From positions 297,942-361,941 of the forward strand of contig JAOAPE010000012.1 of NCBI GenBank assembly GCA_025462725.1: a DNA stretch of 64,000 bases, given 5' to 3'. The stretch is from Terriglobales bacterium (GTDB taxonomy: Bacteria > Acidobacteriota > Terriglobia > Terriglobales > Acidobacteriaceae). This document shows, in pieces, positions 1 to 64,000 of the stretch (the first letter of the stretch is position 1; every line of letters starts with the position of its first letter). Both the position numbers and the translations under genes were made by a program. Under the pieces are notes generated by a model. The model was not told the DNA's origin, made no database searches, and saw only the letters and a program-made list of their open reading frames with translations.

Positions 1-328
1 CGACAAAGTCTCCAACGCCCAGCACTGCGACCGTCGCTTCCTTTCCTTGCGCCGAAACGACGGCGATCTTTACTTTACCCTTCTGGATGTAGAAGACTGC
101 GTCCGCGGGATCGCCTTGGGAAAATATGGTCGAGTTTTTGGGGCGCTCCAAAATGCTTTTTCCGAGGCCTGCGTCGTTGAGGAAGTCGGCTACCGGGAAG
201 ACGGATTGTTTCATTCGGCGAGTACGGCCGATCGCTACCGCCTTCTTGATGGTAATTAGAGGGACAGCTGCAGAGACTGTCGTACCATTGTCAGGTCGTA
301 TTGCGGACTTCATACCCACAGCTGTCAT
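1..328 (-). CDS. Crp/Fnr-family transcriptional regulator (partial, N-terminal part)
   Basis: The gene runs off the left edge of the window, leaving about 109 codons. The ATG at 328 follows GGAGG with nine bases between. After a variable leader of about 45 residues comes the start of a cyclic-nucleotide-binding (cNMP) beta-roll, seen in the string FSQGDPADAVFYIQKGKVKI, followed by a Val/Gly-rich strand. The helix-turn-helix part would lie outside the window. It diverges from a second Crp/Fnr gene at 479 and the two share a 150-bp promoter region holding a dyad site at 406-421. Family knowledge: such proteins bind DNA as dimers and respond to a small ligand or redox signal; the signal cannot be told here. 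Confidence 0.8.
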   Translation of the reverse strand, partial: MTAVGMKSAIRPDNGTTVSAAVPLITIKKAVAIGRTRRMKQSVFPVADFLNDAGLGKSILERPKNSTIFSQGDPADAVFYIQKGKVKIAVVSAQGKEATVAVLGVGDFV

Positions 329-405
329 TTATCGGATCCTCCGGCGCCCCCGCTTCCGGGACACACATCCTATAAGCCTAAGCCCTTTCGAATCCGCAAC
401 TCGAT

Positions 406-421
406 TGAGCAGTATTGACCA
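406..421. promoter_or_regulatory. Crp/Fnr-type operator dyad between divergent regulator genes
   Basis: The 16 bases TGAGCAGTATTGACCA fit TGnnCA-N4-TGnnCA, the same pattern found at 1140, 1186 and 4223. Its place between two divergent Crp/Fnr genes suggests auto- or cross-regulation. The link to a particular regulator is inference. Confidence 0.55.
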
Positions 422-478
422 CTTATGTGGAACTCTTGCTAGTAAGCTAAGTGTGCCTCAGGTGAACAAGATACCTCA

Positions 479-1129
479 ATGAGACGTGAAAGTATCCTGA
501 ATTCCGACCCGAACACTCTATTTAAGAAGCTTGAATCGCAATCGGCAAGCCGTGTCTATCGGAACCGCCAAAATATCTTCTACCAGGGTGATGCCGCTAC
601 GGCTATGTTCCGTGTCGAACTTGGATACGTGAAGCTGGCGGTGGCTTCGACGCGGAGCAACAAGGCTGCGGTCTCGATCCTGCGTGAAGGTGACTGCTTC
701 GGAGAGGGCTGTATCGGCACCCCATTGCGCACCTGCACGGCAACCTCGATCGGACAATCCATTATCGGTAAGATCAGTAAGCGCGCGCTAGCACGTCGCC
801 TGCAGATGGAGCCAGCCTTTGCGAAACTTTTCACGGCGTATTTATTGCTTCGCATCCGGCGGGTCGAAGACGACCTCATGGACCAACTCATGAACACCAG
901 TGAACGCAGGCTGGCTCGGCTCTTATTGAAGCTATCAGGGTTCAGCAAGCGCTCTGGACGCGCTCCCGAAGTGGCAAACATCGACCAAGAGACCCTGGCG
1001 CAGGCAGTGGGTACTACTCGCTCACGCGTAAGCCACTTCATGAATGAGTTCCGGCAAAAGGGGTTCATCGATTACAACGGTCATCTGCAAGTGCATAAGT
1101 CCCTTCTTTCTTACCTGCTAAAAGAATAA
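479..1129 (+). CDS. Crp/Fnr-family transcriptional regulator
   Basis: A complete 216-residue regulator. Residues about 15-115 form a cNMP-binding beta-roll (FYQGDAATAMFRVELGYVKL, then an EGDCFGEG turn), residues about 115-145 the long dimer helix, and residues about 150-212 a winged helix-turn-helix with the recognition helix near TTRSRVSHFMNEFRQKGF. It lacks the N-terminal cysteine cluster of oxygen-sensing FNR, so an iron-sulfur sensor is unlikely. The start ATG at 479 has only a weak ribosome site. It sits upstream of, and in the same direction as, the surface-protein cluster, whose promoters carry repeated dyads that suit this family; it is the best candidate regulator, though the divergent partial homologue is equally possible. 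Confidence 0.88.
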   Translation: MRRESILNSDPNTLFKKLESQSASRVYRNRQNIFYQGDAATAMFRVELGYVKLAVASTRSNKAAVSILREGDCFGEGCIGTPLRTCTATSIGQSIIGKISKRALARRLQMEPAFAKLFTAYLLLRIRRVEDDLMDQLMNTSERRLARLLLKLSGFSKRSGRAPEVANIDQETLAQAVGTTRSRVSHFMNEFRQKGFIDYNGHLQVHKSLLSYLLKE

Positions 1130-1139
1130 TTGCCCTGAC

Positions 1140-1155
1140 TGAGCAATATTGCACA
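1140..1155. promoter_or_regulatory. Crp/Fnr-type operator dyad, upstream site
   Basis: TGAGCAATATTGCACA fits TGnnCA-N4-TGnnCA. It lies ten bases after the stop of the regulator gene and 46 bp before a second copy, in the promoter region of the ice-binding-like gene at 1313. Confidence 0.55.
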
Positions 1156-1185
1156 CCTTAGTTTTTTCAAAATAAACCATACAAC

Positions 1186-1201
1186 TGAGCAGTTTTGAAC
1201 A
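1186..1201. promoter_or_regulatory. Crp/Fnr-type operator dyad, downstream site
   Basis: TGAGCAGTTTTGAACA fits the same pattern. Start-to-start distance to the copy at 1140 is 46 bp, a little over four helical turns, so two dimers could bind close to one DNA face. Confidence 0.55.
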
Positions 1202-1312
1202 GCGGTGCAACTACTACTCCCGTACCTTGGAGTGGCGAGTGTTCTCTTTTGAACACGCCCGCTATGCGTACTTCACTTGCGGATCTGTTACGGGAATCAA
1301 TAGGAGAGGTAA

Positions 1313-2416
1313 ATGAATAAGTTCAAGCTTAATAAGATCCTGATCACAGCCTTGCTGTTGTCAGTGGCCGCCTTTACACCGGGATGCGGTGACCCGGACG
1401 GGAACGGGTTCGCCCCAACAGCGCCCATTGCCCCACCAACCGTCACATCCGTTACTCCACCGAACGGAACTTTGTTGGTTTGCCCTAATGCCGCTGTCGT
1501 GACCGCCACTTTCAGCAAAGCCATGAATCCTGCAACCATCAACTCACCGGCAACAACGTTTACGTTGACTGCCAACGGAGCAAATGTACCCGGCACGGTT
1601 ACCTACGTAGCGGCAACGAATGTCGCGACGTTTACACCGACAGCCGTCCTTGCGCCGAGCACTCCTTTTACGGCGACGATTACCACCGGAGCGACTGACA
1701 CGTTTGGCAACGCGCTTGCCGCGAACTTTGTTTGGACGTTCACTACATCCGCTGTATGTCCTCCGATCGTTCCGCCCATCGTACCCGGCTCGGCTTCGCC
1801 CCTCGGAACTGCTTGCAACTTCGGCATCCTCGGCGCGACCCCGGTTGTCAGCAGTGTTGGTCTTACGAAGATTCTTGGCGGAGATGTTGGTATTTGGCCA
1901 GCAGCTTCAGTCACTGGATTCCCACCGGCAACTCTGACCGGCGCAACACATCTAGGTGATGCAGTTGCCCAGACCGCTCAAGGTGACTTGACTGTGGCCT
2001 ATAACAACATGGCCGGAGCAGCAGGCGGACAGGTTCTTCCCGCAGACGCGGGTGGACTCACGCTTGCACCGGGTGTCTACAAGACCACGAGCGCACAGCC
2101 CACGCTGGGAATCACCGGAAATCTAACGCTGGCAGGTCCAGCGACAGGTGTCTGGATATTCCAGATCGTCTCCAGCCTCACAACGGCAAGCGGTAACAGC
2201 CAAGTCATCATGTCCGGCGGCGGTTTGTCTAAGAACGTGTTCTGGCAGGTTGGCAGTTCAGCGACCCTTGGAACGAACACAACGTTCGCTGGAAACATCC
2301 TGGCACAGGCGTCGATCACAGCTGCTACTGGCGCCACGCTGAATGGCAGAGCGCTGGCCCGTACGGGCGCAGTCACTCTGGACAGCAACACGGTCAACGT
2401 GCCCCCCTGCCCATAA
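1313..2416 (+). CDS. ice-binding-like (DUF3494) lipoprotein with a bacterial Ig-like domain
   Basis: A 367-residue exported protein. Residues 1-24 are a signal peptide ending FTPGC, a plausible lipobox. Residues about 40-145 look like a BIG_5-type Ig-like domain (TSVTPPNGT at its start, ATFSKAMNPATI inside, FVWTFTT at its end). Residues about 155-365 match the DUF3494 ice-binding beta-solenoid fold: FGILGATPVVSSVG, TLAPGVYKTTS, GPATGVWIFQIVSSLTTASG and a GNILAQASITAATGATLNGR ending. The ATG at 1313 has a good ribosome site (AGGAGAGG). In this family many members are adhesins or matrix proteins rather than antifreeze proteins; here the Ig-like spacer and the cluster context favour adhesion, which is inference. 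Confidence 0.82.
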   Translation: MNKFKLNKILITALLLSVAAFTPGCGDPDGNGFAPTAPIAPPTVTSVTPPNGTLLVCPNAAVVTATFSKAMNPATINSPATTFTLTANGANVPGTVTYVAATNVATFTPTAVLAPSTPFTATITTGATDTFGNALAANFVWTFTTSAVCPPIVPPIVPGSASPLGTACNFGILGATPVVSSVGLTKILGGDVGIWPAASVTGFPPATLTGATHLGDAVAQTAQGDLTVAYNNMAGAAGGQVLPADAGGLTLAPGVYKTTSAQPTLGITGNLTLAGPATGVWIFQIVSSLTTASGNSQVIMSGGGLSKNVFWQVGSSATLGTNTTFAGNILAQASITAATGATLNGRALARTGAVTLDSNTVNVPPCP

Positions 2417-2422
2417 ACGGAA

Positions 2423-2455
2423 GCGATAGCGGACCATCACTTGGTCCGCTATCGC
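2423..2455 (+). terminator. long perfect stem-loop after the ice-binding-like gene
   Basis: A 14-bp perfect inverted repeat (2423-2436 with 2442-2455) with a 5-base loop, followed after some 15 bases by a short T run. It could be a terminator or an mRNA-stabilising hairpin between 1313 and 2507. Confidence 0.6.
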
Positions 2456-2506
2456 ACCGGATAGAAGAAGCTTTTTCACGTTATCGAAATTCGGAGGAAT
2501 TTTCGC

Positions 2507-4093
2507 ATGTCATCTTTAATAAATAGTGGTCACCGTCGGTCAGCAACAACGCTCGCCGCAGTGATTGTCCTACTCTGTTGCTTCACTTCAGCCGCCGTGG
2601 CTCAGGATCAACCTCTCCCAAAGTGGGAGTTGTACGGCGGATACTCTTTCCTGTATCCAAACTCCACCGTGAACGGTCAACTCAAGGGCGCGCTGTTGCC
2701 ATTGAACAGCATGTTGGAATCGAATCCGAATGGAGTTGGCATCACCGGCACATACAACGTCAATCGCTGGTTCGGGATTAGCATCGATCACAGCAACCAT
2801 TGGGGCAGCGGCGAACTCACGCTGGCCAAGAGAATCGACGACACTCGGTTCTCTAACATCTCGATCGGGCCGAAGTTCACGTTCCGCGGGGGACGCTTCG
2901 CGCCATTTGCCGAAGTGCTCGTCGGCGACCACCGGCTCGTACCTGAAGCCTTCCATAGTGTGGACAAGCTCGGCATCATGTTCGGCGCAGGATTGGATGT
3001 AAACGTTTCCAGGCGTATAGCGCTTCGCGTGTTGCGTGCAGATTATGTCTACTCGACATATCGCTTTGCTCCGGCTCCGGTGCCTACGACTGACCTCCGC
3101 GGTGTACGTCTGCAGACTGGACTTGTGTTTAAGTTCGGCGGCGGAGAAGCCCCCGTGCCACCCACGGCAGCATGCTCAGTTCAACCGACAGAAATCTTTG
3201 CCGGCGAACCTGTGACTGTCACTGCGAATGGAACGAATTTCAATCCCAAGCGTACGGTCAGATACGAATGGAATGGTACCGGAGTAAAAGTTTCAGGAAA
3301 CAATTCTTCGGCACAAGTTGATACCAGCGGTTTGCAGCCGGGCTCCTATGCGGTGAATGCAAACTTGAGCGATGGCAGCAAGAACGGCGTTGCATCATGC
3401 AGCACCAAGTTCACCGTCAATCAGCCACGTCCGCCAGTGATCTCATGCTCGCCTAGCCCATCAACCGTGCAACCGGGTGGAAACTCAACCATCAACTCCA
3501 GAGCCAGCAGTCCTGATGGCCGCCGTCTCACTTACAGCTACAGTGCGAATGCGGGCAGCATCTCTGGAACCGACGCCTCTACAACACTGAATACCGGCAA
3601 TGCGCAACCCGGCTCCATCACAGTAACTTGCAATGTTGCCGACGATCGCAATCCTGCTTTGACGGCATCTTCAACAACAACGGTAAACGTGGAAGCTCCG
3701 CCTCCGCCAGCACCCCCAGCACCGCCGGCTATCGAAGCCAGCAAGCTGAACGAGGTTGATTTCAAAGAGAACAGCCCGCGCGTCGACAACGCCGCAAAGG
3801 CCATCCTTGATGAAGTTGCTCTACGCTTGCAACGTGATTCGGATGCAAAGCTTGTACTGATCGGTGAAGCTGATTCGTCTGAGCGCAATGGGACGCGGCT
3901 CGCCGCTCAACGTGCATTCAACAGCAAGGCCTATCTCGTCACCGAGAAGGGCATTGATGCAAGCCGCATTGAGACACGCACCGGTAGCGAACAGGCCAAG
4001 AAGACGCAAGTCTGGTTGGTCCCAGCAGGTGCAAATTTCAATACACAGGGCACACAGATCGCGGAACCATCCACGCGAAATCGCAAAAAGTAG
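2507..4093 (+). CDS. outer-membrane beta-barrel protein with Ig-like repeats and OmpA-type C-terminus
   Basis: A 528-residue outer-membrane protein. A signal peptide (residues 1-32, ending AAVAQ) is followed by an eight-stranded-barrel-like region (about 38-205, starting WELYGGYSFLYPNS), two Ig/PKD-like domains (about 215-300 and 310-390), a Pro/Ala hinge (PPPPAPPAPPA) and a degenerate OmpA-like domain (about 405-510) with VDFKENSPRVDNAAKAILDE and LIGEADSSE. OmpA-like domains bind peptidoglycan, so the protein probably ties the outer membrane to the wall. GGAGG precedes the ATG at 2507. It is second in the surface cluster, followed by a strong terminator at 4119. Confidence 0.82.
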   Translation: MSSLINSGHRRSATTLAAVIVLLCCFTSAAVAQDQPLPKWELYGGYSFLYPNSTVNGQLKGALLPLNSMLESNPNGVGITGTYNVNRWFGISIDHSNHWGSGELTLAKRIDDTRFSNISIGPKFTFRGGRFAPFAEVLVGDHRLVPEAFHSVDKLGIMFGAGLDVNVSRRIALRVLRADYVYSTYRFAPAPVPTTDLRGVRLQTGLVFKFGGGEAPVPPTAACSVQPTEIFAGEPVTVTANGTNFNPKRTVRYEWNGTGVKVSGNNSSAQVDTSGLQPGSYAVNANLSDGSKNGVASCSTKFTVNQPRPPVISCSPSPSTVQPGGNSTINSRASSPDGRRLTYSYSANAGSISGTDASTTLNTGNAQPGSITVTCNVADDRNPALTASSTTTVNVEAPPPPAPPAPPAIEASKLNEVDFKENSPRVDNAAKAILDEVALRLQRDSDAKLVLIGEADSSERNGTRLAAQRAFNSKAYLVTEKGIDASRIETRTGSEQAKKTQVWLVPAGANFNTQGTQIAEPSTRNRKK

Positions 4094-4118
4094 ATTCTCT
4101 CCTGTAACACTGATTCCT

Positions 4119-4150
4119 GCAGGACAGCTCACGCTGTCCTGCTTTTTTTT
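4119..4150 (+). terminator. rho-independent terminator
   Basis: A perfect 10-bp stem GCAGGACAGC / GCTGTCCTGC with loop TCAC and a run of eight T. It closes the transcript of the gene ending at 4093. Confidence 0.9.
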
Positions 4151-4222
4151 GCTTTCGATCACGTCAAAGCAAACGTGTTTAATATCGCACACATTCCCGA
4201 GATCAAAAAAAATCGTTGTGCT

Positions 4223-4238
4223 TGGTCAATAGTGACCA
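4223..4238. promoter_or_regulatory. perfect Crp/Fnr-type operator dyad
   Basis: TGGTCAATAGTGACCA is an inverted repeat with perfect 6-base arms and a 4-base spacer, about 93 bp before the start of the MPKTG protein gene. It is the most symmetric of the four copies and implies a new promoter between the terminator at 4119 and the gene at 4332. Confidence 0.6.
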
Positions 4239-4331
4239 GTAAGGAAATCCAGAGTAGCTGATAGTGGGTACTGCAAGCCTCTGCTGCGCAGTTCGCGTCG
4301 CGGTTAACTCAAGTTCAGAGAAAAGGACACA

Positions 4332-5003
4332 ATGAAATTCTTCACGAGATTATTGATCATCGTTTGCGTAATTACCGCGTCACTTGTTGTTTTGCCGGCA
4401 GCATCGGCTGACGACACCAACCACAAGACATTCGTTACCTTTAGCGCACCATTCGAAGTTCCCGGTGTAGGCGCTCAGGTATTACCGGCTGGCACATATG
4501 TGTTCAAGATCATGGATTCACTCACTGATCGCCACATCGTCCAGATCTTCGACAAAAAACAGACCCACCTATTCACCACCATCTTGGCAGTGCCGAACTT
4601 CCGTTCGCGCACCACTGAGAAAACGGTCATAACTTTCAAAGAACGCGCACAGGGCGAGCCGGAAGCAATCCGCACTTGGTTCTATCCGGGCCGTCAATGG
4701 GGAGAAGAGTTCGTCTACCCGAAGGCAAAGGCGCTTGAGTTGGCGAAAGTCAGCAACGAGCCTGTGTTCGCAACTCCGGTTGAGATTGCAAGCGTAGAGG
4801 AAATGAAGACTGCGCCGATCGAAGCCGTGAAGCCTACTGGCGAATCGGTTCCCGTAGCCGAAGTGATTCAGACCCCGCCCGTGGAAGTAGCCAAGCTGGA
4901 CGCGCCGAAAATGCCGAAGACGGGCAGCAACATGCCTTTGATCGCATGCTTCGGCCTGCTCTCGTTGGGCGCAGCTGGCGTCATGAAGAAGTACTCCGCT
5001 TAA
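4332..5003 (+). CDS. secreted protein with an LPXTG-like (MPKTG) C-terminal sorting signal
   Basis: A 223-residue protein with an N-terminal signal peptide (1-26, ending ASADD). Residues about 33-135 form a beta-rich domain (VPAGT-like turn LPAGTYVFKIMDS, then HIVQIFDKKQ and WFYPGRQWGEEFVYPKA). A Glu/Pro/Val-rich linker follows (about 140-192). The C-terminus is tripartite: MPKTG at 194-198, a hydrophobic segment at about 201-217 and the basic tail MKKYSA. That is the layout of a sortase substrate. A sortase gene lies 2.2 kb downstream on the same strand. In Gram-positive bacteria such proteins are joined to the wall; in a diderm the acceptor is unknown. Alternative: the tail is only a membrane anchor. 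Confidence 0.78.
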   Translation: MKFFTRLLIIVCVITASLVVLPAASADDTNHKTFVTFSAPFEVPGVGAQVLPAGTYVFKIMDSLTDRHIVQIFDKKQTHLFTTILAVPNFRSRTTEKTVITFKERAQGEPEAIRTWFYPGRQWGEEFVYPKAKALELAKVSNEPVFATPVEIASVEEMKTAPIEAVKPTGESVPVAEVIQTPPVEVAKLDAPKMPKTGSNMPLIACFGLLSLGAAGVMKKYSA

Positions 5004-5017
5004 GCGGATGCAATAGG

Positions 5018-5054
5018 GCTGTACGTGCCTGGAAGACAAATCCGCACGTACAGC
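5018..5054 (+). terminator. stem-loop after the MPKTG protein gene
   Basis: An 11-bp perfect inverted repeat (5018-5028 with 5044-5054) around a 15-base loop. There is no T run, so attenuation or mRNA protection is as likely as termination. Confidence 0.5.
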
Positions 5055-5109
5055 TGCAACACAGGACTAAGCAAGACCGCAACTCGCAGCATCAGAATTG
5101 GAGTTCAAA

Positions 5110-5934
5110 GTGAAATTGAATCTACGTAGTACGACATTGGGAATCGTAGCCGCAGTTGCAATCGCAACAATGGGCACTCCCAGTTTTATCGTCGCTCAGT
5201 CAGAGCAAGGTATGGAGCACGGCCGCGGTCACAACAAAGATAAGCACCAGGATCGCGACGAGAACAATGACAACAGTTCCTGGGCTAACAACCGATACTT
5301 CCAACAAGGAGTGGCACAGGGTCAGGCTGACAGGGCGAAGAATCGAAGCAGCCAGTACCGGTCACAGCCGCGAAACGGAAATGACCGCAAGGCCTATCAA
5401 GCCGGCTATGGCCAGGGATATGCCAATTACAACAACACAAACGGTCAATACGGGAACAACAATAACAATGCCGGCTACCGCATGGGCTCGCAAGACGGCA
5501 CCAACGACGGTCGTAACGATCGCGCGGCTGGCCGTGCGTTGAGCTATGGCCCGGGCTACAACCATCCCGATCGCGGATACAACAACAGCTATGGCGACAA
5601 ACAAACTTACGAACAGGCTTACAAGCAGGGCTATCAGCAGGGTTACCAAGCCGCTTACAACAACGGGCAGAATGGTTCACTCGGCGGATATTCGCGCAAC
5701 GGCCAATTCCCGAACAACAGCAACAACCCCGGCTTCCGCATGGGAGCGCAGGATGGAACCAATGACGGTCAGAGCGACCGCGCTGCGGGACGTCCTTTGA
5801 AATACGGCCCGGGCTATAACCATCCCGATCGCGGATACAACAACAGCTACGGCGACAAGAACGCATACCAACAGCAGTATTTGTTGGGATACCAGCAGGG
5901 CTATCAACAGGCGTACAACAATCAGCGCAGGTAG
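5110..5934 (+). CDS. secreted Tyr/Gln/Asn/Gly-rich repeat protein
   Basis: A 274-residue secreted low-complexity protein. I choose GTG at 5110 as start: GGAG lies six bases before it, giving KLNLRSTTLG and a hydrophobic signal segment ending FIVAQ. The mature part is rich in Tyr, Gln, Asn, Gly and charged residues. Two copies of a unit with an 86-residue period begin at 5473 and 5731, each with RMGxQDGTNDGxxDRAAGR, then YGPGYNHPDRGYNNSYGDK and a tail of GYQQGYQ repeats. No enzyme domain is visible. Such Y/Q/N-rich repeats resemble matrix, amyloid-like or adhesive proteins, but this is inference. It shares the cluster with an ice-binding-like lipoprotein, VWFA protein and sortase. Confidence 0.75.
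   Translation: MKLNLRSTTLGIVAAVAIATMGTPSFIVAQSEQGMEHGRGHNKDKHQDRDENNDNSSWANNRYFQQGVAQGQADRAKNRSSQYRSQPRNGNDRKAYQAGYGQGYANYNNTNGQYGNNNNNAGYRMGSQDGTNDGRNDRAAGRALSYGPGYNHPDRGYNNSYGDKQTYEQAYKQGYQQGYQAAYNNGQNGSLGGYSRNGQFPNNSNNPGFRMGAQDGTNDGQSDRAAGRPLKYGPGYNHPDRGYNNSYGDKNAYQQQYLLGYQQGYQQAYNNQRR
5473..5931 (+). repeat. two in-gene repeats with a 258-bp period
   Basis: Units start at 5473 and 5731. The strongest identity is in the block coding YGPGYNHPDRGYNNSYGDK, which is nearly the same at DNA level in both copies, pointing to fairly recent duplication or gene conversion. Confidence 0.75.
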
Positions 5935-5947
5935 CTAGGCATCGCGG

Positions 5948-5972
5948 GCTGCCACCAAAACTAAGTGGCAGC
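5948..5972 (+). terminator. short stem-loop after the repeat-protein gene
   Basis: GCTGCCAC (5948-5955) pairs with GTGGCAGC (5965-5972) around a 9-base loop; no T run follows. It lies 27 bp before the next gene. Confidence 0.45.
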
Positions 5973-5998
5973 TCGCAGCCTTAATCGAATGAGGTTAC

Positions 5999-6208
5999 AT
6001 GTATATCGCAAGTGAATTGGCGGCCTGTGTCCTTCTCGCGTTAGCGGTAGGAATCGTGCTGTTAACGATTTTCGGGATTGGCTACGTCGTCAAAAGTGGC
6101 TTCATGTTGTGCGCGAAAGCAGTACGACTCATCCACTCGAGAATTAATATTCCGAACGGATCCACGACAGTCCAACAGTCGGGTTTTGCTGCAAACGCTT
6201 CTATATGA
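5999..6208 (+). CDS. small single-pass membrane protein
   Basis: A 69-residue protein with one strong hydrophobic segment (residues about 8-30, within CVLLALAVGIVLLTIFGIGY) and a basic amphipathic stretch after it. GAGG precedes the ATG at 5999. Its stop overlaps the start of the VWFA gene (ATGA at 6205-6208), so the two are translationally coupled. I do not recognise a family. By context it may help place or stabilise the VWFA protein or sortase; that is a guess. Confidence 0.6.
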   Translation: MYIASELAACVLLALAVGIVLLTIFGIGYVVKSGFMLCAKAVRLIHSRINIPNGSTTVQQSGFAANASI

Positions 6209-7191
6209 AAATGCGGCAGGCAGGAGTTTCCCGACGATTGGTCGCGCTGGTTTGCGTTTTGGCGCTCGCCCAGTTGTTGAACGCCCAGCAAACCGCCGGC
6301 TCCTCCGCGCCCGATTCCAAATACACCATCAATGTGAGCGTGCGCGAAGTGGTGTTGCATGCAACTGTGCGAAATCGCAAAGGCACTCCGGTTGCTGGAT
6401 TGGCGCAAGAGAACTTCCAAGTATTTGAGGACCATGTCCTACAGCCGATCAAGCATTTTAGCCACGAAGACATTCCGGTCACTGTTGGACTAGTCATCGA
6501 CAACAGCGGCAGCATGCGAGCCAAGCGCGCGGAAGTCATTGCCGCAGCACTCGCTTTCGCGAGTTCAAGTAATCCCCAAGATCAGATGTTCCTGGTGAAC
6601 TTTAACGAGCATGTTAGGTTCGGACTTCCGCAGGATGTCGCATTCACTGACCAGAGTGACCAGTTGAAAGCAGCAATGAAAACAGTCATTGCCGATGGAA
6701 AGACTGCCTTGTATGACGCGGTGGCGGTCGCACTCGAGCATCTCAAGAAGGGGAACCGCGACAAGAAAGTTCTCATAGTAGTGAGCGATGGAGCGGACAA
6801 TGCCAGCGCACGCACCAAGCAAAAGATGTTGGAGCTTGCCAACAAATCCGATGCGATCATCTATGCAATCGGGATTTACGAGCCCGAAGACCCGGATAAA
6901 GATCCAAAGGTCTTGAAAGAACTCGCCAAAGCTGCCGGTGGTGAGTCGTACTTTCCGGAAGAGCTAAAGGATGTGCTGCCGATCTGCGAACGCATTGCGC
7001 ATGAGATCCGTAATCAGTACACGATCTCTTACACGCCAACGAACCAACAAGCAGATGGCACATATCGGTCTCTTCAAGTCCGAGCCGCGACGCCGAAGGG
7101 CGGTGGCTACTTCGTAACGACGCGCATTGGCTACTTGGCGCCGCTGAAGCCCGAATCCACTATCGCCATCAAGCCGGAGCCGAGGAACTAA
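6205..7191 (+). CDS. secreted VWFA-domain protein (acidobacterial VWFA-related family)
   Basis: A 328-residue protein with a signal peptide (residues 1-28, ending LLNAQQ). A short N-terminal beta domain (about 40-90, with VREVVLHATVRNRKGTPVAG) precedes a von Willebrand factor A domain (about 92-270). The metal site is intact: D99-N-S101-G-S103, a Thr in GKTALYDAV and Asp in VVSDGADN. The layout fits the acidobacterial VWFA-related family (TIGR03436-like). It binds a divalent metal and most likely a protein ligand. It overlaps the small membrane protein upstream by four bases and touches the sortase gene downstream with no gap, so the three form one translational unit. It has no sorting motif of its own. 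Confidence 0.85.
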   Translation: MKMRQAGVSRRLVALVCVLALAQLLNAQQTAGSSAPDSKYTINVSVREVVLHATVRNRKGTPVAGLAQENFQVFEDHVLQPIKHFSHEDIPVTVGLVIDNSGSMRAKRAEVIAAALAFASSSNPQDQMFLVNFNEHVRFGLPQDVAFTDQSDQLKAAMKTVIADGKTALYDAVAVALEHLKKGNRDKKVLIVVSDGADNASARTKQKMLELANKSDAIIYAIGIYEPEDPDKDPKVLKELAKAAGGESYFPEELKDVLPICERIAHEIRNQYTISYTPTNQQADGTYRSLQVRAATPKGGGYFVTTRIGYLAPLKPESTIAIKPEPRN

Positions 7192-7824
7192 ATGTCTACG
7201 CCCCGCTCCAGTTCCAAACAGGTTTTCCTGCGTGGGATGACTTCTGTTTTCCTGATTTTGGCCATAGCATCTCTGGGATACATTGGTTTCAGCTTGGTGG
7301 ATGCAAAAGCTTTTCAAGTCTCCGCAAATTGGCGACTGAATAAGTCGACCGAGAGTTCGCGATTGTCGGCTGTGAAGCCGCAACGAACATCAGCACCGAT
7401 TCCAGCAGTTGCTGTTCGAGCTGTCGCACCGACTTCAGGATTGGCAATCGGGCGTCTCGAGATCAATAGAATCGGTGTTTCCGTGATCATAGCCGAAGGC
7501 GCCGACGACGAGACTCTGAGACGAGCGGTTGGCCACGTCACCGGAACAGCATTACCTGGTGAAGTAGGCAATGTTGCACTTGCAGGACATCGCGACACCT
7601 TCTTCAGAGCGTTACGCAACATTCAGCTCGACGATGAAGTTACAGTAACAACTCCCGCAGGCTCCTACGTATATAAGGTGGACTCAATGGAGGTGGTTGC
7701 GCCTAGCGATACGGAAGTGCTCGCTGCTTCCAACGAATCAATCCTGACTCTGGTGACCTGCTACCCGTTCTACTTTGTGGGTCCCGCGCCAAGGAGGTTT
7801 ATCGTGCGGGCACATCGAACCTGA
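7192..7824 (+). CDS. sortase (class D/E-like transpeptidase)
   Basis: A 210-residue sortase. An N-terminal membrane anchor (residues about 17-36) and a Ser/Pro-rich linker lead to the beta-barrel domain (about 85-207). The catalytic residues are all present: H133 in LAGHRDTFF, C190 in LVTCYPF and Arg at 201/202 in PRRF. The order GRLEINRIG ... GNVALAGHRD ... TLVTCYP is typical of the short class D-type enzymes. It starts directly after the VWFA stop. The likely substrate is the MPKTG-tailed protein at 4332. Sortases cut between Thr and Gly of the motif and join the protein to an amine; in this diderm the acceptor is unknown. Confidence 0.9.
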   Translation: MSTPRSSSKQVFLRGMTSVFLILAIASLGYIGFSLVDAKAFQVSANWRLNKSTESSRLSAVKPQRTSAPIPAVAVRAVAPTSGLAIGRLEINRIGVSVIIAEGADDETLRRAVGHVTGTALPGEVGNVALAGHRDTFFRALRNIQLDDEVTVTTPAGSYVYKVDSMEVVAPSDTEVLAASNESILTLVTCYPFYFVGPAPRRFIVRAHRT

Positions 7825-8069
7825 GCGCCTGGGATTGTTGTAACTCCAATTGCGCTTGCCCCAGTGAGCAATAGAAGCCTGACCGTCTCCAGAGCTTAGA
7901 ATATTTCAACTTCATCAGTGAGATTTCTGCAGAGTACCTGTCCAGCTATTCAATAGCACAAAGAGACAAGCCGATCTTCAGCCGAAACAGGTTTTTCAGT
8001 CTTACAGGTACAAGCTCGACAGCCCTCTATTTTCCGGCGGTCTCAAACGGCGCCTCAGTTCCGACAGTT

Positions 8070-8102
8070 GGCCAGCACCGCCGTTTTTCGGCAAGGCTGG
8101 CC
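8070..8102. other. two-part hairpin with symmetric internal loop
   Basis: GGCCAGC pairs with GCTGGCC (7 bp), then a 3x3 internal loop, then GCCG with CGGC around TTTTT. It could be a bidirectional terminator between two convergent transcription units, or part of a small RNA. Confidence 0.45.
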
Positions 8103-8126
8103 AGGGCTGAATTTGGTGTACGGACT

Positions 8127-8143
8127 CTTAAGCCTCCATTAAC
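8127..8143. promoter_or_regulatory. PmrA/QseB-like box
   Basis: CTTAAG-N5-ATTAAC, two half-sites 11 bp apart. Weaker than the copies at 14174 and 24735. It stands between convergent genes, so its target is unclear. Confidence 0.4.
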
Positions 8144-8269
8144 ATTCGTTTTTCTCGTTTGTGAGCCAGCGTCACTCTGGACGACTGGGTCGAGCCCTAT
8201 GCCGCGTGATTCTTCTGTGGAAGAACGAGCGCCGCTAGGGGCTGCCCAAATCCGTTTTTTCCGAAGTCG

Positions 8270-11200
8270 CTAAGCTGAGTGCGAGCTAACGACTGCTTCT
8301 ACTTTTGGCACTTCACGTGCCTGGCTGGAGTTGGAGCGATTGAGATGGAAATAAACTGTTGGAGTGACCAGGAGCGACAACGCCATCGAAATGACAATTC
8401 CTCCGATCACGGCGATGGCTAGCGGTTGAAGCATCTGTGAGCCCGCGCCTACCGCGAATGCCAATGGCAACATCCCGGCGATTGACGCCAAGGCAGTCAT
8501 AGCAATCGGACGCAATCGTCGGCGCCCGGCCTGGAGCATTGCTTCTTCTGCGGCCATCCCAAAAGTGCGGAACTTGCTCTCTGCGTCGAGCAGCAGTATC
8601 CCATTCTTGGCGACTATGCCCACCACCATGATGAGGCCCATAAAGGAAGACACGTTGAATGACAAACGAGTAATAAGGAGTGCTAACAGAACTCCAGAGG
8701 TTGAAAGTAGTGCCGATGCCACGATCGCTGTTGGCGCGGCGAAGTTGCGGAATTCAAAGAGTAGGACCCCGAACACAAAAAGTATCGCCAACGCTAGGAC
8801 CGTCCCGAGTTCGCGGAATGATTGTTGCTGCTCTTGATAGGTTCCGCCATATTCCAACCTTATTGACGGCGGCACATGCAAATTATTCACTACTTTTTGC
8901 ACGTTCGCGACCCCAGTACCAAGATCTACTCCTTCAAGGCGAGCGGTGACTGTGACCACGCGTTGAAGATTTTCCCGGCGAATCTCCGTTTGACCAGGCA
9001 CCTCGCTCACTGTGGCAAGAGCGCCGAGCGTCGCGGTTTTTCCTGAACTGCTGACAAGCAGCATGTCATTCATCTTGGTGCTATTCATCTGTCCGGCGCC
9101 GGGGAAACGCACGCGTATGTTGTACGGTTTTCCACCCACGATCATCTGGCTAGTGGCGAGCACCCCTTCAACCATGGAGGCCCCGTCGATGGACAATTCT
9201 TCCGGGGAAAAACCCGCATGCACTGCTGCTGTTTGATTTATCTGATAGGCGACGGCAGGTCCGCTGATCGTGTCTTCGATGCCATTTCGCATATCCACCA
9301 CACCGTGGACTTTGCCGATTGCTTCTGCAATCTGTGGCGCCCACTTGGCAAGTTCTTCGGGGTTTTGAGAATACAGATTGATTCGAATCGGCTCGGGGGC
9401 ATTGGAAAGGTCACCGATCATATCTTGCAGAACTTCTACGAATTCGACATTCAGCGCGGGTTCGGCTTCCTGTATCTGTGCACGAAGATCACTAGTGACT
9501 TCAGCGGTGTCGCGTTTGTGATTGGAGTGAAGTTTGACTGCAATGTCACCGCGATTCGCCTCCGTCACTGCGGCCAAGCCGAGCTGCAAGCCTGTTCGAC
9601 GCGACAAACTTTCGACTTCAGGGGCCGACCGAATAATTTCCTCAACGTGCGAAACCACACGATTGGTTTCTTCTAAAGAACTTCCAGCGGGCATTAAGTA
9701 GTCAACGATGAAGCCGCCTTCGTCCATTTCGGGGAGCAAGTCCGTCCCCAATGCTTTATAGCAAATGAAAGAAGCAGCAAGCAGAAACACGCATCCGACC
9801 GCTATCATTTTTGGCCGCTCAAGGCTCCACTTTAAGATTCTCTCGTGGAACTGGACAATCTTGCCGAATCGGCCGGAAAGAGTTGCTTCTTCGGTAGCGA
9901 GCAATCGTTCCAATTCAGTCCCTTCAGTCGCCGTGGTTGAAGTCTTTCTTCTAATGAAGAAGAGGCTGAGTGCGGGAGTCCAAGTTAATGCGAGCACAAG
10001 CGAGGTGAGCAAGGCAACTGACATTGTTATAGCCAGAGCCCTGAAAAATGCGCCGATCACGCCTTCCATCGTAATGAGTGGGAGGAAAACGACGATGGGT
10101 GTGACAGTGGAACCGATCAACGGCACCGTGATTTCTTTCAACGCGCTTCCAATCGCCTCAAAGCGATCTTGCCCGCTGTCTCGGTGTAGAACAATGTTTT
10201 CAACCACAACAATCGCGTCATCGATGACGAGTCCAACCGCAGCCGCTAGGCCGCCCAGCGTCATTAAGTTGAAGCTTTCGCCAAGCACACGAAGCAGAAT
10301 GAACGTGATGAAGATGGTGATAGGAATGACGAGACCCGCAACCAGTGAACTTCCCCAATCGCGGAGAAACAGCATTAAGACTGCCGATGCAAGAATCAGC
10401 CCGATGATGATCGCGTCACGAACGCTGTTGATGGAGTCACGAACGAGTCCGGACTGGTCATAGAAGGGAACCAGTTCGACTCCTGGAGGTAGAGTGGGTT
10501 TGATCGCAGCAATTTCCGCAGCAACTTCGTCAGCAACTTGAACCGTATTGCCGTCAGGTTGCCGATTCACGTTGATCAAGACTGCAGGTTTGCCGTTGGC
10601 AATAACAACTGTGTAAACAGGTTTCACTCCTTTTCCAACGGTCGCGACATCACCGATGCGAACCGGAACCCCGGCAGCAGTGGTCTTAATGGCCACTCCG
10701 GCCAGTTCTTCGGGGGTGTGTACTTGACCACTGATCAAGCCGAGGACGAGTTGATGGTTTTGTTGAAACAAACCTGGAGAATCGACGGTATTGTTGCGAG
10801 CAACGGCGGCCAGAATGTCTGGAACTGTTGTGCCTGAGAGTTGCAATTTTGCGGGATCAGGACTGATCTGATACTCAGGTTGCTGGCCACCCTGGACCAC
10901 AATACTCGAGACACCTGCAAGTCGATTGAGGCGTGGCTTTACTTCATACGTCGCGATCTCCCAAAGCCGTGTCTGCGGAATAGAGTCCGAAGTAAGGCTA
11001 TATCCGAGGATTGGGAAGCTTGCGAAGGTCAGGCGATGGGTTTCAATCTTTGCAGTCGGCGGCAGCACCGCCTGAGTTCGCGAGAGTGCGGCGTCAACAA
11101 ATTGCAGAGTTTGAACCATGTCAACTCGCCAATTAAAAAACAGATCGATCTCGGCAGAGCCCCGGCTAGTAATGGAACGCACGGATTGCAGGCCGGGGAT

Positions 11201-11425
11201 GCTATTCATGGCCTCTTCAATGGGGCGCGTCACGGTGACTTGCATCTGCTCGATCGGCATCACTCCGTTGTCAACGCCAATCACAACTCGCGGGAAATTG
11301 GTTTCAGGAAAAACCGCGACCGGGACGGAGAAAGCAAGATAAGCACCCACACATGCCAGTACGATGAGCAGGAAAAGAACAGGCTTCGCCTGCCTGGAAA
11401 ACCAGTATTGATCTTCTCTCGACAC
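8270..11425 (-). CDS. RND efflux pump, inner-membrane transporter subunit
   Basis: A 1051-residue AcrB/CzcA-type proton-driven pump. One N-terminal helix (LFLLIVLACVGAYLAFSVPV) precedes a large periplasmic loop, then helices 2-6; the pattern repeats in the second half. Helix 4 carries the conserved Asp pair in AAVGLVIDDAIVVVENI. The sequence lacks an obvious heavy-metal HME signature, so an organic or lipid-like substrate is more likely. Start is GTG at 11425, sharing one base with the stop of the adaptor gene. Last gene of the OMF-adaptor-pump operon 14048-8270. Two PmrA-like boxes upstream of the operon suggest control by the two-component system at 22563-24739. Confidence 0.93.
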   Translation of the reverse strand: MSREDQYWFSRQAKPVLFLLIVLACVGAYLAFSVPVAVFPETNFPRVVIGVDNGVMPIEQMQVTVTRPIEEAMNSIPGLQSVRSITSRGSAEIDLFFNWRVDMVQTLQFVDAALSRTQAVLPPTAKIETHRLTFASFPILGYSLTSDSIPQTRLWEIATYEVKPRLNRLAGVSSIVVQGGQQPEYQISPDPAKLQLSGTTVPDILAAVARNNTVDSPGLFQQNHQLVLGLISGQVHTPEELAGVAIKTTAAGVPVRIGDVATVGKGVKPVYTVVIANGKPAVLINVNRQPDGNTVQVADEVAAEIAAIKPTLPPGVELVPFYDQSGLVRDSINSVRDAIIIGLILASAVLMLFLRDWGSSLVAGLVIPITIFITFILLRVLGESFNLMTLGGLAAAVGLVIDDAIVVVENIVLHRDSGQDRFEAIGSALKEITVPLIGSTVTPIVVFLPLITMEGVIGAFFRALAITMSVALLTSLVLALTWTPALSLFFIRRKTSTTATEGTELERLLATEEATLSGRFGKIVQFHERILKWSLERPKMIAVGCVFLLAASFICYKALGTDLLPEMDEGGFIVDYLMPAGSSLEETNRVVSHVEEIIRSAPEVESLSRRTGLQLGLAAVTEANRGDIAVKLHSNHKRDTAEVTSDLRAQIQEAEPALNVEFVEVLQDMIGDLSNAPEPIRINLYSQNPEELAKWAPQIAEAIGKVHGVVDMRNGIEDTISGPAVAYQINQTAAVHAGFSPEELSIDGASMVEGVLATSQMIVGGKPYNIRVRFPGAGQMNSTKMNDMLLVSSSGKTATLGALATVSEVPGQTEIRRENLQRVVTVTARLEGVDLGTGVANVQKVVNNLHVPPSIRLEYGGTYQEQQQSFRELGTVLALAILFVFGVLLFEFRNFAAPTAIVASALLSTSGVLLALLITRLSFNVSSFMGLIMVVGIVAKNGILLLDAESKFRTFGMAAEEAMLQAGRRRLRPIAMTALASIAGMLPLAFAVGAGSQMLQPLAIAVIGGIVISMALSLLVTPTVYFHLNRSNSSQAREVPKVEAVVSSHSA

Positions 11426-12723
11426 TAGTCCTTTTCCTCCTTCTTCTCTGAAGCTTTTTCCTTGCCAGCGTTAGCTGACTCCGCTTCTTGAATCTTGACC
11501 TTTGTCTTGTCGGGAAGGCCATAAGCCTGATTTGTCACAACAATCTCTCCAGCTTGCAAGCCAGAACTTATCTGAACGAGTCCAGCCTCTGAATCCTGAA
11601 TCCCAACTCGAACCTCACGCTGATGAACGGTTTCTTTATCTACGACTAACACCGTCGTTTTTCCGGTTTCATCTTTCAGCACGGAGTTCTGTGGAATTAC
11701 TAATGCATTTTCCTCGTGTTGAGATTGCATCTCGATTTTTGCTGCCGAACCAGGACGCAATCGCTGGCCTTTGTTGTCCGCTCTTACCCAGACTTCAACA
11801 GTGGTACTGTTCAGGTCCAATGCAGGGCTTATCAAGGAGACTTTCGCTGGTACGGGCTTATCCACTCCTTGCACTTGAATCTCGGCAAGGTCGCCTATTT
11901 TCAGCCGGGCAGCCTGCGCCTGCGAAATGTGCGCCTTGCCTATGATCGAAGACAAATCCATGACCGTGATCAGTGCCACTCCGGCGGGTGCCATCTCGCC
12001 TGCAAAATTCGGACGGTCGGTGACGACGCCGTTTATAGGACTCCTGATCTCCGTGTATTTGAGCTGGGCCTGAGCGCCTTCGAACTTGCCACGAGCTTGC
12101 GCGAGCTGCGCATTCGCACTCTGAACCGAAGCCTTTTGACCTACGGCATTCAGAGAAGCAAGGTGACGGTCAGCAATCTCGAACTGCGCCTTTGCCTGAA
12201 TGTAGGAAACTTGAGCCGTGTCGAGATCCTTTCGAGGCAAGGCACCTTGCTCGAAGAGGGACTTGCGACTCTCCGCGAGTTTTGTCTGCGCATCAAGATT
12301 TTCCCTGGCCTGTTGCCGATCCAGTTCGGCCTTTTGCAGTTCCTCTGGAATACCCGCCTTCGTGGAAGTCTCGAAAGAAGCTTGAGCCTGTTCGAAGCCT
12401 CCGCGATTCTCTGTCACTGAAGCTGCGATATCAGCATTTTCAAGCGTGGCAAGTAACTGGCCTTCCTTAACGCGATCACCACGCTGCACATATATCTTGC
12501 TCAGCGGGGCTGCAATCTTCGGAGTAATCGCCGCCTGTTGTAAGGGAAACAGCACGGCATCCGCCGTGACCGTTTCCGTGAGAGCCTTGGTTTCCACTTT
12601 GGCTATCTGAACCGTGACTAACGGCTCAACTTCTTTTTCTGCTTTGCTGCACCCTCCAAGCAGTCCGAAAACTGCCAAGGCACAGATTGAAGTAACGCAA
12701 AACGCTTTCAGCTTTTTCGTCAT
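11425..12723 (-). CDS. RND efflux pump, periplasmic adaptor lipoprotein
   Basis: A 432-residue membrane fusion protein. The signal peptide ends in the lipobox LLGGC (Cys25), so it should be lipid-anchored. It has the split lipoyl domain (PLSKIYVQRGDRVKEGQLLA and, later, TEIRSPINGVVTDRPNFAGE), a long coiled-coil hairpin rich in Gln/Ala (about 105-225), a beta-barrel and a membrane-proximal domain, then a Lys/Glu-rich tail. It bridges the pump and the TolC-like channel. It lies two bases after the channel gene and overlaps the pump gene by one base. Confidence 0.92.
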   Translation of the reverse strand: MTKKLKAFCVTSICALAVFGLLGGCSKAEKEVEPLVTVQIAKVETKALTETVTADAVLFPLQQAAITPKIAAPLSKIYVQRGDRVKEGQLLATLENADIAASVTENRGGFEQAQASFETSTKAGIPEELQKAELDRQQARENLDAQTKLAESRKSLFEQGALPRKDLDTAQVSYIQAKAQFEIADRHLASLNAVGQKASVQSANAQLAQARGKFEGAQAQLKYTEIRSPINGVVTDRPNFAGEMAPAGVALITVMDLSSIIGKAHISQAQAARLKIGDLAEIQVQGVDKPVPAKVSLISPALDLNSTTVEVWVRADNKGQRLRPGSAAKIEMQSQHEENALVIPQNSVLKDETGKTTVLVVDKETVHQREVRVGIQDSEAGLVQISSGLQAGEIVVTNQAYGLPDKTKVKIQEAESANAGKEKASEKKEEKD

Positions 12724-12725
12724 AG

Positions 12726-14048
12726 TTAGAATTTGCCTGTGAGGGTTTGTAGGTTTGACAGGGAAGTACGGTAGCGAACTTCCGCGTCATCAAAGGTATT
12801 GCGTGCCATGGTAAGGGTGTTTTGAGCGTCAACCACTTCAAGGACTGTGGCTTCACCACTCTGATATCGCAAAGTTGTGAGGTGGAGGCTGTCGGCGGCC
12901 AACTGGGCAGAGTTCCGGAGGAGATCCAATTCAGAAAGTGCAGTCTGGGCCTCGGTATAAAAAACCTTCAGCTGGCCAAGGAGTTTCTTCTGCACAAAGT
13001 TCAACTCAAGCCTTGACTGATCACGGCGAAGAATACTTTGCTTTACTTTGCTGTGAGTGGATCCCCAATTCCAGATCGGCAAATTGAAGGTTACGGCGGC
13101 CGAGTAACCCAGGTTGCTCTCTCCATCGGTGCGCAAAGCGAAGCGGGACGCATCAATGCCGTAGTTGTAATCCAGCCCGAGGGTGGGAAAATATGCGGCA
13201 CGGGACGCCTTCACTTCGGAATCACCTGCTTTTACCAGTGCCAGAGCCACTGCGAGTTCTGAATTATTCGAGCTCGCCAGTCTTGTGACCTCGTCAAAGC
13301 CAGGAATGTTATCGGGAAGTCGAAGATCGTCAACGGTGGTGAAGTTCTGGTTGAAGTCAGGAAAGATCAGAATGGCAAGATCGACACGAGCTTTTTCCAT
13401 GGCAAGTACGGCTTCGCGCAAATCCCGCTCTTTGTCATTGGCCTGTAATCGGGCTTTGATCGTGTCTGCATGGGCCACCTCACCGCCTTTTTCAAGTTTG
13501 CGGCTGATATCAAAAAACCTTCCTGCTTCAGTCGCGGCCTGCTGGGCTGTTGAATACTTCCTTTGCGCGACAACGAACCCGTAGTACACCTGTGTAACGG
13601 TGACAACTAGTCCACGAGTAGCAATTTGCGCACGCGCCGTTGTCGCAGCTTCCAGCGCCACAGTTCTCCTGTAGAGCGCGAAACTGGCTGGATCGAGACT
13701 TTGATGAGCGTTTCCAAGCGCTATATATTCGCGGACACCGTTGTTAGCGATGAACCGCGGCGCGTTCCCTGGCGCCGGCTGTGTATAGATGAACTGACTG
13801 TTGTAATTTACCGAAGGCAAGAGCGAGGCCCGCGATTGGACCTTATCTTCGTGAGCGATGCCTAGCTCCGTTAATGCTGCATGAAATTCCGGAGAGTAAG
13901 CCCGGGCACGGTCGAGAGCGTCCTGGAGTGTAACGGTGATGGGAGGGTCGGGAGCAGTCTTGGTATCCGAAATAGCCAGCGTTTGCGAGAGAGTGATAAC
14001 CGGCGCAGCAGTCAACAGCAATGCAGTGAGCTTAAATTTCCAACTCAT
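12726..14048 (-). CDS. TolC-family outer-membrane channel
   Basis: A 440-residue outer-membrane factor. A signal peptide (1-24, ending SQTLA) is followed by two outer-membrane-efflux-protein repeats with long helices: the first starts TLQDALDRARAYSPEF, the second VTRLASSNNSELAVAL, and the end has DLLRNSAQLAADSLHLTTLRYQSGEATVLEVVDAQNTL, shown here in parts of the family. It forms the exit duct of the pump encoded just downstream. First gene of the operon; its promoter region (14049-14285) has two PmrA-like boxes. Confidence 0.92.
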   Translation of the reverse strand: MSWKFKLTALLLTAAPVITLSQTLAISDTKTAPDPPITVTLQDALDRARAYSPEFHAALTELGIAHEDKVQSRASLLPSVNYNSQFIYTQPAPGNAPRFIANNGVREYIALGNAHQSLDPASFALYRRTVALEAATTARAQIATRGLVVTVTQVYYGFVVAQRKYSTAQQAATEAGRFFDISRKLEKGGEVAHADTIKARLQANDKERDLREAVLAMEKARVDLAILIFPDFNQNFTTVDDLRLPDNIPGFDEVTRLASSNNSELAVALALVKAGDSEVKASRAAYFPTLGLDYNYGIDASRFALRTDGESNLGYSAAVTFNLPIWNWGSTHSKVKQSILRRDQSRLELNFVQKKLLGQLKVFYTEAQTALSELDLLRNSAQLAADSLHLTTLRYQSGEATVLEVVDAQNTLTMARNTFDDAEVRYRTSLSNLQTLTGKF

Positions 14049-14119
14049 TCAAAACTCCAGAGAGATTTCGCTTAATGGGTACTAACGTCGAGCAGCCAAA
14101 CTGTTTTAAATGGGGAGAC

Positions 14120-14136
14120 ATTAACCAAACCTTAAA
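14120..14136. promoter_or_regulatory. PmrA/QseB-like box in the RND / propeller divergent promoter
   Basis: ATTAAC-N5-CTTAAA, half-sites 11 bp apart, about 72 bp upstream of the RND operon start. A second, better copy is at 14174. Confidence 0.5.
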
Positions 14137-14173
14137 AAGGTCTGCGGCAGGATTTTCCAAGTCGCCACAGATT

Positions 14174-14190
14174 TTTAAGGATGGCTTAAG
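14174..14190. promoter_or_regulatory. PmrA/QseB-like box, good match
   Basis: TTTAAG-N5-CTTAAG matches the known PmrA/QseB pattern YTTAAK-N5-YTTAAK. It lies between the divergent RND operon and the propeller gene at 14286 and could act on both. Confidence 0.65.
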
Positions 14191-14285
14191 GTGGCGGCCA
14201 ATACTTTTGTCCATAGGGAACACTCCTTCTGGGAGCGACTTTCCCCTACCATCAAGAATCTGCTGCAGGCGTCTAGGAGAAGAAA

Positions 14286-15308
14286 ATGCGTCTATTCAAT
14301 AAGCTTTCAATCGTAATGGCTTTTCTGTTAATTGCAGTCGTTGCGTCTTACGGGGCGGACAAATCTACCAAGACTTTCAAAGTAATCAACAAGATTGCGG
14401 TTGAAGGGGCCGGTCGATGGGATTACCTGGTCATCGATCCTGAAACGCGCCGCTTGTTCATGTCCCGCGCAACGCATGTGTCGGTCCTCGATGCTGATTC
14501 AGGAGCCGTCGTTGGTGACATCCCGAATACGCCCGGAGTCCACGGAATCACTTTGGCACCTGAACTAGGCGTGGGGTTCATCAGTGCTGGAGGGGATGAC
14601 AGCGTTATTGCATTCGACCTGAAAAGTTTGCAGCCCGTGGCGAAGATTCCTGCAGGCGGCAATCCGGATTCAATGCTTTACGATTCAGCAACCAAGAGCC
14701 TATTTGTGCAGAATGGGAAGGGCAATACAACGACAGTGATCGATGCAGCAGCGCGAAAAGTTGTTGCGACCATCCCGATGGTGGGCAGGCCGGAATTCAT
14801 CGTTGCGGACAACAAAGGAAACGCCTACGTCAACATCGAAGACAAGAGCATGCTTGCGGTAATCGACATTGCCGGCAAGAAAGTAAAGAAAACATGGCAG
14901 CTGAAGCCATGCGAAGAGCCAACGGGCCTCGCAATCGACAACGCGAGCCGCACTTTATTTTCAGCTTGCGCCAATAAGATGTTGGCGGTCGTCAACGCTG
15001 ATTCTGGCAAAGTCTTGCAGACTCTTCCGATTGGCGAAGATACCGATGCCGTAGCTTTCGATCCAAAGACTGGTTTCATATTTGCTTCGAGTGGAGATGG
15101 CAAACTCTCAATCTTTAAGAAGGGGAGCGCCGGAAAGTATGCCACTGTCCAAGAGGTAGAGTCGATGCCAGGCTCTAAGACGATGACACTGGATTCTGGA
15201 AAGCACCTCATTTATGTGCCATCAGCCAAGTTCACTGGAAGTCCCACTGGTCATCCACGTCCTGCGGTGGTTCCCGGATCGATTTCCATCTTGGTCATTG
15301 GTGAATAG
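14286..15308 (+). CDS. secreted YncE-like beta-propeller protein
   Basis: A 340-residue secreted protein with signal peptide (1-23). The rest is a run of about seven 40-45-residue YVTN-type blades, for instance LVIDPETRRLFMSRATHVSV, VTLAPELGVGFISAGGDDSV-like strings and AVAFDPKTGFIFASSGDGKL. AGGAG precedes the ATG at 14286. Such propellers bind ligands or partners in the periplasm; no catalytic site is evident. It diverges from the RND operon and precedes the TonB receptor, sharing the PmrA-box promoter region. Confidence 0.82.
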   Translation: MRLFNKLSIVMAFLLIAVVASYGADKSTKTFKVINKIAVEGAGRWDYLVIDPETRRLFMSRATHVSVLDADSGAVVGDIPNTPGVHGITLAPELGVGFISAGGDDSVIAFDLKSLQPVAKIPAGGNPDSMLYDSATKSLFVQNGKGNTTTVIDAAARKVVATIPMVGRPEFIVADNKGNAYVNIEDKSMLAVIDIAGKKVKKTWQLKPCEEPTGLAIDNASRTLFSACANKMLAVVNADSGKVLQTLPIGEDTDAVAFDPKTGFIFASSGDGKLSIFKKGSAGKYATVQEVESMPGSKTMTLDSGKHLIYVPSAKFTGSPTGHPRPAVVPGSISILVIGE

Positions 15309-15319
15309 TCGTTATTTTC

Positions 15320-15350
15320 GACGTGTAGCTCAGCATCCGAGCTACACGTC
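15320..15350 (+). terminator. perfect 12-bp stem-loop after the propeller gene
   Basis: GACGTGTAGCTC (15320-15331) pairs exactly with GAGCTACACGTC (15339-15350) around 7 bases. No T run, but its place 11 bp after the stop fits a transcript end. Confidence 0.6.
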
Positions 15351-15385
15351 ATCACCCCGTCGCGAACTCCAGAAAAATCGATCAT

Positions 15386-15402
15386 CTTAAGGTTGCTTTA
15401 AT
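15386..15402. promoter_or_regulatory. PmrA/QseB-like box upstream of the TonB receptor
   Basis: CTTAAG-N5-TTTAAT, half-sites 11 bp apart, a full match to YTTAAK-N5-YTTAAK. It lies about 195 bp before the receptor start, after the terminator at 15320. Confidence 0.6.
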
Positions 15403-15595
15403 GTTACGAAGACTAGAAAGCTCCCATTGCGGTTTCAGGGTTTTCGTTTCCTAATCAGTCGTCACATCATAAGAGAATTTGAAACACCCCTGAGTTGACC
15501 GGTTCGGCTATGTGCCCCGGCAGCTACTCCAGTTTCGGCCTTTTACTGCGTTCTGCAAGTAAGTGAATAGAAGCGACCTGAGGAGGTGCTTCATC

Positions 15596-18500
15596 ATGCC
15601 GAGAGTTTCTGTGTTCTGCCGTCTAATGATTTTTGGACTTCTTGTCCTCTCCCTCAACATCCTTAATCTCAGTGCTCAGGTTGCCGGTGGCACTATTAAG
15701 GGTAGTGTGACTGACCCTAGCGGCGCATTGCTCCCTAACGCCAAGATCACGATCAAGAACGTGGCAACGGGCGTGGTCCGCGAAACCGTTTCCAATACAG
15801 ATGGTGTGTACAGCGCGCCCAACCTCGCTCCCGGTATCTATCAAATGGTGATCGGTATTGTGGGCTTCAATACGCAGACTCAAAACAATCTGACAGTCGC
15901 TGTGGGTGAGGTTCAGGTCATCAATGTGAGCATGACGGTGGGCAGTGCGGCCGAAAATATCGAAGTTAGTTCGATCCCCGGCGGCGTTGAACTCGGCACC
16001 TCGGAAATCAGCGGCGTCATTGGTGAGCGCTTAGTAAAAGAGCTTCCACTGAATGGCCGCGATTGGACGCAACTGGCGACCCTTGAGCCCGGAGTCAGCG
16101 CGATCCGGACAGAAAACGGCCTCGGCAATCGTGTACAGCAAGGTGAAGGCGCTCAAATGACGATCTCCGGGGGGCGTCCTTGGCAAAATAACTACCGCCT
16201 TGACGGCATAAGCATCAATGATTACGCGAACGGTGCGCCTGGCAGCGCCCTCGGCATCAATCTAGGAGTTGATGCAGTGCAAGAATTTTCTGTGCTCACC
16301 AGTGGATATCCGGCTGAGTACGGCCGCTCCTCGGGTGGAATCATCAATGCGGTCACGAAGTCCGGAAGTAATAAATTACACGGTACGGCGTACGAATTCT
16401 TCCGTGACAGTGCGCTGGATGCCAGAAATTACTTTGACACCGGGGCGGTAAAACCTCCGTTTCGTCGCAACCAATATGGTGCCTCTCTGGGCGCTCCTAT
16501 CATTAAGGACCGAACATTTTTCTTCGTCGACTTTGAAGGCATCAGGCAGAGCACAAACATCACCCAGGTTTCGACTACTCCCTCCGCCGCTGCTCGCGCC
16601 GGAAACCTTTCCAGTGGAGTGATTGCGGTCAATCCCGCAGTGCTTGCTTTTACGAACTCTTTCTATCCACTCCCTAATGGTGGACTCATCGGATCCGGCG
16701 ACACAGGAATATACAGTTTTGATGGTCCTCAGATAACTTCGGAAAACTACATAAGTAGCCGTATTGATCACCACTTTACAGCCAACGATAGCATGTTCAG
16801 CACCTATCTGTTCGACAATGGCTCGACCTCACAGCCCGATGAAATGAACAACAAGCTCTTCGGGTATTCAACAAAAAGGAACTTGTTCACGATTGAAGAG
16901 GACCATACATTCAGCCCCCGCTTTCTGAACTCATTCCGATTCGGCTTTAATCGGGTAGTTGCGCTCGAAGGACAAACACCATCCGCCACAAATCCAGCAG
17001 CTGGCAACCCTGCTTTCGGGAGTACACCGGGTTTAGACGCCGCCCAAGTCAACGTACCCAGCTTGACCTCTTTTTCAGGTGGACTAGGCGCGTTCTCCCA
17101 ACACAACTATCATTTCAGTTCCATTCAAGAACATGATGATGCCTCGTTTGCCATCGGAATCCATACTATTAAATTCGGAGGATCGATTGAACGCATCGAT
17201 GACAACTACTTCGCAGTAGCCGCGCCAAATGGAAATTTCAAGTTTGGCTCCTTGAAGGCGTATCTCCAGAACCAACCGAAGTCATTTGTTGGTGTGATAC
17301 CAGGACATCTTTCAGGTCGGTCGGTCCGCGAGACTATCTTTGCCGGTTATGTTCAGGATGACATTCGACTGCGGCCCAATCTCACCGTCAACTTAGGCTT
17401 ACGTTATGAGATGGCAACTGTACCGACAGAAGTCAACGGTAAGCTGGCAACGCTGCGTAATCTTACTGATGCTGCGCCCCATCTTGGTGACCCGTTCTTT
17501 AACAATCCCACAACCAAGAACTTCGAACCCCGCGTTGGATTGAGCTGGGATCCTACAGGAAGCGGCAAGACTGCAATCCGCTCTGGATTCGGGATGTTTG
17601 ATGTGTTGCCTCTGCCATATCTGTTCGAACTCACAACTCAATTCACCGCCCCGTTCTTCCAGCAGGGCAACATCACAAACTTGCCGGCAGGGTCATTTCC
17701 AACCGGCGCCTTTGCACTCATCTCAGCTAATTCAAACACGCTCCGTTCTGCATATATACAACCAGATCCGGGTCGAAACTATGTAATGCACTGGAACCTC
17801 AACATTCAACGTGAGATCAACTCTGGACTTACGGCAATGCTGGCTTATGTAGGATCACGCGGTGTTCATCAAGCTCTGCCTTTTGAGGACGCTAATTCAG
17901 TTTTGCCCGTGCTTACTCCGGCGGGTTACTTGTACCCATCTCCGTCTGGCTCAGGTACAAAACTCAACCCTAACTTCGGAAGAATCGGCGCAGTCATGTG
18001 GTTAGGAAATTCACACTACCATGCCCTCGAAGCCAAGGTGGTAAAGAAAGTAACCCATGGATTCCAAATTCAAGGCTCGTACACCTGGAGCAAGAGCATA
18101 GACAACGGGTCAACCTCGGTTGGAACTGACGCGTTCAGCAATGCATTGATCAACCCTGAGGCATTCAACCCTTCGCTTAACAAAGGCCTTTCTGATTTCG
18201 ATCTGCGACATAATTTGATGATCCACTACACGTGGACCCTTGGACCCACAGGTGGCGCTGCGCAGCGCAATGGATTTGCATCCGCGCTTATACACGGATG
18301 GGAGGTGGGCGGAATCCTACAAGCCAGCAGCGGCATCCCGTTCAATGTGCTCCTCGGTGGCGATCCTCTGGGGAGAAATACATCCGATGCGAGTCCTTTG
18401 CCAAACCGACTAAACACCCCAGGGTGCGACACCTTGACTAATCCGGGCAACCCGGTTCACTACATAAAAGTTGAATGTTTTGCCTATCCGAACCCTGTAA

Positions 18501-18784
18501 CATTGCGCGGAAATTTGGGGCGTAATTCCTTGATAGGTCCGGGGCTCCTCAATTTGGACAGCTCACTGATCAAGAACACTTACATTGGGGAGAGGGTCAA
18601 CGTCCAGTTCCGAGTGGAAGGGTTCAATGTTCTGAACCGGGCAAACTTTGCTCCTCCTACGAGCAATAACATCGTGTTTGACGACGACAATACAGGCCAG
18701 CCAGGCGTACCCGGAGCTGGCCTAATCACGTCAACGGCAACAGCATCGCGTCAGATACAGTTCGGCTTGAAAGTCATTTTTTAG
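15596..18784 (+). CDS. TonB-dependent receptor, Oar-like, with carboxypeptidase-regulatory domain
   Basis: A 1062-residue outer-membrane receptor. The ATG at 15596 is chosen because AGGAGG lies nine bases upstream and a clean signal peptide follows (ending ILNLSAQ). Residues about 30-115 are a CarboxypepD_reg domain (GGTIKGSVTDPSGALLPNAK, ETVSNTDGVYSAPNLAPGIY). The plug domain (about 125-240) contains VKELPLNGRDWTQLATLEPG and GRSSGGIINAVTKSGSNKLH. The long beta-barrel ends in an aromatic residue (GLKVIF), as outer-membrane barrels do. Such Oar/SusC-like receptors are expanded in Acidobacteriota and import large or scarce substrates. Substrate unknown. The PmrA-like box at 15386 suggests induction with the nearby efflux and catabolic genes. 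Confidence 0.92.
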   Translation: MPRVSVFCRLMIFGLLVLSLNILNLSAQVAGGTIKGSVTDPSGALLPNAKITIKNVATGVVRETVSNTDGVYSAPNLAPGIYQMVIGIVGFNTQTQNNLTVAVGEVQVINVSMTVGSAAENIEVSSIPGGVELGTSEISGVIGERLVKELPLNGRDWTQLATLEPGVSAIRTENGLGNRVQQGEGAQMTISGGRPWQNNYRLDGISINDYANGAPGSALGINLGVDAVQEFSVLTSGYPAEYGRSSGGIINAVTKSGSNKLHGTAYEFFRDSALDARNYFDTGAVKPPFRRNQYGASLGAPIIKDRTFFFVDFEGIRQSTNITQVSTTPSAAARAGNLSSGVIAVNPAVLAFTNSFYPLPNGGLIGSGDTGIYSFDGPQITSENYISSRIDHHFTANDSMFSTYLFDNGSTSQPDEMNNKLFGYSTKRNLFTIEEDHTFSPRFLNSFRFGFNRVVALEGQTPSATNPAAGNPAFGSTPGLDAAQVNVPSLTSFSGGLGAFSQHNYHFSSIQEHDDASFAIGIHTIKFGGSIERIDDNYFAVAAPNGNFKFGSLKAYLQNQPKSFVGVIPGHLSGRSVRETIFAGYVQDDIRLRPNLTVNLGLRYEMATVPTEVNGKLATLRNLTDAAPHLGDPFFNNPTTKNFEPRVGLSWDPTGSGKTAIRSGFGMFDVLPLPYLFELTTQFTAPFFQQGNITNLPAGSFPTGAFALISANSNTLRSAYIQPDPGRNYVMHWNLNIQREINSGLTAMLAYVGSRGVHQALPFEDANSVLPVLTPAGYLYPSPSGSGTKLNPNFGRIGAVMWLGNSHYHALEAKVVKKVTHGFQIQGSYTWSKSIDNGSTSVGTDAFSNALINPEAFNPSLNKGLSDFDLRHNLMIHYTWTLGPTGGAAQRNGFASALIHGWEVGGILQASSGIPFNVLLGGDPLGRNTSDASPLPNRLNTPGCDTLTNPGNPVHYIKVECFAYPNPVTLRGNLGRNSLIGPGLLNLDSSLIKNTYIGERVNVQFRVEGFNVLNRANFAPPTSNNIVFDDDNTGQPGVPGAGLITSTATASRQIQFGLKVIF

Positions 18785-18812
18785 CCGCATGACGTCGCAT
18801 GGATACGAACTC

Positions 18813-18839
18813 GGCGGCTATCAGATAAAGGTAGCCGCC
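18813..18839 (+). terminator. stem-loop after the TonB receptor gene
   Basis: GGCGGCTA (18813-18820) pairs with TAGCCGCC (18832-18839) around an 11-base loop; only ATTTC follows. It lies 17 bp before the next gene. Confidence 0.5.
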
Positions 18840-18855
18840 ATTTCTCTGAGGTCTT

Positions 18856-19326
18856 ATGAAAACACGTTTCGCTGCAGCCCTAATCCTGTTAGCTGGGATT
18901 TGCTCCTTGGCGCAAGCTCAATCGCCATCAACAAAGAAAATATATGCGCAGAAATTAGTGGATGAACTTTTTGCCAAGCGAAACGATCTCGTGAGCATGG
19001 GGATCCATGTGACACCTCCCGGCCAGCCGGACAATGTGATCATCGCTTCGAACGTTCCGTCAAAGATTGGCAAGAAATCTTCAGACGACGATATGGGAGT
19101 GATGCGTACCGGAACTCCTTTGATCAAATTGAAAGGAGAGGACGTTTATGACATCGTCCTGCCAATCTATGTTTCTTCTGGCAAGACAATCGGGATCATC
19201 GGCATGAACCTGAGATGTAAAAAAGGCGAAGGCGAAGCTTCTGCTCTGAAGCGCGCTCGCCAGATCGTTGCCGGCTTAAAACGGCGAATTCCATCCGAAG
19301 CCAAACTTTTCGAGGAAGTGCGGTAA
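18856..19326 (+). CDS. secreted small protein of unknown function
   Basis: A 156-residue protein with a signal peptide (1-21, ending SLAQAQ). The mature part is alpha/beta: YAQKLVDELFAKRNDLVSMG, a central strand set and KGEDVYDIVLPIYVSSGKTIGIIGMNL, then a basic helix with QIVAGLKRRIPS. The VYDIVLPIY...GKTIGIIGM pattern resembles the strand pair of periplasmic single-Cache-type sensor domains, but there is no membrane or signalling part. It lies between the receptor and a phosphodiesterase in the same direction. I do not assign a function. Confidence 0.65.
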   Translation: MKTRFAAALILLAGICSLAQAQSPSTKKIYAQKLVDELFAKRNDLVSMGIHVTPPGQPDNVIIASNVPSKIGKKSSDDDMGVMRTGTPLIKLKGEDVYDIVLPIYVSSGKTIGIIGMNLRCKKGEGEASALKRARQIVAGLKRRIPSEAKLFEEVR

Positions 19327-19406
19327 CAGGACGATCCGCAGCATTGAATCGACATAAGCATTGCCGTGTCTCGTCTTGATTGCAGATATCCATCTTTATA
19401 GGAGCC

Positions 19407-20930
19407 ATGAGCACTTATATGAAGTCCTTCCATTGGGAGAAGATTTCGTTATTCAGTTTCATTGCCTTAACATTCATTCTCGGTTCTGCATGGGGCCAAT
19501 CGAAAAAGCCCGCCGTCGGGGAGAAGAAAGGCGCTCCTGCAAATTCGATAAAGCACATCGTGCTGCTTGGCATTGATGGTTTTCATGCGCTCGATCTCGA
19601 GAATTTCGTGACGTCGCACCCTCAATCAGCACTTGCTGAACTGAAGAAAATCTCTATCACCTACACAGGTGCGCACACGACAAAGCCTTCAGATTCCTTT
19701 CCGGGAATCCTTTCCATGGTGACTGGCGGCACGCCATTTTCAACCGGTGTTTATTTCGAATCCAGTTATGACCGGGCGCTTTCACCAGCTGGGTCGAAAT
19801 GTGCGACTACCGGAACCAAAATACTCCTTGATGAAAGCATCGACATCAATCCCGATGCCAATGACGGTGGAGGGGGCGTCAGTGCAGAAAAGGTACCCCT
19901 GGACCCCAAGCGAGGATGCGCGCCGGTCTTCCCGCATGACCTTCTTCGGGTGAACACAATATTCGAAGTCATCAAGGCTGCTGGGTATCGGACCGCTTGG
20001 GCAGACAAGCAACCCGGATATGAAGTGGTGAATGGTCCATCTGGCAAAGGCGTGGATGACCTTTTCACTCCCGAACTGCATTTCAATGCCTCATCGAAGA
20101 GCATCGAGAAAATCAAGGCATTCGATGACCTTCGACTTCAAGCGGTGTTGAACGAGATATCCGGGCACGACAAGACTGGGAAGCAGACGGTGCAGGTGCC
20201 TGCAATGCTCGGCATGACGTTTCAAGCTGTTACTGTGGGGCAAAAGCTGAAGTCTGGCATGGGATATTCCGATATTGCCGGTACCCCAAGCGCTCCGCTG
20301 CTTGACGCCATGGAATATACGGACCGTTCTATCGGGAAGATAATGGAGGCGCTACGTTCGCGGCAACTCCTTTCATCAACGGTAGTAATTCTGACTGCTA
20401 AGCACGGCCAGTCGCCTATCGACATCACGAAAAAGCAAATCATCGACGAAAAGATCATTCCCAACCTGATCAACGGTATTGAGAATGGACTCGTTGCTCA
20501 GGCCTCCGGGGCAGACATCGTGTTCATATGGCTGACTGACAGCAAGAGGACTGCTGAAGTGGTGGCCACGTTGAAAGCTCACGAAAAGGAGGCGCACATT
20601 GAGAGAATCCTTTCGGGCAAAGCTTTGCAGCTGATGTTTCCAGATGCAGCAGAGGATTCTCGCGCTCCTGACATTGTCGTGGAGCCGGAATTTGGGGTTA
20701 TCTATACCAAGCCGAACGGACTAGCGATCGCTGAGCATGGTGGATTTCTCGACGAGGACACACATGTGCCGTTGATGTTGGCAATCCCGGGCCACCGCCC
20801 GCAAGAAGTTCGGACTGCTGTAACCACCACCCAGATCGCTCCGACAATCCTCAGTTTGTTGGGACTGGATCCCAATAAGTTGAAAGCTGTTCAGATTGAA
20901 AAGACACAAACATTACCTTACCGCTTGTGA
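19407..20930 (+). CDS. secreted alkaline-phosphatase-superfamily phosphodiesterase / nucleotide pyrophosphatase-like
   Basis: About 507 residues. The start is uncertain: the ATG at 19407 has AGGAG only two bases away, and ATG at 19419 is an alternative. A signal segment (LFSFIALTFILGSAWGQ) leads to the catalytic domain. HIVLLGIDGFHALDLENF holds the first metal-binding Asp; THTTKPSDSFPG-like sequence (actual AHTTKPSDSFPG) holds the nucleophile-type Thr/Ser; AKHGQSPID and AEHGGFLDED carry later metal-binding His and Asp residues. The fold is that of the NPP/phosphodiesterase branch. Substrate unknown; in this block it may free phosphate or process a phospho-ester before uptake. Confidence 0.82.
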   Translation: MSTYMKSFHWEKISLFSFIALTFILGSAWGQSKKPAVGEKKGAPANSIKHIVLLGIDGFHALDLENFVTSHPQSALAELKKISITYTGAHTTKPSDSFPGILSMVTGGTPFSTGVYFESSYDRALSPAGSKCATTGTKILLDESIDINPDANDGGGGVSAEKVPLDPKRGCAPVFPHDLLRVNTIFEVIKAAGYRTAWADKQPGYEVVNGPSGKGVDDLFTPELHFNASSKSIEKIKAFDDLRLQAVLNEISGHDKTGKQTVQVPAMLGMTFQAVTVGQKLKSGMGYSDIAGTPSAPLLDAMEYTDRSIGKIMEALRSRQLLSSTVVILTAKHGQSPIDITKKQIIDEKIIPNLINGIENGLVAQASGADIVFIWLTDSKRTAEVVATLKAHEKEAHIERILSGKALQLMFPDAAEDSRAPDIVVEPEFGVIYTKPNGLAIAEHGGFLDEDTHVPLMLAIPGHRPQEVRTAVTTTQIAPTILSLLGLDPNKLKAVQIEKTQTLPYRL

Positions 20931-21002
20931 GAGCGAGCGCGACAAAGTAACAAAGCGCTATTTTCTCGACACCGAGTGCGCATTTAGGAGGGCGAGAGTT
21001 TC

Positions 21003-22520
21003 ATGGGTAATAAAGACAATATCGGGGAATCCAAAATGGAGTCAGCACTGACAAGACGCTCCCTTCTGCAAATCTTGGCCGCGACTGCCGCAACTTCGGC
21101 TATCCCCCTCAAGGCCCTTGCTGTCCAAGAGGCAACCCAGAGTTCGAAGGGTCCGGCGAGCAATGACCAGATCATCGCCCGAATGTGCAGCTACATGGCG
21201 AATGCGGGCACGCGAGAATTGCCGGAAGATGTGATTGAAAAAACAAAACATCACATTCTTGACACCATCGCAGCCATGATTTCAGGAGTCGACCTCCCGC
21301 CCGGGAAGATCGCGATGAAGTTCGCGCGAGCGCATTCAGGTGAGAAAGTGGCGACAGTTGTAGGTTCGAAGCTGCTGTGCGGCTCAATCGAAGCTGCGCT
21401 TGCGAATGGAATGATGGCGCACTCTGATGAGACTGACGACTCTCACGCGCCTTCCCACAGTCACCCGGGATGTTCCATTGTGCCTGCGACCTTGGCGGCA
21501 GGAGAGCAATTCGGGATCAGCGGCAGTCGTTTCATCCGAGCCGTTGCGTTGGGTTACGACATCGGGACCAGGGTGATGATGACCTTAGGCGGTCTTCCTT
21601 TCCAGATTGAGACTCACCATAGCTCGCACAACATCGCCGCTAATTTTGGGGCCGGCGCAGCAGCAGCTTGTGCTGCCAATCTAGATGTCAGACAGATGCG
21701 GTTTGCTCTCGACTATGCTTCCCAGCAGGCTTCAGGAATAGCCGCTTGGCAACGTGATACGGAGCACATCGAAAAGTCATTGGTTTTCGGTGGCACGCCG
21801 GCGCGCAATGCAGTAACCTCCGCAATCCTGATTCAGTTGGGCGCGACCGGCGTGGAGGACGTGTTCTCGGGGCCAGATAATTTCATCCGGGCATTTGCAC
21901 CCAAGGCCGATCCGGCTACCCTTTTGGACAAGCTGGGCGAGCGTTATGAGGTGACTCGCACCAACATCAAGAAGTGGACAGTCGGTTCACCAATACAAGC
22001 TCCTCTGGATGCACTGCAAGCCTTGATGAAGCGTTATAAGTTCCGTAGCGACCAGGTGCAGAGTGTCATCGTTAGAGTTGCCACAAGTGAAGCGAAGACC
22101 GTTAACAATCGTGACATGCCAAATATCTCGCTACAGCACATGCTTGCTGTGATGCTGGTGGACAGCACCGTTTCCTTTCAGGCAGCGCATGACAAGCCCA
22201 GAATGAAAGATGCTGCGGTCCTGCGCGAAAAAGCCAAGATCCGTCTAACTCCGGACGAAGAGTTGGAAAAGCTTTATCCGAAGAGAGTGACGATCGTCGA
22301 AGTAAACCTTACAGATGGAAAACATCTGGAGGAGCGAGTGGAAGCTGTGAAGGGCACTGCTGAAAATCCGATGACACGCGAGGAAGTGGTATCTAAAGCA
22401 ACGGATCTGATCGAGCCTTTTTTTGGTGCCTCTGCTACCAAACTGCTGACAGAGTCCATTATTAACCTTGAAAAACTAGGCGACATCCGCGCAATGAGAC
22501 CACTTCTACAACGTGGTTGA
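21003..22520 (+). CDS. MmgE/PrpD-family protein with Tat signal
   Basis: A 505-residue protein of the MmgE/PrpD fold (2-methylcitrate dehydratase and cis-aconitate decarboxylase family). The N-terminus carries a twin-arginine signal, LTRRSLLQILAATAATSA, so it should be exported folded; most family members are cytoplasmic. The helical domain starts near residue 55 and includes the family string HHILDTIAAMISG, then MAHSDETDDSH and SHPGCSIVPA around the active-site region, and KKWTVGSPIQAPLDALQAL. AGGAGGG lies upstream of ATG 21003; the later ATG at 21036 would keep the Tat motif. Substrate unknown. It lies between a phosphodiesterase and the two-component genes. Confidence 0.85.
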   Translation: MGNKDNIGESKMESALTRRSLLQILAATAATSAIPLKALAVQEATQSSKGPASNDQIIARMCSYMANAGTRELPEDVIEKTKHHILDTIAAMISGVDLPPGKIAMKFARAHSGEKVATVVGSKLLCGSIEAALANGMMAHSDETDDSHAPSHSHPGCSIVPATLAAGEQFGISGSRFIRAVALGYDIGTRVMMTLGGLPFQIETHHSSHNIAANFGAGAAAACAANLDVRQMRFALDYASQQASGIAAWQRDTEHIEKSLVFGGTPARNAVTSAILIQLGATGVEDVFSGPDNFIRAFAPKADPATLLDKLGERYEVTRTNIKKWTVGSPIQAPLDALQALMKRYKFRSDQVQSVIVRVATSEAKTVNNRDMPNISLQHMLAVMLVDSTVSFQAAHDKPRMKDAAVLREKAKIRLTPDEELEKLYPKRVTIVEVNLTDGKHLEERVEAVKGTAENPMTREEVVSKATDLIEPFFGASATKLLTESIINLEKLGDIRAMRPLLQRG

Positions 22521-22562
22521 TTCAGGAACTCCAATCAGCTATGTGATGCTACATTCAAACGA

Positions 22563-23267
22563 ATGAGAGTTCTTGTAATAGAGGACGAAAAGCGACTGGC
22601 AGAGAATGTGGCCCGCAGTTTGCGGGAAAACACATCCTCCGCCGTTGACATTGCGTTTGACGGAGAAGAAGGCCTTTTTCTAGCCGAATCGAGTCCTTAT
22701 GACCTGATTGTCCTGGATCTTATGCTGCCCAAGATCAGCGGCTTGGATCTCCTCCGGAAGTACCGGAAAAATGGCCATAAAACGCCTGTACTCGTTCTGT
22801 CAGCGCGTGAAGAGAAGGACTCTGTTGTAGCGCTTCTGAATGCCGGCGCCGATGATTATCTGGCGAAACCTTTCGATTTGGGAGAGTTACTTGCGCGGGC
22901 AAAGGCATTGATTCGCCGTGGCAAGGGAGAGCACTCTCCTCTAATAACGATTGAGGACTTGGAACTGGATAGTGTTGGCCGTCGTGTGCGGCGCAACGGA
23001 GCCCACATTGTGTTGACTCCCATGGAATATCGAGTGTTGGAATACCTTGCTCATCGCCCTGGAGCAGTGGTATCTAAGACTGAATTGCTTGAGCATCTCT
23101 ACGATTACAACTGGGAAAAATTTAGTAATGTGATCGAAGTGTATATATCAGGACTGCGTCGCAAGATAGACGAGAAATCCAGCGTGAAATTGATCCGCAC
23201 CTTCCGCGGCCAAGGATATTCGTTGCAAGCAGAGCACTCAAAAGAACGCAGCCGGACTCCGAAGTGA
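22563..23267 (+). CDS. OmpR/PmrA-type response regulator
   Basis: A 234-residue response regulator. Receiver domain residues 1-118 with acidic pair E7/D8, phospho-acceptor D52 in LDLMLPK, and K102 in DYLAKPF. Winged-helix DNA-binding domain about 128-225 with TPMEYRVLEYLAHRPG and NVIEVYISGLRRKID. It resembles the QseB/PmrA/TctD branch, whose known box YTTAAK-N5-YTTAAK occurs five times in this window. It overlaps the kinase gene by four bases, the usual coupling of a two-component pair. Confidence 0.93.
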   Translation: MRVLVIEDEKRLAENVARSLRENTSSAVDIAFDGEEGLFLAESSPYDLIVLDLMLPKISGLDLLRKYRKNGHKTPVLVLSAREEKDSVVALLNAGADDYLAKPFDLGELLARAKALIRRGKGEHSPLITIEDLELDSVGRRVRRNGAHIVLTPMEYRVLEYLAHRPGAVVSKTELLEHLYDYNWEKFSNVIEVYISGLRRKIDEKSSVKLIRTFRGQGYSLQAEHSKERSRTPK

Positions 23268-24739
23268 AAAAGCTTTCGCTGACAAAGCGCTTGATCGCGA
23301 CACTGGTTGCATGTCAGGTCATTCTCGCCGTGGCGATCTTGGCCGTGGCAGTGATTTTCTCCCGCTTTTATCTGCTCTCCGCCTTCGACGTTAACCTTGA
23401 AGGAAGAGCTCTGAGTGTTGCGGCTCTTGTCTATTACCCTGACAACAAGAATCCGGGTTTGCTTTTCGATGCCTCTAAGATCCCACCATCCGAGCACGTG
23501 ATTCACAAAGATATTTACATGGTGAAGAGCGATCGCGGTGGTTTCGAGGTGCATAAGGAAGGCTACGATCCCGCAATCTTTAAAAACATTCCACCAAAAG
23601 CACGATATTGGGATTTTGATGTTGATGGAGAGCCTTACCGCGCCATAATTTTGCGCGATGTTCCGGTTCTAGATACAGAAGCAGGTATTCCGACTCCAGC
23701 CCCGAAACTGACTGTGGTGTATGCCGCACCCACTATGGACATTCCACAAGGGCTTGGTGCGCTGGCAGCATCCATTGGAGGCGCAAGCCTCCTGATTTTG
23801 ATACCGACATTGCTTCTTGGAACTTTGAGCCTCCGGCGCAGACTGCTTCCGTTACATGAACTGGCAGCCCAAGCCCGTGAGATTTCAGTCAGAAATTGGG
23901 ATTTCAGGCCTTCCGCCGAGGCACGTGTCCTCACGGAACTGGAACCTCTTATCGCAGCGATTGAGACAGTTCTCGATGGACTCCGACGTGCTTTTACGCG
24001 ACAGCGCGACTTCGTCGGTGATGCTGCGCACGAATTGAAGACTGCGCACGCTATTTTGAAGTCCAGCCTTCAGGGAACTCTTAACAGACCGCGAACGAGC
24101 GAAGAGTACCGTCTTGCCATGCTGGAACTCAGCGAAGACAGCGACCGTTTAGAAGAATTGCTCAACCGGATGCTCCGTTTAGCAAGAGTAGAGCAGTGGG
24201 CGGCTGATGGAATTCGCCGGGAGTTGGATCTCGTGGATCTGGCATACACCTGTGAGATGGCAGTGGCGCGCATCAGCGCACTCGCAAATGCTCGGAGCGT
24301 TAAGGTCCAGTTCACAAGCGAAGCCAGTTTACAAATCAATGCAGACTCAGCAGATTTGGAGTTGATTTGGATCAATCTTCTGGAAAATGCAGTGCAACAC
24401 AGTCCTGCTGAGAGTGTCGTGCGTATCCATCTTCGCGCAGAGGGCGAATCAGCGAGCGTGTGCGTTAGAGATTCTGGGTCAGGAATCGGAGAAGCAGATC
24501 TCCCGCACATCTTCGAGCGCTTTCGGCGAGGCGACCCATCACGCTCAAGAGCAACAGGTGGTTTTGGATTGGGATTGGCGATTGCGAAGTCAATCGTCGA
24601 AGCTTATGGGGGAACAATCGTCGCGGCATCGAAGCAAAACGAGGGCACGCAAATATCCGTGTTACTTCCTCTGAAATGTCGTGTGACTGCCGCGCAGGCA
24701 GCGCAGAACGTCGAAAACCGTGTCATTCATTCGACTTAA
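23264..24739 (+). CDS. sensor histidine kinase, PmrB/QseC-like
   Basis: A 491-residue membrane kinase. TM1 about residues 9-33, a periplasmic sensor region to about 160, TM2 about 163-187 (SIGGASLLILIPTLLLGTL), then HAMP. The H-box is FVGDAAHELKTAHAILKSS, with Ala in place of the usual Pro after HELRT. ATPase boxes: N (LIWINLLENAVQHSP), G1 (RDSGSGIGEADLPHIFERF), G2 (GGFGLGLAIAKSIVEAYGG). GTG at 23264 is the probable start, overlapping the regulator gene. It would phosphorylate D52 of the partner. The PmrA-like box at 24735 overlaps its last codons and stop. Confidence 0.92.
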   Translation: MKKLSLTKRLIATLVACQVILAVAILAVAVIFSRFYLLSAFDVNLEGRALSVAALVYYPDNKNPGLLFDASKIPPSEHVIHKDIYMVKSDRGGFEVHKEGYDPAIFKNIPPKARYWDFDVDGEPYRAIILRDVPVLDTEAGIPTPAPKLTVVYAAPTMDIPQGLGALAASIGGASLLILIPTLLLGTLSLRRRLLPLHELAAQAREISVRNWDFRPSAEARVLTELEPLIAAIETVLDGLRRAFTRQRDFVGDAAHELKTAHAILKSSLQGTLNRPRTSEEYRLAMLELSEDSDRLEELLNRMLRLARVEQWAADGIRRELDLVDLAYTCEMAVARISALANARSVKVQFTSEASLQINADSADLELIWINLLENAVQHSPAESVVRIHLRAEGESASVCVRDSGSGIGEADLPHIFERFRRGDPSRSRATGGFGLGLAIAKSIVEAYGGTIVAASKQNEGTQISVLLPLKCRVTAAQAAQNVENRVIHST

Positions 24740-24751
24740 GCTTTCCTTAAG
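24735..24751. promoter_or_regulatory. PmrA/QseB-like box, perfect repeat
   Basis: CTTAAG-N5-CTTAAG, the best copy in the window, directly at the kinase stop codon and 62 bp before the gene at 24813. It implies control of that gene, and perhaps the transporter after it, by the adjacent two-component system. Confidence 0.68.
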
Positions 24752-24812
24752 GTCAAATCAGTTGTTCTGCAGCTGGGGCCATCAAATCGCTTGCTGCATT
24801 TCAGGAGAATGA

Positions 24813-26624
24813 GTGAAATTGGGAACCGTGTCACAGGAAGGAACCCTGAAGGAATCTTCCGTTCCTGACTGCATCGCAGTCACAAATCTGACCGAGTCCT
24901 TCAATATGCTAATCAGACCTGAGGGGCAGAATCACATCTCATTCCTCTGTAGGGCAATCCTAATTACGGCGATGGTGTTGCTGCCTCTCGCCTGTAATCG
25001 TGACACTCGGCAAAACTCAAAGGCTGCCCTAACCGGAACTGTGACCTCCAGTGATGAAGGAAAGATGGAAGGGGTCTTGGTCAGCGCAAAAAGAAGTGAG
25101 AGCCGCATGACCGTCACTGTTGCCACTGACGCGAATGGTGCTTTTACATTTCCGGCGAACCGGTTGCCCGCTGGCGACTACTCTATTTCGATAAGAGCCA
25201 TAGGATTTGAACTGGAGCAACCTGCGAATGTCCGAATAGAAGACGGAACTAACTCGAGGATCGATATATCTCTAAGGCGCGCTACGGACTTGGCTCCGCA
25301 GTTAACCAGCGCGGAGTGGCTCGAAAGCGCCCCCGGAACCGAAGAAGAAAAGGCCAAGCTCTACCGCTGTGTGGCTTGTCATGACCTTACGCCGGTTATG
25401 CAAAGCCGCTATGACGTTAAATCATGGCCGGACGCAATCAAGCGGATGGAAAAATGGGTAGCGCCCAGTGTTATTCAACGTCCCTTACCACTGCCGGTCG
25501 CTCCTCCGTCTGATCCGCCAGACCCAAAGCTTTCGTCATACCTCGCAACCATCAATCTCAACGGACGAAAAACGTGGCCTTTCCGCCTCAAGACGTTTCC
25601 ACGCCCGAAGGGCGAAGCGACGCGAGTTGTGATCACCGAATATGATTTGCCCGGCCAGTTGAGCCTTCCACATGATGTAGCGGTCGGGCACGATGGCTTC
25701 GTCTGGTACAACGACTTTCAACGTGCGGTGATAGGTCGTCTAGATCCTGCGACTGGGGCGACGAGAGAATGGACGTTGCCTTTCATGCGGCCTGGGTTTC
25801 CAGAGGGGTTGTTGACCATAAAGATTGATAAAGAAGGGAACGCCTGGATCCCCAGGTTTTTTCAGGGATGCACGTTGTCGAAGTTTGATACGAAGACCGA
25901 ACGACTCACCTCCTGGAAAGTCCCGGATGAGTTTAACGGTCCGCAAAGTCGCTGCGGGCACGTCGCGCTCGGAGCACCCGACGGTACCGTTTGGATGTCA
26001 GACAGCGGCGGGCGCAAAATGTTCAGACTCCATCCAGATACTGGGCGTTTTGACGTCTTTGATTCATTTCCAGGCTATGTCGCGGACAAGAAAGCCGCTG
26101 CTATCGAAACCGCGGGTAGAAAGTCCAAGGGCCACCGCACATATGGGATAGGTGTAGACTCATCCGGCAACGGATATTTCGCAGACATTGCAGGCGGCAC
26201 GATTGGTCGAGTGGACGCAAAGACGGGAGAAGTCGCACTCTATCCCGTTCCTACTCCTGATTCTGGTCCGCGCCGTAGTTTCATGGATAGCGAGGACAAC
26301 TATTGGTTTGGCGAGAACTATGCGTCCAAAATAGGAATGTTCGATACGAAGACAAAGCAATTCAGGGAGTGGACTCCACCAATACCGTGGAACGGAGCGT
26401 ATCCCGCGGTGAGAGACAAGACCGGCGATGTCTGGACAGTTGGCATGAGCACCGATTACGTTTATCGGCTCAATCCTGCCACCGGCGCTTTCACCGAATA
26501 TCTTCTCCCCACATTGAGCGCGAATATGAGGAGGGTGGATGTCGACAATTCGACAACACCCGTCACGATTTGGGTCGCAGAAGTGCATCGGGGAAAGTTG
26601 GCAAGGATTGAACCTTTGCAATGA
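24813..26624 (+). CDS. lipoprotein with carboxypeptidase-regulatory domain, CxxCH heme motif and streptogramin-lyase-like propeller
   Basis: A 603-residue multidomain protein. GTG at 24813 has AGGAG five bases upstream; a later ATG at 24906 would remove a long N-terminal extension but has no ribosome site. The export signal ends LLPLAC (Cys61 if GTG is used), a lipobox. Residues about 70-155 are a CarboxypepD_reg/Cna-B-like domain. Residues about 180-250 carry CVACH (186-190), the heme c attachment motif, in a small helical stretch. Residues about 270-600 form a beta-propeller of the Vgb/streptogramin-lyase type (GHDGFVWYNDFQ, PDGTVWMSDSGGRKM, SSGNGYFADIAGG). Similar fusions in Acidobacteriota are probably periplasmic dehydrogenase- or lyase-like electron-transfer proteins; substrate unknown. 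Confidence 0.8.
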   Translation: MKLGTVSQEGTLKESSVPDCIAVTNLTESFNMLIRPEGQNHISFLCRAILITAMVLLPLACNRDTRQNSKAALTGTVTSSDEGKMEGVLVSAKRSESRMTVTVATDANGAFTFPANRLPAGDYSISIRAIGFELEQPANVRIEDGTNSRIDISLRRATDLAPQLTSAEWLESAPGTEEEKAKLYRCVACHDLTPVMQSRYDVKSWPDAIKRMEKWVAPSVIQRPLPLPVAPPSDPPDPKLSSYLATINLNGRKTWPFRLKTFPRPKGEATRVVITEYDLPGQLSLPHDVAVGHDGFVWYNDFQRAVIGRLDPATGATREWTLPFMRPGFPEGLLTIKIDKEGNAWIPRFFQGCTLSKFDTKTERLTSWKVPDEFNGPQSRCGHVALGAPDGTVWMSDSGGRKMFRLHPDTGRFDVFDSFPGYVADKKAAAIETAGRKSKGHRTYGIGVDSSGNGYFADIAGGTIGRVDAKTGEVALYPVPTPDSGPRRSFMDSEDNYWFGENYASKIGMFDTKTKQFREWTPPIPWNGAYPAVRDKTGDVWTVGMSTDYVYRLNPATGAFTEYLLPTLSANMRRVDVDNSTTPVTIWVAEVHRGKLARIEPLQ

Positions 26625-26679
26625 CAAGCAACAGTGATCGAAATCCCAAAGTGTTGTGTTCGACCTTGAAAGGACTTAA

Positions 26680-27909
26680 ATGATCACTGCAAAGAATGAA
26701 GCGACACCTAGTCCATGGCACGCGATCACGGCCTCATATCTAGGCTGGACTTTGGACGCTTTTGACTTCTTCGTAGTCGTGTTCATGGTGGACACGCTTG
26801 CCCAGCATTTTGGCGTGGCAAAAAGCGCGATTATCTGGAGCATCACAGCGACCCTTGCGATGCGCCCCTTCGGGGCCCTCCTCTTCGGAATGCTTGCAGA
26901 TCGATTCGGACGAAGGAAGCCCCTGATTGCAAACGTCATTTTCTTTTCTGTGATGGAGTTGTTGTCCGGGTTCGCTCCGAATTTCACTATTTTTCTCGTG
27001 CTTCGAATTCTGTTTGGAATCGGGATGGGAGGGGAATGGGGCTTAGGAGCTTCCCTCGCCATGGAGAGTGCACCTCAGAAGAAGCGTGGCTTGATCTCAG
27101 GGATACTCCAAAGTGGCTATTCGAGTGGATATTTGTTAGCTGCGATAGCCACCCGCACAATATTGCCCACTTTTGGCTGGCGCGTGATGTTTTGGATCGG
27201 CGGTCTTCCGGCTTTGTTGGCCTTTTACATTAGTTGGAATGTGAAGGAAACAGAAGCGTGGAAACAGAACAAGGCCCCCGGGATCAGAGCGATAATCAGC
27301 GCCGCTGCATCCTCTTGGAAATTGTTCCTTTACTTGGCAGTAATGATGACTTTAATGCACGGCTTGTCGCATGGAACACAGGATCTCTATCCTGACTTCT
27401 TGAAATCGGTGCACGGATTTACCACTGCTACGGTTTCCTATATTGCCATGTTCTACAACGTAGGCGCGATCATAGGGGGAATATTGTTCGGGCACATGTC
27501 AGAGAAATGGGGACGCCGCCGAGCCATGATGGCGGCCATGGGGGTCTCGCTTTGCGTGATGCCGGCGTGGGCCTTCGGCAGTACGACGATTGCATTGGCG
27601 CTCGGCGCTTTCGTAATGCAAGTGGGCGTACAAGGGGCATGGGGGATCATCCCGGCACATTTGAATGAAATGGCTCCGAATGCACTTAGGGGTTTGGTCC
27701 CCGGATTTGCCTATCAAGTGGGCATTCTTTTGGCGGCGCCAACCAATACCATTGAGTATGCCTTGCGAGATCGATTCGGCTATTCGCGGGCGCTTGCGTC
27801 TTTCGAGCTAATGGTAATCGTACTTTTGTCTGTAGCTCTGCTGTTAGGGCGTGAGGAAAAAGGCAAGAGTTTCGTCGCCCAGACTAGCGCGGTCACTACA
27901 AACGCTTAA
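26680..27909 (+). CDS. MFS transporter, sialate/lactate:proton symporter-like (SHS family)
   Basis: A 409-residue transporter with 12 predicted helices. TM1 carries LGWTLDAFDFFVVVF, the Asp pattern seen in the SHS family of carboxylate symporters. The loop 2-3 motif is GMLADRFGRRKPL and the loop 8-9 repeat GHMSEKWGRRRAM. TM4-5 has IGMGGEWGLGASLAMES. SHS members move monocarboxylates such as lactate or sialate with protons, so the substrate is probably an organic acid. It lies 55 bp after the propeller lipoprotein and 15 bp before the cupin-like gene, likely one operon. Confidence 0.87.
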   Translation: MITAKNEATPSPWHAITASYLGWTLDAFDFFVVVFMVDTLAQHFGVAKSAIIWSITATLAMRPFGALLFGMLADRFGRRKPLIANVIFFSVMELLSGFAPNFTIFLVLRILFGIGMGGEWGLGASLAMESAPQKKRGLISGILQSGYSSGYLLAAIATRTILPTFGWRVMFWIGGLPALLAFYISWNVKETEAWKQNKAPGIRAIISAAASSWKLFLYLAVMMTLMHGLSHGTQDLYPDFLKSVHGFTTATVSYIAMFYNVGAIIGGILFGHMSEKWGRRRAMMAAMGVSLCVMPAWAFGSTTIALALGAFVMQVGVQGAWGIIPAHLNEMAPNALRGLVPGFAYQVGILLAAPTNTIEYALRDRFGYSRALASFELMVIVLLSVALLLGREEKGKSFVAQTSAVTTNA

Positions 27910-27924
27910 GAGGGAGTTCATTCA

Positions 27925-28281
27925 ATGCTTACGAAAGCAGCATACATCGGCCTCTTGATAACGAGCGCCTTTATTGCTGGTGCTAAGAGTCAAAAGCTCG
28001 CAGATTCTGTGAGCTCCAGAACGGAGATAGACAATGAGCGCGTAACTGTCCGGCGAAACGTTCATTCAGCTCATGCCCTAACGCCAATGCACGCACATAA
28101 GGCGGGTGTTGTCGTCTACCTAACCGACGTCCGCGAGCGCAGCACGGCCCCGGACGGCACCTCCAAGATAGTCACGCACAAAGCTGGCGATGTTGTATGG
28201 GCGGCGGCGCGAGAACATGCATCGGAGAATTTGGGTGACGCGGCGATCGAGGTAATAGAAGTCGAATTGAAGGTCCCTTAA
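27925..28281 (+). CDS. secreted cupin-like small protein
   Basis: A 118-residue protein with signal peptide (1-22). The mature part reads like a single cupin: VTVRRNVHSAHALTPMHAHK has the His pair of motif 1, then VVVYLTDVRER and the motif 2-like HKAGDVVWAAAREHASENLG. A metal site is plausible. GGGAG precedes ATG 27925. Its neighbour is the MFS transporter; last gene of the plus-strand block. The next 200 bp hold no gene. Confidence 0.72.
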   Translation: MLTKAAYIGLLITSAFIAGAKSQKLADSVSSRTEIDNERVTVRRNVHSAHALTPMHAHKAGVVVYLTDVRERSTAPDGTSKIVTHKAGDVVWAAAREHASENLGDAAIEVIEVELKVP

Positions 28282-28486
28282 AAGCTCTGCACACCCGGGC
28301 TCCCATTTTGCTCCCATTAGCGACTTCCTTCCGCGACTGGCCAACCCTCAAATCAGCGCCTCAGAATCATCTACTTAGCCAAATTCTGGCGTTCTCGTAA
28401 CCCGAAGGTTACGACAGAACAAAATGTTCCGGGAATTGCCATCTATACTTGTCTCATTTTTTTGGGTACCTTCTCGACCCGGCGGG

Positions 28487-28780
28487 CATTTGCGGCTGCT
28501 TCGATGGGAGAACGGGGATGACATCAAGGTGGTGCAAGAGTCTCTGCGGCATGGGAACAGCAAGGTCACACTCGATCTGTATGCGCTGGCGACCACCACG
28601 GCTAAGCGGCTGGCGCAGAGCAAGCTGATTAGAATGGTTTTGCCCGAGACTCCCGCGCCTGGTGCCGTCAAAGGTAGATCTGTTCCTTTGTCGCTGGTTG
28701 TGGTCGAGTGGAAGTGGTTGAAAATATGGTGGCCAGAGACGGAATCGGATGCAAATGCATCCGAGCCGATGTCTCCCTAG
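28487..28780 (+). pseudogene. remnant of a tyrosine recombinase (integrase C-terminus)
   Basis: The frame encodes HLRLLRWENGDDIKVVQESL then RHGNSKVTLDLYA, the last conserved box of phage-type tyrosine recombinases, including the active-site Tyr at about 28580. The preceding domains with the Arg and first His boxes are missing. The frame then runs into the duplicate of the tRNA-Phe 3' end (28727-28747). The length is far below the family norm, so this is a decayed integrase lying next to its former attachment site. Confidence 0.75.
28727..28747. mobile_element. attachment-site-like duplicate of the tRNA-Phe 3' end
   Basis: These 21 bases are identical to 34047-34067, the 3' end of the tRNA-Phe gene including CCA, in the same orientation. 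Integrases often use this part of a tRNA gene as target. Together with the integrase remnant it marks one edge of an old element. Confidence 0.72.
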
Positions 28781-28931
28781 ATGGCCTAGCTATCCGTCAC
28801 AAGAGTTCAACATGATGTGCTCATCGCGGCACCTACCCCAGCCCAGCCACGCAAACTGTGAAGAAGACATTTCCGTCAAAACTGGGTTCTAGCATGAAGC
28901 AGTCCTTACTTACCCCACCCCCGGAGGGGAA

Positions 28932-30293
28932 TTGCCAATCGAGAGCGTTGCAAATACCGCTACTGAAACCTATCTTTACCATGTAAACCCTCAATGGGTG
29001 AAATTGCTCGACCTCCTGGAGATGAACGTCTCGTACGAACGCTGCCAAGGAGCGGAGTTATTTGCCGCTGACGGCCGAGTATTTATTGATTTTTTGTCTG
29101 GATACTGTGTTCACAACACCGGCCACAATCACCCAAAGGTCGTTGCCGCCCTTCAAGAGGAACTTGCAAAGAGTGGCCCGGCCATGTTGCAGAGCCACGT
29201 TCCGGAATTGGCTGGAGAGTTGGGTGCCCGGCTCTGTCGCCTTGCCGGCGGTGGTCTGGAAAAGACTTTCTTCTGCAGTTCAGGCAGCGAAGGAGTCGAA
29301 GCTGCCATAAAGTTTTCGCGAGCGCATACGCGTCGCAGCGGACTTTTGTATGCCGAAGGCGGATTTCACGGACTAACCTGTGGGGCGCTCTCATTGATGG
29401 ACAACAAGTTTTGGAGGGAAGGATTCGGCCCTCTTCTCCCGCAGACCGAAAGTGTTCCATTCGACGACCTTGAAGCGCTGCGAGAAAAGCTGGGCTGTGG
29501 TAAATACGCTGCTTACATCGTCGAGCCTATCCAGTCAGAGGCTGGTATTCGGGTTCCGTCGCTAGAGTATTGGCTAGAGGCCGAAGCTCTATGCCGTAAA
29601 CATGGCACGTTGCTCGTCTTTGATGAAGTTCAGACTGGGTTACACCGGACTGGGCCATTCCTTGCCGCCCACAGCTATGGTGTAAAACCCGACATGGTGA
29701 TCCTCGCAAAAGCTCTTAGCGGAGGACTGATCCCGGTAGGCGCCGTGCTTATGCGGAACGAAATCTATGAATCTGTTTTTACTTCTCTAAAGAAGGCCAT
29801 CGTCCACACGTCCACTTTCGGAGAGAACAGCCTAGCTATGAGAGCGGGACTTGCCACCCTCGACGTTCTGGAAAATGAGGACTTGGGTCGGCAGGCTGAA
29901 GAAAAAGGAACCTGGCTGCGCGATCAGCTTCGTCACGCTTTAGCCCCCTATGAGATGGTGGACGAAGTATTGGGCGCGGGTATGTTGAGCGGCATCCGTT
30001 TCAAAAAACCTTCCAAGCTCTCGCTGCGGCTTGGCTTTGAAGCCTTCCAGCGCATTCACCCTGGTATGTTCGGACAGATGCTGGTAATGCGTATGTTCCG
30101 TCAGGAAAACATCCTCACCCAGATATGCGGGAACAACTTCATGGTGCTGAAAGTTGCGCCGCCCCTTGGCGTGACGGATGAGCAGATGGAGCGGTTTATC
30201 CAGTCCATCGAACGTATAGTCCGCGAAGTGCATTCCTCCGGCGCGTTCTGGACCGAGGCTCTTGGGTTCGTCAGTCGCGTGGTGAATGTCTAG
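28932..30293 (+). CDS. class III (fold type I) PLP aminotransferase
   Basis: A 453-residue enzyme of the ornithine/GABA/putrescine aminotransferase family. The PLP lysine is K260 in ILAKALSGG; the pyridine-N Asp is D231 in VFDEVQTG; the phosphate-binding string is SSGSEGVEAAIK; the substrate-side GYCVHNTGHNHP follows FIDFL. The start is TTG at 28932 with GGAGGGG just before; an ATG at 28892 is in another frame. It transfers an amino group from a primary amine or amino acid. It lies inside the putative tRNA-Phe island and converges on the type III PKS operon, so a role in making an amino-containing product is possible but unproven. Confidence 0.88.
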   Translation: MPIESVANTATETYLYHVNPQWVKLLDLLEMNVSYERCQGAELFAADGRVFIDFLSGYCVHNTGHNHPKVVAALQEELAKSGPAMLQSHVPELAGELGARLCRLAGGGLEKTFFCSSGSEGVEAAIKFSRAHTRRSGLLYAEGGFHGLTCGALSLMDNKFWREGFGPLLPQTESVPFDDLEALREKLGCGKYAAYIVEPIQSEAGIRVPSLEYWLEAEALCRKHGTLLVFDEVQTGLHRTGPFLAAHSYGVKPDMVILAKALSGGLIPVGAVLMRNEIYESVFTSLKKAIVHTSTFGENSLAMRAGLATLDVLENEDLGRQAEEKGTWLRDQLRHALAPYEMVDEVLGAGMLSGIRFKKPSKLSLRLGFEAFQRIHPGMFGQMLVMRMFRQENILTQICGNNFMVLKVAPPLGVTDEQMERFIQSIERIVREVHSSGAFWTEALGFVSRVVNV

Positions 30294-30295
30294 TG

Positions 30296-31114
30296 ATGAG
30301 AGCGATCGCTGTTGCGGGTGTTGTGTTGTTGCTATTCGCCGCAGCTTCAGCTGCGACAACGTCGCAGCCACTTCTGGATAGTGGCTATCGCGATATGTAC
30401 AACCTGAACTTCTCTCACGCGCACTCTACCTTTACCGAGTATGAACACACTCACCCGCAAGATCCATTTGGCCATGTTTCCAACGCGGCGGCCTATCTGT
30501 TCGGCGAGTTCGACCGCTTGCGGGTGCTGGAGTTCGATCTTTTCACCGCTGACAGTAATTTCGAGAGTCGCCCGAAAAACTCGGCTGATCCTGCTATCAA
30601 GAAGTCGTTCGACGAAGAGCTTGCCGTCAGCGACAGAATGGCGCAAGAACAGTTGGCGAAATCGCCGAATGATATCAATGCACTGTTCGCGCTTATTCTC
30701 GCCGACGGCTTGCGCGGCGACTATGCATCGCTCATGGAAAAGAAGAATTCTGCCGGTCTGAACTACATGAAGCGTTCCCGCGGACTCGCGGAACGATTAC
30801 TTATACTCGATCCAACCTGTTATGACGCTTATCTTGCCGTTGGAGTTGAGAACTATCTTCTCGGACTGAATGCTGCGCCCGTGCGCTGGATGCTGCGAAT
30901 CACCGGCGCACAGACTGACAAGCAGCAGGGCATTGAGAAACTAAGGCTCGCAGCCACAAAAGGACACTACCTAGCACCATTCGCGCGATTGTTGTTGGCC
31001 GTCGCCGCTATGCGCGATAAGGATTCCAACACGGCTCGGTATCTGTTGCAGGGGCTCTCGGCCGAATTTCCGCAAAACGAGCTCTACAAGAAAGAACTCG
31101 CGCGAATTCAGTGA
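30296..31114 (+). CDS. secreted helical-repeat (TPR-like) protein
   Basis: A 272-residue protein with signal peptide (1-20, ending ASAATT). The mature part is almost all helix with TPR-like spacing, for example DMYNLNFSHAHSTFTEYEHT, HVSNAAAYLFGEFDRLR and ARYLLQGLSAEFPQNELYKK. The ATG at 30296 lies two bases after the aminotransferase stop; the upstream GTG at 30293 is less likely. It ends one base before the convergent YceI gene. No partner can be named. Confidence 0.7.
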   Translation: MRAIAVAGVVLLLFAAASAATTSQPLLDSGYRDMYNLNFSHAHSTFTEYEHTHPQDPFGHVSNAAAYLFGEFDRLRVLEFDLFTADSNFESRPKNSADPAIKKSFDEELAVSDRMAQEQLAKSPNDINALFALILADGLRGDYASLMEKKNSAGLNYMKRSRGLAERLLILDPTCYDAYLAVGVENYLLGLNAAPVRWMLRITGAQTDKQQGIEKLRLAATKGHYLAPFARLLLAVAAMRDKDSNTARYLLQGLSAEFPQNELYKKELARIQ

Positions 31115-31115
31115 T

Positions 31116-31724
31116 TCATTTCGCTGCGGAGACTTGTCCGGTTGCCTCAATGTCAATGCGGACGGATTTCTTTAGACGCAACATGAACACGCTTGGATCC
31201 TTCATTCCCCATGCGACATAAGGAACATCGAAAGAAGTCGTAGCCTTCACAGTATTTCCAGAGATCTGTAAAGGCACAGCGAGAGTGAGCGGGTGATCTA
31301 CGCCGTGGATCTTGAAGATGCCCTCCACCTGAATCTGCGTGCTGCCGTTCGTCGGCAAACGACCTACTATTCTCTGGGGAATGAATGTGATTTCCGGGAA
31401 TCTGTCGCTTTCAATAACTTCTTTGTGCATCTTCTTGTCCCGCCCCGTGCTGCCGCTATCACCGCTCTTGGCGTCGATGATTAGCGCGCCGCTCGCAACG
31501 CCTGATTGGCGATCGAAATGCACCTCGCCCTGTTTCAACGTAAATACGCCGTGTACCGTATGCAGCGGGTCTTCTAGCGTGAAAGCGACCTTCGTCTGAG
31601 CCGGTTCAAAACGGACAACGGCTTCTTGCGCAAGCGCGGCCTCTGCACAAAAAATGCTCAGAAGAACGAATAGCGCGATCCTAAAAGGAAATTGGCGGTA
31701 AAAGATTTTCGTCAACAGAGTCAT
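31116..31724 (-). CDS. YceI-family secreted lipid-binding protein
   Basis: A 202-residue protein with signal peptide (ending EAALAQ). The mature domain is a YceI lipocalin-like barrel: VRFEPAQTKVAFTLEDPLHT, VHFDRQSGVASGALIID and RFPEITFIPQRI, ending RIDIEATGQ. YceI proteins bind polyisoprenoid or fatty chains. I choose ATG 31724, eight bases after the stop of the FAD gene; an upstream in-frame start would overlap it. Third gene of a minus-strand operon after the type III PKS and FAD oxidoreductase; its lipid-binding fold suits transport of a lipid-like product. Confidence 0.85.
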   Translation of the reverse strand: MTLLTKIFYRQFPFRIALFVLLSIFCAEAALAQEAVVRFEPAQTKVAFTLEDPLHTVHGVFTLKQGEVHFDRQSGVASGALIIDAKSGDSGSTGRDKKMHKEVIESDRFPEITFIPQRIVGRLPTNGSTQIQVEGIFKIHGVDHPLTLAVPLQISGNTVKATTSFDVPYVAWGMKDPSVFMLRLKKSVRIDIEATGQVSAAK

Positions 31725-31732
31725 CCTAACGA

Positions 31733-32848
31733 TCAAGCGGTGAGCAGATGCCATCCAAGCGAAGCGGCATTACGCGCCCCGAAAGAGAGAGGCGCGATCG
31801 CGCCGGTGTGCACTGCCAACATCCTCTCGAACAGAGCAGGGTTAGCCGTCAGCGCACTGAACACGCGATCTCTGAATCGCGGGCGCCCGTCCATTGCCAG
31901 CATGGCCTCAGCCATGAAGCGAGGTAGCTGAGCAATGCGCCGGTGCTGGCTCTGGTAAGTGGCGAGGTTTTCGCAGCGTATCGCCTCAGCCAAAGCCACT
32001 GCCTGCTGAAAAGCCAACGACAATCCGTCCCCGGTGATCGCGTCAACCGACCCCGATGCCTCACCGATCAAAGCGAAGTTCCCAATAAAGACCTTGTCCA
32101 GTTGACGCGAAGACGACAACGCACCCTGTTCATGAGTGATCGCAGTTGCATTCTGCAGCCGAGCTTCCACTTCAGGAAACAACCGGAGTCCTTCATTAAA
32201 GCGCAGATGCTGGTTCCCGGTGATCAGAGCGACACACACTCGGTCTGACGCAACAGGAGTGACATACATCTGCGCCCGATCACTCCAAGAGATCTCAACA
32301 AATTCCGACCACGGTTCAATCTGGTAATGTCGCCGAAATCCGAACCGGCGACGATGGGTCTTACCGCGGTCGAGCCCTGCCCACTTGCGCGTCGCCGAAT
32401 TCTGACCGTCCGCCCCGATCAGCCATTTGCTCTCTACAGGCCGGCCATCCATAGTGATTTGGTCGTCTTTGACATAAACGCGAGAACTCCAATGCATTTC
32501 CACGCCAAGCCGCGAAGCTTCATCCAGAAGAATCTGATGCAATAGGGGGCGGCGAATACCGATGCCCTTGCCGCGCGGAAAGCAAGCGTCGACTGCTTTC
32601 TTCCCACATAAGAATCTGATTCCGCTAAATGGAAAGCCTAATCCCTGCGACAATTCGACGCCCAGGGCATGCAATGCGGCAAGCCCGTCAGGCATGATCC
32701 CCTCTCCGCAGGCCTTGTCGATAGGCGGCCGCGCACAGTCGGCGAGTGCCACTGAAAAACCGGCTCGACGAGATGCGATTGCGGCCGCAAGTCCTGCAGG
32801 TCCTCCACCGACGATGAATACTTGTGAGTTCAGAACGGCGCTTTTCAC
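31733..32848 (-). CDS. FAD-dependent oxidoreductase, geranylgeranyl-reductase-like
   Basis: A 371-residue flavoprotein. The N-terminal dinucleotide fold has VFIVGGGPAGLAAAIASRRA, then CGEGIMPDGLAALHALGV as in the geranylgeranyl reductase / PHBH family, WLIGADGQNSATRKWAGL, and FALIGEASGSVDAITGDGLS (the third FAD motif). Such enzymes reduce or hydroxylate lipid-like or aromatic substrates. It starts four bases after the type III PKS stop and so is co-transcribed with it. It probably modifies the polyketide, by oxidation or reduction. Confidence 0.85.
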   Translation of the reverse strand: MKSAVLNSQVFIVGGGPAGLAAAIASRRAGFSVALADCARPPIDKACGEGIMPDGLAALHALGVELSQGLGFPFSGIRFLCGKKAVDACFPRGKGIGIRRPLLHQILLDEASRLGVEMHWSSRVYVKDDQITMDGRPVESKWLIGADGQNSATRKWAGLDRGKTHRRRFGFRRHYQIEPWSEFVEISWSDRAQMYVTPVASDRVCVALITGNQHLRFNEGLRLFPEVEARLQNATAITHEQGALSSSRQLDKVFIGNFALIGEASGSVDAITGDGLSLAFQQAVALAEAIRCENLATYQSQHRRIAQLPRFMAEAMLAMDGRPRFRDRVFSALTANPALFERMLAVHTGAIAPLSFGARNAASLGWHLLTA

Positions 32849-32852
32849 GTTG

Positions 32853-33905
32853 CTACCATTGCAGGAGCACTAGCTCTGCGCAAAAGCCCGGCCCCATGGC
32901 CGCGAGGATCGCGTAAGTGCCCGGTGCTGGGCGCCGGCGCCGCATTACTTCGTCAAGCACCAATAACACCGAAGCTGAAGACAGGTTGCCAACGGAGCGC
33001 AGGCACTGCCAGGAAGCGTCGAGTGCTCCCTCGGGGAGGTTCAGCGCCTCGGCAGTGGCTTCCAGCACTCTGGGTCCGCCGGTATGCATTATCCACGCGC
33101 CGATATCTGAACGATCAAGTCCGTTGTCTGCGAGGAATCCATCGACATCCCGACCGAGATTCTCCTTGATCACCTTGGCCACATCCGGCGAAAGGACGAT
33201 CTGGAAGCCCTTCTCGGAAATCTCCCAACCCATAACATCTTCTGTCCCAGGATAAAAAGAGGAACGAGAATCGATGATCGCCGGACCGGGGCGCGAACGC
33301 TCGCTTCCGGTAATCACGACGGAAGCGGCACCATCGCCGAATAGTCCCGAGGAGATGATGTTGGCGACCGAGAGATCGTCCCGTTGCCAAGTCAATGAAC
33401 AAAGTTCCACTGAGACTAGGGCGGCTACTTGATCAGGATATGCGCGGACGTAATCAGCTGCGCGCGCAATGCCTGCTGCTCCGGCCACGCATCCCAACCC
33501 AAAGATAGGGACACGTCTGATGTTGCGGGAAAGTCCCATCCGATTGATCAGTTTGGCGTCGATGGATGGACTGGAGATGCCTGTTACCGAAGTGAAGAAA
33601 ATCGCATTGATGTCCGCGGGCTCAAGACCGGCCCGAGTCAGTGCTCTGCACAGGGACTGTTCGCCGAGTTCCTCGGCTACTTCGATCCACGAGTCATTCG
33701 CTTGCCCCCAGGTAGACATTTGCTCGTAACGTTCAATGGGCAAGGCGAGGTGGCGGGCCTCCACGCCTACTCGCATCAGTAAGCGGTCGAGGACTTGGGG
33801 GTTTTCAATCTTGTTGGCCCAATTTTTCTTTAGAGCCTGGGCGATCTGCTCCTGCCTATAGTAATGGTGGGGGAATGCGCTGGCGACGCCAGCAATCTTG
33901 GTCAT
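32853..33905 (-). CDS. type III polyketide synthase (chalcone/stilbene-synthase-like)
   Basis: A 350-residue thiolase-fold enzyme with the full type III PKS triad: C139 in FGLGCVAGAAG, H274 in MHTGGPRVLEA and N307 in GNLSSASV. The conserved SSGLFGDGAASVV and MGPGFCAELVLLQW ends are present. It joins an acyl-CoA starter with malonyl units to make pyrones, resorcinols or similar. First gene of a three-gene operon with an FAD oxidoreductase and a YceI protein; the methyltransferase common in other bacterial clusters is absent. Product unknown. Confidence 0.92.
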   Translation of the reverse strand: MTKIAGVASAFPHHYYRQEQIAQALKKNWANKIENPQVLDRLLMRVGVEARHLALPIERYEQMSTWGQANDSWIEVAEELGEQSLCRALTRAGLEPADINAIFFTSVTGISSPSIDAKLINRMGLSRNIRRVPIFGLGCVAGAAGIARAADYVRAYPDQVAALVSVELCSLTWQRDDLSVANIISSGLFGDGAASVVITGSERSRPGPAIIDSRSSFYPGTEDVMGWEISEKGFQIVLSPDVAKVIKENLGRDVDGFLADNGLDRSDIGAWIMHTGGPRVLEATAEALNLPEGALDASWQCLRSVGNLSSASVLLVLDEVMRRRRPAPGTYAILAAMGPGFCAELVLLQW

Positions 33906-34046
33906 GAGGGATAATCCGGGCCTATGAGAGTAGAAACACTAGAGTTGCCGGACTAGTTGCGGTCGGAGGTACTAGAACGCGGAAGAATTCTGGCTACAGG
34001 TATTAAGTATCTGAATGAACTCAAACTTGTGACGGAGGATTTGAAG

Positions 34047-34122
34047 TGGTGGCCAGAGACGGAATCGAACCGCCGACGCCAGCCTTTTCAGGGCTGCGCT
34101 CTACCAGCTGAGCTATCTGGCC
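34047..34122 (-). tRNA. tRNA-Phe (GAA)
   Basis: Read on the minus strand, 34122 to 34047 folds as a standard cloverleaf: acceptor GGCCAGA, D arm GCTCAGCTGGTAGAGC, anticodon loop CTGAAAA with anticodon GAA, T arm with GGTTCGATTCC, and encoded CCA. Its 3' 21 bases are repeated at 28727, which suggests use as an integration site. Confidence 0.96.
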
Positions 34123-34339
34123 ACTTGGTTTACCCTGATCCACAGGAGGACGGGGTGCAGGAAGGAAAGCACTAAAGGATGTTGCTGGTGCTTACCGAAC
34201 TGTCGAGAATTATAACAACCATTCACAAATCCCTCAAACGCCATGACATTGGCGCGGATATACTCCCTTCGCCACACCCGTAATAAATCCTCTGGTGTGT
34301 AAACCCGCGATTGGTCTTTTCGTCTATACCTTCTGAACC

Positions 34340-34924
34340 ATGCAATTGAGCGTGCCAATCGCCGCCGGAGCCAAGGAGAAGAGCCTGGAGACAGCCGACT
34401 TCGAATCCGTGGTGCGCGAGCACCAGCGACGGATATACCGGTTCCTATTTGCCACGCTGCGCGACAGTGATGCCGCCAGCACGCTTACGCAGGAATGTTT
34501 TCTGCGCGCGTTCAAGAATTGGAATTCGTTCCGCGGAGATTCGAGCACTGTAACTTGGCTCACAAAGATTGCAGTGAATCTCGCGCGCGACCACCGGCGC
34601 GACCGGAAGTTGACGTTTTGGCGACAATTGTTTCGTCCTGAGAGCGAGGAAGATGTTGCCACCGTGGCTGAGGCCGCAGTTGAGCCGCGGGCGAATCCTG
34701 AGCGTGCGGTGATCGCGAAAGATCAAGCGAGTGTTGTTTGGGATGTGGTGAATGAGCTTCCGACACAGCAGCGGGAAATTTTCATTCTGCGGTTCGCAGA
34801 AGAGATGAGTATCGCTGAGATCGCTGAGGCGATGTCATTGCAAGAGGGAACGGTGAAAACCCATTTGTTCCGGGCATTGGCAAGCGTCAGAAAAATGGCA
34901 GCTTTGGAAAGCAAGAGCAGGTAA
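34340..34924 (+). CDS. ECF-type RNA polymerase sigma factor
   Basis: A 194-residue sigma factor. Region 2 (about 20-90) has FESVVREHQRRIYRFLFATL and WLTKIAVNLARDHRR; region 4 (about 130-185) has LPTQQREIFILRFAEEMSIA and EGTVKTHLFRALASVRK. There is no region 1 or 3, as in ECF factors. Its stop lies two bases before the anti-sigma start, and a Spy-like periplasmic protein follows; together they look like an envelope-stress module. Confidence 0.92.
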   Translation: MQLSVPIAAGAKEKSLETADFESVVREHQRRIYRFLFATLRDSDAASTLTQECFLRAFKNWNSFRGDSSTVTWLTKIAVNLARDHRRDRKLTFWRQLFRPESEEDVATVAEAAVEPRANPERAVIAKDQASVVWDVVNELPTQQREIFILRFAEEMSIAEIAEAMSLQEGTVKTHLFRALASVRKMAALESKSR

Positions 34925-34926
34925 CG

Positions 34927-35406
34927 ATGGACAAAACATTGGAACATCTAAACGACGATCAGTGGCAAGCGTGGCTGGCGAAAGATTTCGAAGACGCAAC
35001 GGATGCTCATTTGAGTTCCTGCGCCGAGTGCAGGCAAGAGGGTGTACGACTGCGATCGCTGTTGGCCGGATTTCAGAATGTTGTGCAGGACGAAGCCGCA
35101 CGCGAAGAGGCCTTTTGGACGCGGCAGCGCGCCAGCATCGTGGAACGAGCCATGCAGAAGCGCACTGCCATCAATTTTGCAAAGGCACTACCGTTCGTAG
35201 CAGCGCTCGCGTTGCTTGTATTTGCAGTTGAGTTGCCGAAGCAATCAGTGAATCCTCCGCAGACGACGCAATCGAACGATGATAAGGATGAGGCGTTGCT
35301 ACGCCAGATTCAAGGCGATGCTTACCGGGAGGTCCCGTCCGCACTGGCTCCGGCAGGGTTGGTGACGGAAGAACGGGAACGCGCGATCAAGTTCAAGAAA
35401 AAATAG
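34927..35406 (+). CDS. anti-sigma factor with zinc-finger-like motif and one membrane helix
   Basis: A 159-residue protein. The N-terminus has H28/C33/C36-type spacing in AHLSSCAECRQ, the HxxxCxxC part of the zinc-binding anti-sigma domain. One transmembrane helix lies at about 80-96 (ALPFVAALALLVFAVEL). The rest is a charged periplasmic tail. It should hold the ECF factor encoded two bases upstream. Confidence 0.82.
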   Translation: MDKTLEHLNDDQWQAWLAKDFEDATDAHLSSCAECRQEGVRLRSLLAGFQNVVQDEAAREEAFWTRQRASIVERAMQKRTAINFAKALPFVAALALLVFAVELPKQSVNPPQTTQSNDDKDEALLRQIQGDAYREVPSALAPAGLVTEERERAIKFKKK

Positions 35407-35436
35407 TTCGAGTGGCGAGACATTAAAGGAGAAACA

Positions 35437-36054
35437 ATGCGAAAGTTTTTTAGATTCTTATCTGTGACTGTAGTTTTATCCGGACTGGCTTTAGCACAGG
35501 ATGCGGGTGTGCCCAAGGTGCCTTCGCCGGATCGCGAAAGGCAGATGAGTGTCGAACGAGAACGCACGGCCAAGAAGAGAATGATGGACGATCGTGAAAG
35601 AGTGGAGTTGCGGATGGGCCCGGGGGGAGATCGGGCTCCGTTTCCACAGGGCAAGTTCTGGAAGAACACCGAGCTGGCGCAACGGCTCGGGCTCTCTGAT
35701 TCGCAGGTAGTGCAGATGGAAAAAATTTTCCAGGATACAAGGCTCCGCCTGATTGACCTGCACGCAAACCTTCAGAAGCAAGAAGCAATACTAGAACCGC
35801 TGATCGATACTGATACTCCAGAAGAAGCCAAGGTGCTGCAGCAGATAGAAAAAGTGACCGCTGCCCGCGGAGATCTGGAGAAGGCCAATGCGCAGATGCT
35901 CTTGGGCATACGCCGTGTGATGACGGCCGATCAATGGAAGAAGTTGAAGGCAGGTCAAGAACCAGGAATGTATAAGTTCAGAGTGCCAGGGCCAGGTCCC
36001 GAAGGCGAAGGACCGCCGCCTCCGCGACGCCCGGGCGACGACGATTTGCTGTAG
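35437..36054 (+). CDS. Spy/CpxP-like secreted protein
   Basis: A 205-residue protein with signal peptide (1-20, ending LALAQD). Central helices (about 75-180) match the Spy/CpxP (LTxxQ) pattern: NTELAQRLGLSDSQVVQMEK and the final MTADQWKKLKA. A charged leader and a Pro-rich tail flank it. Such proteins act as periplasmic chaperones or stress sensors. Thirty bases separate it from the anti-sigma gene, so it is probably the third gene of the ECF module. Confidence 0.82.
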   Translation: MRKFFRFLSVTVVLSGLALAQDAGVPKVPSPDRERQMSVERERTAKKRMMDDRERVELRMGPGGDRAPFPQGKFWKNTELAQRLGLSDSQVVQMEKIFQDTRLRLIDLHANLQKQEAILEPLIDTDTPEEAKVLQQIEKVTAARGDLEKANAQMLLGIRRVMTADQWKKLKAGQEPGMYKFRVPGPGPEGEGPPPPRRPGDDDLL

Positions 36055-36119
36055 AAGCAATGTTGAGAAATAGCCGGGGACATATCCTCGGCTATTTGCT
36101 TTGACCGTTCCGCGCATGG

Positions 36120-37175
36120 ATGTTGAAATACATCATGCGCTTTGAGCAGCTTGATCGCTGTCCGGTTTGCGAGTCGCCCGAGCACGCTGCGAAATTCACA
36201 CTGCCCGATTATTTGTACGCCGTTCCAGGCACGTTCGAGTATGTGACCTGCGCAGGGTGCGCAACGGTTTATCAAAATCCTCGGGTTGCACTTGAGGATT
36301 TGGAACAGTGTTATCCCTCAAATTACTTCACGCATTTTGCTCCGGGCGCCGCCGCACCTGATGGGCCGCATGATGCTGGCAGATGGACTGGCACTCTGCG
36401 CAAAGCGATCAGGCGTTATGCCGACGGAACATCTGCTGATGACATTTCGGCTTTTGCGAAATTCAGCGGAGCGATTTTGGCATGGATTCCCGGCGCTGCA
36501 CGCTGGGCGCGGTATGGTGTTCGCGATCCGCTGGCTGCATCAGGAAATGGAGGTCGATGCCTCGAAGTTGGCCCGGGTGCGGGAAACACGTTGCGACGTC
36601 TGCATTGGATAGGGTGGGAAGCGTTCGGGCTAGATGTCGATGCAGCCGCCGCTGCAACAGCACAGGCCGCGACCGGATGCGATGTGAAAGTGGGCACGCT
36701 CACCGGGGTTGATTTTCCTGATGGTTACTTCGAACTGATTTTCATGAGCCATGTGCTGGAGCATCTGCCGGATTTACGGGCGTCAATGGAGCGATGCTTC
36801 CGTTTGCTTGAGCCCGGTGGGCGGCTGGTGGTTGTGTATCCGAATCCGGAGTCGTTGGGGATTCGGGGCACGCAACAGTTTTCAGTGAATTGGGATCCGC
36901 CGCGACATCTTGTTCTTCCACCTATGAACGCGGCAATCAATCTGCTGAAGAGCGTCGGATTTCAAGATTTCGAAACGCGGACATCCGCCGGGTCAGCGGC
37001 TGGATATCGGAAGATTGGCAGGCAATACCGCGCAGGACGTACTGGCAAAGGGTTTGAGAATACCAAACCGAGTATCGGGGACCGCGCGTTTGCACTATAC
37101 GAAACAGTGCTAGTCATGTTCGGCGCTCCGGTTGGTGAAGAGATAAGGATTACCGCATGGAAGCCGATGAACTAA
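36120..37175 (+). CDS. SAM-dependent methyltransferase with N-terminal zinc ribbon
   Basis: A 351-residue protein; ATG 36135 is also possible as start. The N-terminus has CPVC then CAGC (a zinc ribbon). The class I methyltransferase domain starts near residue 140: motif I EVGPGAGNTLRRL, then FGLDVDAAAAATAQ, and MSHVLEHLPDLRASMERCFR and LEPGGRLVVVYPNPES. It belongs to the Methyltransf_23 type seen with sugar or O-antigen genes. No glycan genes lie near, so the substrate is open. Its end overlaps the convergent cutC gene by four bases. Confidence 0.82.
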   Translation: MLKYIMRFEQLDRCPVCESPEHAAKFTLPDYLYAVPGTFEYVTCAGCATVYQNPRVALEDLEQCYPSNYFTHFAPGAAAPDGPHDAGRWTGTLRKAIRRYADGTSADDISAFAKFSGAILAWIPGAARWARYGVRDPLAASGNGGRCLEVGPGAGNTLRRLHWIGWEAFGLDVDAAAAATAQAATGCDVKVGTLTGVDFPDGYFELIFMSHVLEHLPDLRASMERCFRLLEPGGRLVVVYPNPESLGIRGTQQFSVNWDPPRHLVLPPMNAAINLLKSVGFQDFETRTSAGSAAGYRKIGRQYRAGRTGKGFENTKPSIGDRAFALYETVLVMFGAPVGEEIRITAWKPMN

Positions 37176-37867
37176 CTCTTCGAGAGTTCATCGACGATCT
37201 TTAGCATGCAGCGAATCTCATCCGCATTCGGCAAGTCACCATGCAAGCATGCCGATGAGTGGAACTCAGTTGCGCTAGTTCTCCGAATCAACTCAGCGAG
37301 ATTATCTGCTCTCACACCTGCACCGGGCATGATGAAAATCCTTTGCTCCGCTTGCTTAACGAGTTGCGCGATCATGGCCGAGCCTTCTGTGGCTGAACTT
37401 TCGTGCCCAGACGTCAGTAACCTCTCGCAACCAATTTTAATGATCTCCTCCAACGCCTTCGTCGAATTCCGAGTGACATCAAATGCACGATGGAATGTGA
37501 CCGACATCGGCCTCGCAAGCTCAACCAACTCGCGACATCGCTTCATGTCAATATCGCCAGTCGGGAGAAGCATTCCCAGCACCACGCCATCTACGCCGAC
37601 TTTCCGGCACTCTAGGATTGTTTCTTTCATCGCTCCGAACTCCGCATCGGAGTAAACGAAATCGCCGCCACGCGGGCGCACCATTGCGTGGAGTGGAATG
37701 CTTAGTTCGGTGCGAGCACGCTGAATGTCATTTGCTGCCGGAGTCGTTCCGTGTACAGAACGATTTGCGCAAAGCTCCACGCGATCAGCGCCAGAGGATT
37801 GCGCAATGATTGCGGCCTCCACTGAGTACGCGCAGATTTCGAGCAAAATCCTCTTTCGGTCGGGCAT
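37172..37867 (-). CDS. cutC: CutC-family protein (copper homeostasis / copper-binding)
   Basis: A 231-residue TIM-barrel protein of the CutC family. Signatures: LEICAYSVEAAIIAQSSGAD, RVELCANRSVHGTTPA, AMVRPRGGDFVYSDAEF, and FHRAFDVTRNSTKALEEII. Length is normal for CutC. The in-vivo role, once called copper homeostasis, is still uncertain. Start ATG at 37867 overlaps the last base of the asparaginase stop. Confidence 0.9.
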   Translation of the reverse strand: MPDRKRILLEICAYSVEAAIIAQSSGADRVELCANRSVHGTTPAANDIQRARTELSIPLHAMVRPRGGDFVYSDAEFGAMKETILECRKVGVDGVVLGMLLPTGDIDMKRCRELVELARPMSVTFHRAFDVTRNSTKALEEIIKIGCERLLTSGHESSATEGSAMIAQLVKQAEQRIFIMPGAGVRADNLAELIRRTSATEFHSSACLHGDLPNADEIRCMLKIVDELSKS

Positions 37868-38844
37868 CAGTAATGGCTCTTCGAATCGAAGAGCTGATTC
37901 TTTACGGGATTCGAGTACACCGCGTAATTGAATCCCTTCTGCAAGCAGAAGGCGCCGTATTCTCCTTGCTTGTTCAATGCAAGAAACCCCACTTGAATAT
38001 CTTTCGACTTCTGCGGTTGCTTCTTAACGATCCGCTCGACCGCGGTGCGGCAGGCCTGTTCAGGAGTTTGTCCTTGGCGCATCAGTTCTACAACCAGATG
38101 GCATCCCACGATCCGAATCACTTCCTCGCCGAGTCCGGTCGAAGTTGCTGCGCCTATCTCGTTGTCCACATATAAGCCTGCGCCGATGATCGGCGAATCC
38201 CCAACTCTCCCGTGCATCTTGTAAGCAAGTCCGCTGGTGGTACACGCGCCGGAAAGATTGCCATTAGCATCCATCGCGATCATCCCGATCGTGTCATGGT
38301 TCTCGACATTTATGATGGGCTTGTACTGCGCCGTCGTCAGCCATTGCTTCCACGCTTTCTCCGATTCAGGCGTAAGCAGGTTCTGTTTGGGAAAGTCATT
38401 ATCGAGTGCAAACTGCAGAGCGCCGTCGCCGACAAGCATTACGTGTGGAGTCTTCTCCATCACCTTGCGCGCAACCGACGCTGCATGCATCACGTACTCC
38501 AGAGACGCGACCGACCCGCAGTTGCCGAACTCGTCCATGATGCAGGCATCGAGCGTGACGCGACCATCACGGTCGGGAAGTCCGCCATAACCTACGCTGT
38601 TGTTTTTGCCATCCGCTTCAGGCACGCGAACGCCGGCTTCGACCGCATCGAGCGCTCGGCCCCCGGCGCTCAACACCTTCCATGCTTCGGCATTGGCTGC
38701 GACACCAAAATTCCAAGTGGAAAGGACGATCGGCTTCTCGACCTTGGCTTTCGCTTTGCCGAAAAGATTGGTCAACGGCAGGACGGCTGCTCCAATGGCG
38801 GAATACTTCAGAAGATTGCGGCGGGAAGTTTGCTTTGTGTCCAT
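37867..38844 (-). CDS. glycosylasparaginase / isoaspartyl-peptidase family protein with Tat-like signal
   Basis: A 325-residue Ntn-hydrolase (family T2). The N-terminus has a twin-arginine-like signal TSRRNLLKYSAIGAAVLPL. The autoprocessing site is NHDT185IGMIA, with Thr185 as the nucleophile freed by self-cleavage. IGAGLYVDNEIGAATSTG is the conserved C-terminal string. It hydrolyses the link between Asn and GlcNAc or isoaspartyl bonds outside the cytoplasm. Upstream of cutC and likely co-transcribed. Confidence 0.88.
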   Translation of the reverse strand: MDTKQTSRRNLLKYSAIGAAVLPLTNLFGKAKAKVEKPIVLSTWNFGVAANAEAWKVLSAGGRALDAVEAGVRVPEADGKNNSVGYGGLPDRDGRVTLDACIMDEFGNCGSVASLEYVMHAASVARKVMEKTPHVMLVGDGALQFALDNDFPKQNLLTPESEKAWKQWLTTAQYKPIINVENHDTIGMIAMDANGNLSGACTTSGLAYKMHGRVGDSPIIGAGLYVDNEIGAATSTGLGEEVIRIVGCHLVVELMRQGQTPEQACRTAVERIVKKQPQKSKDIQVGFLALNKQGEYGAFCLQKGFNYAVYSNPVKNQLFDSKSHY

Positions 38845-38905
38845 GGCGTGCCATTTTATATGGCTTCGCCATGAACACTTCGCTCAATCGCTCGGTGATG
38901 AACGA

Positions 38906-40342
38906 TCAGTATCCTGGATCGGTGATCGATTTCTTATCCATGACAGGAGCGTACTTCTTCGCCGCAGTCTCAATCTCGCTGGCTTTGCCGACTACAACAA
39001 AGACGAGGTTATCGGCAGGGAAGTATTGGTTGATGATGCGCTGTGCAGTGGCAACGTTCATTGCATCGATCTTCGCGTACAGGTCGTTGATCTCGCTGGC
39101 GTCCAATCCGTAGAACTCGAGGTCGGCGATCTGTCCGGCGAGCGCGTCACTGGTTTCAATCGTAGGAGGGAATTGTCCTTTGATGTAATTCTTCGCGGAT
39201 TGCAATTCCGCTTCGGTGATGCCTTTCTCGTGCAATCGCTTCACGACATCAAGTGTCATGTCGAGCGCCTTCTCGGTTGTGGCGTTCTTAGTAAAGCTGG
39301 TGATAGCGAACGGACCCGGAGCCATGCGCCGCGTGAATCGCGAACTAGCTCCGTATGTCAGGCCGGATTTGATTCGCAAGTCGGTGTTGAGCATTGAGGT
39401 GAATCGTCCGCCGAACAACGTGTTCACCAGGTTCACGTAAACGCGATCAGGATTGTTACGCGCGATACCAACATTCCCAATGTAGTAGTAGGTCTGCGTG
39501 GAATCCGGTTTGTCGATGAGTAGAAGTTTCTTGCCGGTCACTGCAACCGCTGCAGGCACCGGTGCAGCCTTGGTCGTCTTGGAGTTCCATGTCTGGAACT
39601 TTTCATTCAGCAGACGCTCCATCTCGGGACTAGAGAAATCGCCAACGACTGCGAGGATCGTATTCCCCGGTGTGTAGTTAGCTGCATAGAAAGATGCGAC
39701 GTCACCTTGGTTGATGGAAGCGAGTGACTTTTCATCGCCACCCGCGGGGCGTCCATACGGATGCCCTTTGAAGAGATAGGAATCGTAGTAGGCGGCCATT
39801 ACACCTTGCACAGAATCCTTGGCCGACTTGATGCCGTCGATGCGCTGCTTCTGAAGCTTCGCGAGTTCGTCTGCCGGAAAGACGGGATTCAGCAACACAT
39901 CGGTGAAGAGATCGAGCGCCCGAGCAGTATCCTTTTTGATGAACTCGGCGGAGCCTCCGGTGTAATCCGGATTCGCACTCGCGCCAAAGGTCATCCCGAT
40001 GTAATCCAGGTCGTTCGATATCTGGTCAGAGCTGCGCGTCTTCGTTCCTTTTCGCAGAAGACCTGCTGTGAGGGAAGCGAGACCTTCCTTTCCTTTCGGG
40101 TCTGCGGTTGAACCAGCACGAACGATGTAGCTCATGCTGACGATGGGGAGCCTGTGCTGTTCCATCAACAACACAGTAAGGCCGTTCTTCAGAGTCACCT
40201 TTTTGTATGTGGGAAGTTTGAGCCCGCCGGCTTGTGCGCTTGCCGCCGGTGCCGCCGCTGGTTTCGGCTTCGCAGTTTGTGCTTGAACCAAGGAGCCGAG
40301 TAGCAGGGAAGCAATGATTGTTTTCAGGATTGTGGCTTTCAC
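38906..40342 (-). CDS. M16-family peptidase subunit lacking the zinc motif
   Basis: A 478-residue secreted protein with signal peptide (ending SLVQAQ) and the two M16 domains (about 45-225 and 235-465). The site where active members have HxxEH reads GKEGLASLTAGLL, so zinc binding is lost. Such inactive subunits pair with an active M16 partner, here the gene just upstream whose stop it overlaps by four bases. It probably helps bind peptide substrates. Confidence 0.88.
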   Translation of the reverse strand: MKATILKTIIASLLLGSLVQAQTAKPKPAAAPAASAQAGGLKLPTYKKVTLKNGLTVLLMEQHRLPIVSMSYIVRAGSTADPKGKEGLASLTAGLLRKGTKTRSSDQISNDLDYIGMTFGASANPDYTGGSAEFIKKDTARALDLFTDVLLNPVFPADELAKLQKQRIDGIKSAKDSVQGVMAAYYDSYLFKGHPYGRPAGGDEKSLASINQGDVASFYAANYTPGNTILAVVGDFSSPEMERLLNEKFQTWNSKTTKAAPVPAAVAVTGKKLLLIDKPDSTQTYYYIGNVGIARNNPDRVYVNLVNTLFGGRFTSMLNTDLRIKSGLTYGASSRFTRRMAPGPFAITSFTKNATTEKALDMTLDVVKRLHEKGITEAELQSAKNYIKGQFPPTIETSDALAGQIADLEFYGLDASEINDLYAKIDAMNVATAQRIINQYFPADNLVFVVVGKASEIETAAKKYAPVMDKKSITDPGY

Positions 40343-41667
40343 TTTGTGGCCTCCGCTGCTTCAGGGATCAACGTTGCAACCGTTCGGTTCTTCTCAGTGA
40401 AATATTTCTTGGCCACGCGCTGCACATCCGCTTTGGTGACTTTGTTGTACTCGTCAATCGCGCTAAACAGCCGGTGAAAGTCGCCGAAGAAGACCTCGAA
40501 TGTCCCAATGGCGTTTGCGCGGCCGTTGATGGTTTTCATCTCGCGGTAGAAATTCGCTTGCAGTATGTTCTTGGCTTTTTCGAGGTCCTGATCGGACACG
40601 GGCTCGTTCTGCAGCTTTCCAATCTCCTCGTAAATCGCTTTCTCAACATTCTCCGGCGCCACTCCCGCTTTTGGTTGCGAACTGATCGTGAACAACGTGG
40701 GATCAAAACTGATTCCACGTCCTCCGTTGATTCCCAATGCAAGCTGGTCTTTATCCACCACGCGTCGATACATCCTCGAGCTTTGGCCGGAGAACGCAAT
40801 GGTCTCCAAAACATCGAGCGCATAGTAATCGGGACTGTTCGCTTCCGGAACGTGATAGCCGATCGAGAGCAGAGGCAATTGCGCAAACTTGCGGACGGTC
40901 ACGCGGCGCTCACCCAGCTGATCCGGTTCCGTGCTGACTATCTTCGGAGGCGCATCGTGAGTAGCAATGCTTCCAATATATTTTTCCGCCAAAGCGAAGA
41001 TCTGCTCGGCATCTACTGAGCCGACAACGACCATCGTCGCGTTGTTAGGTGAGTAACCCATCGCGAAATGGTGTTTCAGGTCATCCATCTTCCAGCTCTC
41101 AATGTCCCTGGCCCAGCCCACAACCGGCCATTGATAAGGATGAGAGATGAACGCCGCAGCCATGAGCTGCTCATTCAGGATGCCGCGATTGCTGGCGTCC
41201 ACGGAGTTGCGGCGCTCGGAATAGACCACTCCGCGTTCCGACTCGACAATCTTTGGGTCGAACGCGAGATTCTCAATGCGGTCGCCTTCCAGGTCGAAGA
41301 TGGTTTCCAGGGCGGAATTTGGAAACCAATCCTGATAGACGGTCACATCGCGATTCGTATAAGCATTGTTGCTGCCACCCGCAGCTTCCATCACATGGTC
41401 GAACTCACCGGGACCGTATTTCTTGGCGCCATTGAACATCATGTGTTCAAAAAAATGGGAGAGTCCGGTTGCTCCGGTGTGCTCATTTCGTGAGCCGATT
41501 CGATAGAAGATGTAGAGCGCCACATTGGGAATGGAACGATCTTCCTGTACCAACACCTTCATTCCGTTCTTCAGTGTGTGTTGTTTTACATCAAAATTCT
41601 GCGCGGTTGCGCCGATGGTGAGTACCAGGATTGCGGCTAGCGCGAATTTCCAAAGTCGAGAGGCCAT
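40339..41667 (-). CDS. M16-family zinc peptidase, active subunit
   Basis: About 442 residues from ATG 41667, which follows GCAGGAGA and opens a clean signal peptide (ending GATAQ). The HxxEH motif is intact: H71-F-F-E74-H75, with the distal Glu in VVYSERRNS. Two M16 domains follow. With the coupled downstream inactive homologue it forms the heterodimeric periplasmic peptidase known from other Gram-negative bacteria, cutting short peptides. Confidence 0.92.
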   Translation of the reverse strand: MASRLWKFALAAILVLTIGATAQNFDVKQHTLKNGMKVLVQEDRSIPNVALYIFYRIGSRNEHTGATGLSHFFEHMMFNGAKKYGPGEFDHVMEAAGGSNNAYTNRDVTVYQDWFPNSALETIFDLEGDRIENLAFDPKIVESERGVVYSERRNSVDASNRGILNEQLMAAAFISHPYQWPVVGWARDIESWKMDDLKHHFAMGYSPNNATMVVVGSVDAEQIFALAEKYIGSIATHDAPPKIVSTEPDQLGERRVTVRKFAQLPLLSIGYHVPEANSPDYYALDVLETIAFSGQSSRMYRRVVDKDQLALGINGGRGISFDPTLFTISSQPKAGVAPENVEKAIYEEIGKLQNEPVSDQDLEKAKNILQANFYREMKTINGRANAIGTFEVFFGDFHRLFSAIDEYNKVTKADVQRVAKKYFTEKNRTVATLIPEAAEATK

Positions 41668-41744
41668 GAGGTCTCCTGCGGATGATTTGATTTGCGAGCT
41701 GAACGTGCGCAACATCGTACACGAAACAGAGCTGAGAGTGAGTG

Positions 41745-41839
41745 GGGATGCACCATCAATGCTACAAAGCATCCCAGCGAAATCTCTGGGCATCTCTGAT
41801 TATGCTAGTGTTCCCCGAGGGGGTGCGGGATCGCCGCAC
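41745..41839. other. hairpin-rich gap before a small ORF
   Basis: GGGATGC (41745-41751) pairs with GCATCCC (41769-41775), and GTGCGG (41823-41828) with CCGCAC (41834-41839). These lie between the divergent M16 promoter and the small ORF at 41857. They may be a structured leader; nothing more can be said. Confidence 0.35.
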
Positions 41840-41856
41840 GGGACAGAAGTAGGGCC

Positions 41857-42033
41857 ATGTCGTTGAACCCGTATCGCCGAAGCCCAACCTGGGAGAAGAT
41901 CCTCCGCCTCATTGAAGAACGTAATCAGAAGATGGAAGACGTTCGGCGAATCTACGCGGACGTCAGGGACATAGATAGGTTGGTTTCTCAGCTTCGCGCA
42001 AGTCTAAAGAAGAGTGATAGCAACGCCGCGTGA
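41857..42033 (+). CDS. small hypothetical coiled-coil-like protein
   Basis: A 58-residue frame from ATG 41857, with a weak ribosome site (GTAGGG). The product is helical and charged (ILRLIEERNQKMEDVRRIYA then DIDRLVSQLRASLKK), with heptad-like leucines. It ends seven bases before the convergent M48 gene. Not recognised; it may be real because it fills the gap neatly. Confidence 0.5.
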   Translation: MSLNPYRRSPTWEKILRLIEERNQKMEDVRRIYADVRDIDRLVSQLRASLKKSDSNAA

Positions 42034-42039
42034 GCGCGC

Positions 42040-42921
42040 TTACCTTCCGCCCTGGAATGATCCGGCCAAGCTAGCTCCATCCAGCATCATCCCGCGCAGA
42101 CGCGCGATCCGCTCTTCCATGGGCGGGTGAGTCGAAAACCAGTTCATAAAAGTCTTCGCTCCTGAAAATGGATTCACAATGTACATGCTCGCTGTGGCAG
42201 GAGCTACGTCGGCGGGAATGGCCTCCGCACCACGTTCCAACTTTTCAAGTGCTCGCGCCAGCGACTCAGGATCACCACACAACCGGGCTCCGGTCGCGTC
42301 GGCTTCGAACTCGCGTGATCTCGAAATCGCAAGCTGGATGATCGTGGCCGCAAGCGGCGCAACAATAGCCAGCGCCAAAGCGCCCAGAGGAGACCCGCGC
42401 TCGTCGTCATCACGGCTGCCAGCGAACATTGCTCCCCATTGCAGGGCGTGTCCTATGAATGTGACGGCGGAAGCGATAGTCGCGGCGATTGAGGTGATGA
42501 GGATGTCACGATTAACCACGTGTCCCAGCTCGTGTGCGATGACCCCGCGCAGCTCCCGCTCGTTGAGCAATTGCATAATGCCCTGAGTCACGGCCACCGC
42601 GCTGTGTTGCGGATTCCTGCCCGTGGCGAAAGCATTGGGTTGCGCTTGCGGGATCATGTACACGCGAGGCTTCGGCAAGTTCGCGCGCGCGGCCAATTCT
42701 TCAACGATGCTGTGCAGCCGAGGCGCTTCTTCCATGCTGACTTCCTGCGCGCCGTTCATCGAGAGCACGATCTTGTCAGAGTAGAAATACGAGACGAAGT
42801 TCATCACGATCGCCATGATCGTGAAGCCGTAGAGATAGTTCGTGCCCAGAACTCCGCCAAGGCCGATGAGTAGCAGCGACAGCAGTCCGAGCAGCAAAAC
42901 AGTTTTGACTTGGTCGTTCAT
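42040..42921 (-). CDS. htpX: HtpX-like membrane zinc metalloprotease (M48)
   Basis: A 293-residue protease. Two N-terminal transmembrane helices (about 6-45), the zinc site H130-E131-L-G-H134 in HELGHVVNRD, two further hydrophobic segments (about 145-165 and 180-200) and the third ligand in SREFEADATGARL. A C-terminal MYIVNPFSG and STHPPMEERIARL complete the family pattern. Membrane quality-control protease acting on misfolded inner-membrane proteins. Confidence 0.92.
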   Translation of the reverse strand: MNDQVKTVLLLGLLSLLLIGLGGVLGTNYLYGFTIMAIVMNFVSYFYSDKIVLSMNGAQEVSMEEAPRLHSIVEELAARANLPKPRVYMIPQAQPNAFATGRNPQHSAVAVTQGIMQLLNERELRGVIAHELGHVVNRDILITSIAATIASAVTFIGHALQWGAMFAGSRDDDERGSPLGALALAIVAPLAATIIQLAISRSREFEADATGARLCGDPESLARALEKLERGAEAIPADVAPATASMYIVNPFSGAKTFMNWFSTHPPMEERIARLRGMMLDGASLAGSFQGGR

Positions 42922-43013
42922 TTAAGTGATTAGATTATGCGCGTCGGGCGCGGGATTCGCCATTTCAGCCAGGTCTTTGCATCCAACGCCCCGTCAGCTG
43001 TAAGGTATTCGGC

Positions 43014-44882
43014 ATGGCGGATACGGAAGATCGAATAGACGAGCTGCAACGCCGTGTAGCGGAACTTACCCAGCGCATTTACCGTCTTGAGCAGTTCTTT
43101 TTTGTGGGGAAGAGCTCAACCACGGAGCCAGCTGGTCCACAGCCTTCAACTTCAGAGACGGCGACAAGGTCGCTGCAACCAGTTGTTCCCCCGCCGTTGC
43201 CGAGAGTACCCGCTGTTGCTCCCGTGATTTCGTCCGAGATACCTCCCGATCTGAACTTGGAATCGCGAATCGGTTCTGAGTGGCTGAACCGCATCGGCAT
43301 TGTCGCGCTGCTTACTGGTGTTGCTTACTTCCTTAAACTTGCAATCGATAACAATTGGATCGGGCCTAGTGGGCGTGTTGCTATCGGCTTGCTGGCTGGT
43401 ATCGCGCTAGTGACATGGAGCAGTCGCATTCACAATCGTGGGTACAAGTACTTCTCGTATTCATTGACAGCGGCCGGCATTGGAGTGATGTTCCTCTCGT
43501 TATGGGCGGCTTTCCAGCTCTACCACTTGCTCCCCGGTGCGGTTGCATTTGTAGCAATGATCATGGTTACCGCTTCCGCGGCGGCACTCGCATTGAAGCA
43601 AGACTCGCAAATCATCGCCGCAGTAGCACTAGCTGGTGGATTTTCCACGCCGTTGCTGTTGTCCACAGGCCAGAACCGCCCAGTCGAGTTGTTCTCCTAT
43701 GTCATATTGCTGGATATTTTCAGCATCTTTCTGGTGGCTCTCCGCCCTTGGCGACGGCTACTCATGGGCAGTTTTCTCGCCACCATAGCCTTATATGTTG
43801 GTTGGTTCTCGGAGTACTACTCCAAAGAGCAAAACCATATCGCAACGGGCTACGCCACAGCCTTCTTCCTGATCTTCGCAATCATTCCTGCGCTTAAGAG
43901 GTTACAACAGAACAAAGATGTCACTTGGGCAGCATCGAAAACTTTCCTTCTGGTTGCACTTTTAAATCCCTTCATCTTTTTCATCGAACTCTACGCCATG
44001 TACGAGCACGACCACCGCACGGCCCTAGCTTGGGCGGCCATCGTGCTTGGTGCTTTCTACATTGTTCTGAGCAAGAGACTAGTGGATGAACAGCCAGATG
44101 TTCCCGAGACTGAAGGGATAGGTCCGCTGCATCGCTGGTTGCATCTCGCAATTGCGATCAGCTTCTTGACCATCGCAGTCCCGCTCAAACTTGAAGGCCA
44201 TTGGATCACGATGGGATGGTTCGTCGAATCCGCAGCTTTGCTATGGGTCGGCACGCGCGCTCATCAGCAGTTCCTAAAGAATGCAGCGGTTGTTGCCCTG
44301 GGTCTCGGCGTCATCAGTCTCTTGTTCATCGATACTTTTCATACCCAGACAGTCGTATTCAACTCGCGCTTCGCAACTTATTTGCTTGCGATAGCGGTGC
44401 TGACTGCCATCGCTGTGCAAGTTAGGAAAGAGCGCGGGCAGTCTGATCCGGCGTATGCGGTCACAACGATCTGCATCAACGTGCTCGCCATCCTCGCCTT
44501 GAATGCTGAGATTGCCAACTTTTACTCTCGTCGATTTCAGCAGCTCCAAAACCCAAACGGCTACTACACTCCTGGAGATGACTGGCATGATCTGCGCATC
44601 GCCCGCGATTTCAGTTACTCCGCGCTATGGATGCTTTACGGAGCGGTGCTGATGATGGTGGGTTTTTGGCGCAAGTCGTCGGTTCTACGGTGGCAAGCCC
44701 TGCTCCTGATGGCGTTAACAATCGTGAAGGTCTTCATCTATGACCTAAGCACTTTGAGCGGGGTCTTTCGAGTTGTGACTTTCCTGGGTCTGGGCGTGCT
44801 CTTGATGGGAATTTCATTCGTGTATCAGAAGGATTGGCTTAAGCTTTCGGTAAAAGAACCCAGCACTGGAGAAAAGTCCTGA
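43014..44882 (+). CDS. DUF2339 multi-pass membrane protein
   Basis: A 622-residue protein. The N-terminal coiled coil (about 5-28: DELQRRVAELTQRIYRLEQF) is followed by a Pro-rich linker and about 14 or more hydrophobic segments, starting with the family string LNRIGIVALLTGVAYFLKLA, then NNWIGPSGRVAIGLLAG. Function unknown. The next gene, a DUF3999-like protein, overlaps its stop; DUF2339 and DUF3999 genes are known neighbours. Confidence 0.85.
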   Translation: MADTEDRIDELQRRVAELTQRIYRLEQFFFVGKSSTTEPAGPQPSTSETATRSLQPVVPPPLPRVPAVAPVISSEIPPDLNLESRIGSEWLNRIGIVALLTGVAYFLKLAIDNNWIGPSGRVAIGLLAGIALVTWSSRIHNRGYKYFSYSLTAAGIGVMFLSLWAAFQLYHLLPGAVAFVAMIMVTASAAALALKQDSQIIAAVALAGGFSTPLLLSTGQNRPVELFSYVILLDIFSIFLVALRPWRRLLMGSFLATIALYVGWFSEYYSKEQNHIATGYATAFFLIFAIIPALKRLQQNKDVTWAASKTFLLVALLNPFIFFIELYAMYEHDHRTALAWAAIVLGAFYIVLSKRLVDEQPDVPETEGIGPLHRWLHLAIAISFLTIAVPLKLEGHWITMGWFVESAALLWVGTRAHQQFLKNAAVVALGLGVISLLFIDTFHTQTVVFNSRFATYLLAIAVLTAIAVQVRKERGQSDPAYAVTTICINVLAILALNAEIANFYSRRFQQLQNPNGYYTPGDDWHDLRIARDFSYSALWMLYGAVLMMVGFWRKSSVLRWQALLLMALTIVKVFIYDLSTLSGVFRVVTFLGLGVLLMGISFVYQKDWLKLSVKEPSTGEKS

Positions 44883-46123
44883 AAATCAATAAGCGCCTAC
44901 TGCTTTGTGCCGCCATGCTCGGTGCTGCTCTGTTGCTTGCAGGTTTTACGAGCGATGTACCCGCAGGATTAGTTGCTTATTTTCAGCGAGTGCGTAATGT
45001 GACTGTGTCTGGACCTGATAAGCAGAATTACGCTGTGCTCGACGAAGCAATCTTCGAGCATGCGCGCGCTGATCTCGGCGATCTGCGTCTGTTTGCAGGG
45101 GAAAAAGAGATTCCTTACTCCTTAGCGGTCCGTTCCGGCAGCACCCGGGCGGAGCATTCATCTGTGCCGATTCTGAACAAGGGCTTGGTGCGCGGAAACA
45201 CCCAGTTCGTGGTCGATGTGGGGATTCCCGAATACGACAATATTCGTTTGGATGTGCGCAAGCGCGACTATCTTGCGCAAGTGAAGGTAGAAGGTGAAAA
45301 CGAAGTCGACGCGAAGGCTTGGAGTGACCTGGGGTCCTTTACGATCTTCGATTTCTCAAAGGAGAAGCTTGGAAACAACTCGACGATTCGCCTCACAACG
45401 ACAGCCCGCTTTCGATATCTTCGCCTTACGATTACTGGCCCTTTGGTGCCGAATGACATATCAGGCACAACCGTTGCGAATCTACAGGAGGACAAGGCAC
45501 GATACGTCCGGCTCTCAGAAGTGCCAAGTGTCAGCGCTGGATCCAAGAAGACAATTCTTACGTGGAATGCATCGGACAAAGTTCCACTCGACCGTGTGCA
45601 CTTCGATGTGGATCCGAGCGAACTTAACTTCAGACGCAACGTGAGTGTCTTCTGTGAAAACCGGCTAATTATGACTGACGACCTCAACCGTATTCGACTA
45701 GTGAGGAAAGAACGGAAGGTCGAATCGGAAAATCTCAATGTTGAGCTGGCCGGATTGCGTTGTAAGGATTACCGATTAGAGATTGAGAACGGTGACGATC
45801 CTCAATTGCGAATCAATCGCGTGTTCCCTGAGATGCTCGAACATCGAATCTACTTCAATCCCGCAGGCGCGAAAGACCTAAAGCTTTACTACGGAGACGA
45901 GAAGCGGACTGCTCCCGTTTACGATTATGCAAAGCTCTTCGAAGTGCCAGCCGATAGCGAAGTGGCGCAGGCACAACTGCAACCCGACTCTGCGAATGCT
46001 TCCTTCACAGGACGACCGGATGACCGACCATTCACGGAGAGACATCCCGCAATCCTATGGGCGGCAATGATTGTCGCAATCGGTGCGCTCGGTGCTTGGG
46101 CAATGAAAGGGTTCAAGCCGTAA
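44879..46123 (+). CDS. DUF3999-like exported protein, probable CTG start
   Basis: About 414 residues if it begins at CTG 44879, which overlaps the DUF2339 stop (CTGA) and has GGAG seven bases upstream. That start gives the normal signal peptide KINKRLLLCAAMLGAALLLA. The first ATG (44915) has no ribosome site and loses the basic residues. The mature protein is beta-rich (domains around 30-160, 170-260 and 260-375), with one C-terminal helix (LWAAMIVAIGALGAWAM). It resembles the DUF3999 family, whose role is unknown. Confidence 0.72.
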   Translation: MKINKRLLLCAAMLGAALLLAGFTSDVPAGLVAYFQRVRNVTVSGPDKQNYAVLDEAIFEHARADLGDLRLFAGEKEIPYSLAVRSGSTRAEHSSVPILNKGLVRGNTQFVVDVGIPEYDNIRLDVRKRDYLAQVKVEGENEVDAKAWSDLGSFTIFDFSKEKLGNNSTIRLTTTARFRYLRLTITGPLVPNDISGTTVANLQEDKARYVRLSEVPSVSAGSKKTILTWNASDKVPLDRVHFDVDPSELNFRRNVSVFCENRLIMTDDLNRIRLVRKERKVESENLNVELAGLRCKDYRLEIENGDDPQLRINRVFPEMLEHRIYFNPAGAKDLKLYYGDEKRTAPVYDYAKLFEVPADSEVAQAQLQPDSANASFTGRPDDRPFTERHPAILWAAMIVAIGALGAWAMKGFKP

Positions 46124-46125
46124 CG

Positions 46126-48528
46126 CTATCGCAGCGCTTCTTCAACCTCATTCAACCAATCAGGACGTTTGAGGACTTCGCGCGGTTTCGGTCCGTCCGC
46201 CGGACCAACGATTCCGTCGCGTTCCATTAGATCAATCAGGTGAGCGGCGCGACCGTATCCGATGCGCAGCCGACGCTGCAGCAGGGAAGTCGAAGCCTTG
46301 CCGAATTCCAGCACCAATCGGACTGCATCCTCGAAGAGTTCATCGCTTTCGTTGGAGCCTTCGCCATCCGCGCCGCCTTCAGCTTTGCCGTTCTCGTCCT
46401 TCGGAGCGGCCAGGAACTTCTCTTCGTACTGCGCCAGGCCTTGCTGCTTCCAGAACTCGACAACAGCCGCAATCTCTTTCTCCGTAACGAAGGGCGCATG
46501 CACGCGTTGAACACGCGATGAACCGGATGGCAGATAAAGCATGTCGCCGCGTCCGAGGAGCGATTCCGCGCCATTGGCGTCGAGAATCGTTCGTGAGTCC
46601 ACTTTCGTGGCAACGCGGAATGAGACTCGGGCAGGGAAGTTCGCCTTGATCAATCCAGTGATTACGTCAACAGATGGCCGCTGTGTGGCGAGTATCAAAT
46701 GTATTCCGACTGCGCGCGCCATCTGTGCCAACCGCGTGATCGACTCTTCCACGTTCTTGCCATCGAGCATCATCAGGTCGGCGAGCTCGTCGATGATGAT
46801 GATGATGTAAGGCAGCGGCTTGTGCTCAGATGCCTCGTCGAACAGGCTCGGAGTTGTGCCTTCAAAGAGCGCGTTGTATTGGCCGATGTTGCGCACACCT
46901 TTTTCGGCGAGCACTTTCAAGCGGCGTTCCATCTCGCGGACAGCATTCCGCAGCGCATAGGATGCAAGCTTCGGCTCAGTGATGATAGGCGTGTACAAGT
47001 GCGGAACGCCTTCATAGTTGCCGAGTTCCAGCCGTTTCGGATCCACAAGGATCAATCGCACTTGTTCCGGAGTCGCCTTGAACAAGATGGACATGATCAT
47101 CGCGTTGATCGCCACGCTTTTGCCCGCGCCAGTTGAACCGGCGATCAGAAGGTGCGGCATCGTGGCGAGATCCGCAGTAACGATGCGTCCGTTAATGTCC
47201 TTGCCCATCGCGAGCGTTAGCTTCGACTTGATATCAGTGAACTCGGGAGCTTCGATAACTTCGCGCAGCCAAATGGTCTCGCGCTTCTCGTTCGGAACCT
47301 GAATACCGACAGTCGCTTTGCCGGCCATGCGCTCAATAAGGATGCTCTCGGCTTTCATCGCCAGGCAAAGGTCTTCCGACAGCGCCGTAATGCGGTTGTA
47401 CTTGATGCCCGCTTCAGGCTTCAACTCGTACGTGGTCACAACGGGACCAGGATTGATATGCGTGATCTGTCCGTGAACATCAAACTCTGCGCATTTCTCC
47501 GTGAGCACGACTGCGAGCTGCTTCAACTCTTCTTCGTTGATGCTCTCGTGCGCGTCCGCGCGATGCAACAGCGCGGAAGAAGGCAGCTTGAAGTCTCCAG
47601 CAGCTTTGGGAAGTATGGTCTTTGCCTTCCGGTTCTCGTCTGCTCGGACGTTCACTTCGGGCTGAGCACCGACTTCAGGAACCGCAGCAGGCTTCTCTTG
47701 AATCGACGGCAAAGGAGAGTTCAGTTCGCCGGTGAATCCGTTGGTTCCGAGTCGCTCTTCCAATGTGCGTTCGATTCCAGTTTTTACTGGAGCCACACCA
47801 GCGGGCGCAACAACTGCGCGCTTACTTGGAACCTGCGCGGGAACGAGTTGCGACGTGACAACTGGCTTTGCAGCCTTTCGCGCTTCCAATTCCTTCTGCG
47901 CTTTGGCCTTGGCTCGCGCCTCGCGCCAATCCACGAACCGCTCGCGCAGTGCGTACGCGAAGGCGAAGCGTGTCTGGAACCACATCTGCAGCGCGCCGAA
48001 GGAGAACGCGGTCGAGAGATACAGCGCAATCGCGATTACCGTCAGGGAAAGAATGTATGCGCCAGTCAGATTGAAGTAATGGACGAGGAAATCGCCAACG
48101 ATTCGTCCGACCAATCCTTCGATGGGCGTTGCGTGCAGCCATCGCCAATGCCACGGCAACAGCGAGAGCAGCGCAGGAGTGAACGTGAGCAGTGTTGCTG
48201 CACCGAAGCACTTAGCCATCGCCGAGTTCACGGCGCGCGATTTCCACCAGCGCGAGCCGAGCAATCCGAACATCACCGGAATTATGAAGACTGAGATTCC
48301 GAGAGTTTGCAGTAGCAAGTCACTCGCGAGCGCGCCAACCATTCCGATCCAATTGTGCGGCGACGAAATCGACGGATCAGGAGCGGCGGTGTTGAAAGAC
48401 GCGTCGAGCGGAGAATAAGAAACGAGCGCGAGGAAAAGGAGGCCCGCGAAGACGTACATCACGAATCCGATCAGCTCATTCAGCCGCCGGATCTTCGTTG
48501 GCGTAAAAACCAAGTTGAAATACTTCAT
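46126..48528 (-). CDS. ftsK: FtsK/SpoIIIE DNA translocase
   Basis: About 800 residues from ATG 48528 (MKYFNLVFTP). Four N-terminal transmembrane helices, a linker (about 200-330), then the alpha/beta motor: Walker A in AGSTGAGKSVAINAM, Walker B in IIIIDELADLMM, and RSVDVITGLIKANFPAR-like string (here RPSVDVITGLIKANFPARVS). The C-terminal gamma winged helix (LLQRRLRIGYGRAAHLIDLM) reads KOPS DNA signals. It pumps chromosome DNA at the division septum. Confidence 0.95.
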   Translation of the reverse strand: MKYFNLVFTPTKIRRLNELIGFVMYVFAGLLFLALVSYSPLDASFNTAAPDPSISSPHNWIGMVGALASDLLLQTLGISVFIIPVMFGLLGSRWWKSRAVNSAMAKCFGAATLLTFTPALLSLLPWHWRWLHATPIEGLVGRIVGDFLVHYFNLTGAYILSLTVIAIALYLSTAFSFGALQMWFQTRFAFAYALRERFVDWREARAKAKAQKELEARKAAKPVVTSQLVPAQVPSKRAVVAPAGVAPVKTGIERTLEERLGTNGFTGELNSPLPSIQEKPAAVPEVGAQPEVNVRADENRKAKTILPKAAGDFKLPSSALLHRADAHESINEEELKQLAVVLTEKCAEFDVHGQITHINPGPVVTTYELKPEAGIKYNRITALSEDLCLAMKAESILIERMAGKATVGIQVPNEKRETIWLREVIEAPEFTDIKSKLTLAMGKDINGRIVTADLATMPHLLIAGSTGAGKSVAINAMIMSILFKATPEQVRLILVDPKRLELGNYEGVPHLYTPIITEPKLASYALRNAVREMERRLKVLAEKGVRNIGQYNALFEGTTPSLFDEASEHKPLPYIIIIIDELADLMMLDGKNVEESITRLAQMARAVGIHLILATQRPSVDVITGLIKANFPARVSFRVATKVDSRTILDANGAESLLGRGDMLYLPSGSSRVQRVHAPFVTEKEIAAVVEFWKQQGLAQYEEKFLAAPKDENGKAEGGADGEGSNESDELFEDAVRLVLEFGKASTSLLQRRLRIGYGRAAHLIDLMERDGIVGPADGPKPREVLKRPDWLNEVEEALR

Positions 48529-48675
48529 AGAGGCGTAACGGTTCCCTCGAGCTTTGGATGCCAAGGGAGCAGAAACACCAGAGCAGAACAATTATGTCAA
48601 AAAACGAGGAACAAACAATGAAAATCGTACTGGGCGACGTTTATTGCGAAGCACCTTTGGCAGCCTGGAAGCGCG

Positions 48676-49545
48676 CTAATGTCCAGCGCCTTTCATGGCC
48701 CAAACCAAGACGGCGATTCCTATGATGATTCGGTAGATCGCGAAGGGTACGAATCCATGCTGCCTGACGTACTTCATGAACCAAGCAACCACGCCAAGCG
48801 CCACGATGAACGACACTACAAAGCCGATTCCGAGCAAGACCCAACCGTGGGAATCAATCATTGACGGAGTAATCGTTGCCGCCGCGCCGTGTGAAGGGCG
48901 CAGCGTTTTCAGCAGGTCATAACATGTCGCGGCGACCATCGTGGGGATCGAAAGAAAGAACGAGAACTCGAGTGCCGCGGAGCGCGACATCCCGGCAATT
49001 TGTCCGGCGGCGATGGTGGACATCGACCGCGAGGTTCCGGGGAAGACTGCCGACAACACCTGGCAGAGGCCAATCCAAATCGCCTGGCCGAGCGACATCT
49101 GTTCCATGCTCTCGGTGTGGTGGCGATTGGCGTACATCACATCCACGATCCACATCACGATTCCGCCGATGAGCAGCGCTGAACCCATGATGTAGAGGCT
49201 TTCCAGATGTTTCCCGATGATCTTGGTCATCAGGAATGCGGGACCCGCGGTAAAGACAAACGCAATCATCGTGAGTGAAAGAGGGTGCGTCAGCACAGTG
49301 CGGTCGCCTTTTTCGCCGGTTGGGAACGTGGAGAGAAATTTCCAGATACGCTCGCGGAAATAGATCGGCAGGCAGAGTATCGCGCCCAACTGGATGACGA
49401 TGGTGTACATCTTCCAGTATCCGTTGCCTAGGTCAATGCCCAGCATCGCTTCCGAGATACGCAAGTGCGCCGTGGAACTGACGGGAAGGAACTCAGTCAC
49501 GCCTTCAATGATGCCCAACAACACCGATAGTAAGTAGTCGTTCAA
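48676..49545 (-). CDS. uppP: undecaprenyl-diphosphate phosphatase (BacA/UppP)
   Basis: A 289-residue enzyme with about eight transmembrane helices. The start is TTG 49545 with AGGAG five bases upstream; the longer open frame lacks a start signal. Signatures: GIIEGVTEFLPVSSTAHL with the catalytic Glu/Ser region, and VLSAVFPGTSRSMSTIAAG with the second motif. It recycles the lipid carrier for cell-wall precursors by removing one phosphate from C55-PP. Confidence 0.93.
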   Translation of the reverse strand: MNDYLLSVLLGIIEGVTEFLPVSSTAHLRISEAMLGIDLGNGYWKMYTIVIQLGAILCLPIYFRERIWKFLSTFPTGEKGDRTVLTHPLSLTMIAFVFTAGPAFLMTKIIGKHLESLYIMGSALLIGGIVMWIVDVMYANRHHTESMEQMSLGQAIWIGLCQVLSAVFPGTSRSMSTIAAGQIAGMSRSAALEFSFFLSIPTMVAATCYDLLKTLRPSHGAAATITPSMIDSHGWVLLGIGFVVSFIVALGVVAWFMKYVRQHGFVPFAIYRIIIGIAVLVWAMKGAGH

Positions 49546-49568
49546 AGCTGCTCCTGGAATGAAAAGGG

Positions 49569-50522
49569 CTAGTCGATCCGCGTGCCGTAGATAGGGATTT
49601 TTTGTTCCAGCAGATAGGCGAGGCGTTGCGCGCGCGCCGCCCAATCGCCAGGCAGTTGCGCATATTGCGTGATGATGCTCTGGCAAATAGCGGTGGATTT
49701 CTGCAGGGCTGTCGCCGCCTTTGCGTCTTCGTGCCGCTCTTTATATATGTCCACCAGCGCGCCTTGTCTCCAGGCGGCTTCATACAATGCTTCCCCCGCC
49801 TTGGGAGATTGCGGATGCTCACGCACGTATTTCTCGTACATCTCCGATTCATTCTCCGGGCACTTCGGCAGTCCCTGCCATTCGCCGCAGAGTTTGTTGT
49901 CGAGTCGGCTGAAGGCGGCCATGTCCGCCCATTTCGTATTGGGGAATTTCTTCTGCACCTGCTTCATGTGCTCTTCATCGATCTGGCCATGGAGCAACGG
50001 ATCGCGTTCTTTGGCGGAAGGGCGATTTCGCACATCACTCTTGTCGAGTTGCCAACGGATGTCCGCGCCGCGCCATAGTGCCTCACCAGCCAGAGGAGAC
50101 GTGGGGAAGTACTCCGCAGTGCGCTCATACAGCCGCAACGCATCCTGATCAGCGCCTTTTCGTCCGTGTCGCTGGCTGGCCTGCGCTTCGGAATCGACAG
50201 CCTCGCCAAAAAGAATCTTGTCGCCATTGGGCGTGTTCGGGCGGACAGCGCCTTTGTCGAGGATCCATCCGGTAACGCTCAACTCGCGATCGACATTGGC
50301 AAAGACCTTGATCCAGTCATGGCTCTTTTCCATGACGGCGATCTCGCGTCCGCGACCGACGGTGCCGAGCTTTTGCGAACTTGCATCCGGCGAAACAAAG
50401 AGATTGGCTTCGCGCACCATGATGCCGCGCTCGGTTTCCGCGAAGGCGGAGACGGCGAGCAAAACTAGAATGAGGGAAACAGAAAAATTTCGTAAGCGCA
50501 TATCCAAGAAAACACCGTTCAC
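49569..50522 (-). CDS. secreted protein with SH3-like domain and TPR-like repeats
   Basis: A 317-residue protein. GTG 50522 overlaps the stop of the upstream gene (GTGA) and has GGAG upstream; ATG 50501 is an alternative. A signal peptide (ending SAFAE) is followed by an SH3b-type domain (about 32-92, MVREANLFVSPDASSQKLGT, WIKVFANV, VTGWILDKG) and a helical tail with TPR-like spacing (about 120-310). SH3b domains bind peptidoglycan or proteins, fitting the wall-related neighbours uppP and amidase. Confidence 0.75.
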   Translation of the reverse strand: MNGVFLDMRLRNFSVSLILVLLAVSAFAETERGIMVREANLFVSPDASSQKLGTVGRGREIAVMEKSHDWIKVFANVDRELSVTGWILDKGAVRPNTPNGDKILFGEAVDSEAQASQRHGRKGADQDALRLYERTAEYFPTSPLAGEALWRGADIRWQLDKSDVRNRPSAKERDPLLHGQIDEEHMKQVQKKFPNTKWADMAAFSRLDNKLCGEWQGLPKCPENESEMYEKYVREHPQSPKAGEALYEAAWRQGALVDIYKERHEDAKAATALQKSTAICQSIITQYAQLPGDWAARAQRLAYLLEQKIPIYGTRID

Positions 50523-51475
50523 GCCATAATCTCCCGCAGCATCTCCGGAGCGATGTTGCCGCCGCTGACAACAGCGACCGTTTTCTTTGCCGGCGGAAGC
50601 TGATCGTGGTGATAGAAGAATGCGGCCGATGTGACTGCACCGCTCGGCTCGGCGAGGAATCGCGATTCTAGCAACAGCCGCTTCACCGCCGCGCGAATCT
50701 CATCTTCAGTCACAGTCACAATATCGTCGACGTATTTGTAAATGTACTCGAATGGAATCGCGCCTACAGGAGTGGTGCGCAGTCCGTCGGCGATGGTCTT
50801 CGTCACTTTTTCCGGATCGAATTTTATGATCTTGCCGGCCTTGAGGCTTGCTTGCGCGTCGGCAGCAAGTTCGGGTTCCACTCCAACAATTTTGATGTTG
50901 GGCTTGCGGGCCTTCAACGCAGCAGCGACACCGCTGATCAATCCGCCTCCGCTCACCGGGACAAGAACAAGCTTCACGTCTTCCAAGTCTTCGAAGATCT
51001 CGAGGCCAATAGTGCCTTGCCCGGCGATGATCATCTCGTCGTTGTACGGCGGGACAAGGACGTATCCGTGCTGCGCGGCGAGTTTGTCCGCCATCTCCAC
51101 TCGTTCTGTGCTGATGGGGCCAACAGTGACGATCTCTGCTCCCAGCGCTTTGGTCGCGTCCACCTTGATCTTGGGCGCGGAACTGGGAAGCACGATGGTC
51201 GCTTTGATGCCCATGGCGCGTGCGGCGTACGCGACACCTTGGGCGTGGTTTCCGCTGGAGTGCGCGATGACCCCGCGCTTGCGTTCTTCCGCGGTGAGCG
51301 TCGCGATCTTGTTGTATGCGCCGCGCAACTTGAATGAGCCGATGGGCTGCATGCTCTCAAGCTTGTGAAACAGTTGCGTGGGCGCGGAATACGCGGGCGA
51401 CGCGACCAGAGGTGTGCGCGCGGCCACTCCGTGAATCCGCTTTTGTGCTGCGAGAAAATCGTCGAGCTTGAGAAT
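50519..51475 (-). CDS. threonine dehydratase / serine racemase-like PLP enzyme, probable ATT start
   Basis: A fold-type II PLP enzyme. The lysine lies in GSFKLRGAYNK, the glycine loop in SGGGLISG and the phosphate-binding string in SSGNHAQGVAYAA; the end has VSGGNIAPEM. It deaminates threonine or serine, or racemises serine. The normal family N-terminus (LDDFLAAQKRIHGVAARTPL) is open upstream of the first GTG at 51427; the only codon placed properly for the perfect GGAGG at 51483-51487 is ATT 51475, seven bases away, giving 318 residues. I take ATT as the likely start. The regulatory ACT domain of biosynthetic IlvA is absent. Confidence 0.82.
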   Translation of the reverse strand: MLKLDDFLAAQKRIHGVAARTPLVASPAYSAPTQLFHKLESMQPIGSFKLRGAYNKIATLTAEERKRGVIAHSSGNHAQGVAYAARAMGIKATIVLPSSAPKIKVDATKALGAEIVTVGPISTERVEMADKLAAQHGYVLVPPYNDEMIIAGQGTIGLEIFEDLEDVKLVLVPVSGGGLISGVAAALKARKPNIKIVGVEPELAADAQASLKAGKIIKFDPEKVTKTIADGLRTTPVGAIPFEYIYKYVDDIVTVTEDEIRAAVKRLLLESRFLAEPSGAVTSAAFFYHHDQLPPAKKTVAVVSGGNIAPEMLREIMA

Positions 51476-51506
51476 GGGAGTTCCTCCGGGAAATGCAATT
51501 CTAACG

Positions 51507-51537
51507 CAGTAGCCAGTAGTTAGTAGTCAGTAGTCAG
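51507..51537. repeat. degenerate heptamer tandem repeat
   Basis: About 4.4 copies of a 7-base unit, YAGTAGY (CAGTAGC, CAGTAGT, TAGTAGT, CAGTAGT, CAG), in the gap between the dehydratase-like and amidase genes. Similar short repeats are common in acidobacterial gaps; no function is visible. Confidence 0.6.
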
Positions 51538-51557
51538 GGAAAAGTCGGAAACCAACC

Positions 51558-51586
51558 GCAAGATCCTTTGCTGCGCTCAGGATGAC
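51558..51586. repeat. short REP-like element
   Basis: The stretch has a 5-bp inverted repeat ATCCT (51563-51567) with AGGAT (51579-51583) around a GC-rich core. It resembles short dispersed elements I know from acidobacterial intergenic DNA, but only one copy is in this window. Confidence 0.4.
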
Positions 51587-51591
51587 ATTCT

Positions 51592-52254
51592 TCAGGAGGT
51601 TCCGGCAGCTTTTGCCGCGTCGGTCACCTTCAGCTTGCACGATGCGATGAGCTGGTCCCAAGCGAATCCGGGGTGGCAGTCAGTCTTGTCCGCGCGCAAC
51701 TGGCAATGCGTGAGAACTCCTTTGTAGTTTCTGTATCCCGCGAGATTGCAGTCGAGCCGGCTTGCGGGAGTTTGCCGCGCGATGGAGAATTGCGTGAGCA
51801 GTTTGTCCACGAGTTGGCAGACGGAGTCGATGGCCTGCGGCGTATATTCGGCGAAATAGCGATAGTCGCGCCAGACGGTTTTGTTGTCGAAGCGCGGGCC
51901 AGCGAATTGCGTCTGCTCGGCCATGCGCCCGAAGGCATAGTACTTGCCGCCTCGCTCAAGCAGCGCGCCCTCTGAAGCGATCTCGATTCCGATAGAGCGT
52001 TTATCCATGACACCCTTTGGGCCGATCTTTAGTCCAAGGTGGTACGCCCAGCACTCGGGAGGGAAGACTTCGAATATTGTGCCGTCGCGCTCGACGATGT
52101 ACGCCGTACCGATGTGTTCCGGATCAGTCCGCCAGTAGGCGAATGTGGATTTCGCTGAGCCTCCTACCGTGTGGTGAAGGACGATGAGGTCTTTCTTTTG
52201 CGGAGCGTTGAAATACTCCGTGCTGGGCAGGCGCAGATCGGTTGAGATGATCAT
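51592..52254 (-). CDS. N-acetylmuramoyl-L-alanine amidase-like (Amidase_2) protein
   Basis: A 220-residue protein of the Amidase_2/PGRP fold. Zinc ligands are likely in VLHHTVGGS (residues 27-28), THCQLRADKTDCHPGF near the end. SIGIEIASEG and AYHLGLKIG are family strings. It cuts the bond between MurNAc and the stem peptide. There is no signal peptide, so it may act in the cytoplasm on recycled muropeptides or be a phage-type lysin. Confidence 0.85.
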   Translation of the reverse strand: MIISTDLRLPSTEYFNAPQKKDLIVLHHTVGGSAKSTFAYWRTDPEHIGTAYIVERDGTIFEVFPPECWAYHLGLKIGPKGVMDKRSIGIEIASEGALLERGGKYYAFGRMAEQTQFAGPRFDNKTVWRDYRYFAEYTPQAIDSVCQLVDKLLTQFSIARQTPASRLDCNLAGYRNYKGVLTHCQLRADKTDCHPGFAWDQLIASCKLKVTDAAKAAGTS

Positions 52255-52260
52255 TCAGTT

Positions 52261-52272
52261 GGGGGTACCCCC
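52261..52272. repeat. perfect GC-rich palindrome GGGGGTACCCCC
   Basis: A 12-base perfect palindrome followed by more C and a CCCTCCCCC run, just after the amidase start. It stands at the left edge of the accessory patch. Confidence 0.6.
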
Positions 52273-52286
52273 CCTCCCCCTCGCTT

Positions 52287-52310
52287 TCGCAAAATATTGA
52301 AAACATTAGG
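52287..52310. repeat. AAAATATTGAAAA-type repeat at the left patch edge
   Basis: CGCAAAATATTGAAAACATT at the left boundary resembles two AAAATATAGAAA copies near 56512 and 56542 at the right boundary. I recall this AT-rich string as common in acidobacterial gaps. Confidence 0.4.
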
Positions 52311-52400
52311 TAAGCGGTGGAGGAAATCGCCAAACGAGATTATCCCTTTGACAAACCCACCTGTAAACGGTGGGCAATAAACAACTTACAGGAGACAAAA

Positions 52401-52589
52401 ATGAAAATATTCTGGCTAAACGGTAATGTGACCATTCAACCTGAGGATGGGCAAGAAGTTGAGGTGCTGTCTGCAATGTTTAGAGACAGCACCCCTGAAG
52501 TTCACAGTTTATTGGGATCGACCAATAAGTTCCGAGAGGACCAATCTGCCGACTCTATGACTAGCAATCTATCATCGGAATCAATGTAG
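52401..52589 (+). CDS. small hypothetical protein
   Basis: A 62-residue frame from ATG 52401 with AGGAG six bases upstream. The product starts MKIFWLNGNVTIQPEDGQEV, is acidic, and has no known domain. Its end overlaps the end of the Cas2-like gene on the other strand. It could be real because of its clean ribosome site. Confidence 0.5.
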   Translation: MKIFWLNGNVTIQPEDGQEVEVLSAMFRDSTPEVHSLLGSTNKFREDQSADSMTSNLSSESM

Positions 52590-52750
52590 TTCTTCAAGTC
52601 GTCCCTAAGAGCTGCTGTCGTTGTGTTCTCTCGTCTGAATGCCCAAACAGACAGAAGCACTCGCTGAGCCTTGTATTCTTTCAATCTTGCGAAAAGCTTT
52701 TCGTAATCCTTTGTTTTAATAAGATCGTAGGTGACATAGAACAGGGCCAT
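52502..52750 (-). CDS. Cas2-like small ferredoxin-fold protein
   Basis: An 82-residue protein from ATG 52750. It begins ALFYVTYDLIKTKDYEKLFA, like the first strand and helix of Cas2, with the conserved Asp after the first strand (YDL), then QRVLLSVWAFR and DDRLLVIESADWSS. Such Cas2-like genes exist outside CRISPR loci; no repeats or cas genes are near, so I do not call it a CRISPR adaptation gene. It may be a stand-alone nuclease, toxin or regulator. Confidence 0.65.
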   Translation of the reverse strand: MALFYVTYDLIKTKDYEKLFARLKEYKAQRVLLSVWAFRRENTTTAALRDDLKNYIDSDDRLLVIESADWSSRNLLVDPNKL

Positions 52751-52856
52751 TGGAAGCCTTTCTGGATTGGAATTGGGAAGCGGGCGGATTATACGCACCA
52801 AAGGCACGTTTCAAGCGGAAATCGCGGCTTGTCCTGTTTTCGGAAATCGCCACACT

Positions 52857-52884
52857 TTGATTCCCGACTGCAAACCCTTATAAT
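52857..52884 (+). promoter_or_regulatory. strong sigma-70-type promoter for the tRNA-like gene
   Basis: TTGATT (52857-52862) and a perfect TATAAT (52879-52884) with a 16-base spacer. The start of transcription would be a few bases before 52895, leaving a short leader for RNase P. Confidence 0.8.
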
Positions 52885-52894
52885 AGACAGTGTT

Positions 52895-53013
52895 GCCGGG
52901 GTGGTGTAATTGGCAGGCACGGCGGTCTCGAAGAGCATCCCAGCCCTGTTGTTGGGGTGTTGTTCAAACCGCTGCCGAAAGGCGTGAGGGTTCAAGTCCC
53001 TTCCCCGGCACCA
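52895..53013 (+). ncRNA. tRNA-like RNA with an extended anticodon arm (Leu/Ser-type)
   Basis: A 119-base gene with every landmark of a tRNA except the anticodon loop. Acceptor GCCGGGG (52895-52901) pairs with CCCCGGC (53003-53009), followed by A and encoded CCA. The D arm is Leu-like with G18-G19; the T arm is GAGGG / CCCTT around TTCAAGT; a class II variable arm GCC-GAAA-GGC is present. Between D and variable arms, instead of 17 bases, lie 53 that form one long hairpin: 52921-52926 with 52968-52973, internal loop, GAA with TTC (52930-52932 / 52963-52965), a G-G mismatch, and 52934-52942 with 52953-52961, capped by about ten bases. A spliced version (removing about 34 bases after CTCGAA) would give a seven-base loop with anticodon CGA. 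It has a strong promoter. Alternatives: a tRNA with a short intron, or a dedicated non-translating tRNA-like RNA. It is not a known class to me. Confidence 0.7.
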
Positions 53014-53085
53014 AGTTGTGTTACCCTCACCTTGCACACTTTTGAAGTCTAATGCATCCAACGGAGTGTGGGCAGGCTACCAAAG

Positions 53086-53292
53086 ATGAAGACCTTATTC
53101 CTTGCAGCGCAATCGAACGCCATGACTGGCGTTGCGCGTCTATTTGATTGGTCTGGGCATTTTGATTCCTACAATCAGAGTGCTACCCCTGCTGAAGCCG
53201 ATGCTCGCGCAATCTTTTCCGACTGGTACATGGTTGGGGAAGACCTACGGCTTGGTGCAGATGGAGTCGTTCGCAAGGACGACGACCGCTAA
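53086..53292 (+). CDS. small hypothetical protein upstream of the DUF2335 gene
   Basis: A 68-residue frame from ATG 53086, starting MKTLFLAAQSNAMTGVARLF. It has a short acidic body (ATPAEADARAIFSDWYMVGE) and a charged tail. It lies three bases before the DUF2335 gene and 70 bp after the tRNA-like RNA. Not recognised, but small proteins with this TPxxADARAIxSDW pattern are typical of mobile patches in my experience. Confidence 0.55.
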   Translation: MKTLFLAAQSNAMTGVARLFDWSGHFDSYNQSATPAEADARAIFSDWYMVGEDLRLGADGVVRKDDDR

Positions 53293-53295
53293 CCT

Positions 53296-53757
53296 GTGAG
53301 CCGCAGGAATCGCAACAACGATCCTCAGCACAGCATTGTCCGCAGTCAATCCGTGTCTGTAACTTTTTCCAGTCCCCTTCCGCCTCCCGGTCTCTTGAAG
53401 CAGTACGAAGAAGTGCAGCCGGGAATGGTAGATAAGATCATCGCTATGGCGGAGGTGCAAAGTGCTCACCGTCGCAGCTTAGAAACCACCGTCGTAGAAT
53501 CCAACGCCTTCGCGCAAAAAGTCTCCCCATTTCTCGGGAGTGCGGTCTTATTGGCGTGTTTGTATTTCGGATACAAGCTGGTATCCATGGGGCAGAATGC
53601 TTACGGAGTGGCCTTGATGTTCGGTGCAATTGCATCGGTGGTGGGAATCACGGTCTGGGGAAAGATCAGCTACCGTAACGATTTGAAGGGTGGAGCAGAT
53701 GCATTCAACAAAGCCGCGCAAGAAGCTATGAACCCGGAACGTCAATTAGTGGAATAA
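53296..53757 (+). CDS. DUF2335 membrane protein
   Basis: A 153-residue protein from GTG 53296. The family mark LPPPGLLKQYEEVQPGMVDK is followed by a helix with EVQSAHRRSLE and two transmembrane helices (about 80-97 and 102-122, VSPFLGSAVLLACLYFGY, AYGVALMFGAIASVVGITVW). DUF2335 proteins are small two-helix membrane proteins, sometimes thought holin-like. A bidirectional terminator follows. Confidence 0.8.
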   Translation: MSRRNRNNDPQHSIVRSQSVSVTFSSPLPPPGLLKQYEEVQPGMVDKIIAMAEVQSAHRRSLETTVVESNAFAQKVSPFLGSAVLLACLYFGYKLVSMGQNAYGVALMFGAIASVVGITVWGKISYRNDLKGGADAFNKAAQEAMNPERQLVE

Positions 53758-53760
53758 AAA

Positions 53761-53784
53761 GCCCACCTACTCGGTGGGCTTTTT
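53761..53784. terminator. bidirectional rho-independent terminator
   Basis: GCCCACC (53761-53767) pairs with GGTGGGC (53773-53779) around TACTC, with five A before and five T after. It ends both the DUF2335 transcript (plus) and the four-gene PIN operon (minus); the last minus-strand gene stops inside its stem. Confidence 0.92.
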
Positions 53785-53901
53785 CATGTGTCGCTGAATT
53801 GCTGCGAGTCTGGCAGAGATGAGCAATAGCACGCCTACTCCTGCCCACACACCCAGCAGTAGCAGTCCAAACATTACATCCATCGCCTGGAGTGTGATCA
53901 C
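53767..53901 (-). CDS. 44-residue single-pass membrane protein (fourth gene of the PIN operon)
   Basis: Start GTG 53901 overlaps the stop of the preceding mini-gene (GTGA); an internal ATG at codon 7 is possible. The product (MITLQAMDVMFGLLLLGVWA, then GVGVLLLISARLAAIQRHMK) has one strong hydrophobic helix. Its stop lies within the terminator stem. No known family. Confidence 0.6.
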   Translation of the reverse strand: MITLQAMDVMFGLLLLGVWAGVGVLLLISARLAAIQRHMKKPTE

Positions 53902-54020
53902 TTTTTCGCCTTCTTCTTTAGGGGCTTCTTCTTTTCTGGCTTCGTCTGCAAAGCAGCAGAGATCGCATCCTCAAACTTGAGCGGGATGTGTGGAATCAGT
54001 TTTTCCGATTTCTTCTTCAT
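53898..54020 (-). CDS. 40-residue Lys-rich mini-protein (third gene of the PIN operon)
   Basis: Start ATG 54020 overlaps the PIN stop (ATGA). Product: MKKKSEKLIPHIPLKFEDAI followed by a helix and a poly-Lys tail (KPEKKKPLKKKAKK). This layout, a short LIPxIPLxFEDA segment then a basic tail, recalls small proteins found beside PIN-like genes in other bacteria. It could bind nucleic acid or the PIN protein. Confidence 0.65.
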   Translation of the reverse strand: MKKKSEKLIPHIPLKFEDAISAALQTKPEKKKPLKKKAKK

Positions 54021-54535
54021 TCTGATGCACCTTGAACAGCAGCCCCCAGCGCAAGGTAAGGAGCATCCGATAGTGGCTCGTGAATAGGGAATTTTGTTTC
54101 AGTTAGTTCTGAGTATTTACTCAGTGCGGGGTCGTACGTATGAAAGGCAGCTACTTTTAGCTTGTCTGCTGATGCAAGATGGATTGCATCAGCAGGCTTT
54201 AGATTCCAGCCGTTTGGAATTCCAGCCCGCATCAATAATTGAGCCTTCCTTCCAATTTCTTCGTAGAACTCCACCAGTTCAATTGGAGAACCGGCAACCC
54301 ATAAATTTGATATGGCCGCTTCGCTATCTGCATCCAATGCCTTATTGTCTTGCTCAATTTTTGCCCATGCAATTTCAACGATGCTCAAAGTGGAAGTAAT
54401 GAGATGAAACTCTTTGTTGCGTGCTTGCTTCATCATGGCTTCAATGTGTGGAAGTCTATCCACATGTCCATTGATGTAAGACAAGGGAACGCAAGCATCC
54501 CAGTAGATTACTTTGAGTCCATCATTATTGAGCAT
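54017..54535 (-). CDS. PIN-domain protein (VapC-like ribonuclease)
   Basis: A 172-residue PIN domain with the acidic site intact: D13 in VIYWDACVPLSY, E54 in SIVEIAW, D116 in PADAIHLASA and D135 in HTYDPALSK. Such proteins are metal-dependent RNases, many being VapC toxins. Its start lies inside the end of the 263-residue gene (11-base overlap), and its stop overlaps the next mini-gene. No classic VapB antitoxin is adjacent; the 263-residue protein or the Lys-rich mini-protein may take that part. Confidence 0.87.
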   Translation of the reverse strand: MLNNDGLKVIYWDACVPLSYINGHVDRLPHIEAMMKQARNKEFHLITSTLSIVEIAWAKIEQDNKALDADSEAAISNLWVAGSPIELVEFYEEIGRKAQLLMRAGIPNGWNLKPADAIHLASADKLKVAAFHTYDPALSKYSELTETKFPIHEPLSDAPYLALGAAVQGASE

Positions 54536-55316
54536 CGCGTAGCCTTCTTATAGCCTCTTCGGGCGACATCCCGCTCAGCGATGGCGCAGAGCTTCGTGCT
54601 TTCTCGTATTCGTACCCTGTGTGCGGATCTGGCTGTGGGGAAATATTTGCGATGTGTCGAACAGAAATAGGTCTCCCATTGCCAGGGTCACGCGCTATCA
54701 GGCCTTCAACCAGTACCATCTTTCCCCAAACATCTCTCAGCAATTCCTCTTGTCCCTCTTCGATGTAACAGGAAACTGCTTTATCGTTGAGAAGATCGAA
54801 CAGCGTAAAGCGTAGCCCCCCTCGATTCGTGAGGGTTTGCACTCTGCCTTTTATCCCGCCGTACGCTGGTTTCGGGTGTGGCAGAACAAGATTCTTTATT
54901 GCGGTAGGAAGCGCGAGAATAGGCGCAAGCACCGCAGGTTTATTTAACATAACTGTGGATTCTGTAACTGGAGTCTCGAATCTCACAGCTCTAACTCTGC
55001 GGTCAGATATGGAAACAACTTTATTGGCGACGTTACCTATTCTAGGCGAGTATGGAATTGCAGTTCTGGATTCCAAAGAGGAACCAACCCTAGAGTAAGC
55101 CTCAACAACGCGAGCGGTGGCTTCAGGGTTCTCTCTGCTTCGGACGGTTGCAACCGAGCTGCTGTACTGAAGGTCATCTATCACCCAATCCAATTGCGAT
55201 CCGCCCACCTCTTCGGAAAGAGCATTGACCAGTTCATTGAAGTTCGCAATAGCATTGGCGAACTCAGAGAGGGGAACCTCTCCGTCAAGCACGAGAGTGA
55301 CAGTATCAAGGGCCAT
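54525..55316 (-). CDS. unknown protein, first gene of the PIN operon
   Basis: A 263-residue protein from ATG 55316 with GGAGG upstream. The N-terminal half (about 1-120) is alpha/beta with ALDTVTLVLDGEVPLSEFAN at its start. The C-terminal half looks like an OB-fold: YIEEGQEELLRDVWGKMVLV then GLIARDPGNGRPISVRHIAN. No helix-turn-helix is seen. A palindrome at 55333-55349 lies directly upstream. It could be an antitoxin, a DNA or RNA-binding regulator, or a sensor for the PIN protein. Confidence 0.7.
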   Translation of the reverse strand: MALDTVTLVLDGEVPLSEFANAIANFNELVNALSEEVGGSQLDWVIDDLQYSSSVATVRSRENPEATARVVEAYSRVGSSLESRTAIPYSPRIGNVANKVVSISDRRVRAVRFETPVTESTVMLNKPAVLAPILALPTAIKNLVLPHPKPAYGGIKGRVQTLTNRGGLRFTLFDLLNDKAVSCYIEEGQEELLRDVWGKMVLVEGLIARDPGNGRPISVRHIANISPQPDPHTGYEYEKARSSAPSLSGMSPEEAIRRLRDAQ

Positions 55317-55332
55317 AGCAGTGCCTCCGCAT

Positions 55333-55349
55333 GGTACACTAAATGTACC
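55333..55349. promoter_or_regulatory. operator-like palindrome upstream of the PIN operon
   Basis: GGTACA-CTAAA-TGTACC is a perfect inverted repeat with 6-base arms, 16 bp before the first start codon. Its place fits autoregulation as in toxin-antitoxin operons. Confidence 0.55.
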
Positions 55350-55397
55350 GTGCGCTATCAGGATGTTCCCGCACCCTGCTTACCACTATGATTTTAT

Positions 55398-55421
55398 AAG
55401 GCTCACCTCTAGGTGAGCCTT
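55398..55421. terminator. rho-independent terminator-like hairpin
   Basis: AAGGCTCACC pairs with GGTGAGCCTT around TCTA. It lies between the transposase stop (minus strand) and the upstream region of the PIN operon; a T-rich tail follows on both strands in part. Confidence 0.7.
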
Positions 55422-55497
55422 TCCTCTTGCATCTTCTTCTTCCACATCCACCGACTCATTGGCTTAGGTGGTTCAAACAGATCAAGCTGCTGCTTCC

Positions 55498-56445
55498 CTA
55501 TGCGGAAGTAGCGTTCCTTGAGTCCCGAAGTTGAAGCCTCTTGTTTTCGATTCCAGCCAGAGCCAGCATCGTGCGGTTTGCATCTTTGATCTTCCGATTG
55601 TTGTAACGGAAATCAAACTCTGCCAGATAGCGGTGTAAGTGCTGACTTCCCACTTGGTGGTACACGCCCGTTATGCCGCGCTTCAAAGTTCCGAAGTATC
55701 CCTCAATCGTGTTTGTATGAACTCGCGTTCCGTCTGCTGCTGTACGTGCATACTCTTCTTTGGAATGATTGATTACCTCATGCCGTTTGAAACGTGCGCC
55801 TACGCCATCGTAAGAAGAAAAGCCATCCGTCATTACAAGCGCGGTCTGCTTTACGTTCTTTCGCAGGATGCCCACTAGGTTGTCAGCGGTCACGCGTTCA
55901 ACGTGGAAAGATCGCACATCTCCGTTGCGCTGGACTACTGCGAAAACTGGCTGTTTATGGCTGTACGCATCCGGTCTGCCCTTGCCACCGCGATTCTTAC
56001 GCTTTCCACCAACATAGGTTTCATCGGCTTCAACGATGCCCTTAAGTTTGTCGGTGAATGATGGCTGGCTCATCGCGTATCGAACACGGTGAGCCATAAA
56101 CCACGCAGTCTTATAAGTCACACCCAACATGCGATGCAGTTGATGTGCGCTCATACCTTTTTTGGAAGAGCAGAGCAGGTGAAAAGCCAGCAGCCATTTG
56201 TTTAGCGGGATGTGGCTATCTTCAAAGAGTGTGCCGATCGTGACGGTGAACTGCTCACGGCAATCCTTGCACTTGTAAACACCGAGACGCACGGACTTCT
56301 TGGAGCCTTCTTTCGGCTGCAACTTGTAAGCCTCTTTGCAATTGCAATGAGGACAAACAGGGCCATTCGGCCAACGCATAGCTTCAAGAAACTCTCTTGC
56401 TTTTTCGCTGTCTTGGAAGTGTGGGCTAGTGCTAATATCGAACAT
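55498..56445 (-). CDS. IS1595-family (ISXO2-like) transposase
   Basis: About 315 residues from ATG 56445 (MFDISTSPHF). The N-terminus has a zinc ribbon with CPHC and CKDC. The DDE domain carries Asp in VEADETYVGG, Asp in VMTDGFSSYDG and the end in HTNTIEGYFGTLKRGITGVY. It moves DNA by cut-and-paste. I could not find clear terminal inverted repeats or a target duplication, so the element may be trimmed. It stands at the right end of the accessory patch. Confidence 0.92.
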   Translation of the reverse strand: MFDISTSPHFQDSEKAREFLEAMRWPNGPVCPHCNCKEAYKLQPKEGSKKSVRLGVYKCKDCREQFTVTIGTLFEDSHIPLNKWLLAFHLLCSSKKGMSAHQLHRMLGVTYKTAWFMAHRVRYAMSQPSFTDKLKGIVEADETYVGGKRKNRGGKGRPDAYSHKQPVFAVVQRNGDVRSFHVERVTADNLVGILRKNVKQTALVMTDGFSSYDGVGARFKRHEVINHSKEEYARTAADGTRVHTNTIEGYFGTLKRGITGVYHQVGSQHLHRYLAEFDFRYNNRKIKDANRTMLALAGIENKRLQLRDSRNATSA

Positions 56446-56511
56446 GCTTTGTACCTTGAAGAACACTATAGGGCAAAGCAATTGGGTTTGTCAAGTATAT
56501 AATTACGTCGC

Positions 56512-56554
56512 CAAAATATAGAAAGCAAACCAGTTACATACGAAAATATAGAAA
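56512..56554. repeat. two AAAATATAGAAA direct repeats in an AT-rich gap
   Basis: Copies start near 56512 and 56542, about 30 bp apart, followed by AAAGGAG and a nine-codon frame from ATG 56566 (SRLKLTVS) that may be a gene stub. The gap 56482-56647 otherwise holds no gene. Confidence 0.5.
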
Positions 56555-56647
56555 AGAAAGGAGTTATGTCTCGCTTAAAATTAACTGTTAGTTAATATTA
56601 CGCAATGAAGTATATCTATTTACCCGATTGTTGTCAAGCGAAAACAG

Positions 56648-57814
56648 CTACTTCGAGTGCGAGAGCTTCGCTTCGTGCAGCATTTCCGCGATGAAATGCA
56701 CCAACGCGACCTTGTCGCCGATACCAGGTGCGCCGCCGACTTCCACATGAGTAATCGCCGGGCTGACCAGAAGAGCGTGAAGCTGCGCATGAGGGATTTC
56801 CTGCGCCAACCATAAGGATTCTGTTGCCGGGATGACCTCATCTCCGGTGCCATGAAGCAAGAGCACGGGCACGCGAATCGCGGAGAGGTGCCCGCGCGGA
56901 GAGACCGCGGCGAACTCTTCCGCATGTTCCTCGATGGCCGCCAGAAGTTCTTTGCGAACCGACTCGCGTTTTCGCGCGAACAGCAGATTCATCCGTGCCT
57001 GTCCCGCGGAACTAAGTTGAGCAGCCTTTTTCTTCGCGCCGTCGGTGTCCTCGAAAAGTGTGAGTCGAATCGCTTCTGCGGCGTTGGTCTTGTCCTCCGG
57101 CGTGAAAAACTCGTCAACGAATCTGTAGACCAACAGCAATGCACCGTATTCATGGGGAAGCATGGTGACGGTGGTTCCATCGGGCCGCTGGGTCTGTCCG
57201 GTGCCGAGGAAGCGGGCGACGCGCGCCATGTCGTGATGCGCACCCACGGCTACAACGTAAGCGAAATCATTTGCGAATGCCGGATCTGCGGCGGCGAGCA
57301 GCGCGAGCCCGCCGGAAAAGCTGAGTCCGAGCACACCGACTGGATGTCCCGTTTGTTGGTGCAGATTCTTCGCGGCAAAGCCGATGGTGCGGACGGCTTC
57401 TGGTGTGACTTTGTAATCAGCGATATCGGCAAGTTGCGGCGTGAGCACGGTCACACCACTGGCCGAAAAGGCCCGCGCGAATGCTACAAGTCGCGGTTCT
57501 TCAATCCCGAGGTGATGAACGCCGTGGAGAATGACCATCGCCGGAGCATCGCTCAGTCCGATAGGCGAATAGAGCCGCGCAGCAACGGCTCCGTTCGGAG
57601 TCGTGAAACTGGTACGACTCTCCGCAACCGTGTAGGTCCCCATGTGCGAGACGAAGCTAGTTGTTTTGGAATCCTCCACACGCAGAAGCAAGGAAGCCGC
57701 ATGGACGTGGTCCGCAGCCGTAGGCAAGAAAAATACGGCTGGAAGTAAAACGGTGGCAAGGACGAGCGCGCGCAGTGTATTGCGTTTGGCGCGGCGGGAT
57801 GGCATCAGAGCCAT
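56648..57814 (-). CDS. alpha/beta hydrolase, dienelactone-hydrolase-like, secreted
   Basis: A 388-residue protein with signal peptide (about 1-40, ending HVHAAS). The nucleophile elbow is GLSFSGGLALL; a PAMVILHGVHH string forms the oxyanion side, and LLLHGTGDEVIPATESL with THVEVGG carries the later Asp and His. Esterase or lipase function is likely; substrate unknown. Confidence 0.82.
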   Translation of the reverse strand: MALMPSRRAKRNTLRALVLATVLLPAVFFLPTAADHVHAASLLLRVEDSKTTSFVSHMGTYTVAESRTSFTTPNGAVAARLYSPIGLSDAPAMVILHGVHHLGIEEPRLVAFARAFSASGVTVLTPQLADIADYKVTPEAVRTIGFAAKNLHQQTGHPVGVLGLSFSGGLALLAAADPAFANDFAYVVAVGAHHDMARVARFLGTGQTQRPDGTTVTMLPHEYGALLLVYRFVDEFFTPEDKTNAAEAIRLTLFEDTDGAKKKAAQLSSAGQARMNLLFARKRESVRKELLAAIEEHAEEFAAVSPRGHLSAIRVPVLLLHGTGDEVIPATESLWLAQEIPHAQLHALLVSPAITHVEVGGAPGIGDKVALVHFIAEMLHEAKLSHSK

Positions 57815-57869
57815 AGGAGAATCTTATTTGTTAAGTAAGTCTGTCAAAGGAGAATTCTACAGGTCTAAG

Positions 57870-59183
57870 ATGGACGATATGCCACGTATATACGCAATGA
57901 TCGCGCTCATCATCTGTCTTCAATGCTCAGCAAGTGCGGCGGAAAAGATAAGAATTGAAATTGATTCGTCTTGGGGCGGACTAGGAGAACCCTCAAAAAG
58001 TAATCTGATCATTCACGGAGATAATGGGCGTTTTTCGGCTGACGGCAAGAGAATCAAGCCTGAGTTAGTAGACGAGCTTTTGAGAGCCGTTGATGCGCCA
58101 TCCATTTCTGCGCCGGAATTGGGGAATTGCGGGACTACACCTGAATGGTTGCAGAGCAATTTTGTTCCGGCGTTGGAAGAACATGAACGTCAAAAACTTT
58201 CAGAGTTTTCAAAGGATCAAATCGATCTCTTCAGGGAACATTTCACTCAGCCAAGTTTTGCGCAACAAGCACTAGAGAGACACTTCAATAGTGGTTGGCA
58301 TACTGATGACTTTCCGAAAATCACAGTTAGGATTTTACGCAGCGGTCGCGAATTGCTTTTGAGTTCGAGTTCCCAACATCATTTAATGCTGCCTTGGGGG
58401 ATACACTCCTCATCAGGCGAAGTTCAGACTTATAACTGCGAAGTCAGCAGTGCTCTGATGAAACTGCTGCCCTCGAAGTTCACAAACCGCTCTCGTTTAG
58501 ATTGGCGGGGTCTCAGATATTATTTGGCGGAACAGGTAATGCGCAGCATTGAGCCAGAATGGAATGCCCTTGATACGGAAGCAAAAATCGGTACTGAAAT
58601 CCGGCCAATCACTGAAAGGTACAAGCTTAAGAAGACTGCTATTAGTTGCCTGGCATCCATAGACTTGGACAAGTGTGGCTGGAATGCGGAACTGGTCAGC
58701 CCCAGTCTCCCTTCTGGCATGGTGATCGGCATCGGATTACCTTTCGATCACAACAAGCTCATTGGAGTGGAGGCCTTTCTTTCCCGTGCTGATTATTTTT
58801 CCAATCTCGTGCGCTCGGTTCCGTGGTTAGCCGAATGGGAACGAGAATATCCGGCCACGAAAATTGAATTGAGATTTGTTCGCGACCGTTCTCTCAGCAC
58901 AAAAGCGCTGCAAAGCGTAATAGAGGATTTGAAGAAACATGGCAACAGTCTGTTGGCCAACAGGATAAATGCAGAGGCTAACGAAATAGCTTTTGTGGAG
59001 ATTGAAACAACACAATCATGCTGGTCACGATGGTTGGTGTTTCCAAACAGAGAAGTGTTGTTATGGCACTTCCATTGCGACCCTGTACTCCGGTGGTCAG
59101 CTTCTGAATTCAAGTCCTGGGACTACTTCGGATGGAGGGCCGTGGGTGCTGTCATTAGTCCGGAAGGAAAAGTGATTCACTGA
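57870..59183 (+). CDS. secreted protein of unknown function
   Basis: A 437-residue protein. ATG 57870 follows AGGTCTAAG; the second ATG at 57879 opens directly onto the signal peptide (PRIYAMIALIICLQCSASAA). The frame is open far upstream (to 57642), but that part overlaps the hydrolase on the other strand and is not needed. The mature protein is alpha/beta, with WGGLGEPSKSNLIIHGDNGR and many Trp/Tyr residues; no domain recognised. Note the Cys pair in ELGNCGTT and SCLASIDLDKCGW, fit for a disulfide. Confidence 0.65.
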   Translation: MDDMPRIYAMIALIICLQCSASAAEKIRIEIDSSWGGLGEPSKSNLIIHGDNGRFSADGKRIKPELVDELLRAVDAPSISAPELGNCGTTPEWLQSNFVPALEEHERQKLSEFSKDQIDLFREHFTQPSFAQQALERHFNSGWHTDDFPKITVRILRSGRELLLSSSSQHHLMLPWGIHSSSGEVQTYNCEVSSALMKLLPSKFTNRSRLDWRGLRYYLAEQVMRSIEPEWNALDTEAKIGTEIRPITERYKLKKTAISCLASIDLDKCGWNAELVSPSLPSGMVIGIGLPFDHNKLIGVEAFLSRADYFSNLVRSVPWLAEWEREYPATKIELRFVRDRSLSTKALQSVIEDLKKHGNSLLANRINAEANEIAFVEIETTQSCWSRWLVFPNREVLLWHFHCDPVLRWSASEFKSWDYFGWRAVGAVISPEGKVIH

Positions 59184-59207
59184 TTCGGAGAATGAAATCG
59201 CTGCTAT

Positions 59208-60875
59208 TTATATTTCCAATATCACCGGCAATATCATCGGCCTACGCGCGGTGCTCTTCACGATGAATCGTTTCAAGTCCTGGCGGATTTTTTCTTTTAC
59301 CACGCCGTAGTCACGCATCTCTTCCGTGCTCGAATCCTGCAATGTCTTGGTCATCACATCGCGGGCCTGCGCGGTGATCTCGCTCTCGATTGAAGCGGAT
59401 GCGAATCCACGGGTAATGATCTCCGCCGATTCGACTTCGCCGGTGAGCTTATTAATGGCCACGATAGGAAGCACAATGCCGTCTTCGCTGAGGTGGCGGC
59501 GGTCTTTGATGACGAGGTCTTCGACGACGTCTCCCATGGATCCGGAGTCAATGCAGACGCGGCCGACGGCAACCTTGCCGGCCTTGCGCGCGCCGAGTTC
59601 GTCGAACTCGAGGATTTCCCCGCTCTCAATCATCATGGTTTGTCCCACAGCGCCGTGCATAGATTTAGCCAGTTCGAGATGGCGGCGGAGTTGGCGATAC
59701 TCACCGTGAATGGGAATGAAAAACTTCGGCTTCACCAGGTTGATAATCAGGCGCAGTTCTTCTTGGCTGGCGTGTCCGCTGACGTGGATGGGCGGCCATG
59801 AGCCGTCGTCATAGACCACGTTCGCTTCGCGGCGGAAGAGATGATCAATCACGCGGTAGATCGCCTTCTCATTGCCGGGGATGATGCGCGACGAAAGCAC
59901 AACTGTATCGCCATTCTCGATTTTGGCGTGCTTGTGGTTGTCCACCGCCGCGCGAGAGAGCGCAGACATTGGCTCACCTTGCGTTCCGCTGATCATCACG
60001 CAAACGCGCTCCGGCGGAAAATCGCGAATCTGGCCGGGATGGATGAGCAGTCCGTCGGGCACGTCGAGGTATCCGAGATCAAGCGCGATCTCAGTAGCTT
60101 CGGTCATGGAGCGTCCCACCAGCGCGACCTTGCGGTTGTGCTGGAACGCCATTTCCAGTGCGAGCTTAATCCGGTGCGTGGATGACGAGAAGCAGGAGAT
60201 GAAGAGGCGTCGCTTAGTGCGATGGAAAACTTCTTCAAACTTGGTGCGCACCGCGCGTTCGCTCGGTGTGTATCCACTGCGTTCGACGTTGGTGGAATCC
60301 TGAAACAGCGCGAGCACGCCCTCTTTGCCGTATTCGGCGAAGGTGTGCAAGTCGAAAAGCTGATTGTCAGTGGGCGTCGGATCCACTTTGAAATCACCGG
60401 TATGGATGATCACGCCGATGGGCGTGTGAATCGCCAGCGAGACGCAATCCACAATGCTATGGGTTACGCGAATGGGATTGATCGTGAACGGCCCAATCTT
60501 AAATCGCTCCGCAGGCTGGATCTCGATGAGGTCAGCGTCGTCGAGTAGTCCGTGCTCTTCCAATTTGTTTTCGACGAGCGCGAGTGTGAATTCCGTGCCG
60601 TACACCGGGACATTGAGTTCGCCGAGAAACCACGGCAATCCACCAATGTGATCTTCGTGTCCGTGAGTGAGGACGACGGCTTTCACTTTGTCGCGATTCT
60701 GTATGAGATACGTGAGATCCGGAACGACGATGTCCACGCCGAGCAGTTCGGATTCCGGGAACATCAGGCCGCAGTCGATGACGATGATGTCGTCTGCCCA
60801 GCGAATGGCCATGCAGTTCATTCCGAACTCGCCGAGTCCGCCAAGAGGGATTACATGTAATTTTCCAGCAGGCAT
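59208..60875 (-). CDS. rnj: ribonuclease J
   Basis: A 555-residue metallo-beta-lactamase/beta-CASP nuclease. HGHEDHIGG is the zinc motif, GGLGEFGMNCMAI the N-terminal strand, then SSTHRIKLALEMAFQHN-like and SGHASQEELRLIINLVKPKF (beta-CASP), and a C-terminal domain. RNase J cuts 5' ends and internal sites of mRNA and rRNA and replaces RNase E in many non-proteobacterial lineages. Confidence 0.95.
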   Translation of the reverse strand: MPAGKLHVIPLGGLGEFGMNCMAIRWADDIIVIDCGLMFPESELLGVDIVVPDLTYLIQNRDKVKAVVLTHGHEDHIGGLPWFLGELNVPVYGTEFTLALVENKLEEHGLLDDADLIEIQPAERFKIGPFTINPIRVTHSIVDCVSLAIHTPIGVIIHTGDFKVDPTPTDNQLFDLHTFAEYGKEGVLALFQDSTNVERSGYTPSERAVRTKFEEVFHRTKRRLFISCFSSSTHRIKLALEMAFQHNRKVALVGRSMTEATEIALDLGYLDVPDGLLIHPGQIRDFPPERVCVMISGTQGEPMSALSRAAVDNHKHAKIENGDTVVLSSRIIPGNEKAIYRVIDHLFRREANVVYDDGSWPPIHVSGHASQEELRLIINLVKPKFFIPIHGEYRQLRRHLELAKSMHGAVGQTMMIESGEILEFDELGARKAGKVAVGRVCIDSGSMGDVVEDLVIKDRRHLSEDGIVLPIVAINKLTGEVESAEIITRGFASASIESEITAQARDVMTKTLQDSSTEEMRDYGVVKEKIRQDLKRFIVKSTARRPMILPVILEI

Positions 60876-60915
60876 AGTGAACTTCTGATGCTAACACGCA
60901 AGGTGGAGTGCGGTA

Positions 60916-61662
60916 CTAAACGGAAGCAGCAGCAGATTCGCGATCGAGTTTTTCGGTGAGCAGCCGCTGTTTTTTGCCGAGAAAAGTGCCGGCGATCCAG
61001 TGATAGATGCCGATGAAAGCGTAAAGCCAACCTGCAAGGCCAGACTTTTGTGGAGTAAGCAGGGCGGCCACCGCGGCCGATGTCAGGCCGAAGCAGACCA
61101 TGGCCACATGATTGATCAGCACGCGCCGGGTGATGAAAACCTCAACTTCATTCAGTTCCAACTCATTGCGCAGTCTGTACGCGTGCAGATACATCAACGC
61201 GAGAACGATAAACATTGCCGCGAATCCCAAGCCGTAGAGGATCATCAAGGCTGGCACTTGGTCTTGTGTGATTTGAGGCACCGGGCCATGAAGCAGCAGT
61301 CCGAAGAGAAGGCCGAAGAGAAATTTCAATGGATAGACGTAGAACAAGACCAGGAACAACAGCGTGCAATTGAGAGTGATGCTCCAACTGGTTTGAAGGC
61401 CGTATCGGCGGAAGTAATCAGTGTGCTCGTTCCAGACGATGACCAAAAGGCTGAAGCAGACGGCAAAGCCGCCGAATCCGCGCACTGCGTTCATGAGATC
61501 AGAAAAGCTGTGCGGCACCTCGAGCGCGACCACGAGCAGCGTAACGGCAAACGCAAAGACGGCGTCACTGAAAGCTTCCGCGCGCGTCATTTCTGTTCCG
61601 CGCCAGCGAAAATCTTTCTCCACCATCCGATTGCTGAGTGAGAGTCCGTGTCGCACGTTCAT
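60916..61662 (-). CDS. TMEM175-type potassium channel (DUF1211)
   Basis: A 248-residue protein with about six transmembrane helices. The family mark is RAEAFSDAVFAFAVTLLVVA (the FSD motif) in the first helix, followed by NEHTDYFRRYG. ATG 61662 has GGAG about five bases upstream. Bacterial TMEM175 forms tetrameric potassium-selective channels. Confidence 0.85.
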   Translation of the reverse strand: MNVRHGLSLSNRMVEKDFRWRGTEMTRAEAFSDAVFAFAVTLLVVALEVPHSFSDLMNAVRGFGGFAVCFSLLVIVWNEHTDYFRRYGLQTSWSITLNCTLLFLVLFYVYPLKFLFGLLFGLLLHGPVPQITQDQVPALMILYGLGFAAMFIVLALMYLHAYRLRNELELNEVEVFITRRVLINHVAMVCFGLTSAAVAALLTPQKSGLAGWLYAFIGIYHWIAGTFLGKKQRLLTEKLDRESAAASV

Positions 61663-61672
61663 GCAAGCTCCT

Positions 61673-63139
61673 TTAGTCGTGCGTTGGTACTGCTTCCAAA
61701 ACTACGGGGGATGGTTGCTCCTTGCCGAACTCGCCTTCCCATCGCGCGATGACCACCGTCGCTAAACAGTTTCCGATGACGTTCACTGAGGTGCGCGCCA
61801 TGTCCATGAGGGCGTCAATGCCGAGAATCAAAAACACCGGCCACGCGGGAAGATGAAATGAGTCTACCGTGCCCATAAGGATAACGAGGCTGGCGCGGGG
61901 AATCGCGGCAACGCCTTTGCTGGTGACCATTAGCGTGAAGACCATGAGCAGTTGCTGTCCGAATGAGAGTGGGACGCCGGCCGCTTGCGCGACGAAGATG
62001 GACGCTAGCGCGAGATACAAAGTGCTGCCATCGAGGTTGAAGCTGTATCCCGTGGGCATGACGAATGCGACAACGTGTCGTGGAACGCCCAGCGCTTCCA
62101 TGTTTTCCATGGCGCGGGGCAGTGCGGCTTCCGATGTGGCCGTTGCGAAGGCGATGGAGAAGGGCTCAGCCACAGCGCGTGCGAATCGTTTGATAGGAAC
62201 CCGCGCGAGGAATGCGATTGGCAGAAACACAAACACGATCATGAAGATGAGCGCGACGTAGAGTGTGGCCAAAAGCACGAATAGATTCTTCAGAATGCCC
62301 AAGCCCATCGCTCCTACTGTGTAAGCAATGGCTGCGCCTACGCCGATAGGCGCAAAGAGCATGACGATGTTGGTGAACTTGAACATCGTTTCTGAAAGGC
62401 TCTCAAGAACCGAGAGCAGCGGGCGTTTCCTTTTCTCAGGCATCAACGCCAGCGCTGCGCCGAAGATGATGCTGAAGACCACCACCTGAAGCACTTGGCC
62501 TTCGGCAACAGACTTCGCGATATTTTCAGGGAAGATGTGCAGGATCACGTCTGACGCGGACTGCTTTGCCGTCGCAATCTGTTCGACTTGCATGTTCGCG
62601 GGCGGCTGCACGCCGACTCCCGCTTTCGAGAAATTGATCGCACCCACTCCGATGAACAATGCCAGCGTGGTGACGATCTCGAAATAAATAAGTGCCTTGA
62701 TTCCCATGCGTCCGACCTGCTTGAGGTCGGAGTGTCCCGCGATACCAACAACCAGCGTGGAGAAAATCAGCGGCGCGATGATGGTCTTGATCAATCGCAG
62801 GAACAGCGCACTGAGGAGTTTCGCGCTGAGTGGGTCAGGTTCGCCTTTCGCGAGTGGGAGGTTGGGATCGTGTCCGATGGCGAGGCGAGGGAAGTCGTGT
62901 CCGAATTCCGCGCCAATCAGCATGGAGACGATGATCCACGCGGTCAGCGAGCGTTTCCTGATTGCGTACGCAGTGGCGATGCCGAGGGCGATCCATCGCA
63001 CTGTCATCAGCGTGCCGGCGGAGAGTGGAACGATGCCGAAATCCGCAACGACCGTCACGATTGCCGCGAGCGTGATGGCGGCGAGCGTAGCGAGCAGAAG
63101 ATTTTTGAGAGAGCTTGACGGCTGGTTGGGTTGACTCAT
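61673..63139 (-). CDS. dicarboxylate / amino-acid:cation symporter (DAACS)
   Basis: About 488 residues from ATG 63139. Glt/DctA fold: LIKTIIAPLIFSTLVVGIAG, the GYSFNLDGSTLYLALA helix with the substrate NMDGT-like motif (here NLDGST), and ASIFVAQAAGVPLSFGQQLL. A final DMARTSVNVIGNCLATVVIA carries the conserved Asp and Arg. It takes up C4-dicarboxylates or acidic amino acids with Na+ or H+. Eleven bases after dapD. Confidence 0.92.
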   Translation of the reverse strand: MSQPNQPSSSLKNLLLATLAAITLAAIVTVVADFGIVPLSAGTLMTVRWIALGIATAYAIRKRSLTAWIIVSMLIGAEFGHDFPRLAIGHDPNLPLAKGEPDPLSAKLLSALFLRLIKTIIAPLIFSTLVVGIAGHSDLKQVGRMGIKALIYFEIVTTLALFIGVGAINFSKAGVGVQPPANMQVEQIATAKQSASDVILHIFPENIAKSVAEGQVLQVVVFSIIFGAALALMPEKRKRPLLSVLESLSETMFKFTNIVMLFAPIGVGAAIAYTVGAMGLGILKNLFVLLATLYVALIFMIVFVFLPIAFLARVPIKRFARAVAEPFSIAFATATSEAALPRAMENMEALGVPRHVVAFVMPTGYSFNLDGSTLYLALASIFVAQAAGVPLSFGQQLLMVFTLMVTSKGVAAIPRASLVILMGTVDSFHLPAWPVFLILGIDALMDMARTSVNVIGNCLATVVIARWEGEFGKEQPSPVVLEAVPTHD

Positions 63140-63150
63140 TGATTTATGCG

Positions 63151-63993
63151 TTAGCGCAGCAAGTCTTCCAGTTCCACGGAATGATCGGTCTTTTCGTCGC
63201 GATACTTCACGATGATGGGAGTGTAAACCGAAAGGCCCCATTCGGAAGCTTTTCCTTTTGTGATCGCGCGGGAGCCCGGGACAACCACCGCGCCCTCGGG
63301 AACAGTGAGTGGCGACTCCGCAGTAGCGCGATAGACTTCACCGCGCACCACGTCATAGAGCGGAGTGGAGCGCGTGAGGATCACGCCCGAGCCCAACACC
63401 GCGCGCGCGCGGACTACCGCACCTTCATAGACTCCGCAGTTGCCGCCCACGAGCACGTCATCCTCGATGATCACTGGAGAGGCGTTCACCGGCTCGAGCA
63501 CTCCGCCGATTTGCGAGCCCGCGCTAACGTGAACGCGTTTGCCCACCTGCGCGCAGGAGCCGACGAGTGCGTGGGAGTCGATCATGGTGCCTTCGTCCAC
63601 GTATGCGCCAACATTTATATACATGGGCGGAGCGCAGACTACCGACGGTGCGACATAGGCGCCCATCCGAACAGACGACCCGCCAACGACAATACGGATA
63701 TTTTCAGCTGCGCGAAAACTTCGGGCGGGAAAGGTGTCTTTGTCCACGAAGGAGAGGACATTGGGGTCGCCGAATTCAACGAGGGTGCCCAACCGGAAGC
63801 CCAACAGTATCCCCTGTTTCACCCAGGAGTTTGTATGCCAGCTGCCATCGTGCAATTTTTGCGCAGCGCGGATCTCGCCGGCGGTCAGCGAATCTCGAAA
63901 TTCGAGAAAAACGCGGCGGGCGTCGGCTTTCTGGGCGTCGGGAATCGGATTTTGCGCGAAATACCGCTGAATGGGCTCTCGTAAGGCGTGCAT
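63151..63993 (-). CDS. dapD: tetrahydrodipicolinate N-succinyltransferase
   Basis: A 280-residue left-handed beta-helix enzyme close to the right edge and apparently complete. Features: hexapeptide repeats ([40 protein letters not shown]), [18 protein letters not shown] with the catalytic region, and [16 protein letters not shown]. It joins succinyl-CoA to tetrahydrodipicolinate in lysine and diaminopimelate synthesis, needed for peptidoglycan. Confidence 0.92.
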
Positions 63994-64000
63994 ATAGGGC

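Follow-up and report, generated by a model that had tools for sequence, protein, structure and literature searches.

A transposon-borne tRNA-Leu-like RNA of Terriglobales with a rod-like hairpin in place of the anticodon arm

The window analysed here is the whole 64,000-nucleotide stretch of DNA from a Terriglobales bacterium, and it contains at 52895–53013 on the + strand (host coordinates G000:C56:350836-350954) a gene for a tRNA-Leu-like RNA with a rod-like anticodon arm, recognized by its fold, by covariation with relatives and by an RF00005 score of 41.4 bits. In what follows, G-numbers denote genomes (G000 being the host) and L-numbers denote fetched loci or contigs. The gene is cargo of an IS1595-type element of 4173 bp (52335–56507), placed 560 nt inward of its left end. 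The left terminal inverted repeat (52335–52359, + strand; CGAGATTATCCCTTTGACAAACCCA) is 77% identical over 26 nt to the reverse complement of the right one (56483–56507, − strand), and both share TTGACAAACCCA. Immediately outside lies an exact 8-bp target-site duplication, TCGCCAAA, at 52327–52334 and 56508–56515, whose sole further copy on the + strand of the scanned 20.2-kb stretch is at 50203. The target duplications of the IS1595 family are 8 bp long. The 327-aa transposase (55498–56481, − strand; PF12762, E 6.7e-39; PF12760, E 2.5e-14) is of the IS1595 family as well, combining DDE_Tnp_IS1595 with a zinc ribbon. The initial annotation had described the tRNA-like gene without this setting and missed the transposon together with its PIN module.

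The module consists of a 172-aa VapC-like PIN-domain nuclease (54017–54535, − strand; PF01850, E 4.5e-10) and a 263-aa partner protein (54525–55316, − strand), whose gene overlaps the PIN gene by 11 bases and which aligns with the partners in L258 and L201. Also within the element are a small ORF behind a ribosome-binding-site-like AGGAG (52401–52589, + strand; listed with an earlier GTG start at 52317), a 101-aa Cas2-like protein (52502–52807, − strand; PF09827, E 2.9e-9; phrog_1090, E 6.4e-18), a 74-aa ORF that is an ORF call alone (53068–53292, + strand) and a 153-aa DUF2335 membrane protein (53296–53757, + strand; PF10097, E 1.6e-11). The transposon-borne Cas2-like gene lies 87 bp from the tRNA-like gene.

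Within G100, a genome of the same genus, the flanks of the window element lie 201 bp apart, as compared with 217 in the joined empty site, at 79% and 75% identity and with an unaligned middle, and three copies of the dispersed repeat that the element entered, located elsewhere in the same genome, continue across the joined, element-free site. This repeat, some 120–170 bp long, surrounds the element (window about 52260–52334 and 56516–56620); the host genome contains eight further matches to it, and additional ones occur in related genomes of the genus. The same arrangement is found in G164 and G205, with their own inverted repeats and, by eye, the duplications CTAGGTAGG and ATATTTTTA; the core shared by the window repeats recurs in G205. 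The G164 element and L258, an IMG/VR contig with phage-like neighbours, have 2965 bp in common at 99.93% identity, and the G164 element is mobile, because this copy has different flanks and another duplication, CAAAGTAG. Element ends were looked for around the gene in G116, G161, G108, G063 and G038 and none were found, G116 having a transposase fragment only. About 760–3350 nt upstream of the tRNA-like gene on G108:C12 there is an IS1595-type element that has inverted repeats of its own as well as a 9-bp duplication, CACCCCATC; this element adjoins the gene without enclosing it.

The predicted window RNA has a 7-bp acceptor stem and a 5-bp T stem, both normal, a D arm whose stem is formed by three standard pairs and one U-G, and a class II variable arm (52974–52983, + strand) of 3 bp with a GAAA loop, the helix of which is paired in 100% of cells across ten members. 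It is without an anticodon loop, and a 51-nt, 19-bp hairpin (52922–52972, + strand) occupies that place, folding into 5 bp, a 3x2 internal loop, 3 bp, a G.G mismatch, 11 bp and a 6-nt loop. The initial annotation had proposed an arm of 53 bases and about 18 pairs; the giant hairpin stands, and its size is revised to the values given here. The arms of the cloverleaf, the encoded CCA and the tertiary bases that it had read (T8, A14, G18, G19, T54, T55, C56 and A58) were all confirmed by fold and by sequence reading. Together with A73, the class II cloverleaf and the D- and T-loop bases are those of a tRNA-Leu. The whole RNA folds at −59.4 kcal/mol (z −4.52; 0 of 200 dinucleotide shuffles equally good), and the arm folded by itself has a z of −5.72 against dinucleotide shuffles.

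Neither ARAGORN at default settings nor an Rfam scan of the window listed the gene. It was found at 41.4 bits, with a family cut-off of 29, when the whole genome was searched with the tRNA family, and ARAGORN with introns allowed reported a tRNA-Glu(UUC) carrying an intron of 34 nt, a choice among several excisions that are possible. The gene finders used missed or misnamed the window gene, so more such genes may lie unseen. Ending 10 nt upstream of the gene is a sigma-70-type promoter-like site, TTGATT-N16-TATAAT (52857–52884, + strand), which agrees with the consensus at 10 of 12 bases, a match and not a proof. The promoter claimed by the initial annotation is therefore there as a consensus match, and a single site of this kind in the scanned kilobase is near chance (0.7 expected), though −10 boxes are enriched among the members: a box with at least five of six bases lies directly upstream in 6 of 10, where 0.85 are expected (0 of 2000 shuffles). 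A scan for terminator-like sites gave none where the window gene ends.

Ten distinct members of this long-arm class were collected, eight from one acidobacterial family (the window, G063, G161, G164, G108, G038, G205 and G116) and two from Chloroflexota (L153 and L202). A decayed copy, G229, is excluded from the ten-member counts, and the loci number 11 when it is included. A single-sequence covariance model run over 398 family genomes returned five other genes of 113–119 nt among many ordinary tRNA-Leu genes of 84–89 nt; a six-sequence model run over 397 genomes of the order, mostly of the same family, added G161, G116 and the decayed G229; and a plain pattern over the 398 family genomes recovered seven of the nine carriers. 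Carriers thus amount to at least 9 of 398 family genomes, a lower bound, as with these models about the best 9–12 candidates per genome were scored. The models and patterns are built on Leu bodies, and exclusive use of Leu bodies cannot be read from such counts.

A pattern scan of species genomes added the two Chloroflexota genes among the matches listed, and one of viral contigs added L258, the same gene as in G164; L201 is the same locus as genome G116. Genomes and viral contigs together yielded at least 150 pattern matches (at least 120 from genomes). A 6-of-7 acceptor stem is present in 34 of the matches listed. By eye, four of them (L153, L202, L201 and L258) belong to the long-arm class; the remainder appear to be neighbouring tRNAs, assemblies that are duplicated or joined by Ns, genes with long variable arms, chance matches or the loop-insert class described below. 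Long-arm genes are present in 7 of 24 pattern-bearing family genomes, the other 17 being judged by letters alone. A second viral scan (19 contigs) gave six new loci, none at long-arm score. When 297 genomes of the phylum were searched with model R3, 51 matches in 46 genomes were listed, of which the window gene alone exceeded 84 bits and the others were 84–89 nt long; the other eight family carriers are absent from these matches, either not drawn or missed. A DNA search matched 72 of 100 family genomes, the host in full and the others mostly in the variable arm, T arm and acceptor end, and the 30 loci fetched from it were mostly ordinary tRNA-Leu by ARAGORN. In four other genomes of the genus (71–84% complete), DNA search gave ordinary tRNA-Leu in three, nothing in one and no long-arm gene. 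The phage and plasmid collections returned 3 and 16 records covering 13–23% of the query.

Folded singly, the arms of the ten members form 17–21 bp in 44–52 nt, with at least 18 pairs in nine of ten and z values from −3.7 to −7.3, and their sequences differ from one another. Paired cells made up 94.6% of the six-sequence alignment and 93.0% of the ten-sequence alignment, with double-sided changes at 29 of 38 pairs in both. The ten-sequence set has 105 doubly changed cells against 34.3 in shuffles, 0 of 500 shuffles reached any of the five observed covariation measures, and sliding the partners by 1–3 columns lowered the paired cells from 93.0% to 41–45%. Fitting these alignments to the structure biases them in its favour, but the singly folded arms also give 17–21 pairs. 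Pairing is complete in the inner stem of the arm (100% of cells) and reaches 87.3% in the distal helix, and pair 13-22 is unpaired in 9 of 10 members. Without constraints, the whole RNA folds best as a cloverleaf in three members, namely the window, G108 and L202; among the other seven, parts of the D and T arms pair otherwise. Unmodified tRNAs often pair their D and T arms otherwise in unconstrained folds. The initial annotation had held that a lack of homologues, or homologues with arms breaking pairing at random, would mark a decayed pseudogene. Covariance-model searches instead found homologues whose arms covary, with compensatory changes in both arm and body across ten sequences, and the arm shows signs of being kept as a helix by selection.

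The Leu-like character of the body, suggested by the initial annotation, is borne out by A73 in 10 of 10 members and by bodies up to 88% identical to ordinary tRNA-Leu. U8 is likewise present in all ten, and CCA is encoded in seven (G038, G108 and G116 are without it). Leucine identity in E. coli is described as resting on A73 and the D/T-loop contacts G18:U55, G19-C56 and U54:A58, with the anticodon not used; the anticodon arm is dispensable for leucine charging and is needed for LeuRS editing (PMC9976931). By analogy, the members are likely chargeable with leucine. Without the arm, the bodies of G063, G161, G164 and G108 are mutually 82–92% identical and at most 79% identical to 41 ordinary tRNA-Leu bodies. 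Those of the window, G038, G205, G116, L153 and L202 are 84–88% identical to an ordinary tRNA-Leu and at most 80% to other long-arm members. A body tree from 51 short columns and a short search requires four label changes, at least three of them forced by starred branches, against an average of 9.3 for shuffled labels; the long-arm bodies cluster more than shuffling would give. A repeated conversion of tRNA-Leu genes to the long-arm form, with several origins, is suggestive only, because the columns are few and the ordinary bodies, being more numerous than the long-arm ones, are the likelier nearest neighbours.

We then asked what could be decoded if part of the arm were removed. Each contiguous stretch whose removal leaves a 7-nt loop was excised singly, giving eight options per member, and a Leu anticodon appeared in 0 of 10 members (80 excisions); a 7-nt anticodon loop with a Leu anticodon was thus present neither directly nor after one excision. 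The same test on four tRNA-Leu-like genes with inserts in the loop (L147, L152, L171 and L240) gave a Leu anticodon in 4 of 4, so the test is able to succeed. The product Ser(CGA), which the initial annotation had derived from a short helical intron, is one excision option in one member, and the same option gives Tyr, Ser, Asn, Gly, Gln or Pro elsewhere. That proposal failed, since the letters of the 5' side of the loop vary, no Leu anticodon is obtained by excision and no RtcB was found in the host; a Ser identity was rejected too, in view of A73, the Leu-like body and the several excisions of which CGA is merely one. Its other proposal, a tRNA-like RNA unable to decode, is supported by the lack of an anticodon loop and the conservation of the arm as a helix. 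The loop-insert genes (L147:135-247, − strand; L152:6074-6186, + strand; L171:1380-1487, + strand; L240:196-301, − strand) come from Planctomycetota, Obscuribacter and a viral contig and have 21 or 26 extra nt in the anticodon arm, and one excision restores Leu CAA or UAG. They are candidates for very short bacterial tRNA introns, a class distinct from the long-arm genes.

The host genome (4.33 Mb) has 48 matches in the tRNA-family search, two of them in the window and the other 46 covered by 40 fetched stretches. All five ordinary kinds of tRNA-Leu are present (UAG, UAA, CAA, CAG and GAG), so the window RNA is dispensable there for leucine decoding, and tRNA-Ser occurs with GGA, GCU, UGA and CGA. 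The Ser-CGA and Leu-CAA tRNAs that the initial annotation had suggested looking for are therefore both there as ordinary tRNAs. Two odd tRNA-like stretches were noted in the host under L060 (G000:C56:131370-131590): one is a partial match to positions 10–63 of the tRNA model, and the other has a Leu-like body, reads GUC (Asp) and lacks an encoded CCA.

In 6 of 9 acidobacterial loci, a PIN or DUF4411 gene is located no more than 1.5 kb from the RNA. The PIN is of the PF01850 type in the window, G164, G116 (by similarity) and G205, and of the DUF4411 type, with a partner that has a Peptidase_M78 domain, in G108 and G161 (the latter by similarity to G108). In G164, G116, G108 and G161 the PIN gene is convergent with the RNA gene, its stop codon lying about 10 nt from the RNA's 3' end or overlapping the last 1–2 bases, and these four abutting genes represent two PIN/partner classes that are unrelated to each other. 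The PIN genes of the window and G205 start 1.0–1.3 kb away from the end of the RNA. Profiles made from the proteins of the members and of kindred PIN genes matched within 1.5 kb at 5 of 11 member loci and at 1 of 79 control loci; given the source of the profiles, this control is partly circular. The G205 PIN gene runs past the 1.5-kb cut of this comparison, the control loci lie nearly all around ordinary tRNA-Leu genes, with several being the same tRNA fetched twice, and L008, the one control locus with a profile hit, contains just a truncated match at a contig end. No PIN gene was recognised by BLAST, by profiles or by a partial Pfam scan of the neighbours at the other 5 of 11 loci (G063, G038, the decayed G229, L153 and L202). 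L202 is flanked by a phage portal gene on one side and a terminase-like gene on the other, G063 is near an Eco57I-type methylase and a Y2_Tnp transposase, and G038 is near a replication-relaxation protein.

The partner protein has no match in Pfam or PADLOC, and its predicted structure (mean pLDDT 49.8) is too poor for use. Among 300 family genomes, eight have a match to the partner gene, which in one case is a 67-residue piece containing a stop, and three of the eight genomes carry the RNA (the host, G116 and G164). At L281:5784-8292, L283:6038-8411 and L284:4658-7290 an IS1595-type transposase, the partner and the PIN gene stand together with no detectable tRNA-like gene; the L284 element has inverted repeats and the duplication TTAAAGAG, and L282 has PIN and partner. 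To judge from these gene contents, the RNA is an optional part of the PIN-bearing element, because just three of eight partner-bearing genomes carry it and L281, L283 and L284 are without a detectable copy. The motif CC(C/T)CAGAACAAG stands before the tRNA-like gene in G116 and G164 and beside the PIN stop codon in L281, which is without the RNA, and is perhaps a trace of gain or loss of the RNA gene.

Comparison with known systems places the RNA near several of them. It shares the acceptor, D, variable and T arms and A73 of the class II bacterial tRNA-Leu, but has a hairpin of 17–21 bp and no anticodon loop in place of a 5-bp stem and 7-nt loop. Natural tRNAs with odd arms are likewise represented by allo-tRNA, selC* tRNA-Cys and tRNA-Pyl, and allo-tRNA genes also occur in Acidobacteria; these have longer acceptor or anticodon stems and keep the anticodon (PMC7609411), whereas the members keep normal 7-bp acceptor and 5-bp T stems and have lost the anticodon loop. 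The anticodon stem of tRNA-Pyl has 6 instead of 5 bp, the anticodon arm being otherwise closely conserved in size, and the definition of allo-tRNA comprises an acceptor domain of 12 bp (8/4 or 9/3) together with SerRS identity elements (PMC7609411). With its 7-bp acceptor stem, 5-bp T stem and A73, the window RNA is not an allo-tRNA.

The PIN side of the locus resembles VapBC and other PIN toxin–antitoxin modules in that a PIN nuclease is encoded with an overlapping upstream partner gene, and differs in that the partner has no family match and a tRNA-like RNA is adjacent. To our knowledge, a tRNA-like RNA is not known as part of VapBC. In type III toxin–antitoxin systems, an RNA antitoxin of short direct repeats lies upstream of a ToxN/AbiQ-type nuclease; the window has a single tRNA-like RNA convergent with the PIN gene, and this class was rejected. 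Toxin–antitoxin genes are also carried inside Tn3-family transposons (PMC7157771), while here the element is of the IS1595 type with an RNA gene as cargo. In CreTA, an addiction module likewise works through tRNA by means of a small RNA, CreT sequestering a tRNA via codons (PMC8501985), whereas here the RNA itself resembles a tRNA. In the literature searched, with subscription papers and preprints mostly outside it, we found no tRNA with a rod replacing the anticodon arm, no tRNA-like RNA in a PIN or IS1595 element and no such addiction or anti-nuclease device. Taken as a whole, the RNA fails a defining test of every known RNA kind considered; its body is a tRNA-Leu variant and its carrier an IS1595 element.

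Together, our results make it very probable that the tRNA-like gene is conserved, non-decoding and mobile. VapC-type PIN toxins are anticodon-loop nucleases, and one of them also cleaves a variable loop and is able to cut phage tRNAs (PMC13273310). As the best explanation, though a tentative one, we propose that the RNA is an uncleavable tRNA decoy or partner in the PIN module of the element. The RNA would be transcribed from its own promoter and cut by RNase P, with CCA added or retained, and would fold as an L in which the lower limb, normally of five pairs, has almost fourfold that number. It could then be leucylated, since bacterial LeuRS ignores the anticodon. The PIN nuclease may bind the tRNA body and, with the loop buried in a helix, fail to cleave it, the weaker step of the model. 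The RNA might thereby buffer or control the nuclease, or the nuclease might use it as a sensor, and in this way it would help the element to persist in the host or prophage. The wider claim, that mobile elements have repeatedly made tRNA-Leu genes into anticodon-less, leucine-chargeable rods that serve as the RNA part (a tRNA-mimic antitoxin or decoy) of PIN modules, is doubtful.

A chargeable, non-decoding leucyl-tRNA mimic could also serve mobile elements independently of the PIN module, either as a decoy, aimed at host anticodon nucleases or at other proteins that handle tRNA, or as a leucine donor for a transferase. This reading, rather unlikely in our view, would fit the five of 11 loci without a recognised PIN gene, the phage or mobile-type neighbours at L202, G063 and G038 and the A73 kept by every Leu body, but the PIN genes of two unrelated classes that abut the RNA would go unexplained, and no aminoacyl-transferase was seen among the neighbours scanned. 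Those same abutting, convergent genes in four loci, and the very stable structure of the RNA, would suit a device acting in cis, with hairpins that insulate or terminate between convergent genes or a transcript antisense to the end of the PIN mRNA. However, a mere terminator needs no full tRNA body, A73, T-loop or CCA (7 of 10), the window gene has no terminator-like site at its end and a PIN gene at least 1.0 kb off, as in G205, and 6 of 10 members have their own −10 box; a cis-acting role is improbable.

A tRNA with a very short helical intron, spliced to a working tRNA, would account for the normal YU start of the anticodon loop in 10 of 10 members and the AA at its end in 9 of 10, and the loop-insert genes suggest that intron-like inserts do occur in bacterial tRNA-Leu. 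Against it stand the excision test (0 of 10 members, versus 4 of 4 loop-insert genes), the ordinary Leu and Ser tRNAs of the host, including Ser(CGA), and two features of splicing. The host gave no match to RtcB, a check proposed by the initial annotation, as against matches in 9 of 14 control genomes. A canonical bulge-helix-bulge consists of two 3-nt bulges around 4 bp; the window arm has none, and shows a 3x2 internal loop, 3 bp and a 1x1 mismatch instead. The intron reading was rejected on the failure to restore a Leu anticodon and the lack of RtcB, and we consider it very improbable. A tRNA pseudogene with a chance hairpin insertion would be in keeping with the rarity of the gene, with its not being found in the four sister genomes, with the decaying copy G229 and with an unconstrained cloverleaf in just three of ten members; it was rejected by the covariation, the compensatory changes in arm and body and the −10 boxes speaking against it, and is scarcely credible. 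The window RNA is thus unlikely to be an intron-bearing or decayed tRNA, because its arms covary, no Leu anticodon is obtained by excision, no RtcB was found and the host has five ordinary tRNA-Leu.

Under the preferred reading, in which the RNA is a decoy or partner in the PIN module, it offers a testable candidate for an RNA partner of transposon-borne PIN nucleases. It may also provide a chassis for a charged, non-decoding tRNA. To retain a tRNA body but exchange its decoding end, with apparent selection on the new part in several elements, would amount to a natural separation of charging from decoding.
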